Assembly (NCBI RefSeq): GCF_001689125.2
Contig: NZ_CP015405.2
Coordinates: 2,707,001 to 2,771,000 of the forward strand
From: Blautia pseudococcoides
GTDB taxonomy: Bacteria; Bacillota; Clostridia; Lachnospirales; Lachnospiraceae
Length of the DNA: 64,000 nucleotides
Direction: 5' to 3'
Shown here: positions 1 through 64,000 of the stretch, one piece after another
How the letters are laid out: every line of letters begins with the position of its first letter
Position numbering within the stretch: position 1 is the first letter of the stretch
Position numbers and translations under genes: made by a program
Notes under the pieces: model-generated
Told to the model about the DNA's origin: nothing
The model's input: only the letters and a program-made list of their open reading frames with translations
Database searches by the model: none

Positions 1-633
1 CTCGTCCTGCAGCACAATAAGCGGATATTCCCGTTCCACCATGGGAATAGACTCTGCAAACATATTCCACAGCCCTGTTTTTTCATTATAAGCTCTCCAG
101 AGTATCTCACCCTTATCCCAGTCCACAAAAATCCGCTCCTCTATCACAGCCCTGACTGCCATGAACAGGTTCTGGAACGTCTCTGTGAGCACTTCCACCT
201 CCCGCGCATCCGGTGTACAGGGTACGAATCTGGGCATACAGGACTGGTAAAAAGGCCATTCCCCCCGGCCTCTGAACTTATATCCCAATTCCTTTATGAT
301 TTTTTTCTGGTCCGGCGGTACCTCTTCCCGGTCTCCAAAATAGCAGGCAAGAGAACTTTGCTCCAGCATTGCATAATCAGGAGGAATCCCCGTTTCCTCG
401 GTGGAGGCAATCATATCAAAGTCCCTCAGACCTTCCAGCCCTTCATAGACACTGATCCCATAACAGTTTCCGCCGCATCCCATAATGCTGGAGAAAACAG
501 GTTCCTCGCTGTCTTTTAAAAAGATAGCTATGAGCTGGGTATCCCAAAAATATTTCCATGGCTCCAGGGCCTTCAGATTACAGGTGACTTCATATAATTT
601 CTCCCACTGTTTAGACGATGCCTCTTCTCTCAT
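1..633 (-). CDS. DUF7309/DUF6930-like protein, C-terminus cut by window edge
   Basis: An open frame runs from an ATG at 633 down to base 1 without a stop, so at least 211 codons are present and the C-terminus lies outside the window. AGGAGG sits eight bases before the ATG and fixes the start. The protein begins MREEASSKQWEKLYEV and has a tryptophan- and tyrosine-rich segment (LKALEPWKYFWDTQLI) and a GGNCYGISVYEG stretch, which I associate with the DUF7309 N-terminal domain that is normally followed by DUF6930. No catalytic motif or signal peptide is visible. The gene is 71 bp downstream of the AIM24-like gene on the same strand and may be cotranscribed. The family assignment is from memory of the pattern; the function is unknown. 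Confidence 0.6.
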   Translation of the reverse strand, partial: MREEASSKQWEKLYEVTCNLKALEPWKYFWDTQLIAIFLKDSEEPVFSSIMGCGGNCYGISVYEGLEGLRDFDMIASTEETGIPPDYAMLEQSSLACYFGDREEVPPDQKKIIKELGYKFRGRGEWPFYQSCMPRFVPCTPDAREVEVLTETFQNLFMAVRAVIEERIFVDWDKGEILWRAYNEKTGLWNMFAESIPMVEREYPLIVLQDE

Positions 634-704
634 ACACAATCCTCCTCTTAACCTTTTGGCTGTCTTCCCGGTCAGACCCGCAGCCGCATCTCACTTACAG
701 GAAA

Positions 705-1385
705 TCAGTCATGGGATGGGATGTACTGGCGGATCCTGCCGCAGAATTCCCCGAAGTTCTGGGTCTGCAGGATCACCTTTCCCGGTCCGGTAAGTTTTGT
801 GAGAAACAGGCCCTCACCGCCCAAAAACATATTCATACCGCCTTTTACCATCTCAATTTCATACTGCACGCTGCCCTCAAAGGCCACCACATTTCCGGTA
901 TCTACTTTGATCACTTCTCCCGGCAGAAGTTCTTTCTCCACTTTATTGCCGTCCACTTCCAGAAAGACCATACCATTGCCCTGCATTTCCTGAAGGATGA
1001 ACCCCTCACCCCCGAAGAAACCAGAAGACACTTTTTTTGTAAATGCCACTTTCGTCTCCACTGCACTTTCCGCACAGAGAAAAGACCCCTTCTGGCAGTA
1101 AAAGCCTCTGTACGCCCTGAGGTCAACCGGAACAATCTCCCCGGGAACCGTGGAGGAAAACGCGATCATAGCCCCATCCATTTCAGCCTGATAGCTTGTC
1201 ATAAAAAAAGATTCCCCGGAAAACATTCGGCCTAAGCCCCGCATAAGGCCGCCTCTTGCATTGGTGCTCATGCTGATGCCGTCACTCATCCAGCACATTC
1301 CCCCGGTCTGGGTATAGATACTTTCCCCTCTGTTCAGCAGCATTTCCACTGCCGGCATAACAGTGCCTTCCAGTTTGTATCTCAT
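705..1385 (-). CDS. AIM24 / TIGR00266 family protein
   Basis: A 226-residue soluble protein. It shows the features of the AIM24 (TIGR00266) family: an N-terminal strand region (MRYKLEGTVMPAVEMLL), then MCWMSDGISM, RMFSGESFFMTSY and a glycine-rich FFGGEGFILQ, followed near the end by a second GGEGLFLTKLTGPGKV block. These are the repeated beta-strand units of a tryptophan RNA-binding attenuator-like beta-sandwich. Length matches the bacterial family. AAGGAGG precedes the ATG at 1385. No signal peptide or membrane segment is seen. The mitochondrial relative affects inner-membrane organisation; the bacterial role is not established. Confidence 0.85.
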   Translation of the reverse strand: MRYKLEGTVMPAVEMLLNRGESIYTQTGGMCWMSDGISMSTNARGGLMRGLGRMFSGESFFMTSYQAEMDGAMIAFSSTVPGEIVPVDLRAYRGFYCQKGSFLCAESAVETKVAFTKKVSSGFFGGEGFILQEMQGNGMVFLEVDGNKVEKELLPGEVIKVDTGNVVAFEGSVQYEIEMVKGGMNMFLGGEGLFLTKLTGPGKVILQTQNFGEFCGRIRQYIPSHD

Positions 1386-1482
1386 AATACATGCGCCTCC
1401 TTTTCTTTCATTACCCTATCCACCAGTTTTGGCTGTATCTCCGGATAAGTCAAAGCCTCCGGCAGCCGGTTTCCTTTTGTCC

Positions 1483-2412
1483 TCAGATCTTATACCATAA
1501 TACATGATCATCCATATAAAATCCATGGCCTATATCATTTTTTTCCTCCCTCAGCAGCTGAAATCCCATATGCCTGTAAATCTCAACTGCAAGGTTATTC
1601 TTATTTACATTCAAGAAAATAGATTTCACATCCATCTCCAATGCCTTTTCTCTCACAAAATCAAACATAAGACTTGCATACCCTCTGCCTCTTGTGCTGC
1701 TTGTCAGATAAAATTTACTCAGATACAGCATTCCTTCCCTGGGATAAAAGGCCAAAAACCCCACATCCCCTGACGCATCTTTTACTATATAATAGGTATA
1801 TCCGTTATCCAGCTGCTCTTTTATAGCAGGAACGGTCTGAAATAACTGTATCATATAGTCATTTTGTGCGGCTCCGATAATGGGGTCGAAGACTTCCTTT
1901 ACAATGGAGGACGCCAAATATGACAATTCTCCCAGCCGTCTTCCATCCTGCCCGGATATCTGCTCAAATTCCAGTTTCCTGTGTTCTGTGTATCTCATAA
2001 TGTATTCTATTTCTCCGGTTTCCGAATCTGTCTCTGAACTTTGTATGGCAAAACCGGATTTTTTATAAAAGCGGACGGCATTTACATTTTTTGCATATAC
2101 TCTGAGGGACAGATCACGGTAACGACTGCAGGCCTGTTTCAGAAGTGCTGTACCGATGCCCCGTCCCTGATTTTCTGTCCGCACAAAAAGTCCGGCAATA
2201 TAATGATCCTGTATCCCTATAAAACCTTCTGTCTTATGCTCCGTCATATAGACAAGGATCTCTGCCCCCGGAAGTTCCTGCCTGACATATTCATAATTGC
2301 CCTCCCAATAAGAAGAGGGAATAAAACTGTGTGCCTGACAGTTGGCTTCCAGCCAGATTTCCATTACATCCTCTATATCACCGGAAGTAAATTCTCTGAT
2401 TTCATATTTCAT
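1483..2412 (-). CDS. Tandem GNAT N-acetyltransferase
   Basis: A 309-residue protein with two GNAT folds in a row. The first (about residues 1-140) has the acetyl-CoA loop NQGRGIGTALLKQA and ends with YAKNVNAVRFYKKSGF. The second (about 150-309) has STRGRGYASLMFDF and NVNKNNLAVEIYRHMGF. Both retain the Q/R-x-x-G-x-G/A loop, so both halves may bind acetyl-CoA. I start at the ATG at 2412 (MKYEIREF), which begins a typical GNAT first strand. An upstream in-frame ATG at 2457 would add 15 non-family residues and lacks a better ribosome site. The gene follows the membrane methyltransferase-like gene closely, suggesting cotranscription. The acceptor substrate cannot be read from the sequence. Confidence 0.82.
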   Translation of the reverse strand: MKYEIREFTSGDIEDVMEIWLEANCQAHSFIPSSYWEGNYEYVRQELPGAEILVYMTEHKTEGFIGIQDHYIAGLFVRTENQGRGIGTALLKQACSRYRDLSLRVYAKNVNAVRFYKKSGFAIQSSETDSETGEIEYIMRYTEHRKLEFEQISGQDGRRLGELSYLASSIVKEVFDPIIGAAQNDYMIQLFQTVPAIKEQLDNGYTYYIVKDASGDVGFLAFYPREGMLYLSKFYLTSSTRGRGYASLMFDFVREKALEMDVKSIFLNVNKNNLAVEIYRHMGFQLLREEKNDIGHGFYMDDHVLWYKI

Positions 2413-2466
2413 ATGGTTACCCAGCCCTTTTTCCTTATCAGGAAACCCCCAACACATTTTCCCTGC

Positions 2467-3063
2467 TTACCGTCCCGCCCGGCAGTTTCTGCCCAGATAG
2501 CGGAAAACTCGTCTTCTGTACTCCTTGTATTCTATGCCAAACGCATGCTCCAGATATTTTTCCTCCTGCAGGATCTGCAGATGCAGCATAAGAATTGCAA
2601 AACCGGTAAATACAAGAAGCGGAATATTAAAAAACATAAGTAAAATTCCGATATAAGTCAGGTCAAATCCGCAAAACGCCGGATTTCGGCTGATGGAATA
2701 GATTCCGTCAGATACCATTTTCGTCCTGTCCCGCTCCGGAATGCCGGCACGCCAGCTGTCACGCATGGTATAAACAGAAAGTCCGAATACCATCACCCCA
2801 ACTGTGGCGATGATCAGTCCTGCGATCCGCATGTTCTCAGATGCCTGATTGATTCCCCATAAGATAGATACCAACTCATAAACAGGTACGCCGATCGTGG
2901 CTATTTTCATGATGAACTCTATGTACATGAGTTCCTCCGCCTTTTCCCCCTTTGCAATCTGGTTCGTCCTGATCCCTTTCTTTTTCTGACCCAGCATTTT
3001 GCCGAAATAGATGCCATAAAATACAAGCAATAATACAAGGCTGCTCGTCTGAAACTTGTCCAT
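2467..3063 (-). CDS. Isoprenylcysteine/phospholipid methyltransferase-like membrane protein
   Basis: About 198 residues with roughly five hydrophobic segments. The C-terminal signature of the ICMT/PEMT membrane methyltransferase family is present: GIYSISRNPAFCGFDL followed by a long helix and LQEEKYLEHAFGIEYKEYRRR, which includes the RHP-like (here SRNP) and E-x-x-L/Y-x-x-x-FG-x-x-Y-x-x-Y elements that bind S-adenosylmethionine. I use the ATG at 3063 because AGAGGTGAT precedes it. An in-frame ATG at 3102 with AAAGGA upstream is a real alternative and would add 13 residues. The substrate in this family (lipid, protein carboxylate or small molecule) cannot be predicted. Confidence 0.75.
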   Translation of the reverse strand: MDKFQTSSLVLLLVFYGIYFGKMLGQKKKGIRTNQIAKGEKAEELMYIEFIMKIATIGVPVYELVSILWGINQASENMRIAGLIIATVGVMVFGLSVYTMRDSWRAGIPERDRTKMVSDGIYSISRNPAFCGFDLTYIGILLMFFNIPLLVFTGFAILMLHLQILQEEKYLEHAFGIEYKEYRRRVFRYLGRNCRAGR

Positions 3064-3176
3064 TTGTGGTATCACCTCTGTTATGTTATTGTCCGAATCC
3101 ACTTTCTGTCCTTTAAAAGGCAGTGCCGAATTCTTTCAATACAGTATACCCTACCTGCCCCGGGATTGCAAATGTT

Positions 3177-3214
3177 AAAATACCAGGGCAGTTTTTAACT
3201 TTCCCTGGTATTTT
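3177..3214 (-). terminator. Inverted repeat, probable terminator of the radical SAM gene
   Basis: AAAATACCAGGG (3177-3188) and its exact complement CCCTGGTATTTT (3203-3214) form a 12-bp stem with a 14-base loop. It lies about 95 bp downstream of the radical SAM stop on the minus strand and before the next gene. The U-rich 3' side exists on both strands, so it could act in either direction. Confidence 0.6.
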
Positions 3215-3276
3215 ATTCCCGCGGGCAACGAGCCAAGCGGGCATACTTGTATGAACATTTGGGGACTGCCGCCAGG

Positions 3277-3308
3277 GTCAACACCCTGTTGCCTGGGGAG
3301 GTGTTGAC
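3277..3308. repeat. 9-bp inverted repeat abutting the radical SAM stop codon
   Basis: GTCAACACC (3277-3285) and GGTGTTGAC (3300-3308) are exact complements separated by 14 bases. The repeat directly abuts the TAA of the gene ending at 3309. No T-run follows, so it is not a simple terminator. The stretch 3215-3308 is otherwise GC-rich and non-coding. Confidence 0.5.
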
Positions 3309-4193
3309 TTACATGGGCATAAAATCAAAAAGGTTCATCTGGCTGGCACTAAGTTTCTCCTCAAACTTGTGCAGATAAGAAAAAATCCTGTCCATACTGC
3401 TCTCCAGACCATTCTTTCTGCAGATCTCATAAAAAACGGACATGAGTTTTTTCTCATTGGGGCTGCCAACCTCATAAGCATTTCCGTAATTCTCAATATA
3501 CTTTCTGCGAAGTCCCGGAAAATGCTGTTCCAGTTTTTCATAGAAATACTGCCTGTCACCGTCCCGCAGCGTGACCCCCATACCAAAATGCAGTACACCA
3601 TATGCTTTCGCTCTGACTGCATAGTCCATGATCCCTCTCACATTTTCTTCCGTATCGTTGATAAACGGCAGAACAGGGCAGAACCACACAACTGTGGGAA
3701 TCCCTTCTTCCCGAAGAATATTAAGCACCTCTGCCCTCTTTTTTGTAGTACACACATGAGGTTCCAGAATACGACACAGTTCCTCATCCGCGGTTGTCAG
3801 GGTCATCTGCACGACGCACTTTGTCCTTTCATTGATTTTTTTCAGCAAATCCAAATCCCGCAGAACCAAATCAGATTTTGTCTGCAGCGCTGCTCCAAAC
3901 CCGTAATATTCTATAAGTTCCAGGCATTTTCTGGTAAGGCCAAGCTTGTTCTCCAAAGGCAGATAAGGATCGCTCATAGCACCTGTGCCTATCATACATT
4001 TCTTCCGCTTGCTTCTCAGCGCGGTTTCCAGTAACTGGGGGGCATTTATCTTAACTTCTATATCTTCAAAATCATGTTTCATCCCATAACAGGTACTCCT
4101 GGAATCACAGTAAATACAGCCGTGGCTGCAGCCCCGGTACAGATTCATGCCGTTTTGGGCGGACAAGATGGATTTTGCATTTACCTCGTGCAT
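3309..4193 (-). CDS. SPL-family radical SAM protein
   Basis: A 294-residue radical SAM enzyme. The cluster-binding motif is CSHGCIYC at residues 22-29, that is C-x3-C-x2-C (C22, C26, C29), close to the N-terminus. It is followed by DSRSTCYG and by an IGTGAMSDPYLPLE segment that resembles the spore-photoproduct-lyase-like (Rv2578c-type) branch. The rest continues as a TIM-barrel-like domain with LQTKSDLVLRDLDLL and VWFCPVLPFINDTEENV. Length is normal for these SPL-family proteins, whose substrates are mostly unknown; it need not repair DNA. The ATG at 4193 follows AGGAGG. Thirteen bases separate the next upstream gene, so it is probably an operon with the ACT protein. Confidence 0.85.
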   Translation of the reverse strand: MHEVNAKSILSAQNGMNLYRGCSHGCIYCDSRSTCYGMKHDFEDIEVKINAPQLLETALRSKRKKCMIGTGAMSDPYLPLENKLGLTRKCLELIEYYGFGAALQTKSDLVLRDLDLLKKINERTKCVVQMTLTTADEELCRILEPHVCTTKKRAEVLNILREEGIPTVVWFCPVLPFINDTEENVRGIMDYAVRAKAYGVLHFGMGVTLRDGDRQYFYEKLEQHFPGLRRKYIENYGNAYEVGSPNEKKLMSVFYEICRKNGLESSMDRIFSYLHKFEEKLSASQMNLFDFMPM

Positions 4194-4208
4194 ATTTTGC
4201 TCTGCCTC

Positions 4209-4580
4209 CTATGATGCGGCGAACCGGTAGCCGGCCTTTTTCAGGCATTCTACAGCCTTTGGGAAATTCTCTTCTTTTGTAAGAATGTAATCCGTATTAT
4301 AAGTGGACACAGCGAAAATCCCGATCTTGTTCTCCGCTAATACAGCAGAGATCGCAGACAAGATTCCTATCAAAGAAAAATCCAGAACACCCTGGATCCT
4401 GAACGCTCTCCAGCCGTCATCACGCTCCAGTGCATCTTCCGGTACCTGTTTGGCTGCACATACAAGCGATAGTTCCTCATCCGTTTGCCCTACAAAACAG
4501 AAGCCTTCTTTCAAAAGCTCCGGTGAAAATTCCTTTATCTTACATACGGAAAAATCCTGGTCAATAATTTTAAGTTCCAT
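4209..4580 (-). CDS. ACT-domain protein
   Basis: A 123-residue protein. The central-to-C-terminal part (GVLDFSLIGILSAISAVLAENKIGIFAVSTYNTDYIL) reads as an ACT-type beta-alpha-beta ligand-binding unit of the ACT_7/CASTOR type often seen as stand-alone amino-acid sensors. I start at the ATG at 4580 because AGGAGG lies four bases upstream; an in-frame ATG at 4595 would place that ribosome site inside the gene. It lies between the VOC gene and the radical SAM gene with gaps of 13-33 bp, consistent with one transcript. The ligand is not predictable. Confidence 0.78.
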   Translation of the reverse strand: MELKIIDQDFSVCKIKEFSPELLKEGFCFVGQTDEELSLVCAAKQVPEDALERDDGWRAFRIQGVLDFSLIGILSAISAVLAENKIGIFAVSTYNTDYILTKEENFPKAVECLKKAGYRFAAS

Positions 4581-4613
4581 CTTTCCTCCTATCATAAGCT
4601 GCCTGCAAGGGGC

Positions 4614-5081
4614 TTATCTCATACAGTTCCTTACAAGCCGTTCCGGCACGCCCATTCTCTCAGCCGTTTCCCCCACACTCATGCCGCTGTCCAGAAAACG
4701 TCTGCACACAAGTTTCAGACTCTCTCCCACTTCAAGCACATGACCATCCGGATCATAAAACCGTACCACCCTCTGTCCCCAGCTATGCTCATACACCGGG
4801 TGCACAAGCTTTACATCTGCCCTTTTCTCCAGTTTGGAGACAAAACGGTCGAAATCATCCTCCTCAAAATAGACCTCACTGTTCTTCCCGCCGTAAGTGA
4901 TATCCCCCTTCTCACAACCAATGAATTCCAGCCAGCTCTCCTCTGTCTGCAGGGACAGTCCCCCGGTCAGTACGGCATTTGCGCCCAGATCAGTGACCGT
5001 ACGCAGTCCCAGTACCTCTCTGTAAAACGTTTTTGACTTATCCATATCCTGAACTATCAGCATGGGATTTTTTAATTTCAT
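4614..5081 (-). CDS. VOC (glyoxalase/bleomycin-resistance) family protein with C-terminal helix-turn-helix-like tail
   Basis: A 155-residue protein. Residues 1-125 form a VOC fold: MKLKNPMLIVQDMDKSKTFYREVLGL at the start and QRVVRFYDPDGHVLEVGES at the end, the usual strand with the metal-binding glutamate. The last 30 residues (RRFLDSGMSVGETAERMGVP) look like a small helix-turn-helix-type extension not needed for the VOC fold. AAGGAGG precedes the ATG. The gene is the first of a likely VOC-ACT-radical SAM transcript. Metal use and substrate are unknown. Confidence 0.8.
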   Translation of the reverse strand: MKLKNPMLIVQDMDKSKTFYREVLGLRTVTDLGANAVLTGGLSLQTEESWLEFIGCEKGDITYGGKNSEVYFEEDDFDRFVSKLEKRADVKLVHPVYEHSWGQRVVRFYDPDGHVLEVGESLKLVCRRFLDSGMSVGETAERMGVPERLVRNCMR

Positions 5082-5166
5082 TTCCCGTCCTCCTTCAACT
5101 TACATTCTCGTCCAGTCGTAACTGTTCAGTACCCTTACAATTACAGATCAATAATATACCAATCAA

Positions 5167-5190
5167 AACATGACAGCAGTGTGTCATGTT
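5167..5190 (-). terminator. Probable terminator after the DUF3786 gene
   Basis: AACATGACA (5167-5175) and TGTCATGTT (5182-5190) are exact complements with a six-base loop. On the minus strand the stem is followed by TTTTG. It lies 45 bp past the stop of the gene ending at 5235. The stem is AT-rich, so strength is uncertain; an operator role for the VOC gene promoter is also possible. Confidence 0.5.
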
Positions 5191-5234
5191 AATCATTTTC
5201 TTTCCTACCACCACTCCTATTTCCTGCAGCATTC

Positions 5235-5891
5235 CTACATGCCAAACATATTTCCCTTTAGCTCCACACCGGCCAGCTCCGCCAGCCTTATGATCCCCTC
5301 CTCAGCCAGCGTTACGGTAGACTCCACGTGGATAAAATCCGTCACACTATGATCAAAAAGAATATTTCCCTGTGCCGGAAACTCCTCATCGCCATCCCAG
5401 AACAAATACTGCATAGGGATACAAGAAAACGCATTTAAAATATATCCCGCATCCCCCTGCCGCACCGGCTTTCCCCCCATTTTTTCCGCTGCTGACCTAA
5501 GCTCTTTCGTTTTCCCAGCAAAAGTCAAAGCAAAAGGCCTCAAAATATTCCTTTCAAAAGCCGGTGCAAAAGGCCCGGCATTCCTCACATCCCTGAAAGG
5601 CACCCACCGCCCCGCAACCCCCGCATTCTCCTTAGAATACCAAAACAGGTTATAAATATTCATCCTTGTCCCATTTCTGATAGGGCGGCTATCCTCCATA
5701 GCCTTTATAAATCCCTCTTCTCTATGGATCCCATACTTTCTCCCAAAATGTAAAACCGTCAGATATTCTCCCTCCACTTTGATCTCCGGCAGTTTCTTCC
5801 TCAATGCCTCCTGGTCCATCTCCAAAAATTTCCCCCTCCAGGTTTCACTGAGCTTATCATAATTAGACTGCTGCGGTTTCCGAATATCCAT
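5235..5891 (-). CDS. DUF3786 domain protein
   Basis: A 218-residue soluble protein that I recognise as DUF3786, a family typical of anaerobic Firmicutes. Visible marks are the central NLFWYSKENAGVAGRWVPFR, RNAGPFAPAFERNILRPFA and the C-terminal FPAQGNILFDHSVTDFIHVE. No metal-binding cysteine cluster or known catalytic motif is evident. A short GAGGA ribosome site precedes the ATG at 5891. A clear minus-strand promoter with a long inverted repeat at the transcription start lies about 110 bp upstream, so it is probably a monocistronic, specifically regulated gene. The function is unknown. Confidence 0.75.
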   Translation of the reverse strand: MDIRKPQQSNYDKLSETWRGKFLEMDQEALRKKLPEIKVEGEYLTVLHFGRKYGIHREEGFIKAMEDSRPIRNGTRMNIYNLFWYSKENAGVAGRWVPFRDVRNAGPFAPAFERNILRPFALTFAGKTKELRSAAEKMGGKPVRQGDAGYILNAFSCIPMQYLFWDGDEEFPAQGNILFDHSVTDFIHVESTVTLAEEGIIRLAELAGVELKGNMFGM

Positions 5892-5947
5892 TCCTCATTC
5901 TCCTCTCTTCCCTGCCTGCCAAACCTTCAAATAAATCATCTCATTAC

Positions 5948-6001
5948 CTAGTTTAATTCCCAGTAAATGACCGTACAGTTATTTACTTTGAGTTAAACTA
6001 G
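5948..6001. promoter_or_regulatory. Two-part inverted repeat just downstream of a promoter
   Basis: An outer pair CTAGTTTAA (5948-5956) / TTAAACTAG (5993-6001) and an inner pair AGTAAAT (5962-5968) / ATTTACT (5981-5987) are both exact, separated by five-base asymmetric bulges. The outer arm touches the -10 hexamer, so the element spans the expected start of transcription and the first 50 bases of the message. It could be an operator or a leader hairpin. Confidence 0.6.
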
Positions 6002-6030
6002 ATTATACAGGATTCCATTCCTGATTACAA
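6002..6030 (-). promoter_or_regulatory. Promoter of the DUF3786 gene
   Basis: On the minus strand TTGTAA (6025-6030) and a perfect TATAAT (6002-6007) are separated by 17 bases. The spacer itself contains CAGGA...TCCTG, a small inverted repeat. The next gene downstream on this strand is the DUF3786 gene. Confidence 0.65.
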
Positions 6031-6135
6031 CGAAATCCCCCGCCCACATCAACATTCAGCAGCCAATCCCCCAAGTCAAGCCCCCAAAAAGCCAAAAAGA
6101 CGCATACCCCTACAAGATACACGCCTTTTACACCT

Positions 6136-7641
6136 TTAAACCAATTCAATCTCTAAAAGTTCCGCCGCCGGAAGCTTTTTACTAGACCCCGCCTTATATT
6201 TCTTCAATTCCACCGCAGCCTCTTTCAGCGGCACATTCGTCCCTGCCCCAGCCATACATCCGCCCGGACAGCCCATACCTTCTATCAGGCACCCGTTCAT
6301 CTTCCCGGCCTTTGCAAGGGTAAGCACCTTTTTACACTCTGCCAGCCCTTCCGCATGTTCAATATGTACCGGAATTTCCGGATGATATTCCTGCAGACAT
6401 TCCTCAATGGCCTGCGCCACACCGCCGGCAACTGCATACCCTCTCCCTGCCGCAGTGGCATTATGAAGGCTTCCCTTCTCCTCCATTTGGGATGGCACTA
6501 TCCCCTTGGCATCAAACATCCCCTGCAGTTCCTCAAAAGTAATAACAAAATCCACATCACTGCGGACATCCGTTCTGGATGCCTCCAGTTTTTTCGCCGC
6601 ACAGGGACCTATGAAAACCACACCGCAGTCCGGGTATTTCTGCTTAATACTTCTGGCTGATGCGACCATGGGTGTCAGCTCCTGGGACACACTGTCAATC
6701 AAATCCGGAAACTGTTTCTTAGCCAGCATTGACCATGAAGGACAACAGGACGTGAGCAGAAACGGCAGTTCCCCGGTGCTCACTTTTTCCGCATAGTGAT
6801 GGGCCTCCGCAATTGCCCCTATATCGGCACCCAGCGCTACCTCGTATACTTCCTTAAACCCAAGCTTTATCAGTGCAGCCTTAAATTTTGCCGCGGTTAC
6901 ATCCTTTCCAAACTGTCCTACAAATGCAGGCGCCACCTCAGCAATGATCTCTTTCCCTTCCCGCAGTGCCCTGGAAAGCTGGAATATCTGGGATTTGTCT
7001 GAAATAGCCCCAAACGGACAGCTCACCATACACATCCCGCAGGACACACATTTTTCCGGGTCAATGGCAGCTCTCCCCAGATTGTCACTGCCGATAGCTT
7101 TTACACCGCAGGCCCTGGCACAGGGGCGTTCCATTTTTGAAATGGCATCATAGGGACAGATGGCTTTACATTTTCCGCATTTGATACATTTTTCCTGGTC
7201 GATCACAGATTTGCCTCTGACTATTGATATGGCATTCTTTGGACATACCTGCTTACAGGGATGAGCCACACAGCCTCTGCACATATTGCTGACCTGGTAC
7301 TTATTCGGTTCACAGGCATCGCAGGCAGACGGGATGACCTGCATAAGGGGCGGCTCATAATATTTCTCATCAATATTACTATTTTCCATTCCTGCGGTGA
7401 TATGAACGGCTTCGTTTTCAGGTCGCAGAGACATACCCATAGCAAGACGTACCCGCTCACTGGCAACTGCTCTTTCTCTGTAAATACTCTCCCTGTATGA
7501 AGCCCGCTCCTTTACAATATGGTACGGTATGGCTTCTATTTCACCATTAAAATTGTCCTTTGTGGATTCAAAAGCAACCTTGCAGATTTCTGTAAATACT
7601 TCACGCCTGATTTTCTTTACCGGGGTTTCTACACTTCTCAT
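6136..7641 (-). CDS. Monomeric [FeFe]-hydrogenase, probably group B
   Basis: A 501-residue iron-sulfur enzyme that should interconvert protons and H2 using ferredoxin electrons. N-terminal cysteines form several clusters: C-x2-C-x4-C-x3-CP around 121-133, CIKCGKCKAICP at 152-163 and CVSCGMCMVSCP at 199-209. The H-cluster domain has L1 TSCCPSW (C299, C300), L2 GPCAAKKLE (C347) and L3 GMGCPGGC (C458, C462). All cysteine ligands and the proton-transfer cysteine C299 are present. L2 reads GPC instead of the classical MPC and L1 has PSW instead of PGW, which together with the fused N-terminus points to group B rather than the classical CpI type. I start at the ATG at 7641 because AGGAGA lies seven bases upstream. 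Gene and promoter stand alone. The maturases HydE/F/G are not in this window. Confidence 0.88.
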   Translation of the reverse strand: MRSVETPVKKIRREVFTEICKVAFESTKDNFNGEIEAIPYHIVKERASYRESIYRERAVASERVRLAMGMSLRPENEAVHITAGMENSNIDEKYYEPPLMQVIPSACDACEPNKYQVSNMCRGCVAHPCKQVCPKNAISIVRGKSVIDQEKCIKCGKCKAICPYDAISKMERPCARACGVKAIGSDNLGRAAIDPEKCVSCGMCMVSCPFGAISDKSQIFQLSRALREGKEIIAEVAPAFVGQFGKDVTAAKFKAALIKLGFKEVYEVALGADIGAIAEAHHYAEKVSTGELPFLLTSCCPSWSMLAKKQFPDLIDSVSQELTPMVASARSIKQKYPDCGVVFIGPCAAKKLEASRTDVRSDVDFVITFEELQGMFDAKGIVPSQMEEKGSLHNATAAGRGYAVAGGVAQAIEECLQEYHPEIPVHIEHAEGLAECKKVLTLAKAGKMNGCLIEGMGCPGGCMAGAGTNVPLKEAAVELKKYKAGSSKKLPAAELLEIELV

Positions 7642-7761
7642 TTTAAAATCTCCTGTTCTCAATGCGTTGCTGCGTGTCCGAAAATAATTCAGACACACGC
7701 TGCTGCTATCCCATCTATCCGCACATAAAATGGTTAGAATCTATAGTTTCATACATATTTT

Positions 7762-7789
7762 ATTCTATGGAATATCAGGAGAATTGCAA
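7762..7789 (-). promoter_or_regulatory. Possible promoter of the hydrogenase gene
   Basis: TTGCAA (7784-7789) and TAGAAT (7762-7767) on the minus strand, 16 bases apart, about 120 bp before the hydrogenase start. Both hexamers are close to the sigma-A consensus; no operator is obvious. Confidence 0.4.
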
Positions 7790-7825
7790 GTTTTTTATTT
7801 CATACACAACAATGACTTAATTCGG

Positions 7826-8620
7826 TTATTCTTTTTTCTTCATCTTGTAAGTCACACAGACAGGCTTCCCTGTCCACGGGTCCTGGCTGATGCAGGCATC
7901 CAGGGAAAATACGTCTGCCAGGGTTTTATTTGTCATGATCTCTTTTGGCGTCCCTTCATACAGTATTTTGCCGGAGCGCATGGCGATCATCCAGTCTGAA
8001 AACCTGGCGGCCAGGTTCAGGTCATGGATGACCATGGCAATGGTCTTCCCCTGCCTTTTATTCAAGTCCTCCAACAATTCCAGTATTTCAAGCTGATGTG
8101 CCATATCCAGATATGTGGTAGGCTCATCCAGAAGGATCAGAGGGGTGTCCTGAGCCAGAGCCATGGCGATCCACACCCTCTGCCGCTGCCCTCCGGACAG
8201 TGCGTCCATGTCCCGGTCAGCCAGTTCATCCGTGTTGGTAATGGACAGCGCCCATTTGACTGCCTCATGGTCCTCATTTTTCAGACGCCCGAATCCCTTT
8301 TGATGGGGATATCTGCCGTAGGACACCAGTTCTTTTACCGTAAGTCCCCCGGGCGCCTGGGGCGCCTGAGGCAGAATAGCCATATTCCGTGCCACCTCCA
8401 CTGTGGACATATGGGTAAGCTCCCTGCCGTCCAGAAGCACATGGCCTTCCCGAATGGGCGTCATACGGGAGAGGGCTTTTAAAAGAGTGGATTTTCCACA
8501 GCCGTTCGGACCGATAACAGAGGTAATGCGGCCCCTGGGAATCTGCACATCCATTGCCGGGATGACCGTGTTTTGATGGTATGCAACGGAAATGCTTTTT
8601 CCTGTAAGTACAGCATCCAT
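7826..8620 (-). CDS. Iron-siderophore ABC transporter ATPase (FecE/FepC type)
   Basis: A 264-residue ABC ATPase. Walker A GPNGCGKST is at 37-45, the Q-loop at LPQAPQ, the signature LSGGQRQR at 141-148 and Walker B LILLDEP at 161-167, followed by a D-loop TTYLD and the switch histidine in MVIHDLN. The overall pattern is that of the FecCD-partner ATPases for Fe(III)-siderophore, heme or cobalamin import. It is the last gene of an operon with two permeases and a lipoprotein. An AAGGAG site precedes the ATG at 8620. Which chelate is carried cannot be told. Confidence 0.9.
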   Translation of the reverse strand: MDAVLTGKSISVAYHQNTVIPAMDVQIPRGRITSVIGPNGCGKSTLLKALSRMTPIREGHVLLDGRELTHMSTVEVARNMAILPQAPQAPGGLTVKELVSYGRYPHQKGFGRLKNEDHEAVKWALSITNTDELADRDMDALSGGQRQRVWIAMALAQDTPLILLDEPTTYLDMAHQLEILELLEDLNKRQGKTIAMVIHDLNLAARFSDWMIAMRSGKILYEGTPKEIMTNKTLADVFSLDACISQDPWTGKPVCVTYKMKKKE

Positions 8621-8633
8621 ATTAAAATCTCCT

Positions 8634-9638
8634 TTACGTTTTGATCAACAAATATAGAAAATACGGCGCTCCGATCACCGCTGCCACGATCCCCACCGGA
8701 ATCTCATTGGGGGACAGCAGCGTCCGGGATATCATATCTGCGTATGTCATCAGCACGGCACCTGTCAGTACGGTGGCCGGAACCAGGATCCTGTAATTTG
8801 GCCCCACCAGGCGGCGGGCCAGATGAGGGCAGACAAGTCCTACAAAACTCAGGCCTCCGCCTACTGCACAGCAAAGGCTGGACATGGCAATGGCGGCACC
8901 GAGAAGGAGTACCGACTGACCGGACACTTCCGCCCCCAGGCCTGTGGCCGTCTGATACCCCAGAGACAGCACATTCAGGGTACGGGTTTTGTAAAAAATA
9001 AAGGCTCCCAGAATCAGAAAGCAGAAAGAAAGCAGCCGTACATTTTTCCAGTCAGCTCCCCAGATACTGCCTGACAGCCAGTTCTGTACAAATGCATAAT
9101 CACTGTCCGGCAGCCGGAGCATCAATATGGTGGTCACGCTGGACACAGCCGTGGAGACTGCCACGCCCATCAGCAGCAGTCTGCGCGGGGAAATGCCCTG
9201 TTTTGTAAGGGCAAGCCTGTAATCCACTGCGGCTGCTGCCATGGAACCCGTGAAGGCCAGTATGGGAAGCAGGATCGTCAGGCTGACGGAGCCTTTGGGA
9301 ACGAACACAAAAAACGCTGCCACAAAAAGCCCGGCGCCTGCATTGATCCCCAGAATCCCAGGTTCCGCCATTTCATTTTTGGATACTCCCTGGATCACAC
9401 AGCCGGAAACAGCCAGACCTACGCCCACCAACAAGCTGGTGAAGACCCTCGGAAGCCGTAAGTTAAGAAGTGTATAGCGGACACTTTTTCCGCCGCCGCC
9501 CCGAAAAATCTCCCACATTTCTTCCAGGCTTATTTTCCGGTATCCTGCATTTATCTCCAGCCAGATACCGGTAAGCAGCAGTAAGATCAACAAGGTAAAT
9601 ACCGTACCCGTACGGATCTTGCGTCTTCTCTCACTCAA
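8634..9638 (-). CDS. FecCD-family ABC transporter permease (second subunit)
   Basis: A 334-residue membrane protein with about ten transmembrane helices. FecCD family marks are visible: LRLPRVFTSLLVGVGLAVSGCVIQG near the N-terminus, GILGINAGAG, LLLMGVAVSTA and the C-terminal coupling region VGLVCPHLARRLVG. The open frame begins at a TTG (9638) that overlaps the last eight bases of the preceding permease and has a purine-rich GGAGGAGAGGA upstream, so translational coupling with an unusual TTG start is likely. It pairs with the neighbouring permease to form the channel. Confidence 0.88.
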   Translation of the reverse strand: MSERRRKIRTGTVFTLLILLLLTGIWLEINAGYRKISLEEMWEIFRGGGGKSVRYTLLNLRLPRVFTSLLVGVGLAVSGCVIQGVSKNEMAEPGILGINAGAGLFVAAFFVFVPKGSVSLTILLPILAFTGSMAAAAVDYRLALTKQGISPRRLLLMGVAVSTAVSSVTTILMLRLPDSDYAFVQNWLSGSIWGADWKNVRLLSFCFLILGAFIFYKTRTLNVLSLGYQTATGLGAEVSGQSVLLLGAAIAMSSLCCAVGGGLSFVGLVCPHLARRLVGPNYRILVPATVLTGAVLMTYADMISRTLLSPNEIPVGIVAAVIGAPYFLYLLIKT

Positions 9639-10638
9639 AAGTCCTCTCCTCCTTCCGGGCTGTAAAGATAAAGAACGGCACGCCGATCACAGCAAAAACC
9701 AATCCGATAGGCACCTCCCCCGGTGCATTGATGATCCTGGAAATAATATCTGCTGCCAGCATGAAGAAAGCCCCCGCCACCATGGAACAGGGGATAACCG
9801 ATCTGTAATCAGCGCCTGTAAAATACCGTACAACGTGAGGTACCATCAGCCCCACAAAAGCCACCGGTCCGGCAAGGGCCACAGCGCCTCCCGCAAGCAG
9901 GAGCACTACCAAAAGGCTGGCTGTACGTGAGCGCTCCACGGCAAGACCAAGCCCTCTTGCAGCCTCCTCCCCCAGACTCAGCAGGGAAACCCGCCCGGAA
10001 AGAAATGCCGCGGCGGCAAGTCCGAAAAGGATCACCGGCCCTGCAAAAACCAGCTGTTTTGCGCGTATTCCCGCCACGCCGCCTGCGGTCCAGAAAGTAA
10101 GATCATATCCAATTTTGCACAGGATCGCCACTGCCTGACTCAGAGAGGATAGGAAAATACTCACAGCACTTCCCGCAAGTACAAGTCTCACCGGATCCAG
10201 TCTGCGCCGTTTCAGGCTCATGAGTCCATATACAAACAGCATAGCTGCTGCCGCTCCCAAAAATGAGAAAAACACAACCCCGGAAAAATTCAGCCCCGGA
10301 AGAAAAGCAAGGCAGAGTGCCAGAGCAAATGAGGCCCCCGCGTTGATACCCAGCAGTCCGGAATCAGCCAGAGGATTTCCAGTCACCCCCTGCATCATGG
10401 CTCCCGCAGCGGAAAATGCTGCTCCCACCAAAATGCAGCCCACTGTCCTGGGTATTCTCAATTCTCGTATGACCAGATGCTGCTGGTCCGTAAAATCCGG
10501 TTTTATCACAGCCCGCACCACCTGTCCAAAAGGTATACCGGTACTTCCGTACAATACGGAAAGGACTGCGGCCAGTAAAACTGCCGCAGCTCCTGCTGTC
10601 AAAAACCATGCTGTCTTCTTTTTTGCATCTGTGCCCAT
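9631..10638 (-). CDS. FecCD-family ABC transporter permease (first subunit)
   Basis: A 335-residue membrane protein, paralogous to its downstream neighbour. It contains RELRIPRTVGCILVGAAFSAAGAMMQG, GLLGINAGAS and AFVGLMVPHVVRYFTG, the FecCD hallmarks including the ATPase-coupling loop. The start codon overlaps the stop of the substrate-binding gene by one base (TAATG), with GAGGGG upstream, so the two are translationally coupled. Together with its partner it forms a heterodimeric import channel for an iron chelate. Confidence 0.88.
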   Translation of the reverse strand: MGTDAKKKTAWFLTAGAAAVLLAAVLSVLYGSTGIPFGQVVRAVIKPDFTDQQHLVIRELRIPRTVGCILVGAAFSAAGAMMQGVTGNPLADSGLLGINAGASFALALCLAFLPGLNFSGVVFFSFLGAAAAMLFVYGLMSLKRRRLDPVRLVLAGSAVSIFLSSLSQAVAILCKIGYDLTFWTAGGVAGIRAKQLVFAGPVILFGLAAAAFLSGRVSLLSLGEEAARGLGLAVERSRTASLLVVLLLAGGAVALAGPVAFVGLMVPHVVRYFTGADYRSVIPCSMVAGAFFMLAADIISRIINAPGEVPIGLVFAVIGVPFFIFTARKEERTFE

Positions 10639-11648
10639 TATTTCCCCTCAAATCCTCTGAAGAAATCAATAAAGATATCAAGCTGTGCGCTGTAGGTGAT
10701 GGGGTCCCTGTGCATGAAAGAAACCTGCTCATAGGGAAGCACCCTTCCTTCTTTTACAGCATCCAGGCTGTTCCAAAGCTGCGACTCTTCCACAAAAGAG
10801 CTGTCTGTATCTGCCAGCACGCCATAGAAAATAAAATCACCGGTATATTCGGGCAGTGCTTCCAGGGAAACCACCTGATACTGGGTGTCACCATCCACCA
10901 TATGGGTCTGCACTGCCTCCGGTGCTTTCAGCTCCCACATATCATAGAGAATGGAACCGCCCCTTGCAAAATGACTGCCCATGGTGTAAATCTGCTGGGG
11001 CCAGACTTCCACGATAGAAACTGTCCTGTCCCCCACAATACCCCGGATCTCATCTTTGACGCTCATGACACGCTGGTTGAAATCGGCAATGTAAGCCTCC
11101 GCCTCCTCCCTTTTCCCTACCAGGTCTGCAATATAGCGGAATACATCCTCATCACTGCGCTTTCCGTCCTGAATATATACCGTGGGAGCGATCTGTGAAT
11201 ATTTCTCATAATCTGCCTCCGTGATCGTCACGATCAGATCCGGTTCCTGGGCTGCTATCATTTCCAGGGAAGTCTCCGCACTGGTAATGTCCATCTCCTT
11301 GATCCCATCCAATTTATCAGACAAAAACGGATTGGATAGGGAGTAAGGAGACGCTATGACAGGTTTCACATCCACAGCCAAAAATTCACCCAGATAATAA
11401 TCAGAAACTATGGTCCGGGGATCTTCCGGAATTTCAACCTCTCCTTTATCCGTCTCCACAATGCGAATTCCCTCTTTGGCAGCCGATGTGGATGACTGCT
11501 TCTTGGGACTTTCCGCATTCTGGGAGGTACTTTCATTTTCTGTATCCACGTTATTTTTTCCTGTTCCCTGTGCAGAGCAGCCTGCTAACAGGCTCACAGC
11601 AGCCAGCACCGCAAAAGCCGGCACCAGTTTTCTTGTCAAATTCATCAT
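10638..11648 (-). CDS. Iron-siderophore substrate-binding lipoprotein
   Basis: A 336-residue class III periplasmic-type binding protein anchored to the membrane. The signal peptide ends in the lipobox LLAGC with the acylated cysteine at residue 24, followed by a Ser/Asn/Gln-rich linker. The mature part reads RTIVSDYYLGEFLAVDVKPV, EPDLIVTITEADYEKYSQIAPTVYI and LPEYTGDFIFYGVLAD, typical of FecB/FhuD-like proteins. It is the first gene of the four-gene uptake operon, and the promoter and box upstream suggest iron repression. The exact siderophore is unknown. Confidence 0.88.
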   Translation of the reverse strand: MMNLTRKLVPAFAVLAAVSLLAGCSAQGTGKNNVDTENESTSQNAESPKKQSSTSAAKEGIRIVETDKGEVEIPEDPRTIVSDYYLGEFLAVDVKPVIASPYSLSNPFLSDKLDGIKEMDITSAETSLEMIAAQEPDLIVTITEADYEKYSQIAPTVYIQDGKRSDEDVFRYIADLVGKREEAEAYIADFNQRVMSVKDEIRGIVGDRTVSIVEVWPQQIYTMGSHFARGGSILYDMWELKAPEAVQTHMVDGDTQYQVVSLEALPEYTGDFIFYGVLADTDSSFVEESQLWNSLDAVKEGRVLPYEQVSFMHRDPITYSAQLDIFIDFFRGFEGK

Positions 11649-11681
11649 AATGTCTACCCTTTCTCTATTGCGTTTTATTCT

Positions 11682-11699
11682 TTAGTTAGTTATACCTAA
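11682..11699. promoter_or_regulatory. Candidate iron-repressor (DtxR/IdeR-like) box
   Basis: TTAGTTATACCTAA (11686-11699) is a near-perfect palindrome, extended on one side by a further TTAG (11682-11685). It resembles the TTAGG...CCTAA core of DtxR/IdeR sites. It begins about 12 bases past the -10 hexamer of the uptake operon, where a repressor would block transcription. Confidence 0.5.
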
Positions 11700-11711
11700 T
11701 TGACAGCAGTC

Positions 11712-11740
11712 ATTCTAGCATACTATACTATTTAAGGCAA
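11712..11740 (-). promoter_or_regulatory. Promoter of the iron-siderophore uptake operon
   Basis: On the minus strand TTGCCT (11735-11740) and TAGAAT (11712-11717) are separated by 17 bases, about 65 bp before the lipoprotein start. The repressor-like palindrome lies immediately downstream. Confidence 0.6.
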
Positions 11741-11852
11741 CATTTTTTCTTAATTGTACCTGATGGGAATATATCTGTCACCGCATAAGCAAACAGACAT
11801 TTCTGTGGTAAACCTGTAAAATTGAGACATAATAAGAAAAAGGAGGACCGAA

Positions 11853-12860
11853 ATGAGTATACACAGCCATCGTGAGTTTCAAAACGTGATTCTGCAGAAC
11901 CTGGGTTTTCACCCCATCAAAGGAAAGCACTGCACCCGGTTTACCAACAATAACCGCCCTGAGGACGGCACTTTTGTTTTATACGAACGGCCCGGTCTGT
12001 ATTCGCTGGCAGCCGCAGACTATACGGCTGCAGCCCCTTTCTCTCTTAAATTTGAATGCCGGGAAACCCTGCTTCGCTTCGGCAGTTTCTATTATGGAAA
12101 AACCAGTTTTGATATCGAAGGGATCACTGCACATACTTCCTCCCCCGCGTCTTTTCTGGTACGCGAGGAGAAAATGAAAGGCCGGCAGTTTTGGAATGCA
12201 GGACAGAAATGCGGGGGAATTGAATTTGCTTTACATCCTGCCTTCCTGAAACAATTGAACACCATTGACCCTCTTACTTCTGTACTGGACAGTCTCTCCA
12301 AAAACCGCACATACCATTCATTACCTCCTGCAGTTGTCACAACGCTGCACCAGTTGTTTCGCATGATACAGAAGGACAGCCTCACGCCTCTCATGCTGGA
12401 AGGCAGTCTTTTTCAGTGCATGGGAATGATAACAGAATCCATGGAACAGGGTGCGCTCCGTATCCCGGAAGCGATGCCCGCTGTGTATTTGGGAAAGAAA
12501 AAGATAACCTTTGATGAATTTGACCTGCTGGCAATCCAGCAGGCAAAACAGATACTCACGGAAAACCTGGCCAATGCCCCCACGATCGCGCAGCTTGGCA
12601 AACAGGTTTTTCTTAATGAGCAGAAATTGAAAGCCGGTTTTTCCATGTGTTTTCACATGACGATCGGCTGTTATCTGAAAGAATGCCGTATGGCCAAAGC
12701 TGCCGCCCTGCTCACAGCCACCAACTTAAGTGTCAGGGAAATTGGGCAGGCTGTGGGCTATGCAAGCTGTGCAAGTTTTATCAAGGCCTTCCGCAGCCAT
12801 TACAAAAAAACGCCGCAGGCATTCCGCTTTACAGATGCGGACAGCAGTCATGAAAAGTAA
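11853..12860 (+). CDS. AraC-family regulator, probably of siderophore uptake
   Basis: A 335-residue protein with a C-terminal AraC/XylS double helix-turn-helix (about 235-330): LGKQVFLNEQKLKAGFSMCF then the conserved GQAVGYASCASFIKAFRSHYKKTPQAFR. The N-terminal 220 residues are the effector domain and resemble the PchR/YbtA-type regulators linked to siderophore systems. AAGGAGG precedes the ATG. It is divergent from the uptake operon across a 204-bp region, so it probably activates that operon when the chelate is present. Its stop overlaps the convergent acetyltransferase gene by 13 bp. Confidence 0.85.
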   Translation: MSIHSHREFQNVILQNLGFHPIKGKHCTRFTNNNRPEDGTFVLYERPGLYSLAAADYTAAAPFSLKFECRETLLRFGSFYYGKTSFDIEGITAHTSSPASFLVREEKMKGRQFWNAGQKCGGIEFALHPAFLKQLNTIDPLTSVLDSLSKNRTYHSLPPAVVTTLHQLFRMIQKDSLTPLMLEGSLFQCMGMITESMEQGALRIPEAMPAVYLGKKKITFDEFDLLAIQQAKQILTENLANAPTIAQLGKQVFLNEQKLKAGFSMCFHMTIGCYLKECRMAKAAALLTATNLSVREIGQAVGYASCASFIKAFRSHYKKTPQAFRFTDADSSHEK

Positions 12861-13405
12861 TCTTCTGCCAGTATGGCATAACCTGATGCGTCGCAGATTC
12901 CCTGGTTATTTAAGTCCGCCTGCCTCCTGGTGCCTTCGTACTTCATTCCGCACTTCTGCATCACTTTTCCCGAATTGACATTACGGGGATCATGGCGGGA
13001 TTCCACACGATTCACCTGTACTTCCTCCATAAAATAGCGGATCACCTCTTTCAGTGCCTCAGAGGTAACGCCTTTGTGCCACCAATTCTTTCCGATACAG
13101 TAGCCAATGTGGACCATTTTTATAGAATCATCTTTTAATACAACGGAAATGCTGCCCACCGGCTCCTCTCCATTTTCCTTCACTGTGATGGCCCACTGAT
13201 AAAAGTCTTTCTCTCCATAATGGAAGATCCAGTCTTCCAAAACCTCCCTGGAAACTTCCGGGCTCTTGTGGGCAGGCCACATAAGGTACTTTGTCACCTG
13301 CTCATCCTTTGCCCAGTTGTGAAACATTGCCGCTGCATCATGAATGGTAAAACGGCGCAGAAGTAATCTGTCCGTCTCCAGCACTTCCGTTCCTTTGTGC
13401 TTCAT
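12848..13405 (-). CDS. RimJ/RimL-type GNAT N-acetyltransferase
   Basis: A 185-residue GNAT of the RimJ/L branch: LETDRLLLRRFTIHDA at the start, VGSISVVLKDDSIKMVHIGYCIGKNWWHKGVTSEALKEV carrying the acetyl-CoA loop, and HDPRNVNSGKVMQKCGMKYEG. I start at the ATG at 13405, which has GAGGAGG eight bases upstream; the longer frame to 13507 lies within the preceding kinase gene. The gene is convergent with the AraC gene, and the last 13 bp are shared. The acceptor (protein N-terminus or small molecule) is unknown. Confidence 0.85.
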   Translation of the reverse strand: MKHKGTEVLETDRLLLRRFTIHDAAAMFHNWAKDEQVTKYLMWPAHKSPEVSREVLEDWIFHYGEKDFYQWAITVKENGEEPVGSISVVLKDDSIKMVHIGYCIGKNWWHKGVTSEALKEVIRYFMEEVQVNRVESRHDPRNVNSGKVMQKCGMKYEGTRRQADLNNQGICDASGYAILAEDYFS

Positions 13406-13436
13406 GGATTCCGCCTCCTCTTCTAATTTTATAAGC

Positions 13437-14207
13437 CTAAAACAGTTCATCCAACAAGATATAATATCTGATCTTCTCCCAGTCCGGAGCGATTTCCAGT
13501 TCCTCAAACAACTGCTTTACGCAGCCTTCATTTTTTCCTATATTATACTGCAGGCTTCTGACACACAGTGCAATATCCTGCCAAAAATCCGCAATACCGG
13601 CTCTTCCCAGATCTATAAATCCACTGATATCCTCATTTTCAGCAAAAATATTTGGCAGACAGTAGTCTCCATGGGAAAAAACCATCTCCTCCCTGGGCTT
13701 ATGTTCTCTCAGCCATAAAAGAAGTCCTTCCGGGCTGTGAAACTCTTCTGTTCCGTATAGATCCGGCTCTGTACCTGTTTCCAATTCCAGCCCATCTGCC
13801 ACATTGACAGACGCCTGCTGCAATTTAAAATCCAGGTTCCGTTTTGCCGGACACCCGCTGATATCCACCTTCCGCAGCATTTTTAACCCCTCCGCAAGGA
13901 GATGGACCAGAAGCCCCGGATTTTCCAAATACTGTGCATCACAAAGCATGGCACCCTTTACCTTTGTCATCAGCAAAAATCTTGTACCCCCCATTTTCTC
14001 TGCACAGATGATCTTTGGTACCGGAAGTCTGCCCTGCAGCCAGCTTAGGATTTCATGTTCATTTCTGGATTCTTCCCTATCCCTATCCGCTTTCAGAACC
14101 ATGTCTGAAAAACAAAGTATCTGGGAACCGGACCTGCCGATGGTATCCCTGCTGTAGTCCTTGTTTTCTATCTGTTTTTTTATACTTTCAGGAATTTTTC
14201 TTTCCAT
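13437..14207 (-). CDS. APH(3')-type aminoglycoside O-phosphotransferase homologue
   Basis: A 256-residue kinase with every landmark of APH(3') enzymes: the ATP-binding lysine in VLKAD (K40), LPVPKII at 61-67, the catalytic loop HGDYCLPN (179-186, D181 and N186), the metal-binding aspartate in GFIDLGRAG (D199), DIALCVRSL, and the C-terminus PDWEKIRYYILLDELF. That last stretch is nearly identical to the end of APH(3')-IIIa as I recall it. Length matches the family (about 264). I start at the ATG at 14207 behind GAGGGTGGGA; an in-frame ATG at 14219 is possible. It lies between two acetyltransferase genes without visible mobile elements. Substrate specificity is inferred, not shown. Confidence 0.82.
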   Translation of the reverse strand: MERKIPESIKKQIENKDYSRDTIGRSGSQILCFSDMVLKADRDREESRNEHEILSWLQGRLPVPKIICAEKMGGTRFLLMTKVKGAMLCDAQYLENPGLLVHLLAEGLKMLRKVDISGCPAKRNLDFKLQQASVNVADGLELETGTEPDLYGTEEFHSPEGLLLWLREHKPREEMVFSHGDYCLPNIFAENEDISGFIDLGRAGIADFWQDIALCVRSLQYNIGKNEGCVKQLFEELEIAPDWEKIRYYILLDELF

Positions 14208-14226
14208 TCCCACCCTCATTCTGATC

Positions 14227-14670
14227 CTATTTAGCGCATTTTTTCATAAAGATCAAATCTTTATCTGTCTCAAATCCATTCTTTTCATAAAAATGTTCCG
14301 TGGCATTTCCCCTAAGAGTCATAAGCTGAATCTTGTTAATGCCTTTTTCCTGCAGTCTTCCCTCAAATTCATGGTAAATGGCAGAACCAAGTCCGTTTCC
14401 ACGGCTGGCATTTCTTACACAAAACTCTTTTATCTCAAACAAAACGCCATCATAAAACTGTTCGGAAAATCCTAAGACCATGCCGCAGAGAACATTCTCC
14501 TCAAAAGCACAAATCCCGTAGAAAGTTTCAGACTCCGCCATCTGCCTCAGTCTCTTTCCCGCAGTCTCCTCTGTCCAGGCATCGTTCCACGGCGGAGCAT
14601 TAAAGGTCTCCACATACATGGCTGCAAGAAGCGGCAGATCCTCTCTCTCAATTTCTTTATATGTAAGCAT
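14227..14670 (-). CDS. GNAT acetyltransferase, resembling AAC(6')-like proteins
   Basis: A 147-residue single-domain GNAT. The N-terminus MLTYKEIEREDLPLLAAMYV followed by FNAPPWNDAWTEETAGKRL is a pattern I associate with AAC(6')-like and related small-molecule acetyltransferases. The acetyl-CoA loop is NASRGNGLGSAIYHEFE and the fold closes with LRGNATEHFYEKNGFE. GAGGAGGT precedes the ATG. It sits 19 bp before the APH(3')-like gene in the same direction. A role in aminoglycoside modification is only suggested by sequence feel and context. Confidence 0.72.
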   Translation of the reverse strand: MLTYKEIEREDLPLLAAMYVETFNAPPWNDAWTEETAGKRLRQMAESETFYGICAFEENVLCGMVLGFSEQFYDGVLFEIKEFCVRNASRGNGLGSAIYHEFEGRLQEKGINKIQLMTLRGNATEHFYEKNGFETDKDLIFMKKCAK

Positions 14671-14731
14671 TTATGAAACCTCCTCTATGAAAATAACAGA
14701 ATCCAAAAGTTTGTCTCAGCACATTTCTATT

Positions 14732-15355
14732 TTAATCAAACTGTGTTTTCCAGTGCTCCGCTTTTGACGCCTCAAAACACATGACAATCTGCTCTTTTGT
14801 ATTTTTATCCTCCGCAAGCGGCGGAAGCTCATCCATGGAAAAATAGCCGCTGTCCATAGTTTCCAGATTCTTTTCAAAATGACCGCTGATCGCTGTGCAC
14901 AGAAGAAAGACTTTGCATATTTTATATGCATATAATGGTTTATTATGCTTTTCCCTGTCCTGGACTGCAATGACCATATCGGCTGTCACATTAAGGCCTG
15001 CCTCCTCTTTCACCTCTTTGATGGTGTTCTCCTTTACCGACAGATCCACGTCCACCCATCCGCCCGGCATAGACCATCTGCCGTCATTTTCTTTTACAAG
15101 AAGGATCTTATCTCCTTCTATTATGGCTGCCCTGCAGTCCATCTTCGGTGTCTGGTATCCCACCTCACAGCAAAACAGATCTTTGACTTTTTCAAAAGGC
15201 ATCTCCGCCTGTTCACTGATGATCTCCGCGGAAATTTCCCGGATACGCTCAAAACGTTCTATATCATATTTGTCTTTGCAGTAATACAGCGCGCTCTGCG
15301 CAAGACTCTGAAGCTCCACTGCCCAGTCCAGCCATTTCTTACTTTCATTCTTCAT
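14732..15355 (-). CDS. NUDIX hydrolase with N-terminal helical domain
   Basis: A 207-residue hydrolase. Residues 1-60 (KWLDWAVELQSLAQSALYYC and following) match the helical NUDIX N-terminal domain (PF12535 type), and the NUDIX box lies at WSMPGGWVDVDLSVKENTIK then EVKEEAGL; KEVKEEAGL holds the metal-binding glutamates. These two-domain proteins act on nucleoside diphosphate derivatives such as ADP-ribose. No Shine-Dalgarno sequence is visible before the ATG at 15355; only the end of a 36-codon ORF with a good ribosome site lies there, so translation may be coupled to it. Confidence 0.85.
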   Translation of the reverse strand: MKNESKKWLDWAVELQSLAQSALYYCKDKYDIERFERIREISAEIISEQAEMPFEKVKDLFCCEVGYQTPKMDCRAAIIEGDKILLVKENDGRWSMPGGWVDVDLSVKENTIKEVKEEAGLNVTADMVIAVQDREKHNKPLYAYKICKVFLLCTAISGHFEKNLETMDSGYFSMDELPPLAEDKNTKEQIVMCFEASKAEHWKTQFD

Positions 15356-15362
15356 TTGAATT

Positions 15363-15473
15363 TTAACAGGTATCCCGCCTTACCTTCTCCGGCAGGAATG
15401 CTTCGGCTTGTTGCCGGCCTGCTGCTCCTTTCGTAATTCTCACATCTATTTCCGATTCCTGTATGATCCCCAT
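15363..15473 (-). CDS. Small ORF (36 codons) upstream of the NUDIX gene
   Basis: ATG at 15473 is preceded by AAGGAG at a five-base distance and by a TATAAT a few bases further upstream. The frame encodes 36 residues beginning MGIIQESEIDVRI and ending VRRDTC, and stops eight bases before the NUDIX start. It could be a leader peptide or a coupling ORF. No homologue is recognised. The rest of the gap 15474-15847 holds a GGCGGAT/ATCCGCC hairpin (about 15702-15722), an AATAGAAAG/CTTTCTATT pair and the palindrome GTAACGTTAC, but no other gene. Confidence 0.4.
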   Translation of the reverse strand: MGIIQESEIDVRITKGAAGRQQAEAFLPEKVRRDTC

Positions 15474-15847
15474 AGCTTCTCCTTATTATAACAGAAACGG
15501 GAGGAGAAATACTATTCACAGTATACTAAAAGTACAGTTCTTTGTACAGTAATACTCACGAAAAGCAGGCAAAATACACGGTCCTATGCTCAGATTTCCG
15601 GAGAAAACGAACAGACCGGCTCCAAAAGAAAGAGACAGTATTCCGCATCATATTTGATTTATTTTGTGGAATGTAAATAGAAATATTCAGACAGGCGGAT
15701 AATTTTCATCCGCCAAAATTCATGAGAATAGAAAGTTCACGGAATGTGCTTTCTATTGTAGATTTGTAGTAACGTTACAATATGTAATAATAAATGATTT
15801 AAGCCCGAGTTGGCTGAGAACTGTATTGATAGGCAGTGAGTACAGGA

Positions 15848-16687
15848 TCATAATTTATATTCCTCATATAAAGCATTCAGCAGATGTGTGTCAGAAGCAG
15901 CTTTCACAATCAGGTCACTTCGTCCGTCTTTCGCCAATTGAAGAATCAGACCGCTGTAGCGATTCTGCTCTTCGCGCCTTCCCTTAGAGATGCCTTCAGC
16001 ACCGGCCTTTTTCTCGGCCTTTTTTTCGGCATTCTTGATCAGTTCTTCCAGCAGCATAAACTTCGCCCCCATTTCCCTATTCCTTTTCAATTCTTTGATC
16101 CTATTGTGGATTTTATGAACAGTTTCACTTTGGGTTTTCTCTGCACAAGAGTCCGTACTGTCCTCGACATATGCAAGAAATGCAAGCAGTTCTTCTGAAA
16201 CCTCATCTGGATTGATGCCCTTTGTATTAAAGAAGATTTTCATCGTCTTATCTCCAAGAGGCATGTCTGTTTCCAGGCAGCGGTTTTCAAAAGTATACTT
16301 GTACAGACCTTTGCCAAATGGGTCAAACGTACAAATGAAAATAATATAGCCCGGTTTCATATCATTGTAATCTTCTCCAGGTTTTAAGGCGGCTATGTCC
16401 AGTTCGCTCTGGTAATACCGCGACCGCATGGGCAGATTGTTTTCCTTCTCGTTTTGCATTTCCATGTTATAGCCAACGGCTAACTCGTCACTGGCATAGA
16501 TATCCAGCCGGACGCTTTTGAAATCAGAACTGAGCAAAATACTGTGTTCCGCGTGTACGGTGATCTTTGCTATGGGATACCCTAGAAACAACTCCAGTAT
16601 CAGCCGGCACGTCTCCGGATCTTCAAGTGCAGCAGAAAAGAGAAAAGCATCCTTTAGATTCAGCTGTTCAAATTTTTTCCTTGCCAT
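15848..16687 (-). CDS. Rpn family PD-(D/E)XK nuclease / putative transposase
   Basis: A 279-residue protein of the Rpn (recombination-promoting nuclease, formerly putative transposase) family. It begins MARKKFEQLNLKDAFLFSAA, then has LDIYASDELAVGYNMEMQN (residues about 70-90) with the D-x(n)-E-x-Q nuclease core, LPMRSRYYQSELD, and a basic, alanine-rich coiled segment near the C-terminus (KNAEKKAEKKAGAEGISKGR). I start at the ATG at 16687 behind AGGAGG; the frame is open further up to 16834 but that part lacks a ribosome site. These genes are usually single, chromosomal and multi-copy; no terminal repeats were seen. Confidence 0.85.
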   Translation of the reverse strand: MARKKFEQLNLKDAFLFSAALEDPETCRLILELFLGYPIAKITVHAEHSILLSSDFKSVRLDIYASDELAVGYNMEMQNEKENNLPMRSRYYQSELDIAALKPGEDYNDMKPGYIIFICTFDPFGKGLYKYTFENRCLETDMPLGDKTMKIFFNTKGINPDEVSEELLAFLAYVEDSTDSCAEKTQSETVHKIHNRIKELKRNREMGAKFMLLEELIKNAEKKAEKKAGAEGISKGRREEQNRYSGLILQLAKDGRSDLIVKAASDTHLLNALYEEYKL

Positions 16688-16835
16688 ATGGTTTCCTCCT
16701 GGAAAATATGACACGGAAACTCTGTCTGTGCGTTTATTATAACCTATATTATGCAAAGTTACAATTGCTATTTTTAATAAATTTATATAATATTGCAACT
16801 CTATAATGTAGCATTTGGTTTGCAAATATTTCACT

Positions 16836-17111
16836 CTACTTTATACTTCCAATTGCTGCTCCCAGCGCAATCCCCACGGCAATACCTGTACCCAGATTTC
16901 CAAATACGGTTTTACCCAAAGCCACTCCCAAAGCCAGGCCTAAGCAAATACATAAAGACAGCCTGTTTCCTCTTTCACTCTTTTCCTCCGATATTTCTTC
17001 CGCAGAATCTTTCATTTTCTCTTCGGTTTCACCGGTCTGTTCCTCGGCACTTTCCTGTCCTATGGCCTCTTCTGGCAAATTGGATTTTGTCTCTTTATGT
17101 TCCTCTTTCAT
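16836..17111 (-). CDS. Small acidic protein with a glycine-zipper membrane tail
   Basis: A 91-residue protein. Residues 1-48 are very acidic (many Glu, few hydrophobics) and residues 50-91 form one or two hydrophobic stretches rich in Gly and Ala (LGLALGVALGKTVFGN, GIAVGIALGAAIGSIK), a glycine-zipper pattern. No signal-peptidase site is evident, so it should be a C-tail membrane protein with a cytoplasmic acidic head. No family is recognised. It lies between the Rpn and hydrolase genes on the same strand. Confidence 0.6.
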   Translation of the reverse strand: MKEEHKETKSNLPEEAIGQESAEEQTGETEEKMKDSAEEISEEKSERGNRLSLCICLGLALGVALGKTVFGNLGTGIAVGIALGAAIGSIK

Positions 17112-17392
17112 ATTCCTTATTCCTCCCCAGCCAACTGTTTATCATTTTTTATTTTCTCTCTTTTATCCATTCCATCCGGCGTCCCCTGCCGGTCTATCAT
17201 AAGTTTTTCTTCTATACAATTCTTCCCCTTTTCCATCTTTCTGCATATGCTGCCGCATGTTCTGATTATACAATATTCTATATCCGTTTACAACAAACCT
17301 ATAAATTCCCCTCATATCCGGCACATGAAAAGTTACTGTTCACTCCGTGCCCAGCAACACGCTTCGCCATGTAGCTATTGCAGAAATGCGGT

Positions 17393-17438
17393 TTTACAGA
17401 ATACATACGGAATGCCTCCGTATGGTGGCGTCTGTAAA
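17393..17438. repeat. Nested inverted repeat in intergenic DNA
   Basis: TTTACAGA (17393-17400) pairs with TCTGTAAA (17431-17438), and inside it CATACGGA (17404-17411) pairs with TCCGTATG (17417-17424). All pairs are exact. The gap 17112-17573 contains this structure, the terminator at 17483-17536 and nothing else recognisable. Confidence 0.5.
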
Positions 17439-17482
17439 CTTTTCAGTCTGAACAATAGATTTGCTGACAGGACCACACATCA

Positions 17483-17536
17483 AATAAAGACAGCCCGGGC
17501 AGCATTTTTTATTACCGCTGCCCGGCTGTCTTTATT
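17483..17536 (-). terminator. Strong terminator of the alpha/beta hydrolase gene
   Basis: AATAAAGACAG-C-CCGGGCAGC and GCTGCCCGG-CTGTCTTTATT form a stem of about 20 bp with a single bulged base and a 13-base loop. It begins about 40 bp past the hydrolase stop on the minus strand, and its 3' arm ends in a T-rich run. Confidence 0.8.
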
Positions 17537-17573
17537 GTGCAGAGAACACAAAGCTAGAGAAAGCGCCCTCTGT

Positions 17574-18269
17574 TTATAATTCTTTCTGCAGCCAATTCCT
17601 GTACCTTTCAAGCTGCTTTTTCGTATGAAAATAGTGCTCGCCCCGTTCCACCACTTCCAGACTGCACGCGAACTGCTCTGTGAATCTTTTTATTCTGTCA
17701 TATTCACACAGATCATCTTCATTACCATATAAAATATAGGTGGGGACATTCCATTTCTCAATGGGATGTTCCCTGGTATAGCAGTAATAATCCCAGTAAA
17801 GCTTCTGTCCTATAGGAGTATCCAGTTCGCCGCTGGCTTCTAACTGCTCAGGCGTAACGTGAAACCAGGTCATCATATTTTCTATCAGCCTCCCCATATC
17901 CACCACAGGCGACAGAAACAAGCATTTTTCAATCTTCTCATCTCTGTAGGCAAGAAGACTGAAATATGCACCCATACTACAGGCAAACAATCCTGCTGAT
18001 TTCCATTTTCCTTTTACATATTCCATAACGGTTTTCAGTTCTTCCACACAATTCTGCACCTTACAAGGAATCTGCCTGCCTTTACGTTCCCCGTGCTCCG
18101 GCAGATCAAAGCTCAGAACCTGATATCCTTTGGCCTGCGCAGTTTCTGCCAAAATCCGTATGGGTACATCGGTCTTACTGGACTGGTTTCCGTGTACTGC
18201 CAATATTACTTTGTCCGCCTGCGCTCCATAGAGAACAGACGGTATGTTATCTATTTGAAATATCTGCAT
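17574..18269 (-). CDS. Alpha/beta hydrolase
   Basis: A 231-residue serine hydrolase fold. The oxyanion strand is ILAVHGNQSSK, the nucleophile elbow is FACSMGAYFSLLAY (serine in C-S-M-G), the acid is probably the aspartate in ILYGNEDDLCEYDR and the histidine is in ERGEHYFHTKKQ. The lid region is short. I start at the ATG at 18269 because AAGGA lies seven bases upstream; an ATG six bases earlier sits directly on that site. Fourteen bases separate it from the efflux gene, so the two are probably cotranscribed. The substrate is unknown. Confidence 0.82.
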   Translation of the reverse strand: MQIFQIDNIPSVLYGAQADKVILAVHGNQSSKTDVPIRILAETAQAKGYQVLSFDLPEHGERKGRQIPCKVQNCVEELKTVMEYVKGKWKSAGLFACSMGAYFSLLAYRDEKIEKCLFLSPVVDMGRLIENMMTWFHVTPEQLEASGELDTPIGQKLYWDYYCYTREHPIEKWNVPTYILYGNEDDLCEYDRIKRFTEQFACSLEVVERGEHYFHTKKQLERYRNWLQKEL

Positions 18270-18288
18270 CTTCATTTCCTTCTACACC

Positions 18289-19599
18289 TCACATTCTCTC
18301 TTCCAAATCCCACAGATGCCTGTCTTTTCTAAAAAATAGGCAGATAAGAACGCCTGTTACTCCCAGAAAGAAAAACAGCATGGCCGCCCCGGAACCTTTT
18401 CCGCTTCCAAAAGCACCCACCAGATAACTTCCCGCTGCCTGTCTGTCCATGATCGGTTCAAAAATCTTATCCACAAACAGCCCGCCTAAAAGATATCCCA
18501 CCGGAATTGTAAAAAACTGCAGGGTATTGCGCACAGAATACACACGCCCCTGTATTTCCAGGGGAGTATGGAAACGGATCAGTACATCCATATTGGCAGA
18601 CATAAAGGGAATAAACAGCCATCCCAGCACGGCCCCAAAACACCATACCGGCGCACTTCTTCCGAAGGCCAGGAAAAAATTCTCCGTACTCATGGAAAAC
18701 AGAAGGGAATTGCAGATCACCCCCATTCTGCTCTTTGGAGGCGCGGACATGGAGACCCAAATACTGCCTGCCACATTTGCAAGCCCTCCGCAGGCATTCA
18801 CCCATCCAAGTGCCATCTTACTGCCCCCGTTTCTGGACAGAAGCATGGCCGGCAGTGCCGCGTTGTACATGGATGCCACCAGATTGATTGCTGCCAGAAA
18901 AAGGATCAGATCCAGGATTCCCCTGTTTTTCCTCATATAGCCAAGGCCTTCCCCAGCTGCTTTTAGGAGGGAACCCGTCTGCTCCCCGGATGCCAGCTTT
19001 TCCTCCGGAATCCGGATAAAGAAGGCAAGGGTGAGAAACGCCACGGCGAAGGTTGCCAGATCAATGGCTATTACTGCCCCAATCCCCCAAAAAGACATGA
19101 CTGTCATAGCCGCAATGGGATTCAACACAGTCACAAGTGAGTTTGAGAACGAACGCATACCACTCACTCTCTGGTATTGTTTTTCAGGCGTGAGCAGGCT
19201 GACCGCCACATCGGAGGCAGGCTGCTGAATGGTATTCATCAGGCCGTTCAACCCATTGATAAAATACAGATGCCAGATTTCCAGGCGGCCTGCTGACAGC
19301 AGACAAAATACCGCAGCCGTGCTGACTGCCGCAATAGTGTCACACACAAGCATGGTGTGCTTTTTATTCCAACGGTCGCTCAAAGCCCCCGCGAAAATAC
19401 TCAGAAGCACATAAGGCGCATAGGAACAAATCGACAGAAGTGAAGTGGACAGCGCCGAACCTGTCTGCTGATACGACCAGATGACTAATGCATAGCTGGT
19501 CATGGAACTGCCCAGTGTGGAAAATGCCTGTGTTGCCCACAGAAGGATAAAAGTATGCAGTCCTTCAAATAGTGATTTTACGTTATTCAATTTTTTCAT
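18289..19599 (-). CDS. MFS efflux transporter, DHA3 (macrolide-efflux-like) type
   Basis: A 436-residue transporter with about twelve transmembrane segments. The N-terminal helices (FILLWATQAFSTLGSSMTSYALVIWSY), the loop GALSDRWNKK between helices 2 and 3, and NGLNGLMNTIQQPASDVAVSLL are typical of the DHA3 branch that includes MefA-like drug exporters. The ribosome site AAAGGG overlaps GCAAAGTC (19603-19610), which repeats the arm of an upstream leader hairpin. The 150-bp leader holds a 13-codon ORF and a long stem, so translation or transcription of this gene is probably controlled by attenuation. The exported compound is not known. Confidence 0.85.
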   Translation of the reverse strand: MKKLNNVKSLFEGLHTFILLWATQAFSTLGSSMTSYALVIWSYQQTGSALSTSLLSICSYAPYVLLSIFAGALSDRWNKKHTMLVCDTIAAVSTAAVFCLLSAGRLEIWHLYFINGLNGLMNTIQQPASDVAVSLLTPEKQYQRVSGMRSFSNSLVTVLNPIAAMTVMSFWGIGAVIAIDLATFAVAFLTLAFFIRIPEEKLASGEQTGSLLKAAGEGLGYMRKNRGILDLILFLAAINLVASMYNAALPAMLLSRNGGSKMALGWVNACGGLANVAGSIWVSMSAPPKSRMGVICNSLLFSMSTENFFLAFGRSAPVWCFGAVLGWLFIPFMSANMDVLIRFHTPLEIQGRVYSVRNTLQFFTIPVGYLLGGLFVDKIFEPIMDRQAAGSYLVGAFGSGKGSGAAMLFFFLGVTGVLICLFFRKDRHLWDLEERM

Positions 19600-19644
19600 T
19601 TTGACTTTGCCCTTTCTTTTATAAACTTGGTTTATTCAAAGAAC

Positions 19645-19721
19645 GCAAAGTCTGACGGACGAAAAGGCATTACGCCGATAAATTCGTCTCCATACAAGTC
19701 CGTCCGTGTCTCAGACTTTGC
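19645..19721 (-). ncRNA. Leader hairpin upstream of the efflux gene
   Basis: In the minus-strand message GCAAAGTCTGA (19721-19711) pairs with TCAGACTTTGC (19655-19645), and next to it CGGACG (19706-19701) pairs with CGTCCG (19661-19656), giving 17 bp with one four-base bulge. The first arm lies inside the 13-codon leader ORF. An eight-base copy of that first arm, GCAAAGTC, recurs at 19610-19603 beside the efflux gene ribosome site, so two exclusive pairings are possible. Confidence 0.65.
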
Positions 19722-19752
19722 ATGGAGCTTTTAAAATGCAGAGTATCACCAT
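19711..19752 (-). CDS. 13-residue leader peptide of the efflux gene
   Basis: ATG at 19752 is preceded by GGGAGGTGAGT, an excellent ribosome site, and the frame encodes MVILCILKAPCKV before TGA at 19711. The start region can fold into a small GAGTAT/ATACTC hairpin (19741-19756). The last codons coincide exactly with the first arm of the long leader stem. Short, well-translated ORFs with stems that hold the downstream ribosome site are the usual arrangement of ribosome-stalling control of drug-resistance genes. Confidence 0.6.
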   Translation of the reverse strand: MVILCILKAPCKV

Positions 19753-19776
19753 ACTCACCTCCCTCTTCGTTTTTTG

Positions 19777-19805
19777 ATATTAACATTAACTATTTCATTT
19801 GTAAA
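19777..19805 (-). promoter_or_regulatory. Promoter of the leader peptide and efflux operon
   Basis: On the minus strand TTTACA (19800-19805) and TAATAT (19777-19782) are separated by exactly 17 bases. Transcription would start near 19770, about 15-20 bases before the leader ATG. Confidence 0.6.
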
Positions 19806-20016
19806 GCGTTTGTAACTGCAGACACAGGGTTGTTTCTTTATACCAGCCCCTTTCATTACGGTCCCCGTTTTTTTCCACACAGTACACCTCTTCATACCCT
19901 GCAATTCCTGTTTTGCCATATGCCGCTGTACCCGTAGTGCAGGAGCAAAGATCATCAATCTCCCTGAAATATCTGTAGTTTATCCTGATTGCCGCAGCAT
20001 CTCCGTATGAAATCAT
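19795..20016 (-). CDS. Hypothetical 73-residue protein, possibly a remnant
   Basis: An open frame of 73 codons beginning MISYGDAAAIRINYRYF and containing three cysteines and many Tyr/Gly/Glu residues (GYEEVYCVEKNGDRNERGWY), a composition that looks protein-like. No clear ribosome site precedes the ATG at 20016. Just upstream, in another frame, GYAVILPAKDHDIDDIVVE followed by a stop looks like the end of a protein, so this may be a broken pair. No family is recognised. The surrounding gap 20017-20263 holds the terminator at 20103-20135 and a GAATTTAAATTC palindrome. Confidence 0.35.
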   Translation of the reverse strand: MISYGDAAAIRINYRYFREIDDLCSCTTGTAAYGKTGIAGYEEVYCVEKNGDRNERGWYKETTLCLQLQTLYK

Positions 20017-20102
20017 ATTTATTCCACTACAATATCGTCTATATCATGGTCCTTGGCTGGCAGAATGACAGCATATCCCTCCGCCGATAAAAACAGCCAA
20101 GA

Positions 20103-20135
20103 GAGGCTGCATCCGGTCAAAGCGGATACAGCCTC
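20103..20135 (-). terminator. Probable terminator of the amino-acid fermentation operon
   Basis: GAGGCTGCATCCG (20103-20115) and CGGATACAGCCTC (20123-20135) form a 13-bp stem with one mismatch and a seven-base loop. On the minus strand it is followed by TCTCTTGGCTGTTTTT. It is about 130 bp beyond the last gene of the operon. Confidence 0.6.
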
Positions 20136-20263
20136 CCTTGGGCTGTCATGCGTGAATTTAAATTCATTTGGAGCCGCAGTTTGCGGAGGAAGCGGCTATA
20201 CTTATAGCATAGCCAATCCGGTACCGCTTTACAAGCCACCCCAGGGGATATTTTTTCTTTCCC

Positions 20264-21877
20264 CTATGTTTCTGTTCCTTTTGTTTCAGAAGAAGCTGCT
20301 GTCTCCAAAGGCTCACATGCCTGGGCGTTTTCCGGCTTATGTTCCAAAGCCGCCCCGCTCTTTTTTCTTTTACCATCCCCGGTAAGCATTTTCTTTACTG
20401 AAATGATCAACAAAATCAATACCGCGATCAACGGCAGTCCTGTGAGTACGGAAATGGTCTTGACTGCCTCCAGTCCGCCGATCAGCATAAGGCCGATTGA
20501 CAGAAGACAGAACAGGATCGCCCAGAATATCCGGTTCCACCTGGCTGGCTCCTCATCTCCTTTCAATCTTTTCATTGTAGTCCCTGCCAGAACATAAGCG
20601 CAGGAATCAATGGTTGTCGCAAGATATACAAAACAGACAATGCACAGGAATATCATCATAAGCTTCGGCATAGGCAGAGTCTGAAGAATCGCCACTATGG
20701 CAGCGCTCTGCCCCTCACTCTGCAGAATGGATGCAAGATCCACCCTGCCTGTCTCCTGCAAAAACAAAGAGTATCCGCCGAATATCATAAAGCTTACACA
20801 GCAGCCCAGGCTTCCCCATATCAGTTGTCCCCACACCACATTCCGTATGGTCCGCCCTCTGGAAATCCTTCCCACAAACATTCCCATCATAGGCATAAAG
20901 GCCAGCCACCAGCCCCAGTAGAAAACTGTCCATTCCTGCGTAAACTTTCCACTCCCGAATGGGTCCGTGTATGTACTCATCTTCACAAAATCGGAAGCAT
21001 AGAGACCCAGGGAATTTATTTCCATTTTAAAGATATCTGTTGTCGGCCCTACAAAAAGCACAATTGCCATAAAGACAAAGGCCAGCACCACATTTATGTT
21101 GCTGAGTTTTTGGATTCCCTTGTCCAGCCCCAGGTACACAGAGGTTCCGAAAATACAGACCCAAATGATCAATACTACAATCCGCACAACAAAATCATAA
21201 CTCTGGGGAATCCCGAATACTTCCCGGATAATAACAGAAAGTACAGGTGCCCCGATTCCCAGGGATGTGGAAATGGAGCCTACAATGCCGAAAATAACAA
21301 GCATGTCGATCACATTTCCGAGAAATCCCCTGGAACGCTTCTTAAGCACCGGCTCACAGGCAATACTCAGGCGCATTCCCGGCATTTTGCGGACGAACAT
21401 CATATAAGCTGTGGCAATGATGGCCGGATTATAGAATGCCCAGGCGCTCAGGCCCCAATGGAACTGCCCGTACATATGCGCATATTCATACGCTGGTTTG
21501 CTGAATGGCTCCAGATCAAAAGGAGGGCCGCTCACATAATAGATCGGCTCCAGGAAACCCAGGATCACAATGCTGGTTCCCACACCGGCAGTAAAAAGCA
21601 TGGCGATCCAGGAGAGATTAGAATACTGCGGTTTATCCTCGGCAGTACCCAGCTTCACATTTCCGTGCTTACTCACTGTCAGCCAGATAAGAAAACCAAA
21701 AGACACAAGACAGGCCAACAGGTACAGAAATCCCAGTCTTCCTGTACAAAATTCAAATACACTGGAAATGATCTCGTTGGAAACCTCCGGTGCCAGATAC
21801 AATGGAATAATTATGACTGCCAGGATTATCACAGCCGGAAAAAAAACTTTCTTCTCAATCTTCTCAAACAGTTTCAC
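20264..21877 (-). CDS. BCCT-family betaine/carnitine/choline-type transporter
   Basis: A 537-residue secondary transporter with twelve predicted helices. The BCCT tryptophan-rich signature is clear: AHMYGQFHWGLSAWAFYNP, and the second box EWTVFYWGWWLAFMPMMGMFVGRISRGRTIR, where tryptophans form the quaternary-amine binding box in characterised members. I choose a GTG start at 21877 because AAGGAGG lies eight bases upstream of it; the ATG codons at 21904 and 21895 would put that site inside or at the gene. It is the last gene of the 2-oxoacid operon, 147 bp after the acyl-CoA synthetase. The substrate may be a betaine, or, by context, an amino acid. Confidence 0.85.
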   Translation of the reverse strand: MKLFEKIEKKVFFPAVIILAVIIIPLYLAPEVSNEIISSVFEFCTGRLGFLYLLACLVSFGFLIWLTVSKHGNVKLGTAEDKPQYSNLSWIAMLFTAGVGTSIVILGFLEPIYYVSGPPFDLEPFSKPAYEYAHMYGQFHWGLSAWAFYNPAIIATAYMMFVRKMPGMRLSIACEPVLKKRSRGFLGNVIDMLVIFGIVGSISTSLGIGAPVLSVIIREVFGIPQSYDFVVRIVVLIIWVCIFGTSVYLGLDKGIQKLSNINVVLAFVFMAIVLFVGPTTDIFKMEINSLGLYASDFVKMSTYTDPFGSGKFTQEWTVFYWGWWLAFMPMMGMFVGRISRGRTIRNVVWGQLIWGSLGCCVSFMIFGGYSLFLQETGRVDLASILQSEGQSAAIVAILQTLPMPKLMMIFLCIVCFVYLATTIDSCAYVLAGTTMKRLKGDEEPARWNRIFWAILFCLLSIGLMLIGGLEAVKTISVLTGLPLIAVLILLIISVKKMLTGDGKRKKSGAALEHKPENAQACEPLETAASSETKGTET

Positions 21878-21931
21878 ATCGTGTCCCTCCTTCATGGATG
21901 CCAATTATTGCGTCAGGCATAGTGCCCGGCT

Positions 21932-22016
21932 GCCAAAATGCACCCCTGCCGGTCAAAGAGTGTTTGAGACCTGCCAAAAGCAATTCTCAAACGCCCTCCA
22001 AAGCGGGGTGCACTGG
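21932..22016. repeat. Nested hairpin between acyl-CoA synthetase and BCCT genes
   Basis: Outer arms TGCACCCC (21939-21946) and GGGGTGCA (22005-22012), and inner arms GTTTGAGA (21962-21969) and TCTCAAAC (21985-21992), all exact. GCC/GGC pairs extend the outer arm. The element fills most of the 147-bp gap and would be part of the operon message. Confidence 0.55.
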
Positions 22017-22024
22017 CTGCGTTC

Positions 22025-24145
22025 TTATAACCTGCTTTCTTCTCTGCTGCCGTATTTGACAACAAGAGCGTCAGCGACACCTACTCCCTCCCCTTCCGGG
22101 TATACAAACAGAGGATTGATATCCAATTCTTTCAAGGTATCCCTGTTTGCACTGGCGAAATCAGCAATACTTACAATGGTATCACACAGGGCATCTATAT
22201 CACATTTTTTCCCGCCGCGATAACCGTTCAACAGTTTAAATGATTTCAGTGATCTAAGCATATCTAATGCTTCCGCCTTGCTGATGGGGGCCGGGTACAA
22301 TGCTACATCCTTGAACAGCTCAACAAACACACCGCCCATGCCCACCATGACCATGGGACCGAACTGGGGGTCATTGTTTACACCGATGATCATCTCTACT
22401 CCTGATTTTAGCATAGGAACCGTTAATATTCCATTGATCTTTGCATCAGGACGTTTGGATGTAACACTTTCCATAATATCATTGTATGCCCGGACCGCCT
22501 CACAAGAACCATGAATGTTCAGCTTCACGCCCCCCACATCGCTTTTATGCAGAATATCAGCGGATTCCACTTTCATGACCAGAGCTTCCTCTGTATCCTT
22601 CGCAAACTCTGCTGCTTCCTCCGCGGATGTAACAATAACTTCCTTCGGAACCGGAACCCCGTAGGCACCCAGTTCTTTCTTACTGTCATGCTCGGACAGC
22701 GCATAGGTCTCACCGCTCTTCTTCTGTCCCACTGCCAGGCTCAGGCTCTTATTTTCCGGTGTATAGGAAATAAAGTCAGCCAGGCGGCGCAGGATCTTGA
22801 ATGCATAGACCGTAGGCGGAAGCACCGGCACCCCCATATTGAACAGCTTTTCCTGGTACTCTGCATTCCTGGTATTTTCAGCAAAAGGTATCATGGCGAT
22901 GGGCTTGCAGTTTTCCCCTTTTTCTTTCACCACTTTCTCGATCCCTTCATACATATAGTGGATGGCCGGGTCTGCGATCTCCAGAAGCAGTGTGTAGCCA
23001 ATGAGCACCATACCGATATTGGGGTCATCCATCACAGTCCGCAGGGCGCCCGCGTACAGATCCGCATCATAGGAGAGGCTTGCCGTCATATCCAACGGAT
23101 TGTTGGGTGATGCATAAGAGGGGAGCTGCGCTTTCAGGGAAGCCAGGGTCTCCTCTGTAAAATCCGGATATTCAATGCCGTTTAAGCTGCCCACATCCGC
23201 GCAGATCCCTGTCTCCCCGCCGGAGAGGTTCATGGATGCAAATGTGGCCTGTTTGGGCATCTGTTTTAAGGTGGAGAGCATAAGGGACATAGCCATCAGC
23301 TCTTCCAGGTCATCCACACGGATGGCCCCGAATTTTTTCAGGACCGCGTCAAAGGAGGCGTCCGAGCCGGAAAGACTTCCTGTGTGGGAAGCCGCAATGG
23401 CTCCGCCTTTGGCGCTCCTTCCCGCTTTTAAAATCACCACCGGTTTTCTCCTATCCGCGGCTTTTTTAAGGACTGCCGCGAATTTGTCCGCATTTTTGAC
23501 GCCCTCGATATAAATACTGACTACCTTGGTATTTTCATCCTCAACCAGGAAATCCATGTAGTCTTCCATCTGTACGATCTTGCCGTTTCCGGCGGATATA
23601 CTGTAAGAAAAGCGCATGCCCGGACAGTCCATCAGGGACAGGCAGAGCTGACCGCTCTGGGAAACCACACCCACGCTGCCTTTTCTGTCTCTCTTGTCAG
23701 AGATAAAGGCAAAGGCCTGCACATTGTCCACATAATTGACAAAGCCCGCACAGTTTGGGCCCATGACCGCGATCCCAAGCTCTTTGGCTGTCTCCATCAG
23801 TTCTTTTTCGTTGGCTCTGCCCTGGTCGGTTCCCACTTCACCGTAACCGCTGGCAAATACCACGGCACCGCCGCATCCCTTTGCCGCCCCTTCCCGCAGA
23901 AGCGGGATAACCGTTTTCTGTGAGGTACAGATCACCATCAGATCCACAGATTCCGGCACATCTGTCACACTCTTGTAGCAGGGAACCCCAAATACCTGGT
24001 CGCGCTTTGGATGTATAAAGTATACATGGCTTCTGTCTTCCATATAGGAAAGGATGTTGCGGCACACATCCCCGCCGAATCCTTCCTTCTCACTGGCACC
24101 GATGACTGCTACAGACTTCGGCTTCAGCAGTTTTGTCAAATCCAT
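22025..24145 (-). CDS. ADP-forming acyl-CoA synthetase (acetate--CoA ligase family)
   Basis: A 706-residue single-chain enzyme joining alpha and beta parts. It starts with a CoA-binding Rossmann domain (KPKSVAVIGASEKEGFGG), continues with succinyl-CoA-ligase-like domains (VGVVSQSGQLCLSLMD, VVILKAGRSAKGGAIAASHTGSLSGSDASFDAVL, where the histidine in ASHTGS is the expected phosphorylated residue), and ends in an ATP-grasp domain (residues about 485-700; LVMKVESADILHKSDVGGVK). It converts an acyl-CoA, ADP and phosphate to the acid, CoA and ATP. AGGAGGT precedes the ATG, directly after a long hairpin. Its place after a 2-oxoacid oxidoreductase makes it the ATP-yielding step. Chain-length preference is unknown. 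Confidence 0.87.
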   Translation of the reverse strand: MDLTKLLKPKSVAVIGASEKEGFGGDVCRNILSYMEDRSHVYFIHPKRDQVFGVPCYKSVTDVPESVDLMVICTSQKTVIPLLREGAAKGCGGAVVFASGYGEVGTDQGRANEKELMETAKELGIAVMGPNCAGFVNYVDNVQAFAFISDKRDRKGSVGVVSQSGQLCLSLMDCPGMRFSYSISAGNGKIVQMEDYMDFLVEDENTKVVSIYIEGVKNADKFAAVLKKAADRRKPVVILKAGRSAKGGAIAASHTGSLSGSDASFDAVLKKFGAIRVDDLEELMAMSLMLSTLKQMPKQATFASMNLSGGETGICADVGSLNGIEYPDFTEETLASLKAQLPSYASPNNPLDMTASLSYDADLYAGALRTVMDDPNIGMVLIGYTLLLEIADPAIHYMYEGIEKVVKEKGENCKPIAMIPFAENTRNAEYQEKLFNMGVPVLPPTVYAFKILRRLADFISYTPENKSLSLAVGQKKSGETYALSEHDSKKELGAYGVPVPKEVIVTSAEEAAEFAKDTEEALVMKVESADILHKSDVGGVKLNIHGSCEAVRAYNDIMESVTSKRPDAKINGILTVPMLKSGVEMIIGVNNDPQFGPMVMVGMGGVFVELFKDVALYPAPISKAEALDMLRSLKSFKLLNGYRGGKKCDIDALCDTIVSIADFASANRDTLKELDINPLFVYPEGEGVGVADALVVKYGSREESRL

Positions 24146-24163
24146 CGTTTTCTACCTCCTGTG

Positions 24164-24219
24164 ACAGGGCGTTCCTCCGCTGCTGTCTCATCAGACCAGC
24201 AGCGTCCCTTCCGCCCTGT
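24164..24219. repeat. Nested hairpin between oxidoreductase gamma and acyl-CoA synthetase genes
   Basis: Outer arms ACAGGGCG (24164-24171) and CGCCCTGT (24212-24219), and inner arms GCTGCTG (24179-24185) and CAGCAGC (24197-24203), all exact. It ends a few bases before the ribosome site of the acyl-CoA synthetase gene and has the same two-storey design as the element at 21932-22016, but no sequence identity. Confidence 0.55.
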
Positions 24220-24235
24220 TACTCATTCCCCATTT

Positions 24236-24775
24236 TTATTTACCTTCCACTCCCCTGCGGTAGCAGGCCACATTCTTCTCGTTGAACCTGTCTTTTCCCT
24301 TTTTCTCAAAAAAGGATACAATGGCGTTTTCCATATATTCAACAGTAAATAAATCGCTGTGGGCAGCCAGTGCACCCAGCATTACCAGGTTGGCACCCTT
24401 AGGATTTTTCACCTCAGCGGCAATATCTGTTGCAGGAATTTTCACTACCTTGATGTCCTCCCGGTAGGTTCTGTCCTCCGGCACGATGGAGGAGTTTACC
24501 AGCAGAAGTCCGCCGGGTTTTAAACGGTCCTCAAATTTGTCAACAGCCGGTGTGTTCATGGTGAACAGAATATCCGGCTGTTTGGAAACCGGGCTGGCGA
24601 TAAGCTTATCGCTGATCTTCACCGTACAGTTGGCGGTTCCGCCCCGCATCTCTGAACCATAGGAGGGGTAGAATAAAACATTTTTGTCCTGTTCCATGCC
24701 GGCATTGATGAGGAGCATTCCGGCTGTCAGCACTCCCTGTCCGCCGAATCCGGCACAAATAATCTCTTTTGCCAT
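24236..24775 (-). CDS. 2-oxoacid:ferredoxin oxidoreductase, gamma subunit
   Basis: A 179-residue protein with the gamma-subunit signature near the N-terminus: MAKEIICAGFGGQGVLTAGMLL, then SYGSEMRGGTANCTV and DILFTMNTPAVDKFEDRLKPGG. This subunit contributes to the CoA-dependent oxidative cleavage of 2-oxoacids together with the alpha, TPP and ferredoxin subunits upstream. AGGAGG precedes the ATG, two bases after the TPP-subunit stop. Length is normal. Confidence 0.88.
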   Translation of the reverse strand: MAKEIICAGFGGQGVLTAGMLLINAGMEQDKNVLFYPSYGSEMRGGTANCTVKISDKLIASPVSKQPDILFTMNTPAVDKFEDRLKPGGLLLVNSSIVPEDRTYREDIKVVKIPATDIAAEVKNPKGANLVMLGALAAHSDLFTVEYMENAIVSFFEKKGKDRFNEKNVACYRRGVEGK

Positions 24776-24777
24776 GT

Positions 24778-25515
24778 CTATTCCTCCTCCTTTTTGTCTT
24801 TAAATTCACCCAGAGGGAAGTATTTCTCCATCTCGTTTTTCAGGTGTTCCATGCTCTTTACGGGAGTCATGTTTAAGTTTGTGGGACATGGGGAGAGCAG
24901 TTCGACCAGGCAGAATCCCTCGCCCTTCATATGCTTTTCAAAAGCTTTTTTCACATATTTTTTACACCGGATCATTCCCTTGGCATCAGCCATGGTACCT
25001 CTTGCCAGGTATGCAATGTCAAATCCGCTGAAGGCCTGCTCTACCCGAAACGGCATCCCCATCTTCTCCGGGTCTTTACCTCTCGGTGTGGAGGTCGTGA
25101 CCTGTCCAGGAAGGGATGTGGGCGCGCACTGTCCTCCGGTCATGCCGTATAAGCTGTTGTTAATGACTACAGTCACTACATTATCATTACGAAGTGCCGT
25201 GTGCATAGTCTCTGCCATACCGATGGAGTAAGCAGCGCCGTCCCCTATGTAAGCCAGCACCGGATTTTCCGGGCGCACCTTTTTGATGCCCACTGCAGTG
25301 GCTATGGGACGTCCGTGTGCTGCCATGACAGTATCAAATCTCCAGGAGTCAATATTCAAAGAACCGCAGGCCACGTCAACCACAGCCAGAAGTTTTTCAC
25401 TCAGACCCATCTCTTCCATTACTTCGGCAATCAGACGGACTGCCAGGCCGTGTCCGCATCCGGGACAGAAGCCGCTAGTCGTAAATGTTACGGTTTCAGG
25501 AGCTACCAGTCTCAT
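24778..25515 (-). CDS. 2-oxoacid:ferredoxin oxidoreductase, TPP-binding beta subunit
   Basis: A 245-residue protein. It begins MRLVAPETVTFTTSGFCPGCGHG with the CPGCGHG cluster/TPP-subunit motif, and carries the thiamine diphosphate motif YIGDGAAYSIG...VVINNSLYGMTGGQ. I start at the ATG at 25515, which has AAGGAGG upstream, one base after the stop of the alpha subunit; the frame to 25638 lies inside that gene. It binds thiamine diphosphate and performs the decarboxylation step. Confidence 0.88.
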   Translation of the reverse strand: MRLVAPETVTFTTSGFCPGCGHGLAVRLIAEVMEEMGLSEKLLAVVDVACGSLNIDSWRFDTVMAAHGRPIATAVGIKKVRPENPVLAYIGDGAAYSIGMAETMHTALRNDNVVTVVINNSLYGMTGGQCAPTSLPGQVTTSTPRGKDPEKMGMPFRVEQAFSGFDIAYLARGTMADAKGMIRCKKYVKKAFEKHMKGEGFCLVELLSPCPTNLNMTPVKSMEHLKNEMEKYFPLGEFKDKKEEE

Positions 25516-25516
25516 A

Positions 25517-26569
25517 TCATACGCCCTCCTTTTCAAGCATTTCTTTTGCTTTTGCAATGATTCCATCAGATTCAGGAATCTCGAATATAGAACCAAAGTG
25601 GTCAACCGGATATTTGCCGCCGGCAGCCAGGCGCACATCGTCTGTCATCTGTCCTAAGATATTCATCTCCACTGTGAGGAATGCTTTCGCGCACTTTGCC
25701 TCCTCAAAAGCCTTGACCGGGAAAGGCCACAGGGTGATCGGACGGATCAGTCCCAGCTTCAGCCCCTCTTCTCTTGCCAGCTCTACAGTCTCGCGGCAGA
25801 CTCTTGAGCTGATCCCATAAGCCACAAGCACCAGATCCGCATCCTCCACCCGGATATTTTCATAGCGCTGTTCTTCGCGCTCCATATCCTCATATTTTTC
25901 TCTCAGATAATTCTCATAATCCGGATGTGTATAATACACGTTCTGGATCTTGCGCTGCTCACAGCCTTTTTTACATCCCTTGATGCTCCAGTCAAATTTG
26001 TCGATATCATGATCCTTAAATTCCGGGATTTCCACTGCTTCGATCATCTGTCCGATCGCCGCGTCGGAAGCGATGAGCACCGGATGACGGTATTTTTCCG
26101 CCAGATCAAAAGCATCCACCATCAGGTCTGCATTCTCCTGCACAGAAGCAGGTGCCAGTACCAGAGTATGGTAATCACCGTGTCCGCCGCCTCTTGTGAG
26201 CTGCCAGTAGTCGCCCTGCCCCTGGGCAATGTCTCCAAGGCCGGTTCCGATACGCATGACATCCACAATAACAGCCGGAAGGTCCGCTGCCACCAGATAG
26301 GAGATTCCCTCCTGTTTCAGTGAAAATCCGGGGCCTGCAGATGTGGTCAGTGCTCTGGCACCTGCCGCGGATGCTCCCAATACCATATTTATGCCTGCCA
26401 GTTCTGATTCTGCCTGGATGAACACACCGCCCACATCTTCCATTCTCCAGGAGAGATATTCCAGGATCTCTGTCTGCGGAGTGATGGGATATCCGCTGTA
26501 GAAGCGGCATCCGGCTGCCAGTGCGGCCTCCGCCAGAGCCTCATTTCCTTTAAATAATACTTTTCCCAT
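25517..26569 (-). CDS. vorB: 2-oxoacid:ferredoxin oxidoreductase, alpha subunit (VorB type)
   Basis: A 350-residue alpha subunit resembling 3-methyl-2-oxobutanoate (2-oxoisovalerate) dehydrogenase VorB. Landmarks are KGNEALAEAALAAGCRFYSGYPITPQTEI, ESELAGINMVLGASAAGARALTTSAGPGFSLKQEG and the C-terminal IRPITLWPFP. The protein has the pyrimidine-binding and transketolase C-terminal-like domains. Length and organisation (delta-alpha-beta-gamma gene order) fit a four-subunit VOR/KOR. Whether it prefers branched-chain, aromatic or 2-oxoglutarate substrates cannot be decided from sequence alone. Confidence 0.85.
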   Translation of the reverse strand: MGKVLFKGNEALAEAALAAGCRFYSGYPITPQTEILEYLSWRMEDVGGVFIQAESELAGINMVLGASAAGARALTTSAGPGFSLKQEGISYLVAADLPAVIVDVMRIGTGLGDIAQGQGDYWQLTRGGGHGDYHTLVLAPASVQENADLMVDAFDLAEKYRHPVLIASDAAIGQMIEAVEIPEFKDHDIDKFDWSIKGCKKGCEQRKIQNVYYTHPDYENYLREKYEDMEREEQRYENIRVEDADLVLVAYGISSRVCRETVELAREEGLKLGLIRPITLWPFPVKAFEEAKCAKAFLTVEMNILGQMTDDVRLAAGGKYPVDHFGSIFEIPESDGIIAKAKEMLEKEGV

Positions 26570-26581
26570 AACAAACCTCCC

Positions 26582-26785
26582 TCATCGTATTTCAAATACA
26601 TAGTCCGGGCATACGCGGTAACACATGCCGCATACCACACATTTTTCTGCATCCACTTCCACCGTATTGTATCCCTTGGCGTTTACATGGCCGGATTCCC
26701 TGATGGCATCCTGGGGACATGCATTGATACAATAACCGCAGCCTTTACAGCGGACGGGATTGGTGTAAACTTTTTCTTTTCCCAT
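26582..26785 (-). CDS. 2-oxoacid:ferredoxin oxidoreductase, ferredoxin-like delta subunit
   Basis: A 67-residue 2[4Fe-4S] protein with two complete motifs: CKGCGYCINACP and CVVCGMCYRVCP. It passes electrons from the TPP subunit to external ferredoxin. AAGGAAAA precedes the ATG, and the gene is 12 bp before vorB. It is the first oxidoreductase gene of the cluster. Confidence 0.88.
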   Translation of the reverse strand: MGKEKVYTNPVRCKGCGYCINACPQDAIRESGHVNAKGYNTVEVDAEKCVVCGMCYRVCPDYVFEIR

Positions 26786-26813
26786 AATTTCATTTTCCTT
26801 TCTATGTCAAATA

Positions 26814-28061
26814 TCAGGAGACCTCTCCCAGTTTTGCTTTTTTACCGAGTCTGTGGATCAACATGGCAAGCGCGGAGCCTACCAGGCCTGAAACTGCCAG
26901 GAAGCCAAAGATAAAATTGTAACCGGAACCGCCGAAGGAATCCAGCCACTTTCCAAAGAGCACGGAGTATATGGAATCCGGCAGATATCCGATGATGGAC
27001 GCAATGCCGATCACGGTCCCTGTCATTACCCTTGGTATTCCGGCCTCACTGACTGTGGAGAACACAACGCCGTACATCATCATGGCAAATGCTCCCGGGA
27101 TCAGCGTGTACAGGCTGGCTGCCATTGGGCTGATACCGGACGGCAGAATGAGAACTGCCCCGAAAAGTGCTGCCAGTATGATAAATGCAGTGGAAAGCCA
27201 TTTACAGGTGGATTTAAATACTTTATCTGCAATGATGCCGCCCACAGGAGCCAGAAGCAGAAGCAGATAGTTACGGACAATGGAGATAAATCCTGAGCTT
27301 TCCGGGGAAATACCTCTTACTTCCGTCAGATAAGGATTGAAATAAGAGATACTGGTATAAAATCCATAGCCGCAGAAGATTGTGAAGGATACGATCCAGA
27401 CAACCGGATTTTTCAGCAGTTTTCCCACATCCCCCATACGGAATTTGGGTTCTCCGTCATCAACGGTTTTCTCCTTATCGCTGCCCTGCATAAGGAAGAA
27501 CAACAAAATGGCTGCAGCGATAGCCACAGAACCGCCTGCCAGGACTGCCCGGAAAAATCCCAGTTCCATATCGCCGCCGGCTGTCTTGTAAATATTCAGT
27601 GCCAGTGTATTGGTCAGGGCTGCCGTGATCCCGTTGCAGGCATAGTAAAGGCCATACATGAATCCCTGCTCTTCCTCTGTGCCGATAATGCGGACTGCCT
27701 TCATGAGTGCGGACCAAAATACAAATGCCGTACTGAAGGAAAGTCCCATCCAGATAAACATGGCGATCTTAAAGTCCATGGTAAACGCGTACAAAAATGC
27801 CAGGGCCGATGTACTCAGAAGGGAGATGATCAATGCTTTTTTCGGTGATACTTTGTCTGCAATGATACCGCCCGGTATGTAGAGGATCATATTTCCCACC
27901 GTGTACATGGTGAGCAGCAGGCCGGACTGGGTGTTGCTCATATGCATGGCTGCAAGCTGTGCGTCATAAAAAATGTATTTCACGTAGGGCAGAAAATAGA
28001 TGGAACCTCCTGCCAGGCCAAGTGTTATGACCGTAAGGTATTTTCTCACTTTAGAATTCAT
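26814..28061 (-). CDS. MFS transporter in the 2-oxoacid operon
   Basis: A 415-residue MFS carrier with about twelve helices, beginning MNSKVRKYLTVITLGLAGGS and containing GGIIADKVSPKKA after helix 2 and GGIIADKVFKS after helix 8, the two halves of the MFS repeat. I start at the ATG at 28061 because GGAGG lies five bases upstream; the frame extends to 28109 across a hairpin. It lies between the amino-acid dehydrogenase and the ferredoxin-like subunit and probably carries the amino acid or the acid product of the pathway. No drug-export signature is apparent. Confidence 0.82.
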   Translation of the reverse strand: MNSKVRKYLTVITLGLAGGSIYFLPYVKYIFYDAQLAAMHMSNTQSGLLLTMYTVGNMILYIPGGIIADKVSPKKALIISLLSTSALAFLYAFTMDFKIAMFIWMGLSFSTAFVFWSALMKAVRIIGTEEEQGFMYGLYYACNGITAALTNTLALNIYKTAGGDMELGFFRAVLAGGSVAIAAAILLFFLMQGSDKEKTVDDGEPKFRMGDVGKLLKNPVVWIVSFTIFCGYGFYTSISYFNPYLTEVRGISPESSGFISIVRNYLLLLLAPVGGIIADKVFKSTCKWLSTAFIILAALFGAVLILPSGISPMAASLYTLIPGAFAMMMYGVVFSTVSEAGIPRVMTGTVIGIASIIGYLPDSIYSVLFGKWLDSFGGSGYNFIFGFLAVSGLVGSALAMLIHRLGKKAKLGEVS

Positions 28062-28084
28062 AAAAACCTCCATATGCATAGAAT

Positions 28085-28107
28085 GGGGATGCTTTTTTCG
28101 CATCCCC
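28085..28107. repeat. Hairpin between dehydrogenase and MFS genes
   Basis: GGGGATGC (28085-28092) and GCATCCCC (28100-28107) are exact complements around a seven-base loop. On the minus strand no T-run follows (ATTCTATGC), so it may be a pause, an RNA processing site or a partial terminator that lowers expression of the downstream genes. Confidence 0.5.
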
Positions 28108-28130
28108 ACCCTATCTAGCAGAATAACGGA

Positions 28131-29303
28131 CTACATATCCGGAGTGTCGGATTTGTCCGGTGTGAACAGCCTTCTGGCTACATCACGGGTGAATTCACCT
28201 GTCTTTTTAGACTCTTCAAATACCCGGCGTGTCTGTTTGCGGATCAAGTCTGTCGTGTCATTTACAATGGCTGCTGCCGCATCCTCATCGCTCATGTTCT
28301 CAATCTTTACAAGACGGAAGATGACCGCTTCGTAGATACGGATACCGCCCAGGTTAGAGATAAAGTCAACGGCAACGTCAACGCCGTTTTTGCGGAGGAT
28401 CTCATCTGCTTCCGAAGTAGTGGGGATATTGGCAGCTTCCACTAACAGGGATGCTTTGATCTTGTCAGCATTGTCTTTATTGATAACATCTTCCAGCGCT
28501 GCGGGAATCAGGATATCGCATTCTTTTTCCAGCCACTGGCTGTTTGGATAGATCTCATAATTGTCTTCAAAGGATTCTTTATTCAGCTCACCTTTCGGAA
28601 GTCTGGTAGCTACCAGTTTGGGAATATCCAGTCCGTCCTTACAGTAAACAAGCCCGTTCACATCAGCGATACCGATCACCTTATAGCCCATGTTGTTCAG
28701 GGAGTTCACGCAGCTTGCGCCCACACAGCCAAATCCCTGGATGATAACAGATGCGCCTTCTTTGCCGCCTTTCATTTTCCATGCTTCGTCGGCTGCTGCC
28801 GCAACGCCGTAGCCTGTGATCATGTCATACATTTTAAAGCCGTCATATGTAAGTTCTTTTTCTGCTCTGTCATGGTTCACAATACCCTGATGGATATCCG
28901 GATCTTCTTTCATGGCCTTTGTCTGGGGAATGCCGATTCCCAGGTCATCTAAGATCCTTAACACATCGGAGTAGTCAACACCCAAATCTCCGCCGATGGA
29001 AACGCCTGCATTGATGACCGGTGCGGTGGCTGTCAGGAAACGTCTTAAAACGTCCAGTGCGTCCGGTGCTTTATAATCATATGCAATACCGGCCTTACAT
29101 CCGCCTGTGGTGAGGGACTCACATGCCTTGTATTTGTATCCCATTGTTGTGGCAAGACGGATAACCTCTTCCTTTGTCACTGTGGGGTGCATTCTTGTTC
29201 CGCCTCCGCAGTAATGATTCACAAAGTTGTATGCGCACATCCAACCTTTTGCGTCTGTCTCTGTGTCGTTCCATTCCACTACTAAATACGGTTTGTTTGC
29301 CAT
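28131..29303 (-). CDS. Glu/Leu/Phe/Val dehydrogenase family protein
   Basis: A 390-residue amino-acid dehydrogenase. The N-terminal domain has the GGGTRMHP substrate loop and TGGCKAGIAYD with the catalytic lysine; the Rossmann domain begins ASVIIQGFGCVGASCVNSL. The enzyme interconverts an L-amino acid and 2-oxoacid with NAD(P). Leucine/valine/phenylalanine or glutamate are all possible in the family. Being the first gene of an operon that ends in an acyl-CoA synthetase suggests it feeds branched-chain or other 2-oxoacids into the oxidoreductase. GGGAGG precedes the ATG. Two three-part operators lie upstream. Confidence 0.85.
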   Translation of the reverse strand: MANKPYLVVEWNDTETDAKGWMCAYNFVNHYCGGGTRMHPTVTKEEVIRLATTMGYKYKACESLTTGGCKAGIAYDYKAPDALDVLRRFLTATAPVINAGVSIGGDLGVDYSDVLRILDDLGIGIPQTKAMKEDPDIHQGIVNHDRAEKELTYDGFKMYDMITGYGVAAAADEAWKMKGGKEGASVIIQGFGCVGASCVNSLNNMGYKVIGIADVNGLVYCKDGLDIPKLVATRLPKGELNKESFEDNYEIYPNSQWLEKECDILIPAALEDVINKDNADKIKASLLVEAANIPTTSEADEILRKNGVDVAVDFISNLGGIRIYEAVIFRLVKIENMSDEDAAAAIVNDTTDLIRKQTRRVFEESKKTGEFTRDVARRLFTPDKSDTPDM

Positions 29304-29328
29304 TTTAAAAATCCTCCCATTTTATGCT

Positions 29329-29353
29329 GTTCTCTATTACAGAACTTTGTTCT
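29329..29353. promoter_or_regulatory. Three-half-site operator, copy 1 (probable IclR site)
   Basis: GTTCT-N7-AGAAC-N3-GTTCT: half sites at 29329-29333, 29341-29345 and 29349-29353. The last two form an inverted pair. Located just before the dehydrogenase ribosome site. Confidence 0.6.
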
Positions 29354-29369
29354 TTAATAGTTTTATTTT

Positions 29370-29394
29370 TTTACTCGGCATTTCGCCGAGTAAA
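29370..29394. promoter_or_regulatory. 10-bp inverted repeat between two operators
   Basis: TTTACTCGGC (29370-29379) and GCCGAGTAAA (29385-29394) are exact complements. On the minus strand it is followed by an A-run, and the T-run lies on the wrong side, so it is not a terminator for iclR. It lies midway between the two operator copies and could be part of the control region. Confidence 0.45.
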
Positions 29395-29417
29395 TAATCC
29401 TATAGTCTTAAATTTTT

Positions 29418-29442
29418 GTTCTGTATGTAAGAACTTCGTTCT
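29418..29442. promoter_or_regulatory. Three-half-site operator, copy 2 (probable IclR site)
   Basis: GTTCT-N7-AGAAC-N3-GTTCT: half sites at 29418-29422, 29430-29434 and 29438-29442, identical in spacing to copy 1. It lies 115 bp before the dehydrogenase start. Confidence 0.6.
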
Positions 29443-29545
29443 TCATTTTATGATATGAGCATATCACACCTTGTTTGTTTTTTCAATATCTTCCTTGGAT
29501 CTTTTTCCTTTTTGTGCAAACTATCCAATTTTGACCTCTTATTTT

Positions 29546-30304
29546 CTATAGGCGTTTTTGAATCTCATTTGCATACCTTTTTAAGATCTGTACAAATATG
29601 TCCCGCTTCTCGTCATCCATGCGCAGAGACGGGGTGCTGATACTGATGGCGCCCTCCACTTTACCCATGTGATTCATGAGGGGGACTCCCACACATTTGA
29701 CTCCGAACGTATTTTCCATATTGTCAACAGCGTAGCCGTCTCTGCGGGCATTTTTCACTTCTTCCCACAGCTTTTCCTTGTCTGTTATGGTATAATCCGT
29801 GTATGGTATCTTCTCACGGCTCAATATCTCTTCCACTTCCTCATCCGGCATCTGGGAGAGGATCACTTTGCCTACACTTGTACAATACATTTTGGAACGC
29901 TCTCCCGTTACAGACCTTCCTGGAAGCATCTGGCCTTCCGGATATACGGCTTCCAGATAGACCACCTCATCCTCGTGGGGAATGGCCAGATAGATCAGTT
30001 CTCCCGCTTCCTTTGCGATCTGATGCATGTAAGGTAGCACCACCTTGGTAATGGTAAGACTTTCCTTCAATGCACGGCTTAAGGTGAAAACAGCGGTCCC
30101 CAGAGAAAACTTACCCGTCTCCGGGTCCTGCTCCAGATAGTCCATGGCTTTGAAGGTCATTAAAATATTATGCACGTTACTTTTGTATAATCCCATCTTC
30201 TCACTGATCTCTGTCACACCCAGAGGTTGTTTTTCCACGAAACATCCCAGAATCTCCAGGGCCTTCTGCAGACTTTTTACCTTGATCTCTTTCTCTTCAC
30301 TCAT
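29546..30304 (-). CDS. IclR-family transcriptional regulator
   Basis: A 252-residue regulator. The N-terminal winged helix-turn-helix (residues about 8-70) reads LQKALEILGCFVEKQPLGVTEISEKMGLYKSNVHNIL, followed by the IclR effector domain (about 85-250) with YLEAVYPEGQMLP, MYCTSVGKVILSQMP and GVPLMNHMGKVEGAISISTP. AGGAGG precedes the ATG. It lies directly upstream of the 2-oxoacid operon in the same orientation. Matching three-part operators before its own gene and before the operon indicate that it controls both. The inducer may be an amino acid or a 2-oxoacid. Confidence 0.88.
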   Translation of the reverse strand: MSEEKEIKVKSLQKALEILGCFVEKQPLGVTEISEKMGLYKSNVHNILMTFKAMDYLEQDPETGKFSLGTAVFTLSRALKESLTITKVVLPYMHQIAKEAGELIYLAIPHEDEVVYLEAVYPEGQMLPGRSVTGERSKMYCTSVGKVILSQMPDEEVEEILSREKIPYTDYTITDKEKLWEEVKNARRDGYAVDNMENTFGVKCVGVPLMNHMGKVEGAISISTPSLRMDDEKRDIFVQILKRYANEIQKRL

Positions 30305-30342
30305 AGTGGTTTTCCCTCCTAATCATTCATGCAGGTCTTATT

Positions 30343-30367
30343 GTTCCGTATTCAAGAACTCTGTTCA
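30343..30367. promoter_or_regulatory. Three-half-site operator, copy 3 (iclR autoregulation)
   Basis: GTTCC-N7-AGAAC-N3-GTTCA: half sites at 30343-30347, 30355-30359 and 30363-30367, the same spacing as copies 1 and 2. It starts about 12 bases past the likely transcription start of iclR. Confidence 0.55.
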
Positions 30368-30372
30368 GCATT

Positions 30373-30780
30373 TTATCTTACTAAAATATTAACATTTCTC
30401 CATGTATAATACAAGAGGGTGTTTAAAAATGTCTCCGTCAGGTATGCAGGCAATAGTTCATTGCATTCTATAAAAAAGGATATTTTCATTTTCGTCTCAT
30501 TTTCAGAATTTAACAGTCCTTCAAATGGTTCATATGGTATTTCCCCACCGCTGTTCACAGTTGTATAATGTATAGCTCCTTGTGCAGTAATCTTCTTTGC
30601 GATACACACAAAAAGCCGCATCCCGGCGTAGGATACGGCTTTTTGAACTTGGAGTGTCTGTGAATTCAAATCAGGCTTCACGTGCTGTTTATAAGCGGAG
30701 GGAACAGCGCGAAAGCTAATACTGTAATTTTTCCGGTCAACTTTTGGAGGAAGATCAACCGTGATATAATCATATAACAC
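30373..30780 (-). CDS. Doubtful hypothetical ORF of 135 codons
   Basis: An open frame on the minus strand with GGAGG eight bases before its ATG. It begins MLYDYITVDLPPKVDRKNYS. No family is recognised, and a strong terminator-like hairpin (30611-30644) and the iclR promoter lie inside it. It directly follows one copy of a repeat element that supplies the ribosome site. It may be a decayed gene or not a gene at all. Confidence 0.25.
   Translation of the reverse strand: MLYDYITVDLPPKVDRKNYSISFRAVPSAYKQHVKPDLNSQTLQVQKAVSYAGMRLFVCIAKKITAQGAIHYTTVNSGGEIPYEPFEGLLNSENETKMKISFFIECNELLPAYLTETFLNTLLYYTWRNVNILVR
30386..30414 (-). promoter_or_regulatory. Promoter of iclR
   Basis: On the minus strand TTGTAT (30409-30414) and TAATAT (30386-30391) are 17 bases apart. 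Operator copy 3 follows immediately, consistent with autorepression. Confidence 0.5.
30611..30644. terminator. Bidirectional terminator-like hairpin
   Basis: AAAAGCCG-C-ATCC and GGAT-A-CGGCTTTT flank a seven-base loop, giving 12 bp with one internal mismatch, and T-runs follow on both strands. On the minus strand it would end transcripts of the ABC/CsoR operon about 250 bp after its last gene. Confidence 0.65.
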
Positions 30781-30790
30781 CGGCCTCCAT

Positions 30791-30893
30791 CCCGCAAGCC
30801 GCCCCCAGGGATAAAAATCAAAAAAAGTTTTTTCCTTTTTTAACCTGCCAAAGATGGCCTTTTCCTTGCATGGCTGACCCCATCCCGGGGTTC
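30791..30893 (-). repeat. Operon-flanking repeat, copy A
   Basis: In minus-strand orientation the element begins GAACCCCGGGATGGGGTCA and ends CCCTGGGGGCGGCTTGCGGG, with a T-rich middle. The same two ends in the same orientation occur at 37275-37397 (copy B). Copy A begins two bases after the CsoR stop. The ends are about 19-20 bases each and nearly identical; the middles differ. Confidence 0.55.
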
Positions 30894-30894
30894 T

Positions 30895-31179
30895 TTATTT
30901 CAGGAAAGAATCCAGTGCCTTGTTCAGGCGTTTCAGGCTCTCTGTATCTCCCTTTTCCAATGCCTCCTCAATGCACTCATCTACATACTGCTTCAGCACT
31001 TCCTTCCCCGCACCATTGACGGCGGACCACACAGCGGCAAGCTGGATCAGGACTTCACTGCAGTCGCGCCCTTCCTCCACCATACCACGTATGGACCTCA
31101 GATGTCCGGTGGCCCTGGCAAGACGGTTGACCATGCTTTTATCATACTTTGCCTCTGTATATTTTTCTTCTTCTCTCAT
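30895..31179 (-). CDS. CsoR/CstR-family repressor without the copper-ligand histidine
   Basis: A 94-residue all-helical repressor of the DUF156 (CsoR/RcnR/FrmR) family: YDKSMVNRLARATGHLRSIRGMVEEGRDCSEVLIQLAAV. In copper-sensing CsoR the ligands follow C-25-H-4-C. Here C40 and C69 have exactly this spacing but the histidine position is Y65. Two cysteines without the histidine is the arrangement of CstR, which senses persulfide. AAAGGA precedes the ATG. It is the last gene of the dipeptide/nickel-type ABC operon and may regulate it or an unlinked target. Metal sensing of another type remains possible. Confidence 0.85.
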   Translation of the reverse strand: MREEEKYTEAKYDKSMVNRLARATGHLRSIRGMVEEGRDCSEVLIQLAAVWSAVNGAGKEVLKQYVDECIEEALEKGDTESLKRLNKALDSFLK

Positions 31180-31213
31180 CGCACAGTTCCTTTCTCACTC
31201 CTGCTGCCCTTGA

Positions 31214-31801
31214 TCAGCAATAGATCTCCTCACCGCCACATGAGTCCCAGGGATATCCTGTCTGCCGGGCTGCTTCTTGGGCCACATCAATATCGATCTG
31301 GTCGGCCACCATCCACAAAGTCATATCCAGGCCTGATGCCGTGCTGCTGCAGGAATAATACTTTCCATCCGCAACGACCCTGGCTCCCTCAATCCTCTCG
31401 ATGCCCGCTGTAAACATCCTGTTCCAATTTTTGTCAAGAGGACAGTCGGCCAGCTTCCTCCTGTACAGAAGTCCTGTCTGTGCCAGGACCGCCGAGCCGC
31501 TGCCTACCATCAGACAGGTATCCGCGTTCTCTGCCGCCCTTTTTACCAGATTCAGGGTCCGCTCATCCTGCCAGAGCAGACGCCGTGCCCCTTTGCCTCC
31601 TGGGATCAGAAGAACTCCTTCTATCTCCCCGGGTATCAGAAAATCCGTCCATATTTTGGCTCCCTGGACGCTGTTTATCACATCTCCGGATACGGAGAGA
31701 TAGCGGATGTGGTAATATTTCTGCAGTTTTCCCAGTATCTCTGCCGGCCCAAATACATCCATTCCCTCAAAGTCATCAAACAGTACCATATTCACATCCA
31801 T
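31214..31801 (-). CDS. DJ-1/PfpI family protein lacking the nucleophilic cysteine
   Basis: A 195-residue protein with a DJ-1/PfpI fold: MDVNMVLFDDFEGMDVFGPAEIL at the start, GVLLIPGGKGARRLLW and LMVGSGSAVLAQTGLL. In active members the elbow reads V-C-T-G; here the aligned residue is G100, so the usual nucleophile is absent, although C96 is close. The start is taken at the ATG at 31801; a GTG 24 bases upstream is in frame. The gene overlaps the preceding ATPase by 26 bp. A ligand-binding or chaperone role is more likely than catalysis. Confidence 0.78.
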   Translation of the reverse strand: MDVNMVLFDDFEGMDVFGPAEILGKLQKYYHIRYLSVSGDVINSVQGAKIWTDFLIPGEIEGVLLIPGGKGARRLLWQDERTLNLVKRAAENADTCLMVGSGSAVLAQTGLLYRRKLADCPLDKNWNRMFTAGIERIEGARVVADGKYYSCSSTASGLDMTLWMVADQIDIDVAQEAARQTGYPWDSCGGEEIYC

Positions 31802-32438
31802 CTTTACACCCGCTTTCCTCCGCACGTTTTATATGATTGACCAAGGCCAGGTTTACGGTCCTGGTACACACCTGTTCTGCAAGAGCCATATTGTGTGTGA
31901 CCGTCAGCAGGCCTATGTTTCTCTTTTCCACCTCACCGAGCATCAGATTCCAGATCTGTGCCTGGGTGATCACATCCAGCATGGTGCTCATCTCATCGGC
32001 CAGCAGAAAATGCGTACCCTCAAACAGGGATCGGGCCACACAGAAGCGCTGCAGTTCTCCGCCGGAGAGCTCCCGCGGATAGCGTTCCAGCCATTCCTTC
32101 TCGATCCCAAGGGCATCCAGCACCTCCTCCCGGTACATGCCTGATTCCTCCAGAACCTTTTTCATCCTCCAGCGGGGATTGATGGCCTTCTCCGGATGCT
32201 GGTAGATCAGCTGCACCGGGCAGACCCCTTTCTTTACCATAGGCTTTTTATCCAGCAGGACCTCCCCCTCACAGGGTGCCAGATACCCTGCCAGCAGCTT
32301 TACCAGGGTGCTTTTGCCATAACCGCTCGGTCCCACCAGGCCGACGCGCTCCCCTTCCTCCATGGAAAAGTTCACATCTCTCAGTATCCACGGCCCGTTT
32401 CCATAGCGGAATCCTAAGTTCTTTGCTTCAAGTCGCAT
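31776..32438 (-). CDS. Dipeptide/nickel-type ABC transporter ATPase (DppF/NikE-like)
   Basis: A 220-residue ATPase, shorter than full DppF (about 310-330) because the C-terminal peptide-family extension is missing. Walker A GPSGYGKST is at 36-44, the Q-loop at QLIYQHPEKAINPRW, the signature LSGGELQR at 124-131 and Walker B FLLADE with STMLD after it. The Walker B glutamate is present. GAGGT precedes the ATG, which overlaps the DppD-like gene by 11 bp. It pairs with that subunit. Confidence 0.87.
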   Translation of the reverse strand: MRLEAKNLGFRYGNGPWILRDVNFSMEEGERVGLVGPSGYGKSTLVKLLAGYLAPCEGEVLLDKKPMVKKGVCPVQLIYQHPEKAINPRWRMKKVLEESGMYREEVLDALGIEKEWLERYPRELSGGELQRFCVARSLFEGTHFLLADEMSTMLDVITQAQIWNLMLGEVEKRNIGLLTVTHNMALAEQVCTRTVNLALVNHIKRAEESGCKDGCEYGTV

Positions 32439-33372
32439 GTATACACCTCACATATCCTTCCCGGATTTTGCGCATGGGAATATCATTTTCACATTCTTTT
32501 GTTTTATGGGGACATCTGGGAGAGAAAAGACATCCCTTCGGCAGATATTTGGCATAGGGCTGAAAACCCGGAATCGGCTTGAAACCATTCTGGGGAAGCG
32601 CCTGCCACAGTGCCTTGGAATAGGGATGGCGCAGCTCCTCCATGCCTTTTTGGAAATCCTCCGCTTTTGCCATCTCCACCGTAGTGCCCGCATAAAATAC
32701 AGCGATCCTGTCCGCAATATGGAAGGCCAGGTCAATGTCATGGGTGATGAGCACCACTGCTTTCCCCTCATCCGCCAGCTCACGGAATATTTTCAGCGCC
32801 TCCAGCGCCATCTCCAGATCCAGGCCCGGTGTGGGTTCGTCCGCAATGATCAGGGATGCATTGCTGATAACAGCCGTAGACACCAGTACCCTCCTCGCCA
32901 TACCTCCTGACAACTGAAAAGGATAGCATCTCTCTATCTTTTCGTCCAGATGAAATCTCTTGAAAATCTCTTTCTGGGATTTCTCCTTTTCTTTTTTACT
33001 GTCCCTTCCTGTTACCTGCTTTCCCACTTTCATAAGCGGGTCAAGATAGGCTATAGACTGCGGCACCAGGGCAATCTCTGTTCCCCTGAGGGTTTCCTTT
33101 TTCTTCTGGTCCAATATCCGGCCTTTATATGTGATCTTTCCTGTGATCTTTGCATTCTCCGGCAGGATTCCCATGACTGCATGGGCTAAAAGACTTTTGC
33201 CGGAACCACTGGAGCCTGCAATTGCCACGATCTCCCCCGGTTTTACATTCAGGCTCAGATTGGATATTACTTTTAAATCAGATTGTTCCAGCCCTTTGTC
33301 GTACATGTGGAAGGTCACAGACAAATCCTCCACTTCCAGAATGGGCTTCTTTTCTATATATTCCTCTTTCAT
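32428..33372 (-). CDS. Dipeptide/nickel-type ABC transporter ATPase (DppD/NikD-like)
   Basis: A 314-residue ATPase. Walker A GSSGSGKS, signature LSGGMARR and Walker B LIIADEPTPGLDL are present, and the C-terminal oligopeptide-ABC extension with clustered cysteines (KGCLFSPRCPHKTKECEN) follows. The signature deviates slightly from LSGGMxQR. AGGAG precedes the ATG and lies at the end of a 47-bp tandem repeat. It forms the ATPase pair with the next gene. Confidence 0.88.
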   Translation of the reverse strand: MKEEYIEKKPILEVEDLSVTFHMYDKGLEQSDLKVISNLSLNVKPGEIVAIAGSSGSGKSLLAHAVMGILPENAKITGKITYKGRILDQKKKETLRGTEIALVPQSIAYLDPLMKVGKQVTGRDSKKEKEKSQKEIFKRFHLDEKIERCYPFQLSGGMARRVLVSTAVISNASLIIADEPTPGLDLEMALEALKIFRELADEGKAVVLITHDIDLAFHIADRIAVFYAGTTVEMAKAEDFQKGMEELRHPYSKALWQALPQNGFKPIPGFQPYAKYLPKGCLFSPRCPHKTKECENDIPMRKIREGYVRCIHAT

Positions 33373-33381
33373 GATACACTC

Positions 33382-33543
33382 CTATTCTTGTACGCTGCAT
33401 AATGCTCTCATTTCTTCATACCATGCCTCTATTCCTGTAAGCTGTATAATACTTTAATCTCTTCATACCACGCCTCTATTCCTGTAAGCTGTATAACACT
33501 TTAATCTCCTCATACCCCGGGTCTATTCCTGTGCGCTGTACGG
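33382..33543. repeat. 47-bp tandem repeat, three copies plus a partial fourth
   Basis: Units begin at 33382, 33429 and 33476, each exactly 47 bp with a few substitutions; a partial fourth begins at 33523 and forms the end of the permease gene. Each unit therefore repeats the last codons of the permease (Tyr-Ser-x-Gln-Glu-stop on the minus strand) plus 29 bp of following DNA. This lengthens the permease-DppD gap to 150 bp. Confidence 0.85.
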
Positions 33544-34389
33544 ATCCAGGATCTTCTTCATATTTTCCCCCAGCCGGTCAAACAGCAGCACAATGATCAC
33601 AAGCATAAGCCCCGGAAAAAAGGCCAGCCACCACATTCCGGATGACAGGTATTTCATGGATTCCGACAGTATGATCCCTATAGCCGGCTGCTCCGGTGAC
33701 AGCCCAAACCCCAAAAAGGTAAGTCCTGACTCATGCATGATAGCGTGGGGAAACAGAAGGATCAGGCCAATGATAAACTGCGGCACCATATGGGGCAGTA
33801 TGTGATGCACTGTGATCCACCAGCTGGAATGCCCCAGCCGTTTTGACACACCTATGTACTGCTGGGAGCGTATCTGGAGCACCTCACTCCTGATAATACG
33901 GGCAAGCCCTGTCCAGTGGGTGACCGCCACACCGATCAGTACGCCTTTCAGACCTTTTCCGCAGGCAAAAGAGATGAGGATCAGCAGGACTGTATGTGGG
34001 ATCCCCATGACCAGGTCAATGAGCCAGTTGATAAAATGATCCAGCCAGGAGCGCCCCGTTGCCGCTGCCACGCCCACAAACAAGGCGATCACTGCACTGA
34101 CACAGGAAGCGGTCATACCCACGGAAATACTCACAGAGAGACCTTTGATGGTGCGCACCAGCATATCTCTCCCCAAAAGGTCTGTGCCGAAAGGATGGGC
34201 AAGGGATGGTTTCAGTGCTTTCTTTGTAAAATCCGCCCGGATCAGGTCATCACTTAAAAAGGCTCCCGACAGATACACGCCCAGGATCACCATAAAAATC
34301 AGGGCTGCAAAAATAATGGTCTTGGATCTCCGGTTCACCACAATTTTCCTGCCCTGGGCCTTGGATGCTGCTGCAGTCATATCACTCAT
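33523..34389 (-). CDS. Dipeptide/nickel-type ABC transporter permease (DppC/NikC-like)
   Basis: A 288-residue permease with an N-terminal segment (IIFAALIFMVILGVYLSGAF) and the ABC permease core of about five helices. FGTDLLGRDMLVRTIKGLSVSISVG and the EAA-type loop GVSKRLGHSSWWITVHHILPHM are standard for DppC/OppC. AGGGAGGG precedes the ATG, and the gene overlaps the DppB-like gene by eight bases. Its last six codons are part of the 47-bp repeat. Confidence 0.88.
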   Translation of the reverse strand: MSDMTAAASKAQGRKIVVNRRSKTIIFAALIFMVILGVYLSGAFLSDDLIRADFTKKALKPSLAHPFGTDLLGRDMLVRTIKGLSVSISVGMTASCVSAVIALFVGVAAATGRSWLDHFINWLIDLVMGIPHTVLLILISFACGKGLKGVLIGVAVTHWTGLARIIRSEVLQIRSQQYIGVSKRLGHSSWWITVHHILPHMVPQFIIGLILLFPHAIMHESGLTFLGFGLSPEQPAIGIILSESMKYLSSGMWWLAFFPGLMLVIIVLLFDRLGENMKKILDPYSAQE

Positions 34390-35374
34390 TTTTGTATCCC
34401 TCCCTTATCTGCGGGTCCACGACCCCATAAATAATATTTGCCAGCATATTTCCCACAAAGACAAAGAGTGCCGAGAACAGGGTGATCCCCAAAAGCAGGG
34501 GCACATCAGACCCCATGCCTGCCGCTGAAGCCGCAGCTCCCAGACCCGGATAGGAAAATACATTTTCCGCCAGCACAGAACCTCCGAACAGCTCAGAAAA
34601 AGAGCCGAACTGCATGGTCACAGCAGGCAGCATAATATTGCGCAGCCCATGCCGTTTTAAGATACTCCATCCGGATTCCCCTCTGGCTCTGGCAAACATG
34701 ACGTACTCACTCTCCAGCACATCCACCAGCTTTTCCCTGGTGTGGAGTGCCACATTGGCAAAAGAGAGGAAGCTCAATGTGAGGGCCGGCAGGATCAGGT
34801 GATGGATTCTCTGTAAGACAGTCACCTGGTCTGTGGGGACACCTTTGGGCACACTCATTCCCATGGGAAACCATCCCAGCTTCACGGAAAATAGCATGAG
34901 GAAAACAATTCCGATCCAGAAGGTAGGAATGGAACACATGATCAGACAGAGCTTTTTCAGGACTTTATCCGGCCCTTTTCCGTGAAACGCGCCCATGACA
35001 CAGCCCACGGTAAATCCTATGATCCCGGAAAACAGCCATGCCGCCGCCATGAGCGCCAGGGAAGTGACAAATTTCTCTTTTATGATATCCAGCACAGGCC
35101 TTCTGTAGATCAATGACACGCCGAAGTCACCATGCAGGACTGACTTTGCCCATGTAAAAAAGCGCTCCACCGGCGGGTCATTAAGGCCCCAGTATTCCGC
35201 TATTTTTGCTCTCTGTTCCATGCTCACATTAGGCACTGCTCCCACATACTGCTGCACCGGGTCCACCGGGGACATATTTACCAGAAGAAAGCTTATGATG
35301 CTGACTGCTATGAGAAGTGTTACCATGCGGAGCAGATATTTCCCGGTGATTTTCAGATAATACTTATTTTTCAT
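34382..35374 (-). CDS. Dipeptide/nickel-type ABC transporter permease (DppB/NikB-like)
   Basis: A 330-residue permease beginning MKNKYYLKITGKYLLRMVTLL and continuing with the DppB-type first helix and NMSPVDPVQQYVG. The core contains GDFGVSLIYRRPVLDIIKEKF and the EAA loop ARARGESGWSILKRHGLRNIMLP. I use the ATG at 35374 behind GGAGAGACAGG; an upstream in-frame ATG at 35425 has no such site. It partners the DppC-like permease. Confidence 0.88.
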   Translation of the reverse strand: MKNKYYLKITGKYLLRMVTLLIAVSIISFLLVNMSPVDPVQQYVGAVPNVSMEQRAKIAEYWGLNDPPVERFFTWAKSVLHGDFGVSLIYRRPVLDIIKEKFVTSLALMAAAWLFSGIIGFTVGCVMGAFHGKGPDKVLKKLCLIMCSIPTFWIGIVFLMLFSVKLGWFPMGMSVPKGVPTDQVTVLQRIHHLILPALTLSFLSFANVALHTREKLVDVLESEYVMFARARGESGWSILKRHGLRNIMLPAVTMQFGSFSELFGGSVLAENVFSYPGLGAAASAAGMGSDVPLLLGITLFSALFVFVGNMLANIIYGVVDPQIREGYKNE

Positions 35375-35492
35375 CCTGTCTCTCCATTCGATTTTCTCTT
35401 GTAATTGAATTTCCATATAAAGCACGAACAGCCCCGGATGTAAAATCCGTATTTTCAGGATTTTTCATCCGGAGCAGTATTTCAAAATATTA

Positions 35493-37172
35493 TTACTTCC
35501 AGGTCCACTCTGCTAGATTTGCGACCAGAGGCCATGCAGCGCCGTGTGCGTGGATCCTCTGTTTTCCTATGTCCAGTCCGTCTTTCACATAGTAGAGATG
35601 TGACATATTGACATAGAATGCCCAGGGAGCCTCTCCTCTCATGGAAGTACCTGTCTCCCCGTCCCACTGGGCTTTCTGCCACCACGCATAGGAGTCTTCT
35701 ATGGAGACAGAGTTCATGGCTTTATCCAGATATTCGTCCGTCTTTTCGCTGGTATAAAACTCAGGATTGTAGAAATCTGTCTTACCCGCATTGCTGCTGT
35801 GATACAGCATGTAGGAGGTCATAGGACTGTCGGAGCCCCATCCCATGATCATAGGCTCTGAGAACATCCTTTTCACGGTATCATCCGCACTGACACCCTC
35901 CACGGTGATGTCAAACCCCATGTTTTCTTTTGCCTGGTTTGCCACTGACATGGCAACTGCCTGGCGCATGGAATCTCCTGCAAAATACATCAGGTTAAAG
36001 GCCAGCTTGGTACCGTCTTTCTCCCGGATCCCGTCGTTGTCCTCATCTTTCCAGCCGGCTTCCTCCAAAAGCTGTTTTGCCAGGTCCACATCAGTTTCAA
36101 TGACGGTCTCCTCATTCCACCAGGGCATGCCGTCACACTCTGTATAAGCAGGTTTGGCGAATCCGTTTAAAGCCTCCGTAATGATTTTTTCCCGGTCAAT
36201 ACCGTAACACAGCGCCTTTCTGACATTCACATCCGAGGTGATATTATTTCCGATCTTGTAGCCATCCTCTGTTGTCCTTCCTTCATCCGGTACGGTGGGA
36301 AGGGTGATCCCCCTGTTGTCTACCGATTCCACTTCCTGTACATGCATGCCTTCTATCTCATTGGCAGCTATGGTGGCGGAGGTCAGGGCAATATCCACAT
36401 CCCCTGCTTTGGCGGATACAAACCTGGCATCCTCCTCCTGTACCAGGAACACTGCCTTTTTGATGGCGGGCTGTTCTCCATAGTAATTTTCATTGGCTTC
36501 CATGATGAACTGCTGTCCTTTATCCCACTGTGTCAGCTTATAGGGACCGGAACCCACAGTCTCCTCCGCCGAAAGTCCGAATTTATCACTGTAGGATTTT
36601 TCAGGGACAATACCAATCTGGGCAGCCGTATAGATAAAGGTCACACACGGCTTGTTCAGCTGAAATTCCACTGTGGTGTCATCCTTTGCAGTACAGTTTT
36701 CCAGCATGGTCAGGTCCATGTAGGTTGCCTTCTCTTTTGTGGTGTTGAATGTAAAGGCCACGTCCGATGCCTTCAGCGGCTCTTTGTTGGAAAACACCAC
36801 ATCATCCCGGATCTTAAAGGTCCATGTCAGCGCATCCTCACTCACACTGTACTCTGTAGCCAGGTCATTCTCCAGTTTGTCATCCCCGTTCACTTTCACC
36901 AGCGAGGAATACAGCGGTGAACCTGTATAACCGAACCCTGTGCAGGGGTCCCAGCTGTCCGTATCATTTGAAAAACCGATGGTGACCTCAGACTTTCCGG
37001 ATGCTTCAGACCCCTTCGTCTCCGAAGCATCTGCCCCTGCGGATACTTCCTTCCCCTCCTGTTTTGTCTCTTTGGCGGAATCCGTACCGGAAGCCCCGCC
37101 GCTTGTGCAGCCGGCCAGCAAGGACATAGTCATTGCCAGACAGCAGAGAACTGCTGCAATCTTTCTCTTCAT
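35493..37172 (-). CDS. Dipeptide/nickel-type ABC substrate-binding lipoprotein
   Basis: A 559-residue family-5 extracellular binding protein. The signal peptide ends in LLAGC with the lipid-anchored cysteine at residue 22, followed by a Ser/Thr/Lys/Glu linker. The mature part has LATEYSVSEDALTWTFKIRDDVVFSN, VGSGPYKLTQWDKGQ and VRKALCYGIDREKI, all typical for DppA/OppA/NikA. It ends HGAAWPLVANLAEWTWK. AAAGGAG precedes the ATG at 37172. It is the first gene of a seven-gene operon with DppBCDF-like subunits, a DJ-1-like protein and a CsoR/CstR-like repressor. The ligand may be a peptide, nickel chelate or other metallophore. Confidence 0.88.
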   Translation of the reverse strand: MKRKIAAVLCCLAMTMSLLAGCTSGGASGTDSAKETKQEGKEVSAGADASETKGSEASGKSEVTIGFSNDTDSWDPCTGFGYTGSPLYSSLVKVNGDDKLENDLATEYSVSEDALTWTFKIRDDVVFSNKEPLKASDVAFTFNTTKEKATYMDLTMLENCTAKDDTTVEFQLNKPCVTFIYTAAQIGIVPEKSYSDKFGLSAEETVGSGPYKLTQWDKGQQFIMEANENYYGEQPAIKKAVFLVQEEDARFVSAKAGDVDIALTSATIAANEIEGMHVQEVESVDNRGITLPTVPDEGRTTEDGYKIGNNITSDVNVRKALCYGIDREKIITEALNGFAKPAYTECDGMPWWNEETVIETDVDLAKQLLEEAGWKDEDNDGIREKDGTKLAFNLMYFAGDSMRQAVAMSVANQAKENMGFDITVEGVSADDTVKRMFSEPMIMGWGSDSPMTSYMLYHSSNAGKTDFYNPEFYTSEKTDEYLDKAMNSVSIEDSYAWWQKAQWDGETGTSMRGEAPWAFYVNMSHLYYVKDGLDIGKQRIHAHGAAWPLVANLAEWTWK

Positions 37173-37274
37173 GTGTTCTGCTCCTTTTTCTGTTTCGTGT
37201 TCAGCCTTTGCCTTCCCGGAATATATTCCCGCTTCCGGGCTGTCATGAATGGAGTATAGCAGAGGGTAAAATGG

Positions 37275-37397
37275 CCCGCAAGCCGCCCCCGGGGTTTTTG
37301 GGGAAAGGTTTTTGAAAAGAAAAAAAGCCTGCAACTGGCAGGATTTATGCCAATTACAGACCTTGATCCTATATGCATTAACCCCATCCCGGGGTTC
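37275..37397 (-). repeat. Operon-flanking repeat, copy B
   Basis: In minus-strand orientation it begins GAACCCCGGGATGGGGTTA and ends CCCCGGGGGCGGCTTGCGGG, matching the ends of copy A at 30791-30893. It lies about 100 bp before the binding-protein gene, that is, at the opposite end of the operon from copy A. It contains the hairpin described at 37314-37342. The rest of the gap 37398-37795 holds no recognisable gene. Confidence 0.55.
37314..37342 (-). terminator. Terminator-like hairpin in the leader of the ABC operon
   Basis: CCTGC/GCAGG (37328-37332 / 37338-37342) followed on the minus strand by CTTTTTTTCTTTT. It is upstream of the binding-protein gene on the coding strand, so it could be an attenuator or a back-up terminator for the tRNA operon. 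The stem is only five base pairs plus one. Confidence 0.45.
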
Positions 37398-37795
37398 AGG
37401 AATCCGAAAACAGGCTTAACAAAATAATAAACGACGTAATCTGGCATACCTGGGAATAACAAAGGTAAACACTTTGCTGCCGTGGATATAAGACGGATGG
37501 TTCAGTCAAATACTGCCCCATTCGATGCAAAGCTAAATTAACATCGTATACTTTTCAAAATGCATATTAAATACTATGAATACTCAGTCATTTTTCCGGT
37601 TTCTACATAAAACAAATGTGCAAGATGTCGTAAAGATTTTAGTGCTTTTTGGGTACGGGATGAAATCCGATTTTCGTGATAAAAAGAACCTGATAGTATG
37701 GAAAAACTAATCAGGTATTAAAAGAGGCCTCTAAGGCACAGAATCAAGTCAAAAAACAGACAGTCATCAATAAAAAGTGGTTGTCTGTAATTCAA

Positions 37796-37827
37796 AAGCA
37801 CTTGGGGAATAAATTCCACAAGTACTT
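37796..37827 (-). terminator. Terminator of the tRNA operon
   Basis: On the minus strand AAGTACTTGTGGAAT and ATTCCCCAAGTGCTT pair over 15 positions with one mismatch, followed by TTTGAATT. It lies nine bases past the last tRNA. Confidence 0.7.
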
Positions 37828-37835
37828 ATCTATAG

Positions 37836-37909
37836 TAGCGAGAGGGGGACTTGAACCCTCGACACTACGGGTATGAACCGTATGCTCTAGCCAGCTGAGC
37901 TATCTCGCC
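37836..37909 (-). tRNA. tRNA-Met (anticodon CAT), copy 2
   Basis: A 74-nt cloverleaf: acceptor GGCGAGA, D-arm GCTC, anticodon stem TACGG/CCGTA around TTCATAC (anticodon CAT), T-loop TTCAAGT. The encoded end stops before CCA. The anticodon stem lacks three consecutive GC pairs, so it is the elongator form, or possibly an isoleucine tRNA with modified C34. It is identical to the copy at 38053-38126. Confidence 0.9.
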
Positions 37910-37941
37910 ATCTGTATTTCTTCTGCTTTTTTGCAAAAGAA

Positions 37942-38014
37942 TGGGACCTATAGGGCTCGAACCTATGACCCTCTGCTTGTAAGGCAGATGCTCTCCCAGC
38001 TGAGCTAAGATCCC
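37942..38014 (-). tRNA. tRNA-Val (anticodon TAC), copy 2
   Basis: A 73-nt cloverleaf: acceptor GGGATCT, D-arm GCTC, anticodon loop CTTACAA (anticodon TAC), T-loop TTCGAGC. CCA is not encoded. Same sequence as the copy at 38160-38232. Confidence 0.92.
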
Positions 38015-38052
38015 ATAAATTTCATTTGATTGTCTGCTGCTTGTACAGCAAG

Positions 38053-38126
38053 TAGCGAGAGGGGGACTTGAACCCTCGACACTACGGGTATGAACCGTAT
38101 GCTCTAGCCAGCTGAGCTATCTCGCC
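38053..38126 (-). tRNA. tRNA-Met (anticodon CAT), copy 1
   Basis: A 74-nt cloverleaf with acceptor GGCGAGA, anticodon loop TTCATAC and T-loop TTCAAGT, identical to the copy at 37836-37909. It follows tRNA-Val copy 1 in the operon. Confidence 0.9.
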
Positions 38127-38159
38127 ATCTGTATATATCCTCTGCTTTTGGCAAAAGAA

Positions 38160-38232
38160 TGGGACCTATAGGGCTCGAACCTATGACCCTCTGCTTGTAA
38201 GGCAGATGCTCTCCCAGCTGAGCTAAGATCCC
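38160..38232 (-). tRNA. tRNA-Val (anticodon TAC), copy 1
   Basis: A 73-nt cloverleaf with anticodon TAC, identical to the copy at 37942-38014. It is the first gene of the four-tRNA operon and lies about 40 bp after the promoter. Confidence 0.92.
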
Positions 38233-38273
38233 ATTTCATTTAGCAGTCTCTGCTACTGCTTGACTGCTTTGCT

Positions 38274-38303
38274 ATTATAACCTTAAATTGTGTCAATTGT
38301 CAA
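38274..38303 (-). promoter_or_regulatory. Promoter of the tRNA operon
   Basis: Consensus TTGACA (38298-38303) and TATAAT (38274-38279) on the minus strand with an 18-base spacer. A second TTGACA overlaps the spacer but is too close to the -10. Confidence 0.75.
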
Positions 38304-38364
38304 TACCTTTTTCTCAAAAAAATACAAAAAATAACAATTAATAGAATAACAGGCAATCTGCCGG

Positions 38365-39930
38365 TCACCGCTTATAATCTTCTCTGAATTTTTCTCTGTA
38401 TTTTATGGGCGACAAACCAGTCTGTTTTTTAAATGCCAGGGAAAAGTAATTGATCTCATGGTATCCCACAGCCTGACCCACTTCCCCGGCCTTTAAATTG
38501 GTACTCTCTAAAAGCTGTTTGGCTTTTTCCATTCGGCAAAAAACAATATACTCATTACACCCTTTACCTGTAAACTTTTTAAACAATTTAGAAAAATAAT
38601 TGGGGGAAAGATATACCTGCGCCGCTAAACCGCCCACCGACAGGTCTTCCTCCAAATGGTTTCTAATATAGGTTTCGGCCCTTTTCACAATCTGATGGCC
38701 GCCCTCCTCCTGATAAAACAATTTCTCAATATAATCTTTTGTATAAGTAAAAACTTCTTTTCTCTGACTACGGAGAATCATATAAGAAAATGCATCCAGA
38801 TTCCCCTTCTTCTCTTCCCCGCCGTTACTGACAACAGCAAAATACAGGGCAGATACCAGTTCAAAACAACATCTGCGCACGACTGAATCAGCTACATTGT
38901 AAGAATCCGAGGCGATCTCAAAGATATCCATGATCCGGGCTGTCTCCTCTGCATTTCCCAACTCTATAAGCATCCTGTTTTTCAACTCTGTAAAAGTATC
39001 CGCGAAAAGCTGCCGCCTGTTTTTGGCTTTGACCGTTTGTGTGATCTGCTGAAAGGGCAGTGCTGACTCTAAAAGATATTCCGCATTATTGTAAGAAATA
39101 TAAAGTTCCTCCGGCTCTGTGACAACACTGCCCAAAACCGCCCTGACTCGAATATCCAGTTCCTCCCGCAGGACATTGACAATCTCCTCTGTCTTTTCAA
39201 CCGCTTCTATATTATTACTGTTATCCCCGAAAAGCAGAAGTAAAACCCTGTCCTGCCTGTCAAAAAATGTAATCCCTTCCTGATGCGTATCCAGAAGTCC
39301 CATACAGATATTGCGGATCGTCATATTTAAAAGCCCTTCTGCAATACCATCCTTTTCCTCAACCTGTATTTCACATATCAATATCACTAACTGCATGATC
39401 TTTCCACGTTCAATACCGTACGCACTTGCAGCAAGTGCCAGTTCTTTTGAATTTTGATCATAGATCAGCCCTCTCATTATGTTCTCCAGAATTTCCTGCT
39501 GGCGGCTTCCGGCAGTGCGCAGGACTGCTACCTGTTCCTTCTGTTTTCTCTTCTCACCATCCAGCTGTTCAGTCAGTTTACAGATTTCCTGTTCAAGAGT
39601 CTTTTCGTCTACTGGTTTTAAAAGAAATTCCTGCACTTTCAGCCTGAGACATTTTCTTGCATATTCAAATTCATCATATCCGGTAAGCACCAGTACCTTC
39701 ATTTCAGGAAGAAATTCCCTTGCCTGCCCAATCAGTTCTATCCCTGTCATTCCTCTCATATTGATATCCGTAATCATGATCTCAGGCCGTTTTTCGGCTA
39801 TAATATCCAGTGCCTTCCTCCCACTCGCCGCAGTATAGACCTCCTCTATACCAACCTGATCCCACCGGATCGTATCCCGTATTCCATCGCGTATCATTTT
39901 CTCATCATCTACAACAATAGCTCTATACAT
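38365..39930 (-). CDS. YesN-type response regulator (receiver + AraC DNA-binding domain)
   Basis: A 521-residue regulator. The receiver domain (1-120) has the acidic pair in VVDDEK, the phosphorylated aspartate D55 in IMITDINM and the conserved lysine in FLLKPVDE. The C-terminal AraC domain (about 415-515) contains LAAQVYLSPNYFSKLFKKFTGKG and VGYHEINYFSLAFKKQTGLSP. The middle is the YesN linker domain. I start at the ATG at 39930 with GAGGGGGA upstream. The gene overlaps the kinase gene by eight bases and should be coupled to it. Such pairs usually control a carbohydrate ABC transporter or glycosidase operon. Confidence 0.9.
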   Translation of the reverse strand: MYRAIVVDDEKMIRDGIRDTIRWDQVGIEEVYTAASGRKALDIIAEKRPEIMITDINMRGMTGIELIGQAREFLPEMKVLVLTGYDEFEYARKCLRLKVQEFLLKPVDEKTLEQEICKLTEQLDGEKRKQKEQVAVLRTAGSRQQEILENIMRGLIYDQNSKELALAASAYGIERGKIMQLVILICEIQVEEKDGIAEGLLNMTIRNICMGLLDTHQEGITFFDRQDRVLLLLFGDNSNNIEAVEKTEEIVNVLREELDIRVRAVLGSVVTEPEELYISYNNAEYLLESALPFQQITQTVKAKNRRQLFADTFTELKNRMLIELGNAEETARIMDIFEIASDSYNVADSVVRRCCFELVSALYFAVVSNGGEEKKGNLDAFSYMILRSQRKEVFTYTKDYIEKLFYQEEGGHQIVKRAETYIRNHLEEDLSVGGLAAQVYLSPNYFSKLFKKFTGKGCNEYIVFCRMEKAKQLLESTNLKAGEVGQAVGYHEINYFSLAFKKQTGLSPIKYREKFREDYKR

Positions 39931-41686
39931 GATCTTCCCCCTCTTTTTTCTGCGTACCCGCAGGAAGTGTGATCTCCACCGTAACCCCTGCCTCTTCATT
40001 CATTTTATAAAACAACCCATACCCTTTTCCAAAAAACAGCTCAATCCTCTTATGCACATTGCGTACTCCATATCCGAAATTCTCATCAAATTCTGACACC
40101 GAAGCATTCATTTTTGCCATTTCTTCGGCTGTCATACCACTGCCGCTGTCAGAAACAGAGATCACGGCTCTTTCCCCTCTTACTTCTGCACTTATGACTA
40201 ATTTCCCTCTTGTTTCATCTTCTATCCTGATTCCGTGATATATGGCATTTTCCACAAGCGGCTGCAAGGTAAGTTTCGGTATCTGAAGTGAATACATATC
40301 CGGCTCAATCCTGAACTCACTCTCGATAATAGAGCCATATCTTAAATTTTGGATAGTCAGATAGTTTTCAATATGAGAGATTTCCTGTTTCAGAGATATA
40401 ATGTCCTTCCCTCTGCTCAAACAGAGCCTGTAGTAGTTAGCCAGCGCTTTTACCATGGTCGAAACCTGTTCATTCCCTTTTGAAGTTGCCTGCCAATGGA
40501 TACATTCCAGTGTATTATACAAAAAATGCGGTTTTATTTGATCCTGGAGGGCATTGAAACGTATCTGCTCAGCCTGATGCTGCTCAAACTTCACCCTGTC
40601 CACAAGCTCTGTCATCCGCTCCATCATATAATTAAATCCCTGTTCCATCTGTTTAAAATCTTCACCTGTATTGTCAAGAGTGATCCTATGTTCCAAGTCT
40701 CCTTCTGAAACACGATTCATACCGTTTACCACTTTTTCCACAACCCTGTAAGAGTAACGCACCAGACGGCTGCCTGCAGATATTCCAGCTATGACCATCA
40801 TTACTATACAGGCACACAAAATAGCTATTGTTCTAAAACTGTCAATATATAAAGCTTTATACGGTATCTTTCCTACCAGATAATAATTCCATACTCCCAT
40901 TTTCCGGTACACAAACAGAGAATTATCTTTTTTAAATTCCCCTTTTTCCCCTCTCAGATTCTCCAGGCAGGAAAATCCGGTGCCAAGCAGGGATTTATCG
41001 CCTGCCGAAAAAATCTCACCACTGCTGTGTACCATCATGATCTCCAAAGGCATCTGTGCATTATCTGTATCCCCCATATGCTCCAAAAGATTTCCCCTGA
41101 TATTGATGCAAACCATTCCCAAAGTATCCTTTACGTGATTTACATCATAGAGAGGGGAATATAAAGTCATGGAATACTCTTCCCCGTTATTGTACCGGTC
41201 TGCGTAACTTAGGATGACATCTCCTTGTTTTGCCAGTGTTCCTGCCCGATGATCCTCCTGTATCTTACTTTCCAAACCTGCATATGCCAGGGAAGTTTTC
41301 CCTTTATACGCATACTCCTGTGTCCTTACATTTATAATTGCTATAAAATTAATGTTTGACTGGACATTCAAATTATTGTGGATCGTCTGTCCCACCTGTT
41401 TTAAAAGCTCCGGCTCTGTCCTGTCTTTCTGCTTGAGAAACAATTTCACATGTTCATCCATCATAAGGCCTTTTGCCATATCATAATACCCGGAAAGATT
41501 CATCTGGTAATCATTTGCAAGGGTTTCCATCTGTATCTTGGCCAGAGAGCCTGATTTTTCCGTAACGATCTTCACAGAAGAAAAAGTAGATATTCCCAAT
41601 ACACACAAGGTAGTAACGGTAATGGCCAGTGATATGAATATTTTTACTTTTTTATCAAAGTTATAAGACATATATTTTTTAAACAT
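39923..41686 (-). CDS. YesM-type sensor histidine kinase
   Basis: A 587-residue membrane kinase. One transmembrane helix (about 13-35), a large extracytoplasmic sensor domain (about 36-275), a second helix (about 280-303), then HAMP (about 300-355) and the LytS/YesM-type kinase core. The phosphorylated histidine is in DQIKPHFLYNTLE. The ATPase domain has the N-box ENAIYHGI and DSGSGMT with later GYGVRNVHKRIE. AGGGAA precedes the ATG. It is coupled to the YesN-type regulator downstream. The signal is probably a sugar or a sugar bound to a solute-binding protein. Confidence 0.9.
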   Translation of the reverse strand: MFKKYMSYNFDKKVKIFISLAITVTTLCVLGISTFSSVKIVTEKSGSLAKIQMETLANDYQMNLSGYYDMAKGLMMDEHVKLFLKQKDRTEPELLKQVGQTIHNNLNVQSNINFIAIINVRTQEYAYKGKTSLAYAGLESKIQEDHRAGTLAKQGDVILSYADRYNNGEEYSMTLYSPLYDVNHVKDTLGMVCINIRGNLLEHMGDTDNAQMPLEIMMVHSSGEIFSAGDKSLLGTGFSCLENLRGEKGEFKKDNSLFVYRKMGVWNYYLVGKIPYKALYIDSFRTIAILCACIVMMVIAGISAGSRLVRYSYRVVEKVVNGMNRVSEGDLEHRITLDNTGEDFKQMEQGFNYMMERMTELVDRVKFEQHQAEQIRFNALQDQIKPHFLYNTLECIHWQATSKGNEQVSTMVKALANYYRLCLSRGKDIISLKQEISHIENYLTIQNLRYGSIIESEFRIEPDMYSLQIPKLTLQPLVENAIYHGIRIEDETRGKLVISAEVRGERAVISVSDSGSGMTAEEMAKMNASVSEFDENFGYGVRNVHKRIELFFGKGYGLFYKMNEEAGVTVEITLPAGTQKKEGEDHV

Positions 41687-41716
41687 TTATTTCCCTATTC
41701 GTATCCGTTTTACGTC

Positions 41717-41741
41717 AAAAAGGCATGAGATTTCCCATGCC
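41717..41741 (-). terminator. Terminator between the binding-protein and kinase genes
   Basis: GGCATG (41722-41727) and CATGCC (41736-41741) form a short stem; the minus-strand side is followed by TTTTTG. It separates the binding-protein transcript from the two-component genes, allowing higher expression of the former. Confidence 0.55.
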
Positions 41742-41758
41742 CTTTAAACTTGTTTCCT

Positions 41759-43072
41759 TTATTCTTTATTTTCCTTCAAATATGACTGCATAGCCTCCTG
41801 CAGTTCTGCATTGGCCTCTTCCGGTGTAACAGCAAGACCGAAAATCTGCTGGCAGGTATCCTTGTGTACCTCAGCCACTGTGGGCGGCATATACTGGTCG
41901 TAGAAAATCTGCATATTGCTGGCCTTATTTGCGGCTTCCAAAATCTGTTTTACTACAGGATCCTTGATAAGCTCCTCAGCATTCTTTACCGGAGGTATTT
42001 TATTTTCTGATACCATCTTCTCAATGATCTCATCATCATAATAATACTCACACATATCAAAAGCAGCTTTTAATTTTTCACCCTCACAATTAAAGGACAG
42101 GAAATAACCGCTGGTACCGATTTGTATTGAGGCATCCGCATCCGATCCGTCTACAGCCGGGAATGAAAACCATCCTAATTTTTTATAAAATTCTTCATCA
42201 TCACTTTGGAATGTTCCCGTATACCAGGAACCACCCAAAAGCATAGCTGCAGATTCCTGATAGATCAATTGTTTTGCCTGCCCGTCATCTTCGCTGAGGC
42301 TGTTAACCCCTTCCGGGAAATATCCTTTTTTCACCCATTCCTGAATCTTTTCTCCTGCATATACAAAGCTCTCATCCTCAAAAGTACCGCTTCCATCCAC
42401 GGCTTTCTGGATCGGCTCCAAACCGCCCTTTCTTGTAGCCAGGCTCATAAAATACATGGAACCAGTCCATTTTGATGCATTTGCAAGGGCAAATGGCGTA
42501 ATTCCGTTGGCGGCCAGAGTATCACAAACGGTTTCAAGTTCAGAAACCGTCTCTGGTACCTGCAGATCATATTTTTCAAATATTTCTTTGTTATAAAACA
42601 CGCCGCTGATGGTCAGCTGCATAAATGGAAATGCGTACAGCTCTCCATTATAACTTGACTGTTCCATTGCGCTGTCAATGATTCTGTCTTTTACCGGGCT
42701 TGCATCCATAAGTTCCTGAATAGGCTGCGCATAGCCTGCCTCAATATACTCTTTCATGGGGCCGCCAACCCAGGTAACATATACATCGGGACATTCATCT
42801 GCGCTCATGGAGATCACAAGTTTTTCTTTATATGTATCGTTCTGGATCGCCTCACTGGTGACATGAAATCCGGTATCCGTATTGTCATTAAACTTATCCA
42901 CAGCATATTTAAGTATATCTTTATCGGGGTTTTCCGTCCCAATGTTCCAATATACGATTTCTTCTTTCCCGTTGTCATCTGCCGAAGCAGATTCTTCTTT
43001 GCCGGAACATCCCGTACAAAGTGACATCACCATAGATACCGTTATTACTAATGCTGCCATTTTCTTTTTCAT
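41759..43072 (-). CDS. Family 1 extracellular sugar-binding lipoprotein
   Basis: A 437-residue ABC-type solute-binding protein for carbohydrates. The signal peptide ends in SLCTGC (acylated cysteine 22), followed by an acidic Ser-rich linker. The mature sequence has EEIVYWNIGTENPDKDILKY, YPDVYVTWVGGP-like CPDVYVTWVGG, VFYNKEIFEKYDLQVPETVSEL and a family-1 C-terminal part. GGAGG precedes the ATG. No sugar permeases lie nearby, so it may deliver ligand to a permease encoded elsewhere or present it to the YesM-type kinase downstream. Confidence 0.87.
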   Translation of the reverse strand: MKKKMAALVITVSMVMSLCTGCSGKEESASADDNGKEEIVYWNIGTENPDKDILKYAVDKFNDNTDTGFHVTSEAIQNDTYKEKLVISMSADECPDVYVTWVGGPMKEYIEAGYAQPIQELMDASPVKDRIIDSAMEQSSYNGELYAFPFMQLTISGVFYNKEIFEKYDLQVPETVSELETVCDTLAANGITPFALANASKWTGSMYFMSLATRKGGLEPIQKAVDGSGTFEDESFVYAGEKIQEWVKKGYFPEGVNSLSEDDGQAKQLIYQESAAMLLGGSWYTGTFQSDDEEFYKKLGWFSFPAVDGSDADASIQIGTSGYFLSFNCEGEKLKAAFDMCEYYYDDEIIEKMVSENKIPPVKNAEELIKDPVVKQILEAANKASNMQIFYDQYMPPTVAEVHKDTCQQIFGLAVTPEEANAELQEAMQSYLKENKE

Positions 43073-43251
43073 TTCTTTCCTCCCTGATATGTATTTGGTG
43101 CTTCCTGTTACTAAGGCTTATTATATCAGGGCTGTTTTGAAAAATATCTTAAATAAATACGCAACAATCTATAATAATCAACTATATTACCGCAGCAAAA
43201 CCAGCTGTCGGGCTCCTGTATCCAATGTGTATACCATCCTTTTATTTGGCA

Positions 43252-44433
43252 TCATGACAAATTCCTGTATTTCCTATGATCCTCTTTAATCCTTGCCCTC
43301 ACTTCCGGTTCTGCTGCCAGCTTGTACCCCAAACCGGCTATAATATCCGCCCCGTCTCTCAAGACTTTTCCCGCTGCTTCTGTGTGCAGAAGCCTTTCAA
43401 ACGCTCTGTCGTGGATCACAATATCCTTCCGGTCTCCGGTAATGTCAATCATAGGGTGAAAGACCGGTATTCTCAGATTCACATTTCCCAGATCCGTGGA
43501 ACCTCCAGGCCCCTTGGATTTAACGGTCTTTCTTCCTGTATCCATAAACAATTCCTGCATTATTGCATCCATATAGTCATTCCAGTAAATTTCCCCGTAA
43601 TCCGGATACCGCTGGGTCCACTCCACAGTGGTCCCCGTGGCCATGGCAGCTCCTTGGGCGCAGGTTTCGGATATCTTATTGAGTCTCCACAGGTTCTCAA
43701 TGGTGGCTGCCCTGTAATAATAATCCAGGCAAACCTCCTCCGGAACAATATTCGGCGCTGCCCCTCCTTTTGCCACAATGCCATGGAACTGACAGTCCTT
43801 TGTCAAATGCTGGCGCCACATATCCATGGCGTCCATAAAGAGCCTGGCAGCATTCAGGGCATTCAGCCCCTCCTCCGGGCACGCGGAGGCATGGGCCGCT
43901 TTTCCGTGGAATGTAAAATATCTGTCATTGGATGCCAGCACCTGGAAATAGGTCACATTCTCGTTATTTAAATGCACCATGGCCGCATATTCGCAGCCGT
44001 CAAAGCCTCCGTTCCCGGTCATATAGCATTTTCCGCCTACGAATTCCTCCCCGGGTGTGCCTATCAGATCAATTCGCACAGGCAGATCCGGATACGCCTC
44101 CCGCAGCGCCAGCGCCCCTAATATGCTGATCGCGCAGCTATACGAATGCCCACATGCGTGCCCTACATCGGGCAGTGCGTCATATTCACATAAAAATGCA
44201 GCCTTTGGTCCCTTAAAGTCCTTTCTCTCTCTGTCCACAGCCAGGAATGAGTGAGGCATCCCTGCATAGGGAGCTGTTATTTCATACCCCAGTCCCCCCA
44301 GAAAATCCGTGATGTATGCACAGGACTCCTTTTCCTCTCCGCTGATTTCCGGGTGATCTGTCAGATGATCCGCCAACACTTTTACTTTATCAAAATATTT
44401 TTCAACCTTGTCTTTAATTGCTTCCTGCAGCAT
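43252..44433 (-). CDS. M20-family amidohydrolase (aminobenzoyl-glutamate hydrolase-like)
   Basis: A 393-residue metallopeptidase. DVGHACGH (89-96) provides the first metal ligands and GTPGEE (125-130) the catalytic glutamate pair; GKAAHASACPEEGLNAL marks the dimerisation domain insertion. The arrangement with a single active site and an AbgB/YxeP-like pattern fits hydrolysis of N-acyl or aminobenzoyl-glutamate type amides. GGAGAGGG precedes the ATG at 44433. It starts 22 bp after the end of a decayed dcd gene. The exact substrate is unknown. Confidence 0.87.
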   Translation of the reverse strand: MLQEAIKDKVEKYFDKVKVLADHLTDHPEISGEEKESCAYITDFLGGLGYEITAPYAGMPHSFLAVDRERKDFKGPKAAFLCEYDALPDVGHACGHSYSCAISILGALALREAYPDLPVRIDLIGTPGEEFVGGKCYMTGNGGFDGCEYAAMVHLNNENVTYFQVLASNDRYFTFHGKAAHASACPEEGLNALNAARLFMDAMDMWRQHLTKDCQFHGIVAKGGAAPNIVPEEVCLDYYYRAATIENLWRLNKISETCAQGAAMATGTTVEWTQRYPDYGEIYWNDYMDAIMQELFMDTGRKTVKSKGPGGSTDLGNVNLRIPVFHPMIDITGDRKDIVIHDRAFERLLHTEAAGKVLRDGADIIAGLGYKLAAEPEVRARIKEDHRKYRNLS

Positions 44434-44455
44434 ATCCCTCTCCTATCCGCCCCGC

Positions 44456-44724
44456 TTACCTGATGCGGTGGCCAAAACGCGCCAGACAGCCGGCATACAA
44501 GTCGTATCCGCCGTCCATATCATGATAATAAATCTGGCACACTTCCACATTCGGATATATTTTGACCGGATGGATACAAAATATCTCTAAATCCAGTGTC
44601 CCGCAAAGCCAATATCCCCAAAACCTGCGCTCACGCTGTTGGGATTGATCCGTTTTTCGTCAAACGGCTCAATTATGATCTCCCTGCCCATATGCTTCCT
44701 GATTTCTTTGCCTGATAATATCAT
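44456..44724 (-). pseudogene. dcd: Decayed dCTP deaminase (dcd) with internal deletion and frameshift
   Basis: On the minus strand the ATG at 44724 begins MILSGKEIRKHMGREIIIEP, the typical N-terminus of dCTP deaminase, up to INPNSV. It then jumps directly to SAGFGDIGFAGHW, which in intact enzymes lies about 75 residues later. After HW one base is missing; in the shifted frame the family sequence continues LEIFCIHPVKIYPNVEVCQI and YYHDMDGGYDLYAG before an altered end. The catalytic middle is absent. So the gene has an internal deletion, a one-base frameshift and a changed C-terminus, and cannot make the enzyme. Confidence 0.8.
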
Positions 44725-44837
44725 TGTTTTTGTTCCCCAATAGGTAATATCATTGGTAACTGTTCCGTACCTCTGTAGTTACAATTATTGTGTCTGAAAG
44801 TCTGTCCTGATTATAGCATTTCTTTCACAAGATTGAC

Positions 44838-44880
44838 AAGAAAATGCTGTCCGGAACGGAAAGCATACCGGACAGCATAT
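44838..44880 (-). terminator. Perfect 11-bp terminator stem of the lost TRAP transporter operon
   Basis: ATGCTGTCCGG (44846-44856) and CCGGACAGCAT (44870-44880) pair exactly, followed on the minus strand by TTTTCTTGTC. It directly follows the stop of the DctM remnant. Confidence 0.7.
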
Positions 44881-44884
44881 ATGA

Positions 44885-45070
44885 TTAAGAATAAAACAAA
44901 TTGGGCAGCCACGTGGACAAGGCTGGACAGAATATAATAAGCAGCAGGACCAGGAACATGACCGGAAGATATTTGGCGCACTCCTTTGTCACTGTGGATA
45001 CAGGCAGTCCTGACACATCCGACATGACGAACAGGCATATCCCAAACGGGGGTGTGACCCTCTCCGCCAT
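44885..45070 (-). pseudogene. C-terminal remnant of a TRAP transporter large permease (DctM)
   Basis: About 60 codons on the minus strand read AERVTPPFGICLFVMSDVSG, then KYLPVMFLVLLLIIFCPALS and a stop. This is the last helix region of DctM-type TRAP permeases (about 430 residues when intact), where the TPPxG motif and a final hydrophobic helix close the protein. Everything N-terminal is missing: at about 45060 the sequence passes into an oppositely oriented gene remnant. Confidence 0.65.
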
Positions 45071-45704
45071 GTGGGCCTCACCCGGTCATTACCTGATCAA
45101 AGAACTGATGGCGTTTGATACCTATTATTATGAACAATATGATAACCCTGATGAGATGAATGAATTCATTGAGCAGATCACGCCATTTTGCAGCAGATTA
45201 TTTGAGGCTGCTTTGAACAGCCCTGCAGAGGTGATACTTTCAGGTGCCAATTTTGATACCTCATTTACCGCGCCGTCCATGTTTGAAGAATATATTGTGC
45301 CTGCATTGAAGGAACAGTCCGAAAGGGCACACGCCCGCGGCAAATATCTGGCCACACACACAGACGGGGAAAATACCGGACTGATGGAACTCTACTTAAA
45401 ATCCGGATTTGACATAGCGGATTCCATATGTCCTGCCCCTATGACGAAAATCTCCCTTGAGGATACCCGGCGCATGTTCGGGGATACCTGTACGGTGTGG
45501 GGCGGTATTCCTTCTATCTCCGTTCTGGAAGAATCCATGAATGACCTGACATTTAAACGGTTTGTGGAGGAAAAATTCGATAACCTGGGAAAAGGGGACC
45601 ATCTTATAATGTCCGTGGCCGATACGGTGCCTCCTGCCGCCAAATTTGACAGGATTTTGTATCTGAAGAAAAAGGCAGAGGAGTTCGGGCCGGTAAGGCC
45701 ATAG
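45050..45704 (+). pseudogene. N-terminally truncated uroporphyrinogen-decarboxylase-like protein
   Basis: The plus-strand frame is open from 44901, but its first 50 codons are the reverse complement of the DctM remnant. Family-like sequence starts near TLSAMWASPGHYLIKELMAF and continues with ILSGANFDTSFTAPSMFEEY, KYLATHTDGENTGLMELY and DTCTVWGGIPSISVLEESM to a natural C-terminus (about 215 residues of an expected 340-400). These are marks of the URO-D/corrinoid-methyltransferase-like (MtaA/UroD) family. The N-terminal third of the barrel is lost, so the product is probably not functional. No ribosome site is seen before a suitable start. Confidence 0.65.
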
Positions 45705-45749
45705 AAAGTATGTGGGCAAGCACCCTATATCCATAAAGAAAAACAGAGA

Positions 45750-45784
45750 AAACCGCGGGACATCGTTTTTATATCCCACGGTTT
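45750..45784 (-). terminator. Terminator downstream of purL
   Basis: AAACCG-C-GGGA and TCCC-A-CGGTTT form a 10-bp stem with one mismatch and a 13-base loop. On the minus strand T-rich sequence follows (TTCTCTGTTTTTC). It would end the purL message and may also serve the converging plus-strand remnant. Confidence 0.6.
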
Positions 45785-45829
45785 CCTCCGTCATCTGCGT
45801 TTTATAATTAATACCGGAGCAGCCAGCGC

Positions 45830-45854
45830 GATAGGAAGCAGACTGCTTCCTATC
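45830..45854. repeat. 11-bp perfect hairpin downstream of purL
   Basis: GATAGGAAGCA (45830-45840) and TGCTTCCTATC (45844-45854) pair exactly around a three-base loop. Further short inverted pairs follow up to 45905. No T-run is next to it. Confidence 0.5.
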
Positions 45855-45924
45855 CGTGCATCACGCAGCGTGTTACTTGCTGTTCGCGGAGCTGCATTTT
45901 TTGCAGGGCTGCCAATAGTTAAAA

Positions 45925-48900
45925 TTATTTGAAATATTCCACACCGGATTCAAAAATCTGAATATCCTGCTCACCATAAATATTCATGGCTACACCACTG
46001 TCACGGCGCTCGCTGTGAGCCATCTTGCCAAGGATACGTCCATCCGGGCTGGTGATCCCCTCAATGGCAGCGTAAGAGCCATTTACATTCCACTCTTCAT
46101 CCATAGTCACATTGCCGTCCAGATCACAATACTGGGTAGCTACCTGGCCGTTTGCAAAGAGCTTCTGTATCCATGCATCATTTGCCACAAAACGTCCCTC
46201 GCCATGGGATGCCGGGTTTGCGTAAACATTACCCGGCACGGCTTTCTGCAGCCAAGGGGATTTGTTGGAAACCACTCTTGTGTAAACCATCTTGGAAATG
46301 TGGCGTCCCACCGTGTTGTATGTCAAAGTCGGTGAATCTGCAGTCTGTCCGGTGATCTCACCGTTTGGTACAAGCCCCAGCTTAACCAGCGCCTGGAATC
46401 CGTTGCAGATACCAAGTACAAGTCCGTCTCTCTCGCTTACCAGCTTCATAACCGCATCTTTGATCTTTGCATTCTGGAATGCGGTTGCAAAGAATTTTGC
46501 GGAGCCGTCCGGTTCATCACCTGCTGAAAATCCGCCCGGGAACATAATGATCTGTGCCTGGTCAATAGATTTTTCAAATGCAGCAACAGAATCACGGATA
46601 TCCGCTGCATCCAGATTCTTGAATACCTTTGTGATAACCTTCGCACCGGCTCTCTCGAAGGCTTTTCTGCTGTCATATTCACAGTTGGTACCCGGGAATA
46701 CCGGAATAAATACAGTGGGCTGTGCGATCTTATGCGCACAGATATGAATGCTGTCCGCCTTGTACAGACCTCTGTCCTCGTCTTTTGTAATATCATCGGT
46801 CTCGGAACCGGAACGTGTCTTGAACACTTTTTCAAGAGGTGTCTTCCAGGTTTCCAGCGCTTCCGCCATGGAAATATTCATATCTTTATATTCAATGGCA
46901 GCCTTATCCGTCACTTCACCGATCACTGTGTATGTGACTGCCAGCTCACCCACTTTGTCTTTTTTCACTTCACAGATAATATCGCCGAAGCCCGCGCTGA
47001 ACAGATCTCTTTCATCCACGTTATGCTCCATTTTCACACCCATCTGGTTACCGAATGCCATTTTGCTCACCGCCGGAGCGATACCGTGACGGTCAAGAGC
47101 ATATGCGGACACAACTCTGCCTGCCTGAATATCCTCATGCAGCTTACTATACTGCTCTTTCAGCGCCTCAAAATCCGGAAGGTCGTATTCTGCTTTTGGA
47201 GCACGCAGCCAAACCAGCTTGTTACCGGGTGTTTTCAGCTCCGGTGTGATGATATCTTTCTGCTTTGCAACATCCACAGCAAAGGATACCAGTGTAGGCG
47301 GAACATCAATCTCATTGAAGGTACCCGACATGGAATCCTTGCCGCCGATAGAAGGAAGCCCGAATCCAAGCTGTGCCGCATAAGCGCCCAAAAGAGCTGC
47401 AAAAGGCTGGCTCCAGCGGTGGGGATCTTCTGTCATCCTGCGGAAATACTCCTGGAAGGTAAAGCGGATCCTGCTGTAGTCACCACCTGCTGCAACGATC
47501 CTTGCAACGGATTCCGTCACTGCATAGACAGCTCCGTGATATGGGCTCCAGCTTGACAGATACGGATCAAAGCCGTAGCTCATCATAGTAACTGTCTCTG
47601 TCTTACCGTTCAATACAGGAACCTTGGCAACCATGGCCTGTGTCTCTGTGAGCTGGTATTTTCCGCCGTATGGCATAAATACACTGGCTGCTCCGATGGA
47701 GCTGTCGAACATTTCCACAAGGCCCTTCTGGGAACAGGTATTTAAATCGGCAAGTGTATCCATCCAGCGTTTTTTCACATCAGCAGATTCTTCTGCCCGG
47801 TCCAGGACATTTCCTTCACTGTTCGGAACATCTACAAATACATCTGTTTCCTGATGCGCACCGTTGGTATCCAGAAATGCCCTGGATAAATCCACAATGG
47901 TATTGCCTCTCCAGTTCATGACCAGACGGGGGCTTTCGGTCACAACAGCCACCGGAATTGCTTCCAGGTTCTCCTCTTTGGCGTAATCCAGGAACTGTTC
48001 CACGTCTTTTGGGTCAACCACAACCGCCATACGCTCCTGGGATTCAGAGATGGCGATCTCTGTTCCATCCAGTCCGGCATATTTTTTCGGAACCTTGTCC
48101 AGGTCGATCTGTAGCCCTGCTGCCAGCTCTCCGATGGCAACGGATACACCGCCTGCGCCGAAATCGTTGCATTTTTTAATGATCCTGCTGACTTCTTCTC
48201 TTCTGAAAAGTCTCTGGATCTTCCGCTCCGTAGGTGCATTTCCCTTCTGCACCTCAGCACCGCAGGTCTCGATAGACTCTTCTGTATGCACTTTTGAGGA
48301 ACCTGTAGCACCGCCGCAGCCGTCACGTCCGGTACGTCCGCCCAAAAGGATGATGATATCATCAGGGTCGGAGTTCTCACGGATAACCGCCCGTCTCGGA
48401 GCCGCACCTAATACGGCACCGATCTCCATACGTTTCGCCACATAATTTGGATGATACACTTCCTTCACATATCCCGTAGCCAGACCGATCTGGTTTCCAT
48501 AGGATGAGTAGCCATGGGCCGCACTTCTGACCAGCTTCTTCTGAGGTAGTTTTCCCTTCATGGTATCTCTTACAGACAAGGTTGGGTCAGCCGCACCGGT
48601 CACACGCATAGCCTGATAAACATAGGTACGTCCTGACAGCGGATCACGGATCGCGCCGCCCAGACAGGTAGCCGCGCCACCGAAAGGCTCGATCTCTGTA
48701 GGATGGTTATGGGTCTCATTTTTAAAGTTGATCAGCCATTCTTCTTCCTTACCGTCCACATCAACCGGTACAATAATACTGCAGGCATTGATCTCGTCAG
48801 ACTCTTCCTGGTCCTGAAGCTTTCCTTCTGCCTTTAATTTTTTCATAGCCATCAAAGCCAGATCCATAAGGCATACAAACTTGTCATCCCTGTCTTTGTA

Positions 48901-49692
48901 TATCACCTGACGGTCAGCCAGATATTTTTCGTAAGTTTTTACAAGAGGCTCTTTGTAATCGCCCTCGCCGAATTCCACGTTCTTCAGCTCTGTGGAAAAA
49001 GTGGTATGACGGCAGTGATCAGACCAGTAAGTATCCAGTACACGGATCTCTGTCATGGACGGATCACGTTTTTCTTCCTTTATAAAATAGTTCTGGATGT
49101 GCTGGAAATCCTTAAACGTCATAGCCAGATTCAGGGAACCATACAGCTCTTTAAGCTCTGCTTCCGGCATCTTCTGGAACCCTTCAAAAATCTTTACATC
49201 TTCCGGGTCATCAAAATTTGTAACCAGTGTTTCCGGTTTTACAGCCTCTGCCTCTCTGGAATCCACCGGGTTAATACAGTGTTCCTTAACAGCCTCAAAC
49301 TCCTGGTCAGAAATATTTCCTTCTATTACATAAGTAGTGGCAGAGCGGATGATAGGCTCCTCGTCCGCTTTTAAAAACTGTATACACTGCACCGCAGAAT
49401 CGGCTCTCTGATCAAACTGTCCCGGAAGAAACTCTACGGAAAATACCTTATCCCCTTCCTTCCTCTCAAAATCCTCCTGATATAATACATCCACCGGAGG
49501 CTCAGAAAATACACAGTCACATGCTTTCTCAAATGCCTCATCGGAAATATTTTCTACATCGTAGCGAATCAGAACGCGCACTCCCCCCACGTCCTTAATC
49601 CCCAGATAACTGCTGATCTCATGGGCAAGCTCCTTTGCCTGTACAGCAAAAGCCGGCTTCTTCTCTACATAAACACGTCTTACACTGCTCAT
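45925..49692 (-). CDS. purL: Phosphoribosylformylglycinamidine synthase, single-chain
   Basis: A 1255-residue enzyme of purine synthesis that turns FGAR, glutamine and ATP into FGAM. The N-terminal PurS-like part is followed by two AIRS-type ATP domains (HNHPTEIEPFGGAATCLGGAIRDP, where the histidine and phosphate-binding loops are visible; GCGGATGSSKV; FGLPSIGGKDSMSG) and a C-terminal class I glutaminase with VLGICNGFQ (C1096) and AHSERR (H1226, E1228). The length is that of the fused PurL type rather than separate PurS/Q/L. I start at the ATG at 49692 behind AAAGGAG. It stands alone; other pur genes are not in the window. No purine or PRPP riboswitch could be recognised upstream. Confidence 0.95.
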   Translation of the reverse strand: MSSVRRVYVEKKPAFAVQAKELAHEISSYLGIKDVGGVRVLIRYDVENISDEAFEKACDCVFSEPPVDVLYQEDFERKEGDKVFSVEFLPGQFDQRADSAVQCIQFLKADEEPIIRSATTYVIEGNISDQEFEAVKEHCINPVDSREAEAVKPETLVTNFDDPEDVKIFEGFQKMPEAELKELYGSLNLAMTFKDFQHIQNYFIKEEKRDPSMTEIRVLDTYWSDHCRHTTFSTELKNVEFGEGDYKEPLVKTYEKYLADRQVIYKDRDDKFVCLMDLALMAMKKLKAEGKLQDQEESDEINACSIIVPVDVDGKEEEWLINFKNETHNHPTEIEPFGGAATCLGGAIRDPLSGRTYVYQAMRVTGAADPTLSVRDTMKGKLPQKKLVRSAAHGYSSYGNQIGLATGYVKEVYHPNYVAKRMEIGAVLGAAPRRAVIRENSDPDDIIILLGGRTGRDGCGGATGSSKVHTEESIETCGAEVQKGNAPTERKIQRLFRREEVSRIIKKCNDFGAGGVSVAIGELAAGLQIDLDKVPKKYAGLDGTEIAISESQERMAVVVDPKDVEQFLDYAKEENLEAIPVAVVTESPRLVMNWRGNTIVDLSRAFLDTNGAHQETDVFVDVPNSEGNVLDRAEESADVKKRWMDTLADLNTCSQKGLVEMFDSSIGAASVFMPYGGKYQLTETQAMVAKVPVLNGKTETVTMMSYGFDPYLSSWSPYHGAVYAVTESVARIVAAGGDYSRIRFTFQEYFRRMTEDPHRWSQPFAALLGAYAAQLGFGLPSIGGKDSMSGTFNEIDVPPTLVSFAVDVAKQKDIITPELKTPGNKLVWLRAPKAEYDLPDFEALKEQYSKLHEDIQAGRVVSAYALDRHGIAPAVSKMAFGNQMGVKMEHNVDERDLFSAGFGDIICEVKKDKVGELAVTYTVIGEVTDKAAIEYKDMNISMAEALETWKTPLEKVFKTRSGSETDDITKDEDRGLYKADSIHICAHKIAQPTVFIPVFPGTNCEYDSRKAFERAGAKVITKVFKNLDAADIRDSVAAFEKSIDQAQIIMFPGGFSAGDEPDGSAKFFATAFQNAKIKDAVMKLVSERDGLVLGICNGFQALVKLGLVPNGEITGQTADSPTLTYNTVGRHISKMVYTRVVSNKSPWLQKAVPGNVYANPASHGEGRFVANDAWIQKLFANGQVATQYCDLDGNVTMDEEWNVNGSYAAIEGITSPDGRILGKMAHSERRDSGVAMNIYGEQDIQIFESGVEYFK

Positions 49693-49854
49693 GTTGGCTC
49701 CTTTCTGCCTCTTTCTTCGGCACACCAAAACCCGCATTGCGGTTTCTTAATGATTTGTGTTATCAGGCGGCCCTTGGAAGGATCTCCTTTTGCCGCTTTC
49801 GTACTTATCATAACATGGATCTCTTCATTAATAAAATTAATATATCTTATATTT

Positions 49855-49882
49855 TTTATAACTACAGCTAATATATTCACAA
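49855..49882 (-). promoter_or_regulatory. Possible purL promoter
   Basis: TTGTGA (49877-49882) and TATAAA (49855-49860), 16 bases apart on the minus strand. The 160-base leader contains a GCGGC...GCCGC pair with AAGGAGATCCTT inside and an AAACCGCA/TGCGGGTTT hairpin, but no known riboswitch. Confidence 0.35.
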
Positions 49883-50028
49883 AATTTTATTCTGGCCGTG
49901 CCTTACTATTCTGCCGTATACAAGTTAGACGATACTTTCCGGCACTATCCGGCGCCAAGAACAGGCATAGGGCTCCCCAGACCCTCTCCCAGACACTTCC
50001 GCCCACTTTGGTTTTTTCACAAAACCCA

Positions 50029-50057
50029 TTGACTTGCCCCACCCCCTTTGCTAAACT
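50029..50057 (+). promoter_or_regulatory. Promoter of the MFS/LysR gene pair
   Basis: TTGACT (50029-50034) and TAAACT (50052-50057) separated by 17 bases, about 35 bp before the MFS start. The region 49693-50093 between the divergent genes holds no other gene. Confidence 0.55.
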
Positions 50058-50093
50058 CAAATAAGCCATCAATTTCACTAAGGAGACACACAC

Positions 50094-51320
50094 ATGAACC
50101 TAACTGCAAAACACACCATTTACGGCTGCTACCTAGGCTACATCACCCAGGCCATTGTCAACAACCTTCCGCCCCTTTTATTCCTCACCTTCCATAACCA
50201 ATTCGGCATCTCCCTGGAGAAGATCAGCCTGCTGATCACCGTAAACTTCTGCATTCAGATCCTCATAGATTTCCTGGCGCCGGGGATCATAAAAAAGGTG
50301 GGATACCGGGCAGTAGGCATCACTTCTTTTCTCGTAACAACCCTGGGACTCACAGGATTTTCCTGGCTTCCCTTTGTCCTTCCAAACGCCTACGCAGGCA
50401 TTTTGATCTGCATGACCCTCAATGCCATCGGCGGCGGTATCCTGGAAGTCATCGTAAGTCCTATCGTGGAAGCCTGCCCCAGTGAAAATAAAGAATCCGC
50501 CATGAGCCTTCTTCACTCCTTCTACTGCTGGGGGCACATGGGCGTGGTGATCCTTTCTACCGTGTTCTTCGTGGCGATCGGCATTGATTCCTGGCGGTAT
50601 CTCCCCTCTCTTTGGGCGTTGGTCCCGCTGTTCACCTGCATGATGTTTTTAAAAATCCCTATCTACAGCATTGAGGGAGACGACGAGGAGACCCAGCTAC
50701 CCGGAGGTATTTTCAAAAGCAGGATTTTCTGGGTTCTCTTTCTGCTGATGATATGTGCCGGTGCCTCGGAACAGGCCGTAAGCCAGTGGTCCTCCCTGTT
50801 CGCCGAGGATGGACTTGGTGTCAGCAAAACCGTGGGTGACCTTCTCGGCCCCTGCGCCTTTGCCTTCTTCATGGGACTTTCAAGGCTTCTTTACGGGATC
50901 AAAGGTGACAAGCTGAATATCCGCCACGGTCTGCTGGGAACCAGCGCACTGTGTATCGTGGGATATCTCATCACCAGCCTTTCCCCGATCCCCCTTCTCT
51001 CCCTGGCAGGCTGCGCACTGTGCGGCTTTTCCGTTGGACTGATGTGGCCCGGACTATTCTCCCTGGGCGCCGTTCTCTGCCGTGGGGGCGGCACTATGAT
51101 GTACGCCATGTTTGCCCTGGCCGGTGATGTGGGATGCTCCGCAGGCCCTACCGTTGTTGGGTTTGTCACAGACGCCGTGGGCTCCATGAAGACAGGGATC
51201 ATGGCGGCCCTTGTATTCCCGGCCCTTTTATTTATAGTCATGCTGGGTCTGCAGAAAAACTCTGCAAAAGAAAAGACAACAGATACAACGGCAGCCGGAG
51301 ATTTGAGAAGTCAGGAATAA
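50094..51320 (+). CDS. MFS transporter, FucP/sugar-type
   Basis: A 408-residue carrier with twelve helices. It has an extended LPPLLFLTFHNQFGISLEKI in the first loop, GIIKKVGYRAVG between helices 2 and 3, and AGASEQAVSQWSSLFAEDGLGVS, where the conserved glutamate and glutamine-rich helix resemble fucose/sugar permease-like MFS proteins. AAGGAG precedes the ATG. A LysR regulator follows 21 bp later in the same transcript, and the operon has its own promoter. The substrate cannot be predicted. Confidence 0.83.
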   Translation: MNLTAKHTIYGCYLGYITQAIVNNLPPLLFLTFHNQFGISLEKISLLITVNFCIQILIDFLAPGIIKKVGYRAVGITSFLVTTLGLTGFSWLPFVLPNAYAGILICMTLNAIGGGILEVIVSPIVEACPSENKESAMSLLHSFYCWGHMGVVILSTVFFVAIGIDSWRYLPSLWALVPLFTCMMFLKIPIYSIEGDDEETQLPGGIFKSRIFWVLFLLMICAGASEQAVSQWSSLFAEDGLGVSKTVGDLLGPCAFAFFMGLSRLLYGIKGDKLNIRHGLLGTSALCIVGYLITSLSPIPLLSLAGCALCGFSVGLMWPGLFSLGAVLCRGGGTMMYAMFALAGDVGCSAGPTVVGFVTDAVGSMKTGIMAALVFPALLFIVMLGLQKNSAKEKTTDTTAAGDLRSQE

Positions 51321-51341
51321 GGAAAGAACCGGAGGTGTTTT

Positions 51342-52220
51342 ATGGATATCAGTTTTGAACTATATAAAGTATTTTACCACGTAGCCTCCACCCTGAGTTT
51401 TTCGGAGGCTTCAAGACAGCTTTTTATCTCACAGTCTGCTGTCAGCCAGTCTGTAAAATCCCTGGAACAAAAACTTGGCCACCCCCTCTTTGTGCGCAAC
51501 ACCAAAAAAGTGGAGCTGACGCCAGAGGGGGAAACCCTTTTCCGCCATGTGCAGCCTGCTGTCTCCCTGCTCCTTCAGGGCGAAAACCAGCTTATGCACA
51601 CAGCGTCCGCGGAAGCGCCTCTCAGGATCGGCGCCAGCGACACCATCTGCCGGTATTTTCTGGTGCCCTATCTGCGGCGTTTCCACCAGGAATTCCCGGA
51701 TATCCACATCAAAGTCACCAATGCCACCTCCATCGGCTGCGTGGAGCTGCTGGAAAACAGACAGGTGGATTTTATCGTCTGCAATTACCCCAACTCCAGG
51801 TTAAAGATAAAGGAACACTACAAAACCATTCTGACCTTCCGGGATGTGTTCGCTGCCAACAGGCACTACTTTGATCTTACGGACCAAAAACTTTCCCTGA
51901 CAGAACTGCATCAGTACCCGCTTCTCATGCTCAGTAAAAAAAGCACGACCAGCGAATTTCTCCACAGCCTGTTTCTGCAAAAAGGTCTGAACCTGACCCC
52001 TGAAGTGGAATTGTCCAGCAATGACCTTCTGCTGGATCTGGCATATATCGGCCTTGGGATTGCCTTTGTCCCTGATTTTGTCCTGGACCAGCGAAAAAAA
52101 GGCCTGTACCAGCTTCAGATAAAAGAAGAGCTGCCCAAAAGGCATCTGGTTCTGGCTTACACCGAACAGCAGAGCACCTCCGCGGCAGCGAATAAATTTC
52201 TGGCTTATTTCAACGATTAA
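51342..52220 (+). CDS. LysR-family transcriptional regulator
   Basis: A 292-residue LysR protein. Residues 1-60 form the winged helix (FELYKVFYHVASTLSFSEASRQLFISQSAVSQSVKSLEQ, HPLFVRNTKKVELTPEGE in brief), followed by the two-lobe effector domain from about residue 90 (LRIGASDTICRYFLVPYLRRF). GGAGGT precedes the ATG. It follows the MFS gene in one operon and probably controls it. A GCCCCG/CGGGGC hairpin at 52263-52286 lies between this gene and the convergent ABC operon. Confidence 0.88.
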   Translation: MDISFELYKVFYHVASTLSFSEASRQLFISQSAVSQSVKSLEQKLGHPLFVRNTKKVELTPEGETLFRHVQPAVSLLLQGENQLMHTASAEAPLRIGASDTICRYFLVPYLRRFHQEFPDIHIKVTNATSIGCVELLENRQVDFIVCNYPNSRLKIKEHYKTILTFRDVFAANRHYFDLTDQKLSLTELHQYPLLMLSKKSTTSEFLHSLFLQKGLNLTPEVELSSNDLLLDLAYIGLGIAFVPDFVLDQRKKGLYQLQIKEELPKRHLVLAYTEQQSTSAAANKFLAYFND

Positions 52221-52342
52221 ATGCTCCCTTCGTTGATTTTCTATTACCATGGATCCGTGCAGGCCCCGCAATGAAAGAACCGGGGCTTCCCGCCTGTTTC
52301 CCTTAGAATAACAACATACAGCGAAAAGAAACCGTCCCATTT

Positions 52343-53098
52343 TTACAAAACAGAGTCGATCAATAATTTGGTATAGTCCTGTTTCGGACGCATGATCACC
52401 TCATCCGGTGTCCCTTCCTCCACAATTTTCCCCTGGTACATCACCAGCACATAATCACAGAAATTCTGGACCAGCGCCAGATCATGACAGATCAGCAGTA
52501 CGGAAAGTCCCATTTCCTTTCTCAGCTTTTGAAGCAGGGTGATGATCTGAGACTGCACAGTCACATCAAGGGCACTGGTTGCTTCATCACAGATGAGCAG
52601 CCGGGGATTGACGGCAAGTGCTCTCGCAATAGCCGCCCGCTGGCATTGCCCTCCGCTGACCTCATGGGGATAGCGGGCCGCATATTTCTCCTCCAGCCCC
52701 ACCATGGAAAGAAGCTCCTTCATCCTTTTCCCTGCTTCTTTTCTCTTCATCCCGTAATTCCGCATCCCCTCCATAATACCGTCCCCCAGGCTGCGTCTCG
52801 GATCAAAAGAATCCTCAGGTGTCTGAAATACCATCTGTACATTTCGGTACAAATCCATCTGCTGCTTTCTCCCCGCCCCCACCATTTCCCGTCCGTCCAG
52901 AAGTACACTCCCGGCATCCGGTCTTGTAAAGCAGGTGATCATTCTGGCAATGGTACTTTTTCCGCATCCGCTCTCTCCCACAATGCCCACACAGGAACCT
53001 TCCTTCACAGAAAAACTCACATCATCCACAGCCGGACAGACATGCTTTGCTTTATAAAACGTTTTTTTCAAGTTCTTTACTTCCAGTATCTTATCCAT
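52343..53098 (-). CDS. Dipeptide/nickel-type ABC ATPase (DppF/NikE-like)
   Basis: A 251-residue ATPase with Walker A GESGCGKST, the Q-loop MVFQTPEDSFDPRRSLG typical of DppF/OppF, signature VSGGQCQR and Walker B LLICDEATSALD. The switch histidine is in LLICHDLALVQNFC. It is the last gene of the seven-gene operon and partners the DppD-like subunit. The start is four bases after the stop of the preceding gene, with AGAGGTTAGG upstream. Confidence 0.9.
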   Translation of the reverse strand: MDKILEVKNLKKTFYKAKHVCPAVDDVSFSVKEGSCVGIVGESGCGKSTIARMITCFTRPDAGSVLLDGREMVGAGRKQQMDLYRNVQMVFQTPEDSFDPRRSLGDGIMEGMRNYGMKRKEAGKRMKELLSMVGLEEKYAARYPHEVSGGQCQRAAIARALAVNPRLLICDEATSALDVTVQSQIITLLQKLRKEMGLSVLLICHDLALVQNFCDYVLVMYQGKIVEEGTPDEVIMRPKQDYTKLLIDSVL

Positions 53099-53101
53099 AA
53101 C

Positions 53102-53887
53102 CTAACCTCTGTGGATCCGCAGCACGGCACGGACTAATTTTTGAGTATATTCCTCCTTGGGATGTTGTATCACTTCTTTTGTATCCCCATATTCCACCAG
53201 CCTGCCCCGGTACATGACAGCCACTTTATCCGCCATATACTCTACCACGCCGATATTGTGGGTGACAATGACAATGGTTGTGCCGAACAGTTCTCTCATC
53301 TTCATCATTTCCCGCACCACCTGCGCCTGGACCGTAACGTCCAGAGCACTGGTAGGCTCATCCGCAAAGAGAAGGGCAGGCTTAAGGATCATAGCCATCA
53401 TGATCCCCACCCTCTGGTTCATGCCCCCTGAAAGTTCAAAAGGGTAGCTCTTTAATATCCTCTCCCCATCCAAAAGCTTCATCTTATCAAACAGGTCCAT
53501 GGCCCGTTCCCTGATCTCCCTTCTGGGTATTTTCTCATGCTGGAGAACTGACTCGTAAAGCTGGTCTTCTATTGTGCGGATCGGGCAGAGGGATGCCCCT
53601 GTGTTCTGGAAGATCATCCCCATCTGGGGGCCTCGCAGCTTACGCAGTTCCTCCCCTTTCAGCTCTGTGACATTCTTATCCCTGTAAAGGATACGGCCCC
53701 CCGTCACTGCCCCGTCACTGCCTAACAGACCCATGGCAGCTCTGATCAATGTGCTTTTTCCGCTGCCGCTCTCCCCCACGATCCCAAGGATCCGGCCAGG
53801 TTCCAGAGTCAGGTTTACATCTTCCAATACAGACTGTCCCGTATAACATATCTGCAGATGCTCCACCGCTAAAATAGACTGTCCCAC
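53102..53887 (-). CDS. Dipeptide/nickel-type ABC ATPase (DppD/NikD-like)
   Basis: A 261-residue ATPase with Walker A GESGSGKST, signature LSGGMNQR and Walker B LLFADEPTSALD. It lacks the cysteine-bearing C-terminal extension of classical DppD, so it is shorter than usual. The start is a GTG at 53887 with AAAGGACGG upstream. It forms a heterodimer with the DppF-like ATPase. Confidence 0.88.
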   Translation of the reverse strand: MGQSILAVEHLQICYTGQSVLEDVNLTLEPGRILGIVGESGSGKSTLIRAAMGLLGSDGAVTGGRILYRDKNVTELKGEELRKLRGPQMGMIFQNTGASLCPIRTIEDQLYESVLQHEKIPRREIRERAMDLFDKMKLLDGERILKSYPFELSGGMNQRVGIMMAMILKPALLFADEPTSALDVTVQAQVVREMMKMRELFGTTIVIVTHNIGVVEYMADKVAVMYRGRLVEYGDTKEVIQHPKEEYTQKLVRAVLRIHRG

Positions 53888-53913
53888 GTTTTCCGTCCTT
53901 TCTGATCCCGTTG

Positions 53914-55500
53914 TTAATTTTTATCCAGGTCTACTGTGATCTCATAGTAATCACAGGGATGCGCTTCCAGACCTGTCACGCCTTCTCCGGAGACAATGGA
54001 CATTTTCAGATGAGAGGCAAAAACAAACCCATTGTCATCCAGGATGGTCTGCGTCATCTGTGTGGCCAGCTTTGCCCTCTCATCCGTATCAAACGCTGCC
54101 TTCATCTGCCCCTCCAGTTCCTGCAGTTTATCGCTGTGATAACCGCCTCTGTTTTTGGAGGATTCGTCCAGGCAGTGTGTAGTGAAAAAATATTCCGGAT
54201 CGCCGGTAGGTGCGCAGACAAATGCCCCTGCATAGATATCCCAGTCTCCGCTGTCCAGAAAGCTCTGGAAATCCGCGGAACAATTGACCTCCACTTTGAT
54301 CCCAACCTCCTTAAGGGTAGCCTGCACCGTTTCTGCCAGCAGGGGAAGCTCCTGGCGGCTTGGATACGTCACCCAGCGTATGGTAAGATTTTCTCCGTCC
54401 TTATCCACATATCCGTCTTTATCACTGTCCGACCATCCTGCTTCTGCCAGTAATTTTTTTGCTTCCTCAGGCTGATACCCGGGAGCTGTCACCGTATCAT
54501 CGCCAAAAGCAAAATTGGCGGGGAAAGGCCCTGCTGCCGCTGTCCCGTTTCCGTCTAAAAGTGTTTTGGTAAAGTTTTCTTTATCAATCGACATGGCAAT
54601 GGCCTTCCTTACTTTTTCATCCTGAAGCGCCGGCGTGTCATAATTCATCTGTCCGAAGAAAGAACGGGAGGTTTCTACCGATGATATGGTATATGGCTCC
54701 TGTGAAAACAGCGGGAGGCTTGCATAGGGGAGGCCATAAGTCGCATCCAGTTCACCGGACTGCATAGCCATGGTCATGGTATCACCATCAGAAATGGTCT
54801 TCACATGGATGGTATCCAGTTTCGGCTCTCCGTCCCAGTAATTTTTATTTTTTACTAAAGTAAGGCCAACGTCTGTCTCTACTTCTGTGGCAATATAAGG
54901 GCCGGTTCCTGTCACATTTCCATCCTCCGTAACACCGGCTTCCATGTCAACCATACACCCATAAGGGTCGGACAAATAGTTTATCAATGCCGGTACCGGT
55001 TCTTTTGTGACAATGTTCAATATCTGTCCGTCCGCGGATATTTCCTTTATTTTTAAATCTCCCTTCGCCCTCTCATGGACGCTCACCAGATCATCCAGAC
55101 ATTCCTTAACTGCCTGCGCGTCCAGCCTGCGCCCGCTGGTAAAGGATACATCCTCTCTCAGCGTGATCTTCCAGGTATTCTCATCCACCAGTTCATACTC
55201 TGTGGCAAGCCATGGCTCCAGTTCCATTTTATCGGAATATTTAAACAATGTCTCCCCTATACCGTAGCGGATACACGCCCATCCGGAATACCCGTTGTGA
55301 GGGTTCACATCCGATTCATCGTTCTCTGCATTGAATGTGGTGTCTCCATAAGTGAACACCTTCTCCCCGTTTTCTTTTACCGTACTGTCTTCCTTAGCTT
55401 CTGCTTTGGCATCCCCACAGCCGGATAAAAGTGCTGCAGTCAGGCAAAATGCCAGTACCGCGGCACCCGCCTTTTTATGGAATAAGCTTGTTTTGTTCAT
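53914..55500 (-). CDS. Dipeptide/nickel-type ABC substrate-binding lipoprotein
   Basis: A 528-residue family-5 binding protein. The lipobox is LLSGC with the acylated cysteine at residue 28. The mature protein has LATEYELVDENTWKITLREDVSFTSGRRLDA, VTGTGPYIATEVETDVG and VRKAIAMSIDKENF, typical of NikA/DppA-type proteins. The pattern TFNAENDESDVNPHNGYSGWACIRYG near the N-terminus is common in nickel- or metallophore-type members. AAGGGAG precedes the ATG. It is the fifth gene of the operon that starts with two methyltransferase genes, so the imported ligand is probably what those enzymes handle. Confidence 0.87.
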   Translation of the reverse strand: MNKTSLFHKKAGAAVLAFCLTAALLSGCGDAKAEAKEDSTVKENGEKVFTYGDTTFNAENDESDVNPHNGYSGWACIRYGIGETLFKYSDKMELEPWLATEYELVDENTWKITLREDVSFTSGRRLDAQAVKECLDDLVSVHERAKGDLKIKEISADGQILNIVTKEPVPALINYLSDPYGCMVDMEAGVTEDGNVTGTGPYIATEVETDVGLTLVKNKNYWDGEPKLDTIHVKTISDGDTMTMAMQSGELDATYGLPYASLPLFSQEPYTISSVETSRSFFGQMNYDTPALQDEKVRKAIAMSIDKENFTKTLLDGNGTAAAGPFPANFAFGDDTVTAPGYQPEEAKKLLAEAGWSDSDKDGYVDKDGENLTIRWVTYPSRQELPLLAETVQATLKEVGIKVEVNCSADFQSFLDSGDWDIYAGAFVCAPTGDPEYFFTTHCLDESSKNRGGYHSDKLQELEGQMKAAFDTDERAKLATQMTQTILDDNGFVFASHLKMSIVSGEGVTGLEAHPCDYYEITVDLDKN

Positions 55501-55502
55501 GT

Positions 55503-56354
55503 CTAATCTCCCTTTCTCTGATGTCTTTGATATTTTCGGTTTCTCCGGGGATCCATAACATCCCGCACCGCATCACCTAATAAATTAAACAGCATCACCG
55601 TAAGAAATATGGCAAACCCCGGCGCCAGGATCACCCACGGGGATGTCTGAAGCATACTTCTGCCGTTACTCATCATGGAACCCCACTCCGCAATGGGAGG
55701 GACTGCCCCAAGCCCCAGAAAAGATAAGCCCGCAATCTCCATCATCATGGTACCGATATCCAGGACGCCGGTGATGAGGATTGGTCCTGCAATATTAGGA
55801 AGCATATGCTTCACAATGATTTTCCCTGTGCCAGACCCGGAAAGCCTGGCCGCTGCAATAAAAGGTTCTTCTTTCATGGTCATAACCTGACTCCTGGCAA
55901 TTCTGGCGAATTTCGGCCAGGATATACATGCCAGAGCCACCACTGCGTTCATGACTCCGCCCCCTGTGACACCTGCAACCGCTATGGCAAAAACCATGCC
56001 CGGAAAAGCCAGGAAAACATCGGATATCCTCATAAGCACCGTATCCGTCTTACCCCCGTGATAACCGCAAAACACTCCGATCACAGTGCCCGCAGTCATG
56101 GTGATCACCACCAGCAGCAGAGATGAGAATATGGTTGTCTGTCCCCCCATGATCACCCTGGACAGCATATCCCTTCCATAACGGTCTGTTCCCAGCAGAT
56201 GTGCCCCTCCGGGCGGCTTGAGGGCATTTCCCAGATCCTGGGCATAAGGGTCATAAGGAACAAGATATTTTGCAAACACTGCCGCCAAAAGCACTGCCCC
56301 CACCAATACGGACAAAAGGATGCATTTTAGTTTTATATCATCTTTCTTTATCAT
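55503..56354 (-). CDS. Dipeptide/nickel-type ABC permease (DppC/NikC-like)
   Basis: A 283-residue permease with an N-terminal helix, LLGTDRYGRDMLSRVIMGGQTT and the coupling loop ARLSGSGTGKIIVKHMLPNI. I start at the ATG at 56354 because AGGAGG lies seven bases upstream; it overlaps the last four bases of the DppB-like gene (ATGA). It forms the channel with that subunit. Confidence 0.88.
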   Translation of the reverse strand: MIKKDDIKLKCILLSVLVGAVLLAAVFAKYLVPYDPYAQDLGNALKPPGGAHLLGTDRYGRDMLSRVIMGGQTTIFSSLLLVVITMTAGTVIGVFCGYHGGKTDTVLMRISDVFLAFPGMVFAIAVAGVTGGGVMNAVVALACISWPKFARIARSQVMTMKEEPFIAAARLSGSGTGKIIVKHMLPNIAGPILITGVLDIGTMMMEIAGLSFLGLGAVPPIAEWGSMMSNGRSMLQTSPWVILAPGFAIFLTVMLFNLLGDAVRDVMDPRRNRKYQRHQRKGD

Positions 56355-57298
56355 CCGTGGGCCTCCTGTCCTATGCGGATTCTCGGGTCCAGGAAGCAAT
56401 AGATCAGGTCCGTGACAAGATTCACCAGCACGTAGATAACTGCCATCCAGATCACATATGCCTGGATCACCGGATAGTCACGCATGGTAATTGCGTCGAC
56501 GGCCATTTTCCCCACGCCGTCCCACATAAATATAGACTCAACAATGGCAGTGCCTCCAAGAAGAGAACCGACAGATAATGCCAGCAGCGTTACAATGGTC
56601 AGCATGGATGCTTTCAGCACACTGAAAGAAAGGATCTTCTTCTCCTGAACCCCGCGCGCCCTGGCCCCCTGCACATACTCTTTGTTCAGCTCCTCCAGCA
56701 CTGTGGCCCGCACCTGTCTGGTATATTTGGCCGCCATTGCCAGAGCCAGGGTAAGAGTTGGCAGAATGATACTTTTCCACCCCTGGGCATTTCCCATCAC
56801 AGGGAACCAGCCAAGCTTTAGGGCGAAAATATAGATCAGCAGCAAAGACACGAAAAAATTCGGAAGGGAGTTACCGATAAAACTGAGAAAACGTATCAGA
56901 TAATCCCAAAAATGACTTTGTTTTACAGCCGCTAAGATCCCAAGGGGAATGGAGATCAATACGGTCAGCAAAACGGACGTGGCTGCCAATGCAACGGTGG
57001 CCGGAAGTTTTGACACAAACGTGGTAAATACCGGTTGTCCGGAAACAAAAGACTTTCCCATATCTCCCGTGAGTACGCCCTTTAGCCACACCGCATACTG
57101 CTGGGGAAGAGGCTTGTCCAGTCCAAGTTCTTCCCTTGCAGCCGCTTTCTCGGCATCAGACATGGAACCTCCCGTATTTTGTTCCATCACATCAACTGCG
57201 TCCATGGCAGATGCCTGCATCAGAACAAAGGACAAAAGCGTGATCCCGATCAAAATAGGTATCAGCTGCAGAAGCCTTTTTATTATGTACTTTTTCAT
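56351..57298 (-). CDS. Dipeptide/nickel-type ABC permease (DppB/NikB-like)
   Basis: A 315-residue permease beginning MKKYIIKRLLQLIPILIGIT, with the DppB marks PLPQQYAVWLKGVLTGDMGKSF and the coupling loop ARARGVQEKKILSFSVLKASM. The ATG overlaps the stop of the deacylase-methyltransferase gene by four bases (ATGA), and AAGGAATGAGGAG is upstream. Tight overlaps argue for coordinated expression. Confidence 0.88.
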   Translation of the reverse strand: MKKYIIKRLLQLIPILIGITLLSFVLMQASAMDAVDVMEQNTGGSMSDAEKAAAREELGLDKPLPQQYAVWLKGVLTGDMGKSFVSGQPVFTTFVSKLPATVALAATSVLLTVLISIPLGILAAVKQSHFWDYLIRFLSFIGNSLPNFFVSLLLIYIFALKLGWFPVMGNAQGWKSIILPTLTLALAMAAKYTRQVRATVLEELNKEYVQGARARGVQEKKILSFSVLKASMLTIVTLLALSVGSLLGGTAIVESIFMWDGVGKMAVDAITMRDYPVIQAYVIWMAVIYVLVNLVTDLIYCFLDPRIRIGQEAHG

Positions 57299-59013
57299 CT
57301 CCTCATTCCTTTTTGTAACTCACACTTTTTTCCGCAGATCATGAAAATGGGTGTGGGGTTATAGAACTCATCTTTTTCTATATAAATACGCCTGCTGATC
57401 CCCAGGTCTATGGAAATTTCTTCTATTTCCATCTGCCCCAGGGTTTCCACATCCCAGGCCGGGCGGACGCGGGAACTGATGGGGAGCTGGCGCTTGATCT
57501 CCTCACACGCCTGCATCATGTCCTCACCCAGCGTATGGTGGGCATGGCTGTCCGGCAGTTCGGAAGTATCCGCGAAATTACTGGCACCGTAATTGGCGTC
57601 AAAATTCAAAAGGATTCCCTCCGCCTTCAGCACTCTTATCCACTCCCCATAAGCTTCCTTCACATGGGGAAGGGTCCAGGTCAGGTTTCTGGAGATGACA
57701 ACATCAAAACTTCCATCCTCAAACTCCAGCTTCTCCGCATCCATGACCAGAAAACGGCAGGAGACATTTTCTTCCTTTGCAAGCTGTTTGGAATTGACGA
57801 TCATCTCCGGGGTCAAATCAGTTCCCGTCACCTCATGTCCCAGTTTAGCCAGAAGAATGGAAAAGAATCCGGAACCGCATCCCACATCCAGGATTTTTAA
57901 TTTCTTTCCTGCCGGAAGCTTCTGCCGGATCTCCCCCAGCCAGCGTTCTGCCAGAGGGCTTTTCAGTTCTCTTCTCCTCTGCTCCATAAAACTCTCACTG
58001 CGCTTTGCCCAGTAATCCGTGATCCTCTCTTTTCTGTCATCAAAATTTTTGACAATCCTTCCGTAAGCGATCATTGGGCCGTTTTCCAGGACCTGGAGAC
58101 TGCCTGTCTGACAGAGGATGACGCCGTCGCATTCCGCGCGGCAGACCTCCGTCACATTCCCTTCATAGTCCTTTACCGTACCCAGAACCTCCCCGCCCTG
58201 AATCATATCCCCCGGCATCTTATAGGGATACCAGCATCCGTTGGCAGAGGCGGCCTGATATCTGATATCCACCACATCAAGAGGATAATAGACCCGGTAG
58301 TCCCTCTGTCCCTCATAAATACCCAGCGAGCAGAGAATATTCCGCACATCTCTTCTGGTAGAGCGGACTTCCTCCATGGTCCAGCCTCCCATACCGCCTC
58401 TCTCCATAAGAATACCCGGAATACCGGTATGCGCCGCATAATTATAGGCACCGCCTGTGGCAACCGTGGACCGCACCATATAAGGCACATCCACCTGCTC
58501 CGCCATTTTTCTCGACATAGCCACCACCCGCTCCTCCGCCTTGCCCGCATAATACACATAAGGGGTGAGCTGTTCGTAATCGTCGCCGCTGTGCAGGTCA
58601 ATGCAGAAATCAACCGCCGGAAATACTTCCTGTGTCATGGCCCAGGCAAGCTGCTGCGTCCAAGTTCCCTTTGGGTCCCCGGGAAACTCCCGGTTGAGAT
58701 TCTTGCCATCCTCCAATCCCAGGCTGCCGCCTCTGCACGCAAAAGCCTCTCTGCATACTGCCTTCAAAATGACCACTGTTCCGCTAATCTTCCTGATCTT
58801 TAATTTTTCCGATAATTCAATGGCAGCCTGGATGCCCACATATTCTCCTGCGTGAACACCAGCCATAATAAGAACCGTTTTTCCCGGCTTCTCACCGTTT
58901 AAAATGGCTGCGGGAAGTTTGAATTTCCCCTCTGCCAGCTCCAGAAACCCGCTGCAGATTTCTCCCGGCTCTGCTTTCATATTTACAAGCGTGAATGTCT
59001 TCGTATTAAGCAT
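57295..59013 (-). CDS. Aspartoacylase/AstE-like deacylase fused to a SAM methyltransferase
   Basis: A 572-residue two-domain protein. Residues 1-320 are a zinc carboxypeptidase-like deacylase of the succinylglutamate desuccinylase/aspartoacylase (M14-like) family: the metal ligands H54 and E57 in GVHAGE, the third ligand H141 in DLHSGDD and the catalytic glutamate E204 in LMERGG. Residues 325-572 are a class I methyltransferase with motif I ILDVGCGSG (374-382), DVVISRNLTW and LLNFDAN. The second half is paralogous to the stand-alone methyltransferase upstream. The start at 59013 (ATG) overlaps that gene by eight bases. The fusion suggests that one enzyme trims an acyl or amide group and methylates the same compound, probably the ligand of the ABC transporter encoded next. 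The order of reactions and the substrate are unknown. Confidence 0.78.
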   Translation of the reverse strand: MLNTKTFTLVNMKAEPGEICSGFLELAEGKFKLPAAILNGEKPGKTVLIMAGVHAGEYVGIQAAIELSEKLKIRKISGTVVILKAVCREAFACRGGSLGLEDGKNLNREFPGDPKGTWTQQLAWAMTQEVFPAVDFCIDLHSGDDYEQLTPYVYYAGKAEERVVAMSRKMAEQVDVPYMVRSTVATGGAYNYAAHTGIPGILMERGGMGGWTMEEVRSTRRDVRNILCSLGIYEGQRDYRVYYPLDVVDIRYQAASANGCWYPYKMPGDMIQGGEVLGTVKDYEGNVTEVCRAECDGVILCQTGSLQVLENGPMIAYGRIVKNFDDRKERITDYWAKRSESFMEQRRRELKSPLAERWLGEIRQKLPAGKKLKILDVGCGSGFFSILLAKLGHEVTGTDLTPEMIVNSKQLAKEENVSCRFLVMDAEKLEFEDGSFDVVISRNLTWTLPHVKEAYGEWIRVLKAEGILLNFDANYGASNFADTSELPDSHAHHTLGEDMMQACEEIKRQLPISSRVRPAWDVETLGQMEIEEISIDLGISRRIYIEKDEFYNPTPIFMICGKKCELQKGMRR

Positions 59014-59785
59014 AGACTTTGCTGTCCCCTTTCCGTCCATTTATCATAAACATGGGTGTGGAGCCATAGTTCAGCTTTTCCTCTTTGCTCCATACCCGCT
59101 CCCAGACTGATGTGTCTGTGTGTATTTCCGCAAATCCTGTTCGCTTCAGTATTTCCATATCCCAGCCCGGACGCATTTTTGAGGAGAGGGGCATCTGCAG
59201 GGCGATCTGCTCCATAGCGTCAATATCTGTGCACAGGTAATGGTCATCCAGGCTTAACTGCTCCACGTTTTTCCGGTCCTGCTCATAAGCGTTCCGCTTC
59301 TGTTCATCGTAGAGATATCCATACCAATTGGCATCAAAATTCAGAAGCTTTCCGCCCGGCTTCAACACCCGGTACCAATCCCGGTAAGCCTGCTCCGGTT
59401 TTTCCAGGTTCCAGGTCAGGTTTCTGGAGATCACCACATCAAAGGTGTTATCCTCAAATCCAAGATTCTGGGCATCCATACGGTAAAAATCTATTTTTTT
59501 ACACAGGTTTCCCGCATTCTCCATAGCCTTCTCCAGCATCTCCCGGGTGTAATCCACGGCTGTGACCGGATATCCGGCTTCTGCCAGGATTATGGAAAAA
59601 AAGCCGGGGCCTGTGCCAATGTCCAGTATTTTCATTTCCTCCCTGGGCATGGCCGGAAATTCCGCCTCCAGCACTTCCAGCCAGGCCTCCTTCTGCATCC
59701 CTTCCAGTTCCTTATGGTTCACTTCCGAATACCCTTCTGTGCGGGTACTCCAGTATTTCTCTATTTTCTCCAGCAGTCTTTCCAT
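59006..59785 (-). CDS. Class I SAM-dependent methyltransferase
   Basis: A 259-residue methyltransferase. Motif I is ILDIGTGPG (53-61), the acidic post-I end is VTAVDYT, and DVVISRNLTWNLEKPEQAYRDWYRVLKPGGKLLNFDANW covers motifs II and III. A distinctive C-terminal block PLSSKMRPGWDMEIL and STPMFMINGRK is shared, in similar form, with the C-terminal half of the downstream fusion protein (PISSRVRPAWDVE, PTPIFMICGKK), so the two arose by duplication. AAAGGATG precedes the ATG. It is the first gene of the ABC operon. The methyl acceptor is unknown. Confidence 0.85.
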   Translation of the reverse strand: MERLLEKIEKYWSTRTEGYSEVNHKELEGMQKEAWLEVLEAEFPAMPREEMKILDIGTGPGFFSIILAEAGYPVTAVDYTREMLEKAMENAGNLCKKIDFYRMDAQNLGFEDNTFDVVISRNLTWNLEKPEQAYRDWYRVLKPGGKLLNFDANWYGYLYDEQKRNAYEQDRKNVEQLSLDDHYLCTDIDAMEQIALQMPLSSKMRPGWDMEILKRTGFAEIHTDTSVWERVWSKEEKLNYGSTPMFMINGRKGDSKVYA

Positions 59786-59845
59786 AATTTCATCCTTTTC
59801 GCTATAATATCTGTTTTTTTCTTATTTTATTACTTTATCAGAACA

Positions 59846-59884
59846 GAAAAAATGCCACAAGCCCCATGGGGGGATTATGGCATT
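59846..59884 (-). terminator. Terminator of ridA
   Basis: AATGCCA and TGGCATT arms (59851-59857 / 59878-59884) with a CCCC/GGGG inner stem, followed on the minus strand by TTTTTT. It isolates ridA from the methyltransferase operon. Confidence 0.8.
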
Positions 59885-59939
59885 CATTCAAACATAATAA
59901 TTTGTTATATTATTTTTACGGCCAGCGCAGCAGATACGC

Positions 59940-60311
59940 TTAAATTTCAGCGATAGCTTCCACTTCGCACAGCACATTTTTAGGCAGTGTCTTTACTGCC
60001 ACGCAGGAACGTGCAGGTTTGCCGGTGAAGTATTTTCCGTATACTTCATTAAAGGCGGCAAAATCACCCATATCTGACAGAAAACAGGTTGTCTTAACCG
60101 TTTTCTCATAGCTGCTTCCCGCCTCTTTTAACACTTCGCCCAGGTTCTTCATTACCTGTTCTGCCTGCTCCTCAATGGTTTTTGCTGTAATTTCACCTGT
60201 AGCCGGATCAATGGGAATCTGACCGGAAGTGAATACCACTCCGTTTACGATCATTGCCTGTGAATATGGTCCGATCGCTGCCGGAGCCTTGTCAGTGCTT
60301 ACTACCTTCAT
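59940..60311 (-). CDS. ridA: RidA family reactive intermediate deaminase
   Basis: A 123-residue protein of the RidA (YjgF/YER057c/UK114) family. It begins MKVVSTDKAPAAIGPYSQA and has VFTSGQIPIDPATGEI, KTTCFLSDMGDFAAFNEVYG and PARSCVAVKTLPKNVLCEVEAIA, where the arginine in PARS is the substrate-binding residue. It hydrolyses reactive enamines/imines from PLP enzymes. AGAAGGGAG precedes the ATG. Single gene with own promoter and terminator. Confidence 0.93.
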   Translation of the reverse strand: MKVVSTDKAPAAIGPYSQAMIVNGVVFTSGQIPIDPATGEITAKTIEEQAEQVMKNLGEVLKEAGSSYEKTVKTTCFLSDMGDFAAFNEVYGKYFTGKPARSCVAVKTLPKNVLCEVEAIAEI

Positions 60312-60382
60312 AAAAAAATCTCCCTTCTGAAATACAAATCCTCCCCCTCGAACCTGATTGGAACATCCGGGGGAATGTATAT

Positions 60383-60411
60383 ATTATACGTTTCTAAAAG
60401 GGAACGGTCAA
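60383..60411 (-). promoter_or_regulatory. Promoter of ridA
   Basis: On the minus strand TTGACC (60406-60411) and TATAAT (60383-60388) with 17 bases between, about 70 bp before the ridA start. Confidence 0.7.
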
Positions 60412-60452
60412 GTCTTACTATTCACAGGCTGCCATCCCGGAGGGATTATATA

Positions 60453-60545
60453 TCAAAGCAGTGCCGTTTCCTCTGTATGACCCCAAAATCCCTTCCCTAT
60501 ATAGCCCTCAGGGAGAAGACCCGGAACGGTAAATGTAGTTTTCAT
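60453..60545 (-). CDS. Small ORF of 30 codons with an excellent ribosome site
   Basis: ATG at 60545 is preceded by AAAGGAGATACC. The frame encodes 30 residues beginning MKTTFTVPGLLPEGYIG and ends TGA at 60453. No homologue is recognised. It could be a genuine small protein or the N-terminal fragment of a lost gene. It lies just after a fragment resembling the end of a zinc-dependent dehydrogenase. Confidence 0.35.
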   Translation of the reverse strand: MKTTFTVPGLLPEGYIGKGFWGHTEETALL

Positions 60546-60559
60546 GGTATCTCCTTTTG

Positions 60560-60655
60560 TCAGTAAGTAAGCATAACCTGTATGACCTGTCCTGGCTCCC
60601 GGTCAATGATCCTGTACGCTTTGGCAATGTCTTCATATACTACAAACAGGTCCAT
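60560..60655 (-). pseudogene. Possible C-terminal remnant of a zinc-type alcohol dehydrogenase
   Basis: About 31 codons ending EDIAKAYRIIDREPGQVIQVML-TY and a stop resemble the last helix and strand of medium-chain dehydrogenases, where a bound-cofactor domain closes with a short hydrophobic strand. No ribosome site fits, and upstream the frame runs into the helicase gene in another frame. A tiny remnant is the simplest reading; chance cannot be excluded. Confidence 0.3.
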
Positions 60656-60677
60656 AACAGGTGGCTCTGCTGCCACC

Positions 60678-63032
60678 TCACTCCCAAAATCGCTCCACCC
60701 TCCCCCTCTCATCCTCCAACGAACAAATCTCATACCCTCCCCATTCCTCCGGAAACAACTCCCTATAAGCCCTCTGCAAAAACCTTTCATCCAAAAGCAG
60801 CACCACCCCTTTATCCTCTTTCGTCCGAATCACCCTTCCTGCAGACTGCAGCACTTTATTCATTCCCGGATACCGATACGCGTACTCAAACCCGGCCCTG
60901 TTCTTCTCATCGTAATAATTCTTCAATATCTCCCTCTCATATCCCACCTGCGGCAGTCCGGTTCCCACCAGAATTGCCCCGATCAACTTCTCCCCTGTCA
61001 GATCTATCCCTTCCGAAAAAATCCCACCCATCACACAAAATCCCACCAGCGTCCCATCCGGTTCCCCCTCAAACCGTTCCAGAAACTCTTCCTTCTCCCC
61101 CTCAGTCATATTCCCGGACTGCAGCATACACTGCAGCTCCATCCCTGAACTCTTCTCCTCAAAAATCTCATACACATCCCGCAGCATCCTGTAAGAAGGA
61201 AAAAACACCATATAATTTCCCTGCTTGACAGTCACCGTCTGCAGAATATACTGTGCCAGCTTCCCATACTCCTCCTCCCCGCGTCTGGTATATTTACTGC
61301 TCACATCCCTTGCGATCATAAGCTTCAGATTCTCCCTGGGAAACGGGGATTTGGCACAGATGGCATAATCATCCTCCCTTGTGCTGAAAAGCGACCTGTA
61401 ATATCCCAAAGGCAGAAGCGTGGCCGAAAAAAATACGGTCCCTCTCCCTTTGTTCAGGCATTCCTGAAGATTCACCCTTGGATTTACGCAAAACAGAGTC
61501 AGATAAAACCTCCCCTCTGCCCCATGATGCGTATAAATTACATAATTCTCATCCAGCAGATCAAACATATTCAAAAAATGACGCACTGCAAAAGAAAATT
61601 CCAGCACCGTACTGCGCACCTTTTCCTCCTGCTCCCTCTCCAGGAAGTTTTCCATCTCCCCTAAAAGATTCATAAGCTGCAGTGCCAGTACCCCTATATT
61701 CTCCATCACCCGGTACTCATCCTGACACTCCCTCTTATATCCCAGCAAAACCTTATTACACTTTTCCAGGATCTTTTCCAGTTTCCTGCTGTGCTCCTTC
61801 ACCACCTTCTTAACTTCCAGAAAATCCTCTTTACACAGAACAGCGCTGTACATATTCCGCCCTCTGTCCACCAGGTTATGTGCCTCATCAATCAAAAACA
61901 GATAATCCCCCTTCACCCCGTCCCCAAAAAACCGCTTCAGATACACATTCGGATCAAACACATAATTATAATCACAGATCACTGCATCCACCCAGGTAGA
62001 GGTATCCAGACACATTTCAAAAGGACACACCTGCCACTTCCGGGCCTGTTTAAGCAGTTCCTCTCTCTGATAAGTATCCTGTTCTGTCAGCAATTCATAC
62101 ACAGCATCATTTACCCTGTCAAAATGCCCCTTAGCATAAGGACACTTTTCCGGATTACACTCCACCTCATCCATGAGACACATCTTCTCCTTAGAGGTGA
62201 CCGTAAGGGTTTTATAGGACAATCCCTTGCCCTTCAAAATAGAAAACGCCTCCTCCGCCACAGTCCTGGTGATCGTCTTAGCCGTCAGATAAAAAATCTT
62301 ATCCCCATGTCCCTCCCCCACAGCCCGCACTGCTGGAAAAAGGGCCGCCATAGTCTTTCCAATCCCTGTAGGCGCCTGAATAAACAACTGTTTCCCATTC
62401 CTGAGCGTATGGTAAACCCCAGCAGTCAGTTCCTTCTGCCCCTCCCGATATTCATAAGGAAACTCCAATCCCTGCATAGATTCCCTGCGCTCAATCCTTC
62501 TTCTATACTGAAAATAAGCCCACTTATAATACTGCGCCATCAAATCCGAGAACCACTTTTTCAGCGCAGACATGGACAACTCTTCCCGAAACCGTTTCAC
62601 CTGTTCTGACTCCAGCTGACAATACGTCATCTGCACCCCAATCCGTTCCAATTCCTTCTGCGTCCCATAAATATAAGCATAACACATAGCCTGTGCCCGA
62701 TGAACCGGCACAGGCTCTTCCAAAAATTCAAGGTCTCGATAAACACCCTTAATCTCGTCAATCGTAACCCCATCCTTTTCCTCTATAATACCATCCGCCC
62801 TGCCTTCCAGCCGGACAACAAACTCCTCAAATTCTTCTTCCCACAAAAGCGGAACCTCCGCCCGATAAGACAACCCCATCTGCTTCTGAATCTTCCGGTG
62901 CACCTTACTTCCTTTCCTCATAGCCTCCCGGTCCGCAGACACTGTCCTCCGGTTATCCAAATTCCCGCTGCGCAGTATAAACTCCACCAAATACCTAACC
63001 GATATCCGAATCACTTCCTTCATCTCACTCAT
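60678..63032 (-). CDS. XPD/DinG-like DNA helicase with N-terminal Cas4-like nuclease domain
   Basis: A 784-residue protein. Residues 1-150 carry a PD-(D/E)XK pattern (GSKVHRKI, RADGII, IDEIKG, HRAQAMCYAYIY), like the Cas4/AddB-type nuclease fold. The helicase part has Walker A APTGIGKT (about 220-227), a cysteine cluster C285, C292, C297, C336, (C341) as in the iron-sulfur domain of XPD/DinG, the DEAH box DEAHNL at 382-387, and the C-terminal QSAGRVIRTKEDKG (motif VI). It probably unwinds 5'-to-3' and may cut DNA flaps. The start is taken at the ATG at 63032; GTG at 63038 is in frame. The stretch 63033-63239 holds the HPr-like terminator. Confidence 0.83.
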   Translation of the reverse strand: MSEMKEVIRISVRYLVEFILRSGNLDNRRTVSADREAMRKGSKVHRKIQKQMGLSYRAEVPLLWEEEFEEFVVRLEGRADGIIEEKDGVTIDEIKGVYRDLEFLEEPVPVHRAQAMCYAYIYGTQKELERIGVQMTYCQLESEQVKRFREELSMSALKKWFSDLMAQYYKWAYFQYRRRIERRESMQGLEFPYEYREGQKELTAGVYHTLRNGKQLFIQAPTGIGKTMAALFPAVRAVGEGHGDKIFYLTAKTITRTVAEEAFSILKGKGLSYKTLTVTSKEKMCLMDEVECNPEKCPYAKGHFDRVNDAVYELLTEQDTYQREELLKQARKWQVCPFEMCLDTSTWVDAVICDYNYVFDPNVYLKRFFGDGVKGDYLFLIDEAHNLVDRGRNMYSAVLCKEDFLEVKKVVKEHSRKLEKILEKCNKVLLGYKRECQDEYRVMENIGVLALQLMNLLGEMENFLEREQEEKVRSTVLEFSFAVRHFLNMFDLLDENYVIYTHHGAEGRFYLTLFCVNPRVNLQECLNKGRGTVFFSATLLPLGYYRSLFSTREDDYAICAKSPFPRENLKLMIARDVSSKYTRRGEEEYGKLAQYILQTVTVKQGNYMVFFPSYRMLRDVYEIFEEKSSGMELQCMLQSGNMTEGEKEEFLERFEGEPDGTLVGFCVMGGIFSEGIDLTGEKLIGAILVGTGLPQVGYEREILKNYYDEKNRAGFEYAYRYPGMNKVLQSAGRVIRTKEDKGVVLLLDERFLQRAYRELFPEEWGGYEICSLEDERGRVERFWE

Positions 63033-63160
63033 ACCCACATTCTAACACAGAACCTATGTTCCTGTACATCCCCAACCCCAGGGGAGTGCATCGCTCACAG
63101 GCAATCCCTTCCCCCTCCCGCATCCGTCATGCTTTCCCGTCCGCACTCCCCACCAACGCC

Positions 63161-63195
63161 AAAAAAAGCGGAAGCCCACAATCCGTGTCTTCCGC
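63161..63195 (-). terminator. Terminator of the HPr-like gene
   Basis: GCGGAAG (63168-63174) and CTTCCGC (63189-63195) pair exactly; the minus-strand side is followed by TTTTTTT. It is about 45 bp beyond the HPr-like stop. Confidence 0.8.
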
Positions 63196-63239
63196 CCCAA
63201 AATAACATATAAAATTATCAGTCCCCGAGTAATCCCCCT

Positions 63240-63467
63240 CTAAGCAATCGCATATCTGTCCAGAAATCTATCGAATCTCTCATCATGCCCATTACATCTC
63301 ACAGTGAGCACACGTGTCAAATCCATACTTAAAACTCCAAGGATCGACTTCGCATCAATGATAACTCTGTTGTAAAAAACATCAATATCAAATTCGCATT
63401 TACTGGCTTCAGTGACAAATTCCTTAACATCGCCTGTCTCATTCAACCTAATCTGGCGTTGTACCAT
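63240..63467 (-). CDS. HPr-like protein lacking the phosphorylated histidine
   Basis: A 75-residue HPr fold: MVQRQIRLNETGDVKEFVTE, then DAKSILGVLSM and a final helix DERFDRFLDRYAIA. Phosphocarrier HPr has GLHARPA with His15; here residue 15 is lysine and the motif is replaced by TGDVKEF. The regulatory serine is kept as S41 in KSILG, the position equivalent to Ser46. This is the pattern of Crh-like regulators that cannot carry phosphate for sugar uptake. I start at the ATG at 63467 with AAAGGA upstream. It may take part in catabolite control through CcpA. Confidence 0.75.
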   Translation of the reverse strand: MVQRQIRLNETGDVKEFVTEASKCEFDIDVFYNRVIIDAKSILGVLSMDLTRVLTVRCNGHDERFDRFLDRYAIA

Positions 63468-63545
63468 ATTTACCATCCTTTCTTTTAAGAAACAACACGC
63501 CAACTGATATTATAGTTATGTCTTGATTCTTTATTGTTAGGACGT

Positions 63546-63574
63546 ATTATGACAGCTCTGCCTATATTTGTCAA
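63546..63574 (-). promoter_or_regulatory. Promoter of the HPr-like gene
   Basis: On the minus strand a perfect TTGACA (63569-63574) and CATAAT (63546-63551) with a 17-base spacer, about 80 bp before the start. The rest of 63468-63779 holds no gene. Confidence 0.7.
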
Positions 63575-63779
63575 GAATTTGACAAGATTTTCCCTCTTGT
63601 ACTAAAAACCGCCATTTTATCACGCTTTTTAGTAAAATAAACAGGAAATATTTTGTCGAAACTTGTCTGCTCTGTGCAGTTTGACGTCTCCGTTTAACCA
63701 TGATATACCAGTTATCATTTTACTCAGAGAAATATCCCCAAATCAGAGACCCAAATTTTGTCACTGTATCAGCCGCCGC

Positions 63780-64000
63780 TCAGGCTTTCGGCAGATATTT
63801 TAGGGAATCCTTCAGATATTCGTTGATCACATCCGCATATCCGCCGGCGTCCACAGTTGCTGCCAGCTCAGGTTCCAGAGGCATCTTGGCAATTACCGGC
63901 ACACCCAGCTCTGCTCCGATGGCATCTACTTTGCTCTCCCCAAACACATGGATCTCTTTTCCACAGTCAGGACATTTGACAAAGCTGTAGTTCTCCACCA
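63780..64000 (-). CDS. Mrp/NBP35-family ATPase, C-terminal end (cut by window edge)
   Basis: The last 73 or so codons of a minus-strand gene whose beginning lies outside the window. ENYSFVKCPDCGKEIHVFGE is the C-terminal CxxC region of Mrp/NBP35 P-loop proteins, which bridges a [4Fe-4S] cluster between subunits, and it is followed by LGVPVIAKMPLEPELAATVDAGG. These ATPases act as carriers in iron-sulfur cluster assembly. The P-loop itself is not in view. Confidence 0.72.
   Translation of the reverse strand, partial: VENYSFVKCPDCGKEIHVFGESKVDAIGAELGVPVIAKMPLEPELAATVDAGGYADVINEYLKDSLKYLPKA

Follow-up and report, generated by a model that had tools for sequence, protein, structure and literature searches.

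A predicted nickel(-chelate) acquisition operon linking two methyltransferase-fold proteins and a fused deacylase to a NikABCDE-type importer in a Blautia-type genome

Seven densely packed genes lie on the minus strand at positions 52343-59785 of the window, by which we mean the whole 64,000-nucleotide stretch of a Blautia-type genome (G000) that was analysed. In operon order and as longest open reading frames (ORFs), they encode the stand-alone methyltransferase (MT) MTA (59785-59006), a fusion of a deacylase domain with a second MT domain, DEAC-MTB (59040-57295), a NikB-type permease (57298-56351), a NikC-type permease (56399-55503), a NikA-type solute-binding lipoprotein (55500-53914), a NikD-type ATPase (53887-53102) and a NikE/OppF-type ATPase (53098-52343). 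Packing and common strand are as described in a first-pass annotation, and Pfam matches agree with its domain assignments, and as for the overlaps it noted, three of the six junctions overlap (by 35, 4 and 49 nt), the others being gaps of 2, 26 and 3 nt. DEAC-MTB probably starts at the second ATG (MLNTK..., likely residue 10), as in the homologue P0004, which shrinks its overlap with MTA to 8 nt, and the true start of NikC probably lies 45 nt inside the TTG-initiated longest ORF, at the next methionine. The seven genes are presumably co-transcribed.

A hairpin at 59846..59889 on the minus strand (-24.3 kcal/mol, z -5.35, a run of six U on its 3' side) is a likely intrinsic terminator and likely marks the upstream border of the operon; the output of a pattern-based terminator scan did not contain it. 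Because this strong terminator-like hairpin separates MTA from the upstream ridA (59940-60311), ridA was ruled out as an operon member in this genome. A RidA gene recurs near the related operon at locus L076. Riboswitch control was ruled out as well; within the window, no RNA other than tRNAs reaches a gathering score. The examined part of the window holds no nickel enzyme gene, and no exporter gene lies inside the operon. Judged by eye only, MTA and DEAC-MTB have no obvious signal peptide. The Blautia operons at L024 and L025 have a CsoR-type repressor gene nearby, as does that of G000, where it is found some 0.7 kb past the window; it was not counted since it lies at least 4-6 kb from the MT gene, with other genes between. 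At L083 and L118, 20 nt separate such a gene from nikA, and 195 nt separate it from an MT gene.

By domain match, and for MTA also by predicted fold, MTA and MTB are assigned to the class I SAM-dependent methyltransferases: against PF08241 (cut-off 21.2), MTA (259 residues) scores 86.8 bits and MTB, residues 331-581 of the fusion (57298..58050, minus strand), 89.9 bits. The two domains are 42% identical (E 1.4e-48) and share the sequence blocks pointed out in the first-pass annotation, namely DVVISRNLTW in both, LLNFDANW/LLNFDANY and RPGWDMEIL/RPAWDVETL. Its description of them as duplicates, if meant as a recent duplication, is not borne out by a tree that combines the window's MT domains with those from 71 loci, 110 in all (most of L024-L069 left out), and in which rows were labelled by whichever of the window's MTA and MTB they match best. 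A 100/100 branch sets the MTB-like rows, as a single group, apart from all MTA-like rows, with the window's MTA and MTB on opposite sides, and this split rules out a recent duplication. The MTA-like rows may be paraphyletic, since the midpoint root falls inside them and long-branch warnings were raised. The AlphaFold model of MTA (pLDDT 91.6) has class I small-molecule MTs as structural neighbours, such as glycine sarcosine and phosphoethanolamine N-methyltransferases and the C-methyltransferases CouO/NovO, at 16-25% identity in the rows inspected among the matches listed; none of the listed rows is described as a metal-uptake enzyme. The top two rows are C-methyltransferases, and because many class I MTs are tied within 1 Z, the substrate of MTA cannot be read from the structure. 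For both proteins we infer methyl transfer; the fold does not discriminate between this and transfer of an aminocarboxypropyl group.

The 581-residue fusion is delineated by matches to PF24827 and PF08241, by alignments and by a structural model (pLDDT 79.4). Its deacylase domain DEAC, residues ~16-330 (58051..58995, minus strand), scores 76.4 bits against PF24827 (cut-off 25). H63, E66, H150, N116-R117 and E213-R214-G215 are invariant in a 17-row alignment, and we take these residues to be the zinc ligands and catalytic residues of the AstE/AspA family; the zinc motif previously noted as intact, H..E..H, is thus conserved in all rows. Family match and motif place DEAC among the AstE/AspA zinc deacylases. 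Its closest structures are 3cdx, 3na6 and DoeB (6twm). The nearest characterised enzyme, the N-acetyl-diaminobutyrate deacetylase DoeB/EutE, shares the fold and active-site motifs at 21-23% identity but has no fused methyltransferase, and DEAC scores 88.1 against the DoeB equivalog TIGR02994, below the cut-off of 402.7. A search for the fused architecture found it to be widespread, contrary to the earlier consideration that it might occur only here: 114 of 120 homologues among the matches listed measure 814-870 residues, and eight of nine aligned proteins of this length read MTA-DEAC-MTB. We propose that DEAC is an addition in the Blautia lineage to the MTA/MTB set.

The importer had been described as dipeptide/nickel-type. 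Both permeases score above nickel-permease cut-offs (NikB 371.6 against NF045470 Opp2B, cut-off 350; NikC 318.3 against NF045474 Opp2C, cut-off 300), so that the dipeptide part of this description is not supported and a peptide importer is disfavoured. Against the TIGR models, the permeases fall short of the cut-offs (TIGR02789 NikB, 319.9/447; TIGR02790 NikC, 285.5/358). NikA matches PF00496 with 242.8 bits and reaches neither curated cut-off for nickel-binding proteins (best NF045468 Opp5A_nikA, 359.3/600; TIGR02294, 177.4/393). NikD scores 246.5 against TIGR02770, below the cut-off of 318.7, and the last ATPase has OppF as its best family (NF011659, 260.4, cut-off 540) with TIGR02769 NikE at 240.2 (cut-off 332.55), both below cut-off. 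Among relatives, NikA exceeds the TIGR02294 cut-off at L092, L027 and L105 and stays below it at L026, L118, L130 and L133. Among solved chains, the window's NikA is closest to 3t66, which bears the name nickel-binding, and to 4ofj (SaNikA). Judging from these scores, the permeases are of the nickel and not the dipeptide type, with binding protein and ATPases below nickel cut-offs, and we predict that the importer is a nickel(-chelate) transporter. In having the components B, C, A, D and E, it matches the NikABCDE and Opp2-Opp5A nickel importers, such as E. coli Nik and that of S. aureus NikA. To our knowledge, the nik genes of E. coli and S. aureus are not accompanied by a methyltransferase or deacylase.

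The proposed association of enzymes and importer is conserved. Both NikB and NikC lie within 6 kb of MT/DEAC genes at 72 of 111 mapped loci, or 70 of 109 once two overlapping copies are removed (113 loci in all; overlapping pairs L065/L088 and L067/L089), often with overlapping reading frames. Most loci were chosen for matching MT/DEAC queries, and the ORF maps are greedy and may hide or invent small genes. Neither permease is found within 6 kb at 33 of the 111 loci, ten of which have short flanks. Across the phylum, the best MT match is less than 7 kb from a Nik/Opp permease in 15 of 24 genomes versus 0.37 expected (tail probability 3e-22, assuming independent genomes), in a sample that omits G000 itself and G533 and with a profile that favours Nik-linked matches because it was built mostly from Nik-linked MTs. 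Nine of these genomes have no permease near the best match; counting any MT match, 17 of 24 genomes and 10 of 13 families are linked. The first-pass annotation had held a joint pathway to be unlikely if the ABC genes were not linked to the methyltransferases in relatives; the linkage persists. Some MTs adjoin FecBCD or Znu importers or no importer, and nickel is therefore not their sole context. A LysR-type gene of one family occurs in 23 of 68 loci. Beyond the MT and DEAC genes, no recurrent biosynthetic gene was seen in the mapped loci.

The nickel context of relatives, together with the permease scores, supports the earlier notion that the importer carries a metal chelate. MT genes of relatives adjoin larB-larC-larE, hypB, CbiM/CbiK or the nikABCDE genes of Proteus mirabilis. 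At L133, larB-larC-larE, all three over cut-off, precede MTB; at L130, nikBCAD-MTA-MTB is followed 1.1 kb on by hypB (over cut-off) with hydrogenase-type genes. The genomic link to nickel enzymes or their maturation holds in relatives only, at these two loci. P. mirabilis has a single MT, 21 nt from nikA, and no DEAC, and its NikA scores 626 versus 393 bits; a review describes its Nik system as supporting the nickel-dependent urease (PMC11026637). The L105 cluster contains a TonB receptor, TonB and CbiX. Within the family, LarC or Ni-CODH is present in 56 of 56 MT-bearing genomes versus 203 of 341 without MT, in counts that ignore kinship and from which seven DEAC-only genomes had been dropped. 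When these are included, CODH occurs in 42, LarC in 57 and either in 62 of 63 genomes, G268 having neither. The CODH counts include five matches under the curated cut-off; above it are 37 of the 56 genomes with MT and 45 further ones.

Exporter genes accompany some of the related operons. A MATE gene lies on the same strand and overlaps or is less than 100 nt from MT, DEAC or nikE at L064, L076, L127 and L135 (MatE by Pfam at the last three, BLAST only at L064); most MATE genes near other loci are 1-9 kb off, often on the opposite strand. L103 reads nikB-nikC-MTA-4Fe4S-nikA-nikD-nikE-EamA-NAS-like, and its NAS-like protein exceeds the PF03059 cut-off, with thermonicotianamine synthase and CntL as closest PDB entries. 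The EamA exporter parallels the pseudopaline exporter CntI, which is EamA-type (PMC5719457). L103 is the one locus with a NAS-like gene in a Nik-MT operon; the congener G589 has none at the corresponding place, and such proteins are not MT-specific, as they also occur in metal loci of G732 without MT (L137, L138). A small NAS-like protein at L106 was rejected and scores better as a methyltransferase. PF03059 matches were found in 3 of 28 MT genomes, two over cut-off. G000 gave none while a Methanosarcina control matched, and the opine-type route considered in the first-pass annotation thus finds no support in this genome; opine dehydrogenase (PF10100) matched in 0 of 28 genomes, nor did the control genomes give a match. 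The staphylopine Cnt and pseudopaline systems resemble the present one in combining SAM enzymes with a related importer (the window's NikC scores 211.1 bits against the CntC model, below the cut-off of 440) and, in relatives of this operon, with exporters, whereas the window has two MT-fold proteins plus a deacylase and no NAS match.

In our estimate, chances are about even that the locus serves to acquire nickel or a nickel chelate and that its enzymes work on the ligand of the metal, with synthesis as their most likely role. NikABCDE would import nickel complexed with a small organic ligand, and cytosolic MTA and MTB, together with DEAC, would act on the same ligand. The MTs might alkylate nitrogens of an amino-acid-type chelator using SAM and DEAC might strip an N-acyl group to give a free donor amine, possibly in this order. 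An exporter (MATE or EamA, in-operon in some relatives) would then secrete the chelator, in this genome as well, and NikA would recover its nickel complex. In favour of ligand making we counted the MATE genes adjoining operon genes at four loci, the L103 arrangement with its EamA and NAS-like genes, and the TonB receptor, TonB and CbiX of the L105 cluster. Against our reading we counted that the window operon has no exporter and most MATE genes near other loci are distant, that the MT fold gives no substrate and has C-methyltransferases as its top two matches, that a further recurrent biosynthetic gene was not seen in the mapped loci, and that the NAS-like gene joins such an operon at one locus. 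We also counted against it the MTs at FecBCD/Znu importers or without importer, the NikA and ATPase scores of the window, the lack of a nickel enzyme gene in its examined part, and the disregard of kinship in the co-occurrence counts.

Alternatively, the enzymes could release and recycle the ligand after import, DEAC cutting an amide, MTA and MTB methylating donor nitrogens, nickel being freed in the cytosol and MATE expelling the spent ligand. This would account for the exporters as well and agrees with the grouping of enzymes and importer, the lack of obvious signal peptides (by eye only), the absence of a recurrent synthase from mapped loci, and DEAC standing alone next to Nik ATPases (L070) or a DUF4198 gene (L128). 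However, the NAS-like gene and EamA exporter within the L103 operon, P. mirabilis managing with one MT and no DEAC, and MTB following the lar genes at L133 make it unlikely, although it retains an appreciable share of probability. Rather improbable is a role in nickel metabolism, in which the enzymes modify a nickel cofactor, a storage compound or another metabolite of nickel users instead of the transported ligand: the arrangements at L133 and L130 and the co-occurrence of MTs with LarC and CODH would fit, but the tightest and commonest linkage is to importer genes, often in overlapping frames, and the P. mirabilis and FecBCD cases also argue against it. Catabolism of peptides or N-acyl amino acids by a Dpp/Opp-type importer, a deacylase and detoxifying methyltransferases, with metal links arising by chance, could draw on the peptide/nickel superfamily of the importer, the low NikA scores, the relation of DEAC to amidohydrolases such as DoeB and the LysR-type gene; the permease scores, the Ni/Co/Zn neighbours at several loci and the nickel-enzyme co-occurrence make it quite improbable. 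Chance clustering without joint function, to which the 33 loci lacking nearby permeases might point, is scarcely credible in view of the 15 of 24 linked genomes, a strong argument short of hidden sampling bias.

The operon matters because this widespread importer class has no known dedicated nickel-carrying molecule. The dedicated nickelophore of NikABCDE is stated to be unknown, with L-histidine as the believed ligand, in one article (PMC11091072), and an older review calls it an open question (PMC3856676). A link of these MTs or the DEAC-MTB fusion to nickel import appears in none of the listed titles and abstract openings, which cover neither subscription papers nor preprints, and is not mentioned in the consulted parts of PMC2667541, PMC2954201, PMC10134865 and PMC10745698; the third-last of these, PMC2954201, describes a different family, DUF364, with metal-transport context. 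Building on the ligand-making reading, we tentatively suggest, as a possibility more than an expectation, that MTA and MTB, with DEAC where present, supply NikABCDE importers with their missing dedicated nickelophore through a novel non-opine route, found in many Bacillota families and in Proteus. The product would be an amino-acid chelator, perhaps histidine-based, that is built or tailored through transfer of a methyl or an aminocarboxypropyl group and is recovered after secretion. The nickelophore question can be tested with named genes from two conserved families of SAM enzymes, which accompany Nik importers, in single genomes also larBCE or hypB, and occur in gut Lachnospiraceae, where one 90% cluster (P0099) represents 366 contigs, and in Proteus. 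If the suggestion is true, gut bacteria that have CODH or the lactate-racemase cofactor would have their nickel supply tied to a metabolite that may be shared.

Seven ORFs fill positions 52343-59785 on the minus strand of the 5.13 Mb, single-contig genome's window. Pfam and NCBIfam assign them to MTA, a stand-alone protein with SAM methyltransferase (MT) fold, DEAC-MTB, in which a deacylase domain (AstE_AspA_cat) is fused to a second methyltransferase domain, and the importer components NikB, NikC, a NikA-type binding lipoprotein, NikD and NikE/OppF. The upstream border is set by a hairpin that resembles a terminator and follows ridA, and downstream a LysR regulator and an MFS transporter on the plus strand (50094-52220) converge on the operon. 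This transporter, possibly an exporter, is conserved at 93% in locus L025, and a relative with 53% lies close to the nik operon of L078. Elsewhere in the window, a second OppB/DppB-type permease domain (35069-35332, minus strand; PF19300, 24.2 bits) is one of seven in the genome, and a Met-Val-Met-Val tRNA cluster (37835-38233, minus strand) apparently comprises two repeats of a Met-Val pair, with equal Rfam scores within each tRNA kind.

The first-pass annotation had described sequence blocks common to both MT domains; these are indeed present, and the domains are 42% identical. In a midpoint-rooted tree of 110 MT domains, a 100/100 branch sets every MTB-like row apart from the rest, so the pair appears to be an old duplication. 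A protein search with the fusion returned 2655 homologues among 7983 scored; among the 120 matches listed, 114 are 814-870 aa long and six 555-570 aa. Eight of nine aligned long homologues carry MTA-DEAC-MTB in one chain, the remaining 105 being characterised by length and Pfam list only; the window protein is thus split between MTA and DEAC at a point where other proteins often continue. The ninth, P0025 (870 aa), has the order DEAC, MTA-like domain, MTB, which may reflect genuine variation or an artefact of assembly. The fusion matched over at least 480 residues in 16 of 19 sampled congeners, one further being a fragment at a contig end, and DEAC and/or MT matches (E 1e-35) occur in 63 of 397 family genomes. 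Scanning named genomes, which may omit records very near the window, gave 48 loci, 21 titled Blautia, with Blautia parvula the closest found (90% for the fusion). MTA is fused to MTB (495-499 aa) in L073:8115-9614, L074:7673-9160 and L075:8909-10402; NikB and NikC are absent from the 15-18 kb around each, and in L073 a pseudouridine synthase gene directly follows.

The core of the system is MTA and/or MTB together with Nik. We mapped 113 loci (L024-L136), 111 of them with a match to MT or DEAC; within 6 kb, 72 of these have NikB and NikC, 6 one of the two and 33 neither, 10 of the latter having less than 6 kb of flank. Two locus pairs overlap, and the distinct count with both permeases is 70/109. 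DEAC is absent from L078-L081, L083, L086, L090, L097 and others, though DEAC is matched outside the locus in some of the genomes concerned. For a chance test, 26 of 398 evenly drawn phylum genomes matched the MTA profile and 24 of these were used, leaving out the window's own genome and G533. With this profile, built mostly from Nik-linked MTs, the best MT match lay within 7 kb of a NikB/OppB-type permease in 15 of 24 genomes (9 not) versus 0.37 expected; counting any MT match, 17 genomes (7 not) and 10 of 13 families showed this proximity.

The neighbouring genes point to nickel above all. At L133, the genes larB, larC, larE and MTB are consecutive and share a strand; MTA and nik genes lie at a distance of 2-8 kb, and LarB, LarC and LarE all exceed curated cut-offs. 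LarC of this locus (L133:12711-13964, minus strand), encoded between larB and larE with MTB next in the run, carries a fused, His-rich repressor domain of the CsoR/RcnR type (PF01969 + PF02583) and is possibly a built-in nickel sensor of cofactor synthesis. L130 contains nikB-C-A-D, MTA and MTB and, 1.1 kb on, hypB, which exceeds its cut-off, as well as hydrogenase-type genes; the large-subunit gene is assigned only tentatively, since Complex1_49kDa matches best (216 bits) and PF00374 over its first 69 positions (48.9 bits). Proteus mirabilis has a single MT, 46% to MTA, 21 nt before nikA, whose product exceeds the NikA cut-off (626 vs 393). A review reports that P. mirabilis Nik supplies nickel to urease upon YntA loss (PMC11026637); judging by the NikA family match, the MT-linked locus is probably this Nik. 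The P. mirabilis record of L092 (NZ_OL790811.1, 4.08 Mb) is chromosome-sized though labelled 'plasmid' in a plasmid collection, and is without annotation at the locus. Among 397 family genomes, LarC or Ni-CODH occurs in 56/56 with an MT match vs 203/341 without, with odds ratios of 21 for LarC and 12.6 for CODH (Fisher; kinship of genomes ignored). The window genome has one LarC and two CODH matches.

Cobalt/nickel genes and zinc and iron contexts also occur. CbiM and a CbiO-CbiK fusion lie beside L041 (Pfam) and, by BLAST, L047; CbiK is also found in L087 and, by BLAST, in L082 and L135, and CbiM in L117 and L135. The CbiO-CbiK protein joins an ATPase to a cobalt chelatase (L041:12725-14407, L047:12583-14265, both minus strand), and its gene adjoins CbiM and the MTA-DEAC-MTB gene. 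In L084, ZnuA is accompanied by an ABC-3 permease and by a Fur-type regulator, the latter scoring below its equivalog cut-offs. FecBCD-type importers accompany L105, L107, L118, L124 and rhizobial plasmids; on Sinorhizobium/Rhizobium plasmids (L095:5810-9810, L096:5705-9774) a related MT lies divergently oriented next to an FecBCD-like importer, which is annotated as an iron ABC type.

Because binding proteins of the Nik type recognise nickel as a complex (PMC3856676, PMC11091072), we propose that the enzymes would act on the nickel ligand, not on the ion. The MTA model (pLDDT 91.6) resembles class I small-molecule MTs, with the C-MTs CouO and NovO ranking first, closely followed by the glycine sarcosine and phosphoethanolamine N-MTs, and DEAC resembles 3cdx and the deacetylase DoeB; neither likeness implies a substrate. 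The MT fold may be compatible with aminocarboxypropyl transfer as well as methyl transfer. We consider it more likely that the enzymes make the ligand than that they release nickel from it. This would agree with same-strand MATE genes that overlap or lie within 100 nt in L064, L076, L127 and L135 (MATE genes around such loci are otherwise 1-9 kb distant), with the TonB receptor, TonB and CbiX of the L105 cluster, and with the L103 run nikB-nikC-MTA-4Fe4S protein-nikA-nikD-nikE-EamA-NAS-like. The nicotianamine synthase (NAS)-like protein of L103 (PF03059, 31.1 vs 27.1 bits) is closest in the PDB to thermonicotianamine synthase (1.8e-12) and the staphylopine-system CntL (3.6e-10), and an EamA-type exporter also serves pseudopaline (PMC5719457). 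Short NAS-like proteins (163-199 aa; L103:3469-3960 and L137:4714-5307, minus strand; L138:4116-4715, plus strand) were seen in two genomes of the phylum, at metal loci where their neighbours are EamA, a DUF4198-like gene, or genes of Fur-like and Feo-like type. The less probable alternative is that the enzymes process the ligand after import, releasing nickel, rather than build it. In its favour, no recurrent synthase was seen in the mapped loci, and DEAC is hydrolase-like and can occur on its own, next to Nik ATPases (L070) or DUF4198 (L128).

The window importer is like NikABCDE at its nickel-type permeases, but its binding protein falls below curated cut-offs, and we therefore regard the system as a relative, not a proven NikABCDE. 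The system would work much as opine metallophore systems do, but the window genome has no NAS match. Among the papers listed by searches of open-access literature, none joined these MTs with nickel import or dealt with the fusion; PMC11091072 states that a dedicated nickelophore of NikABCDE is unknown. Overall, the operon probably serves the uptake of nickel or a nickel chelate in B. pseudococcoides, with its enzymes directed at nickel use.
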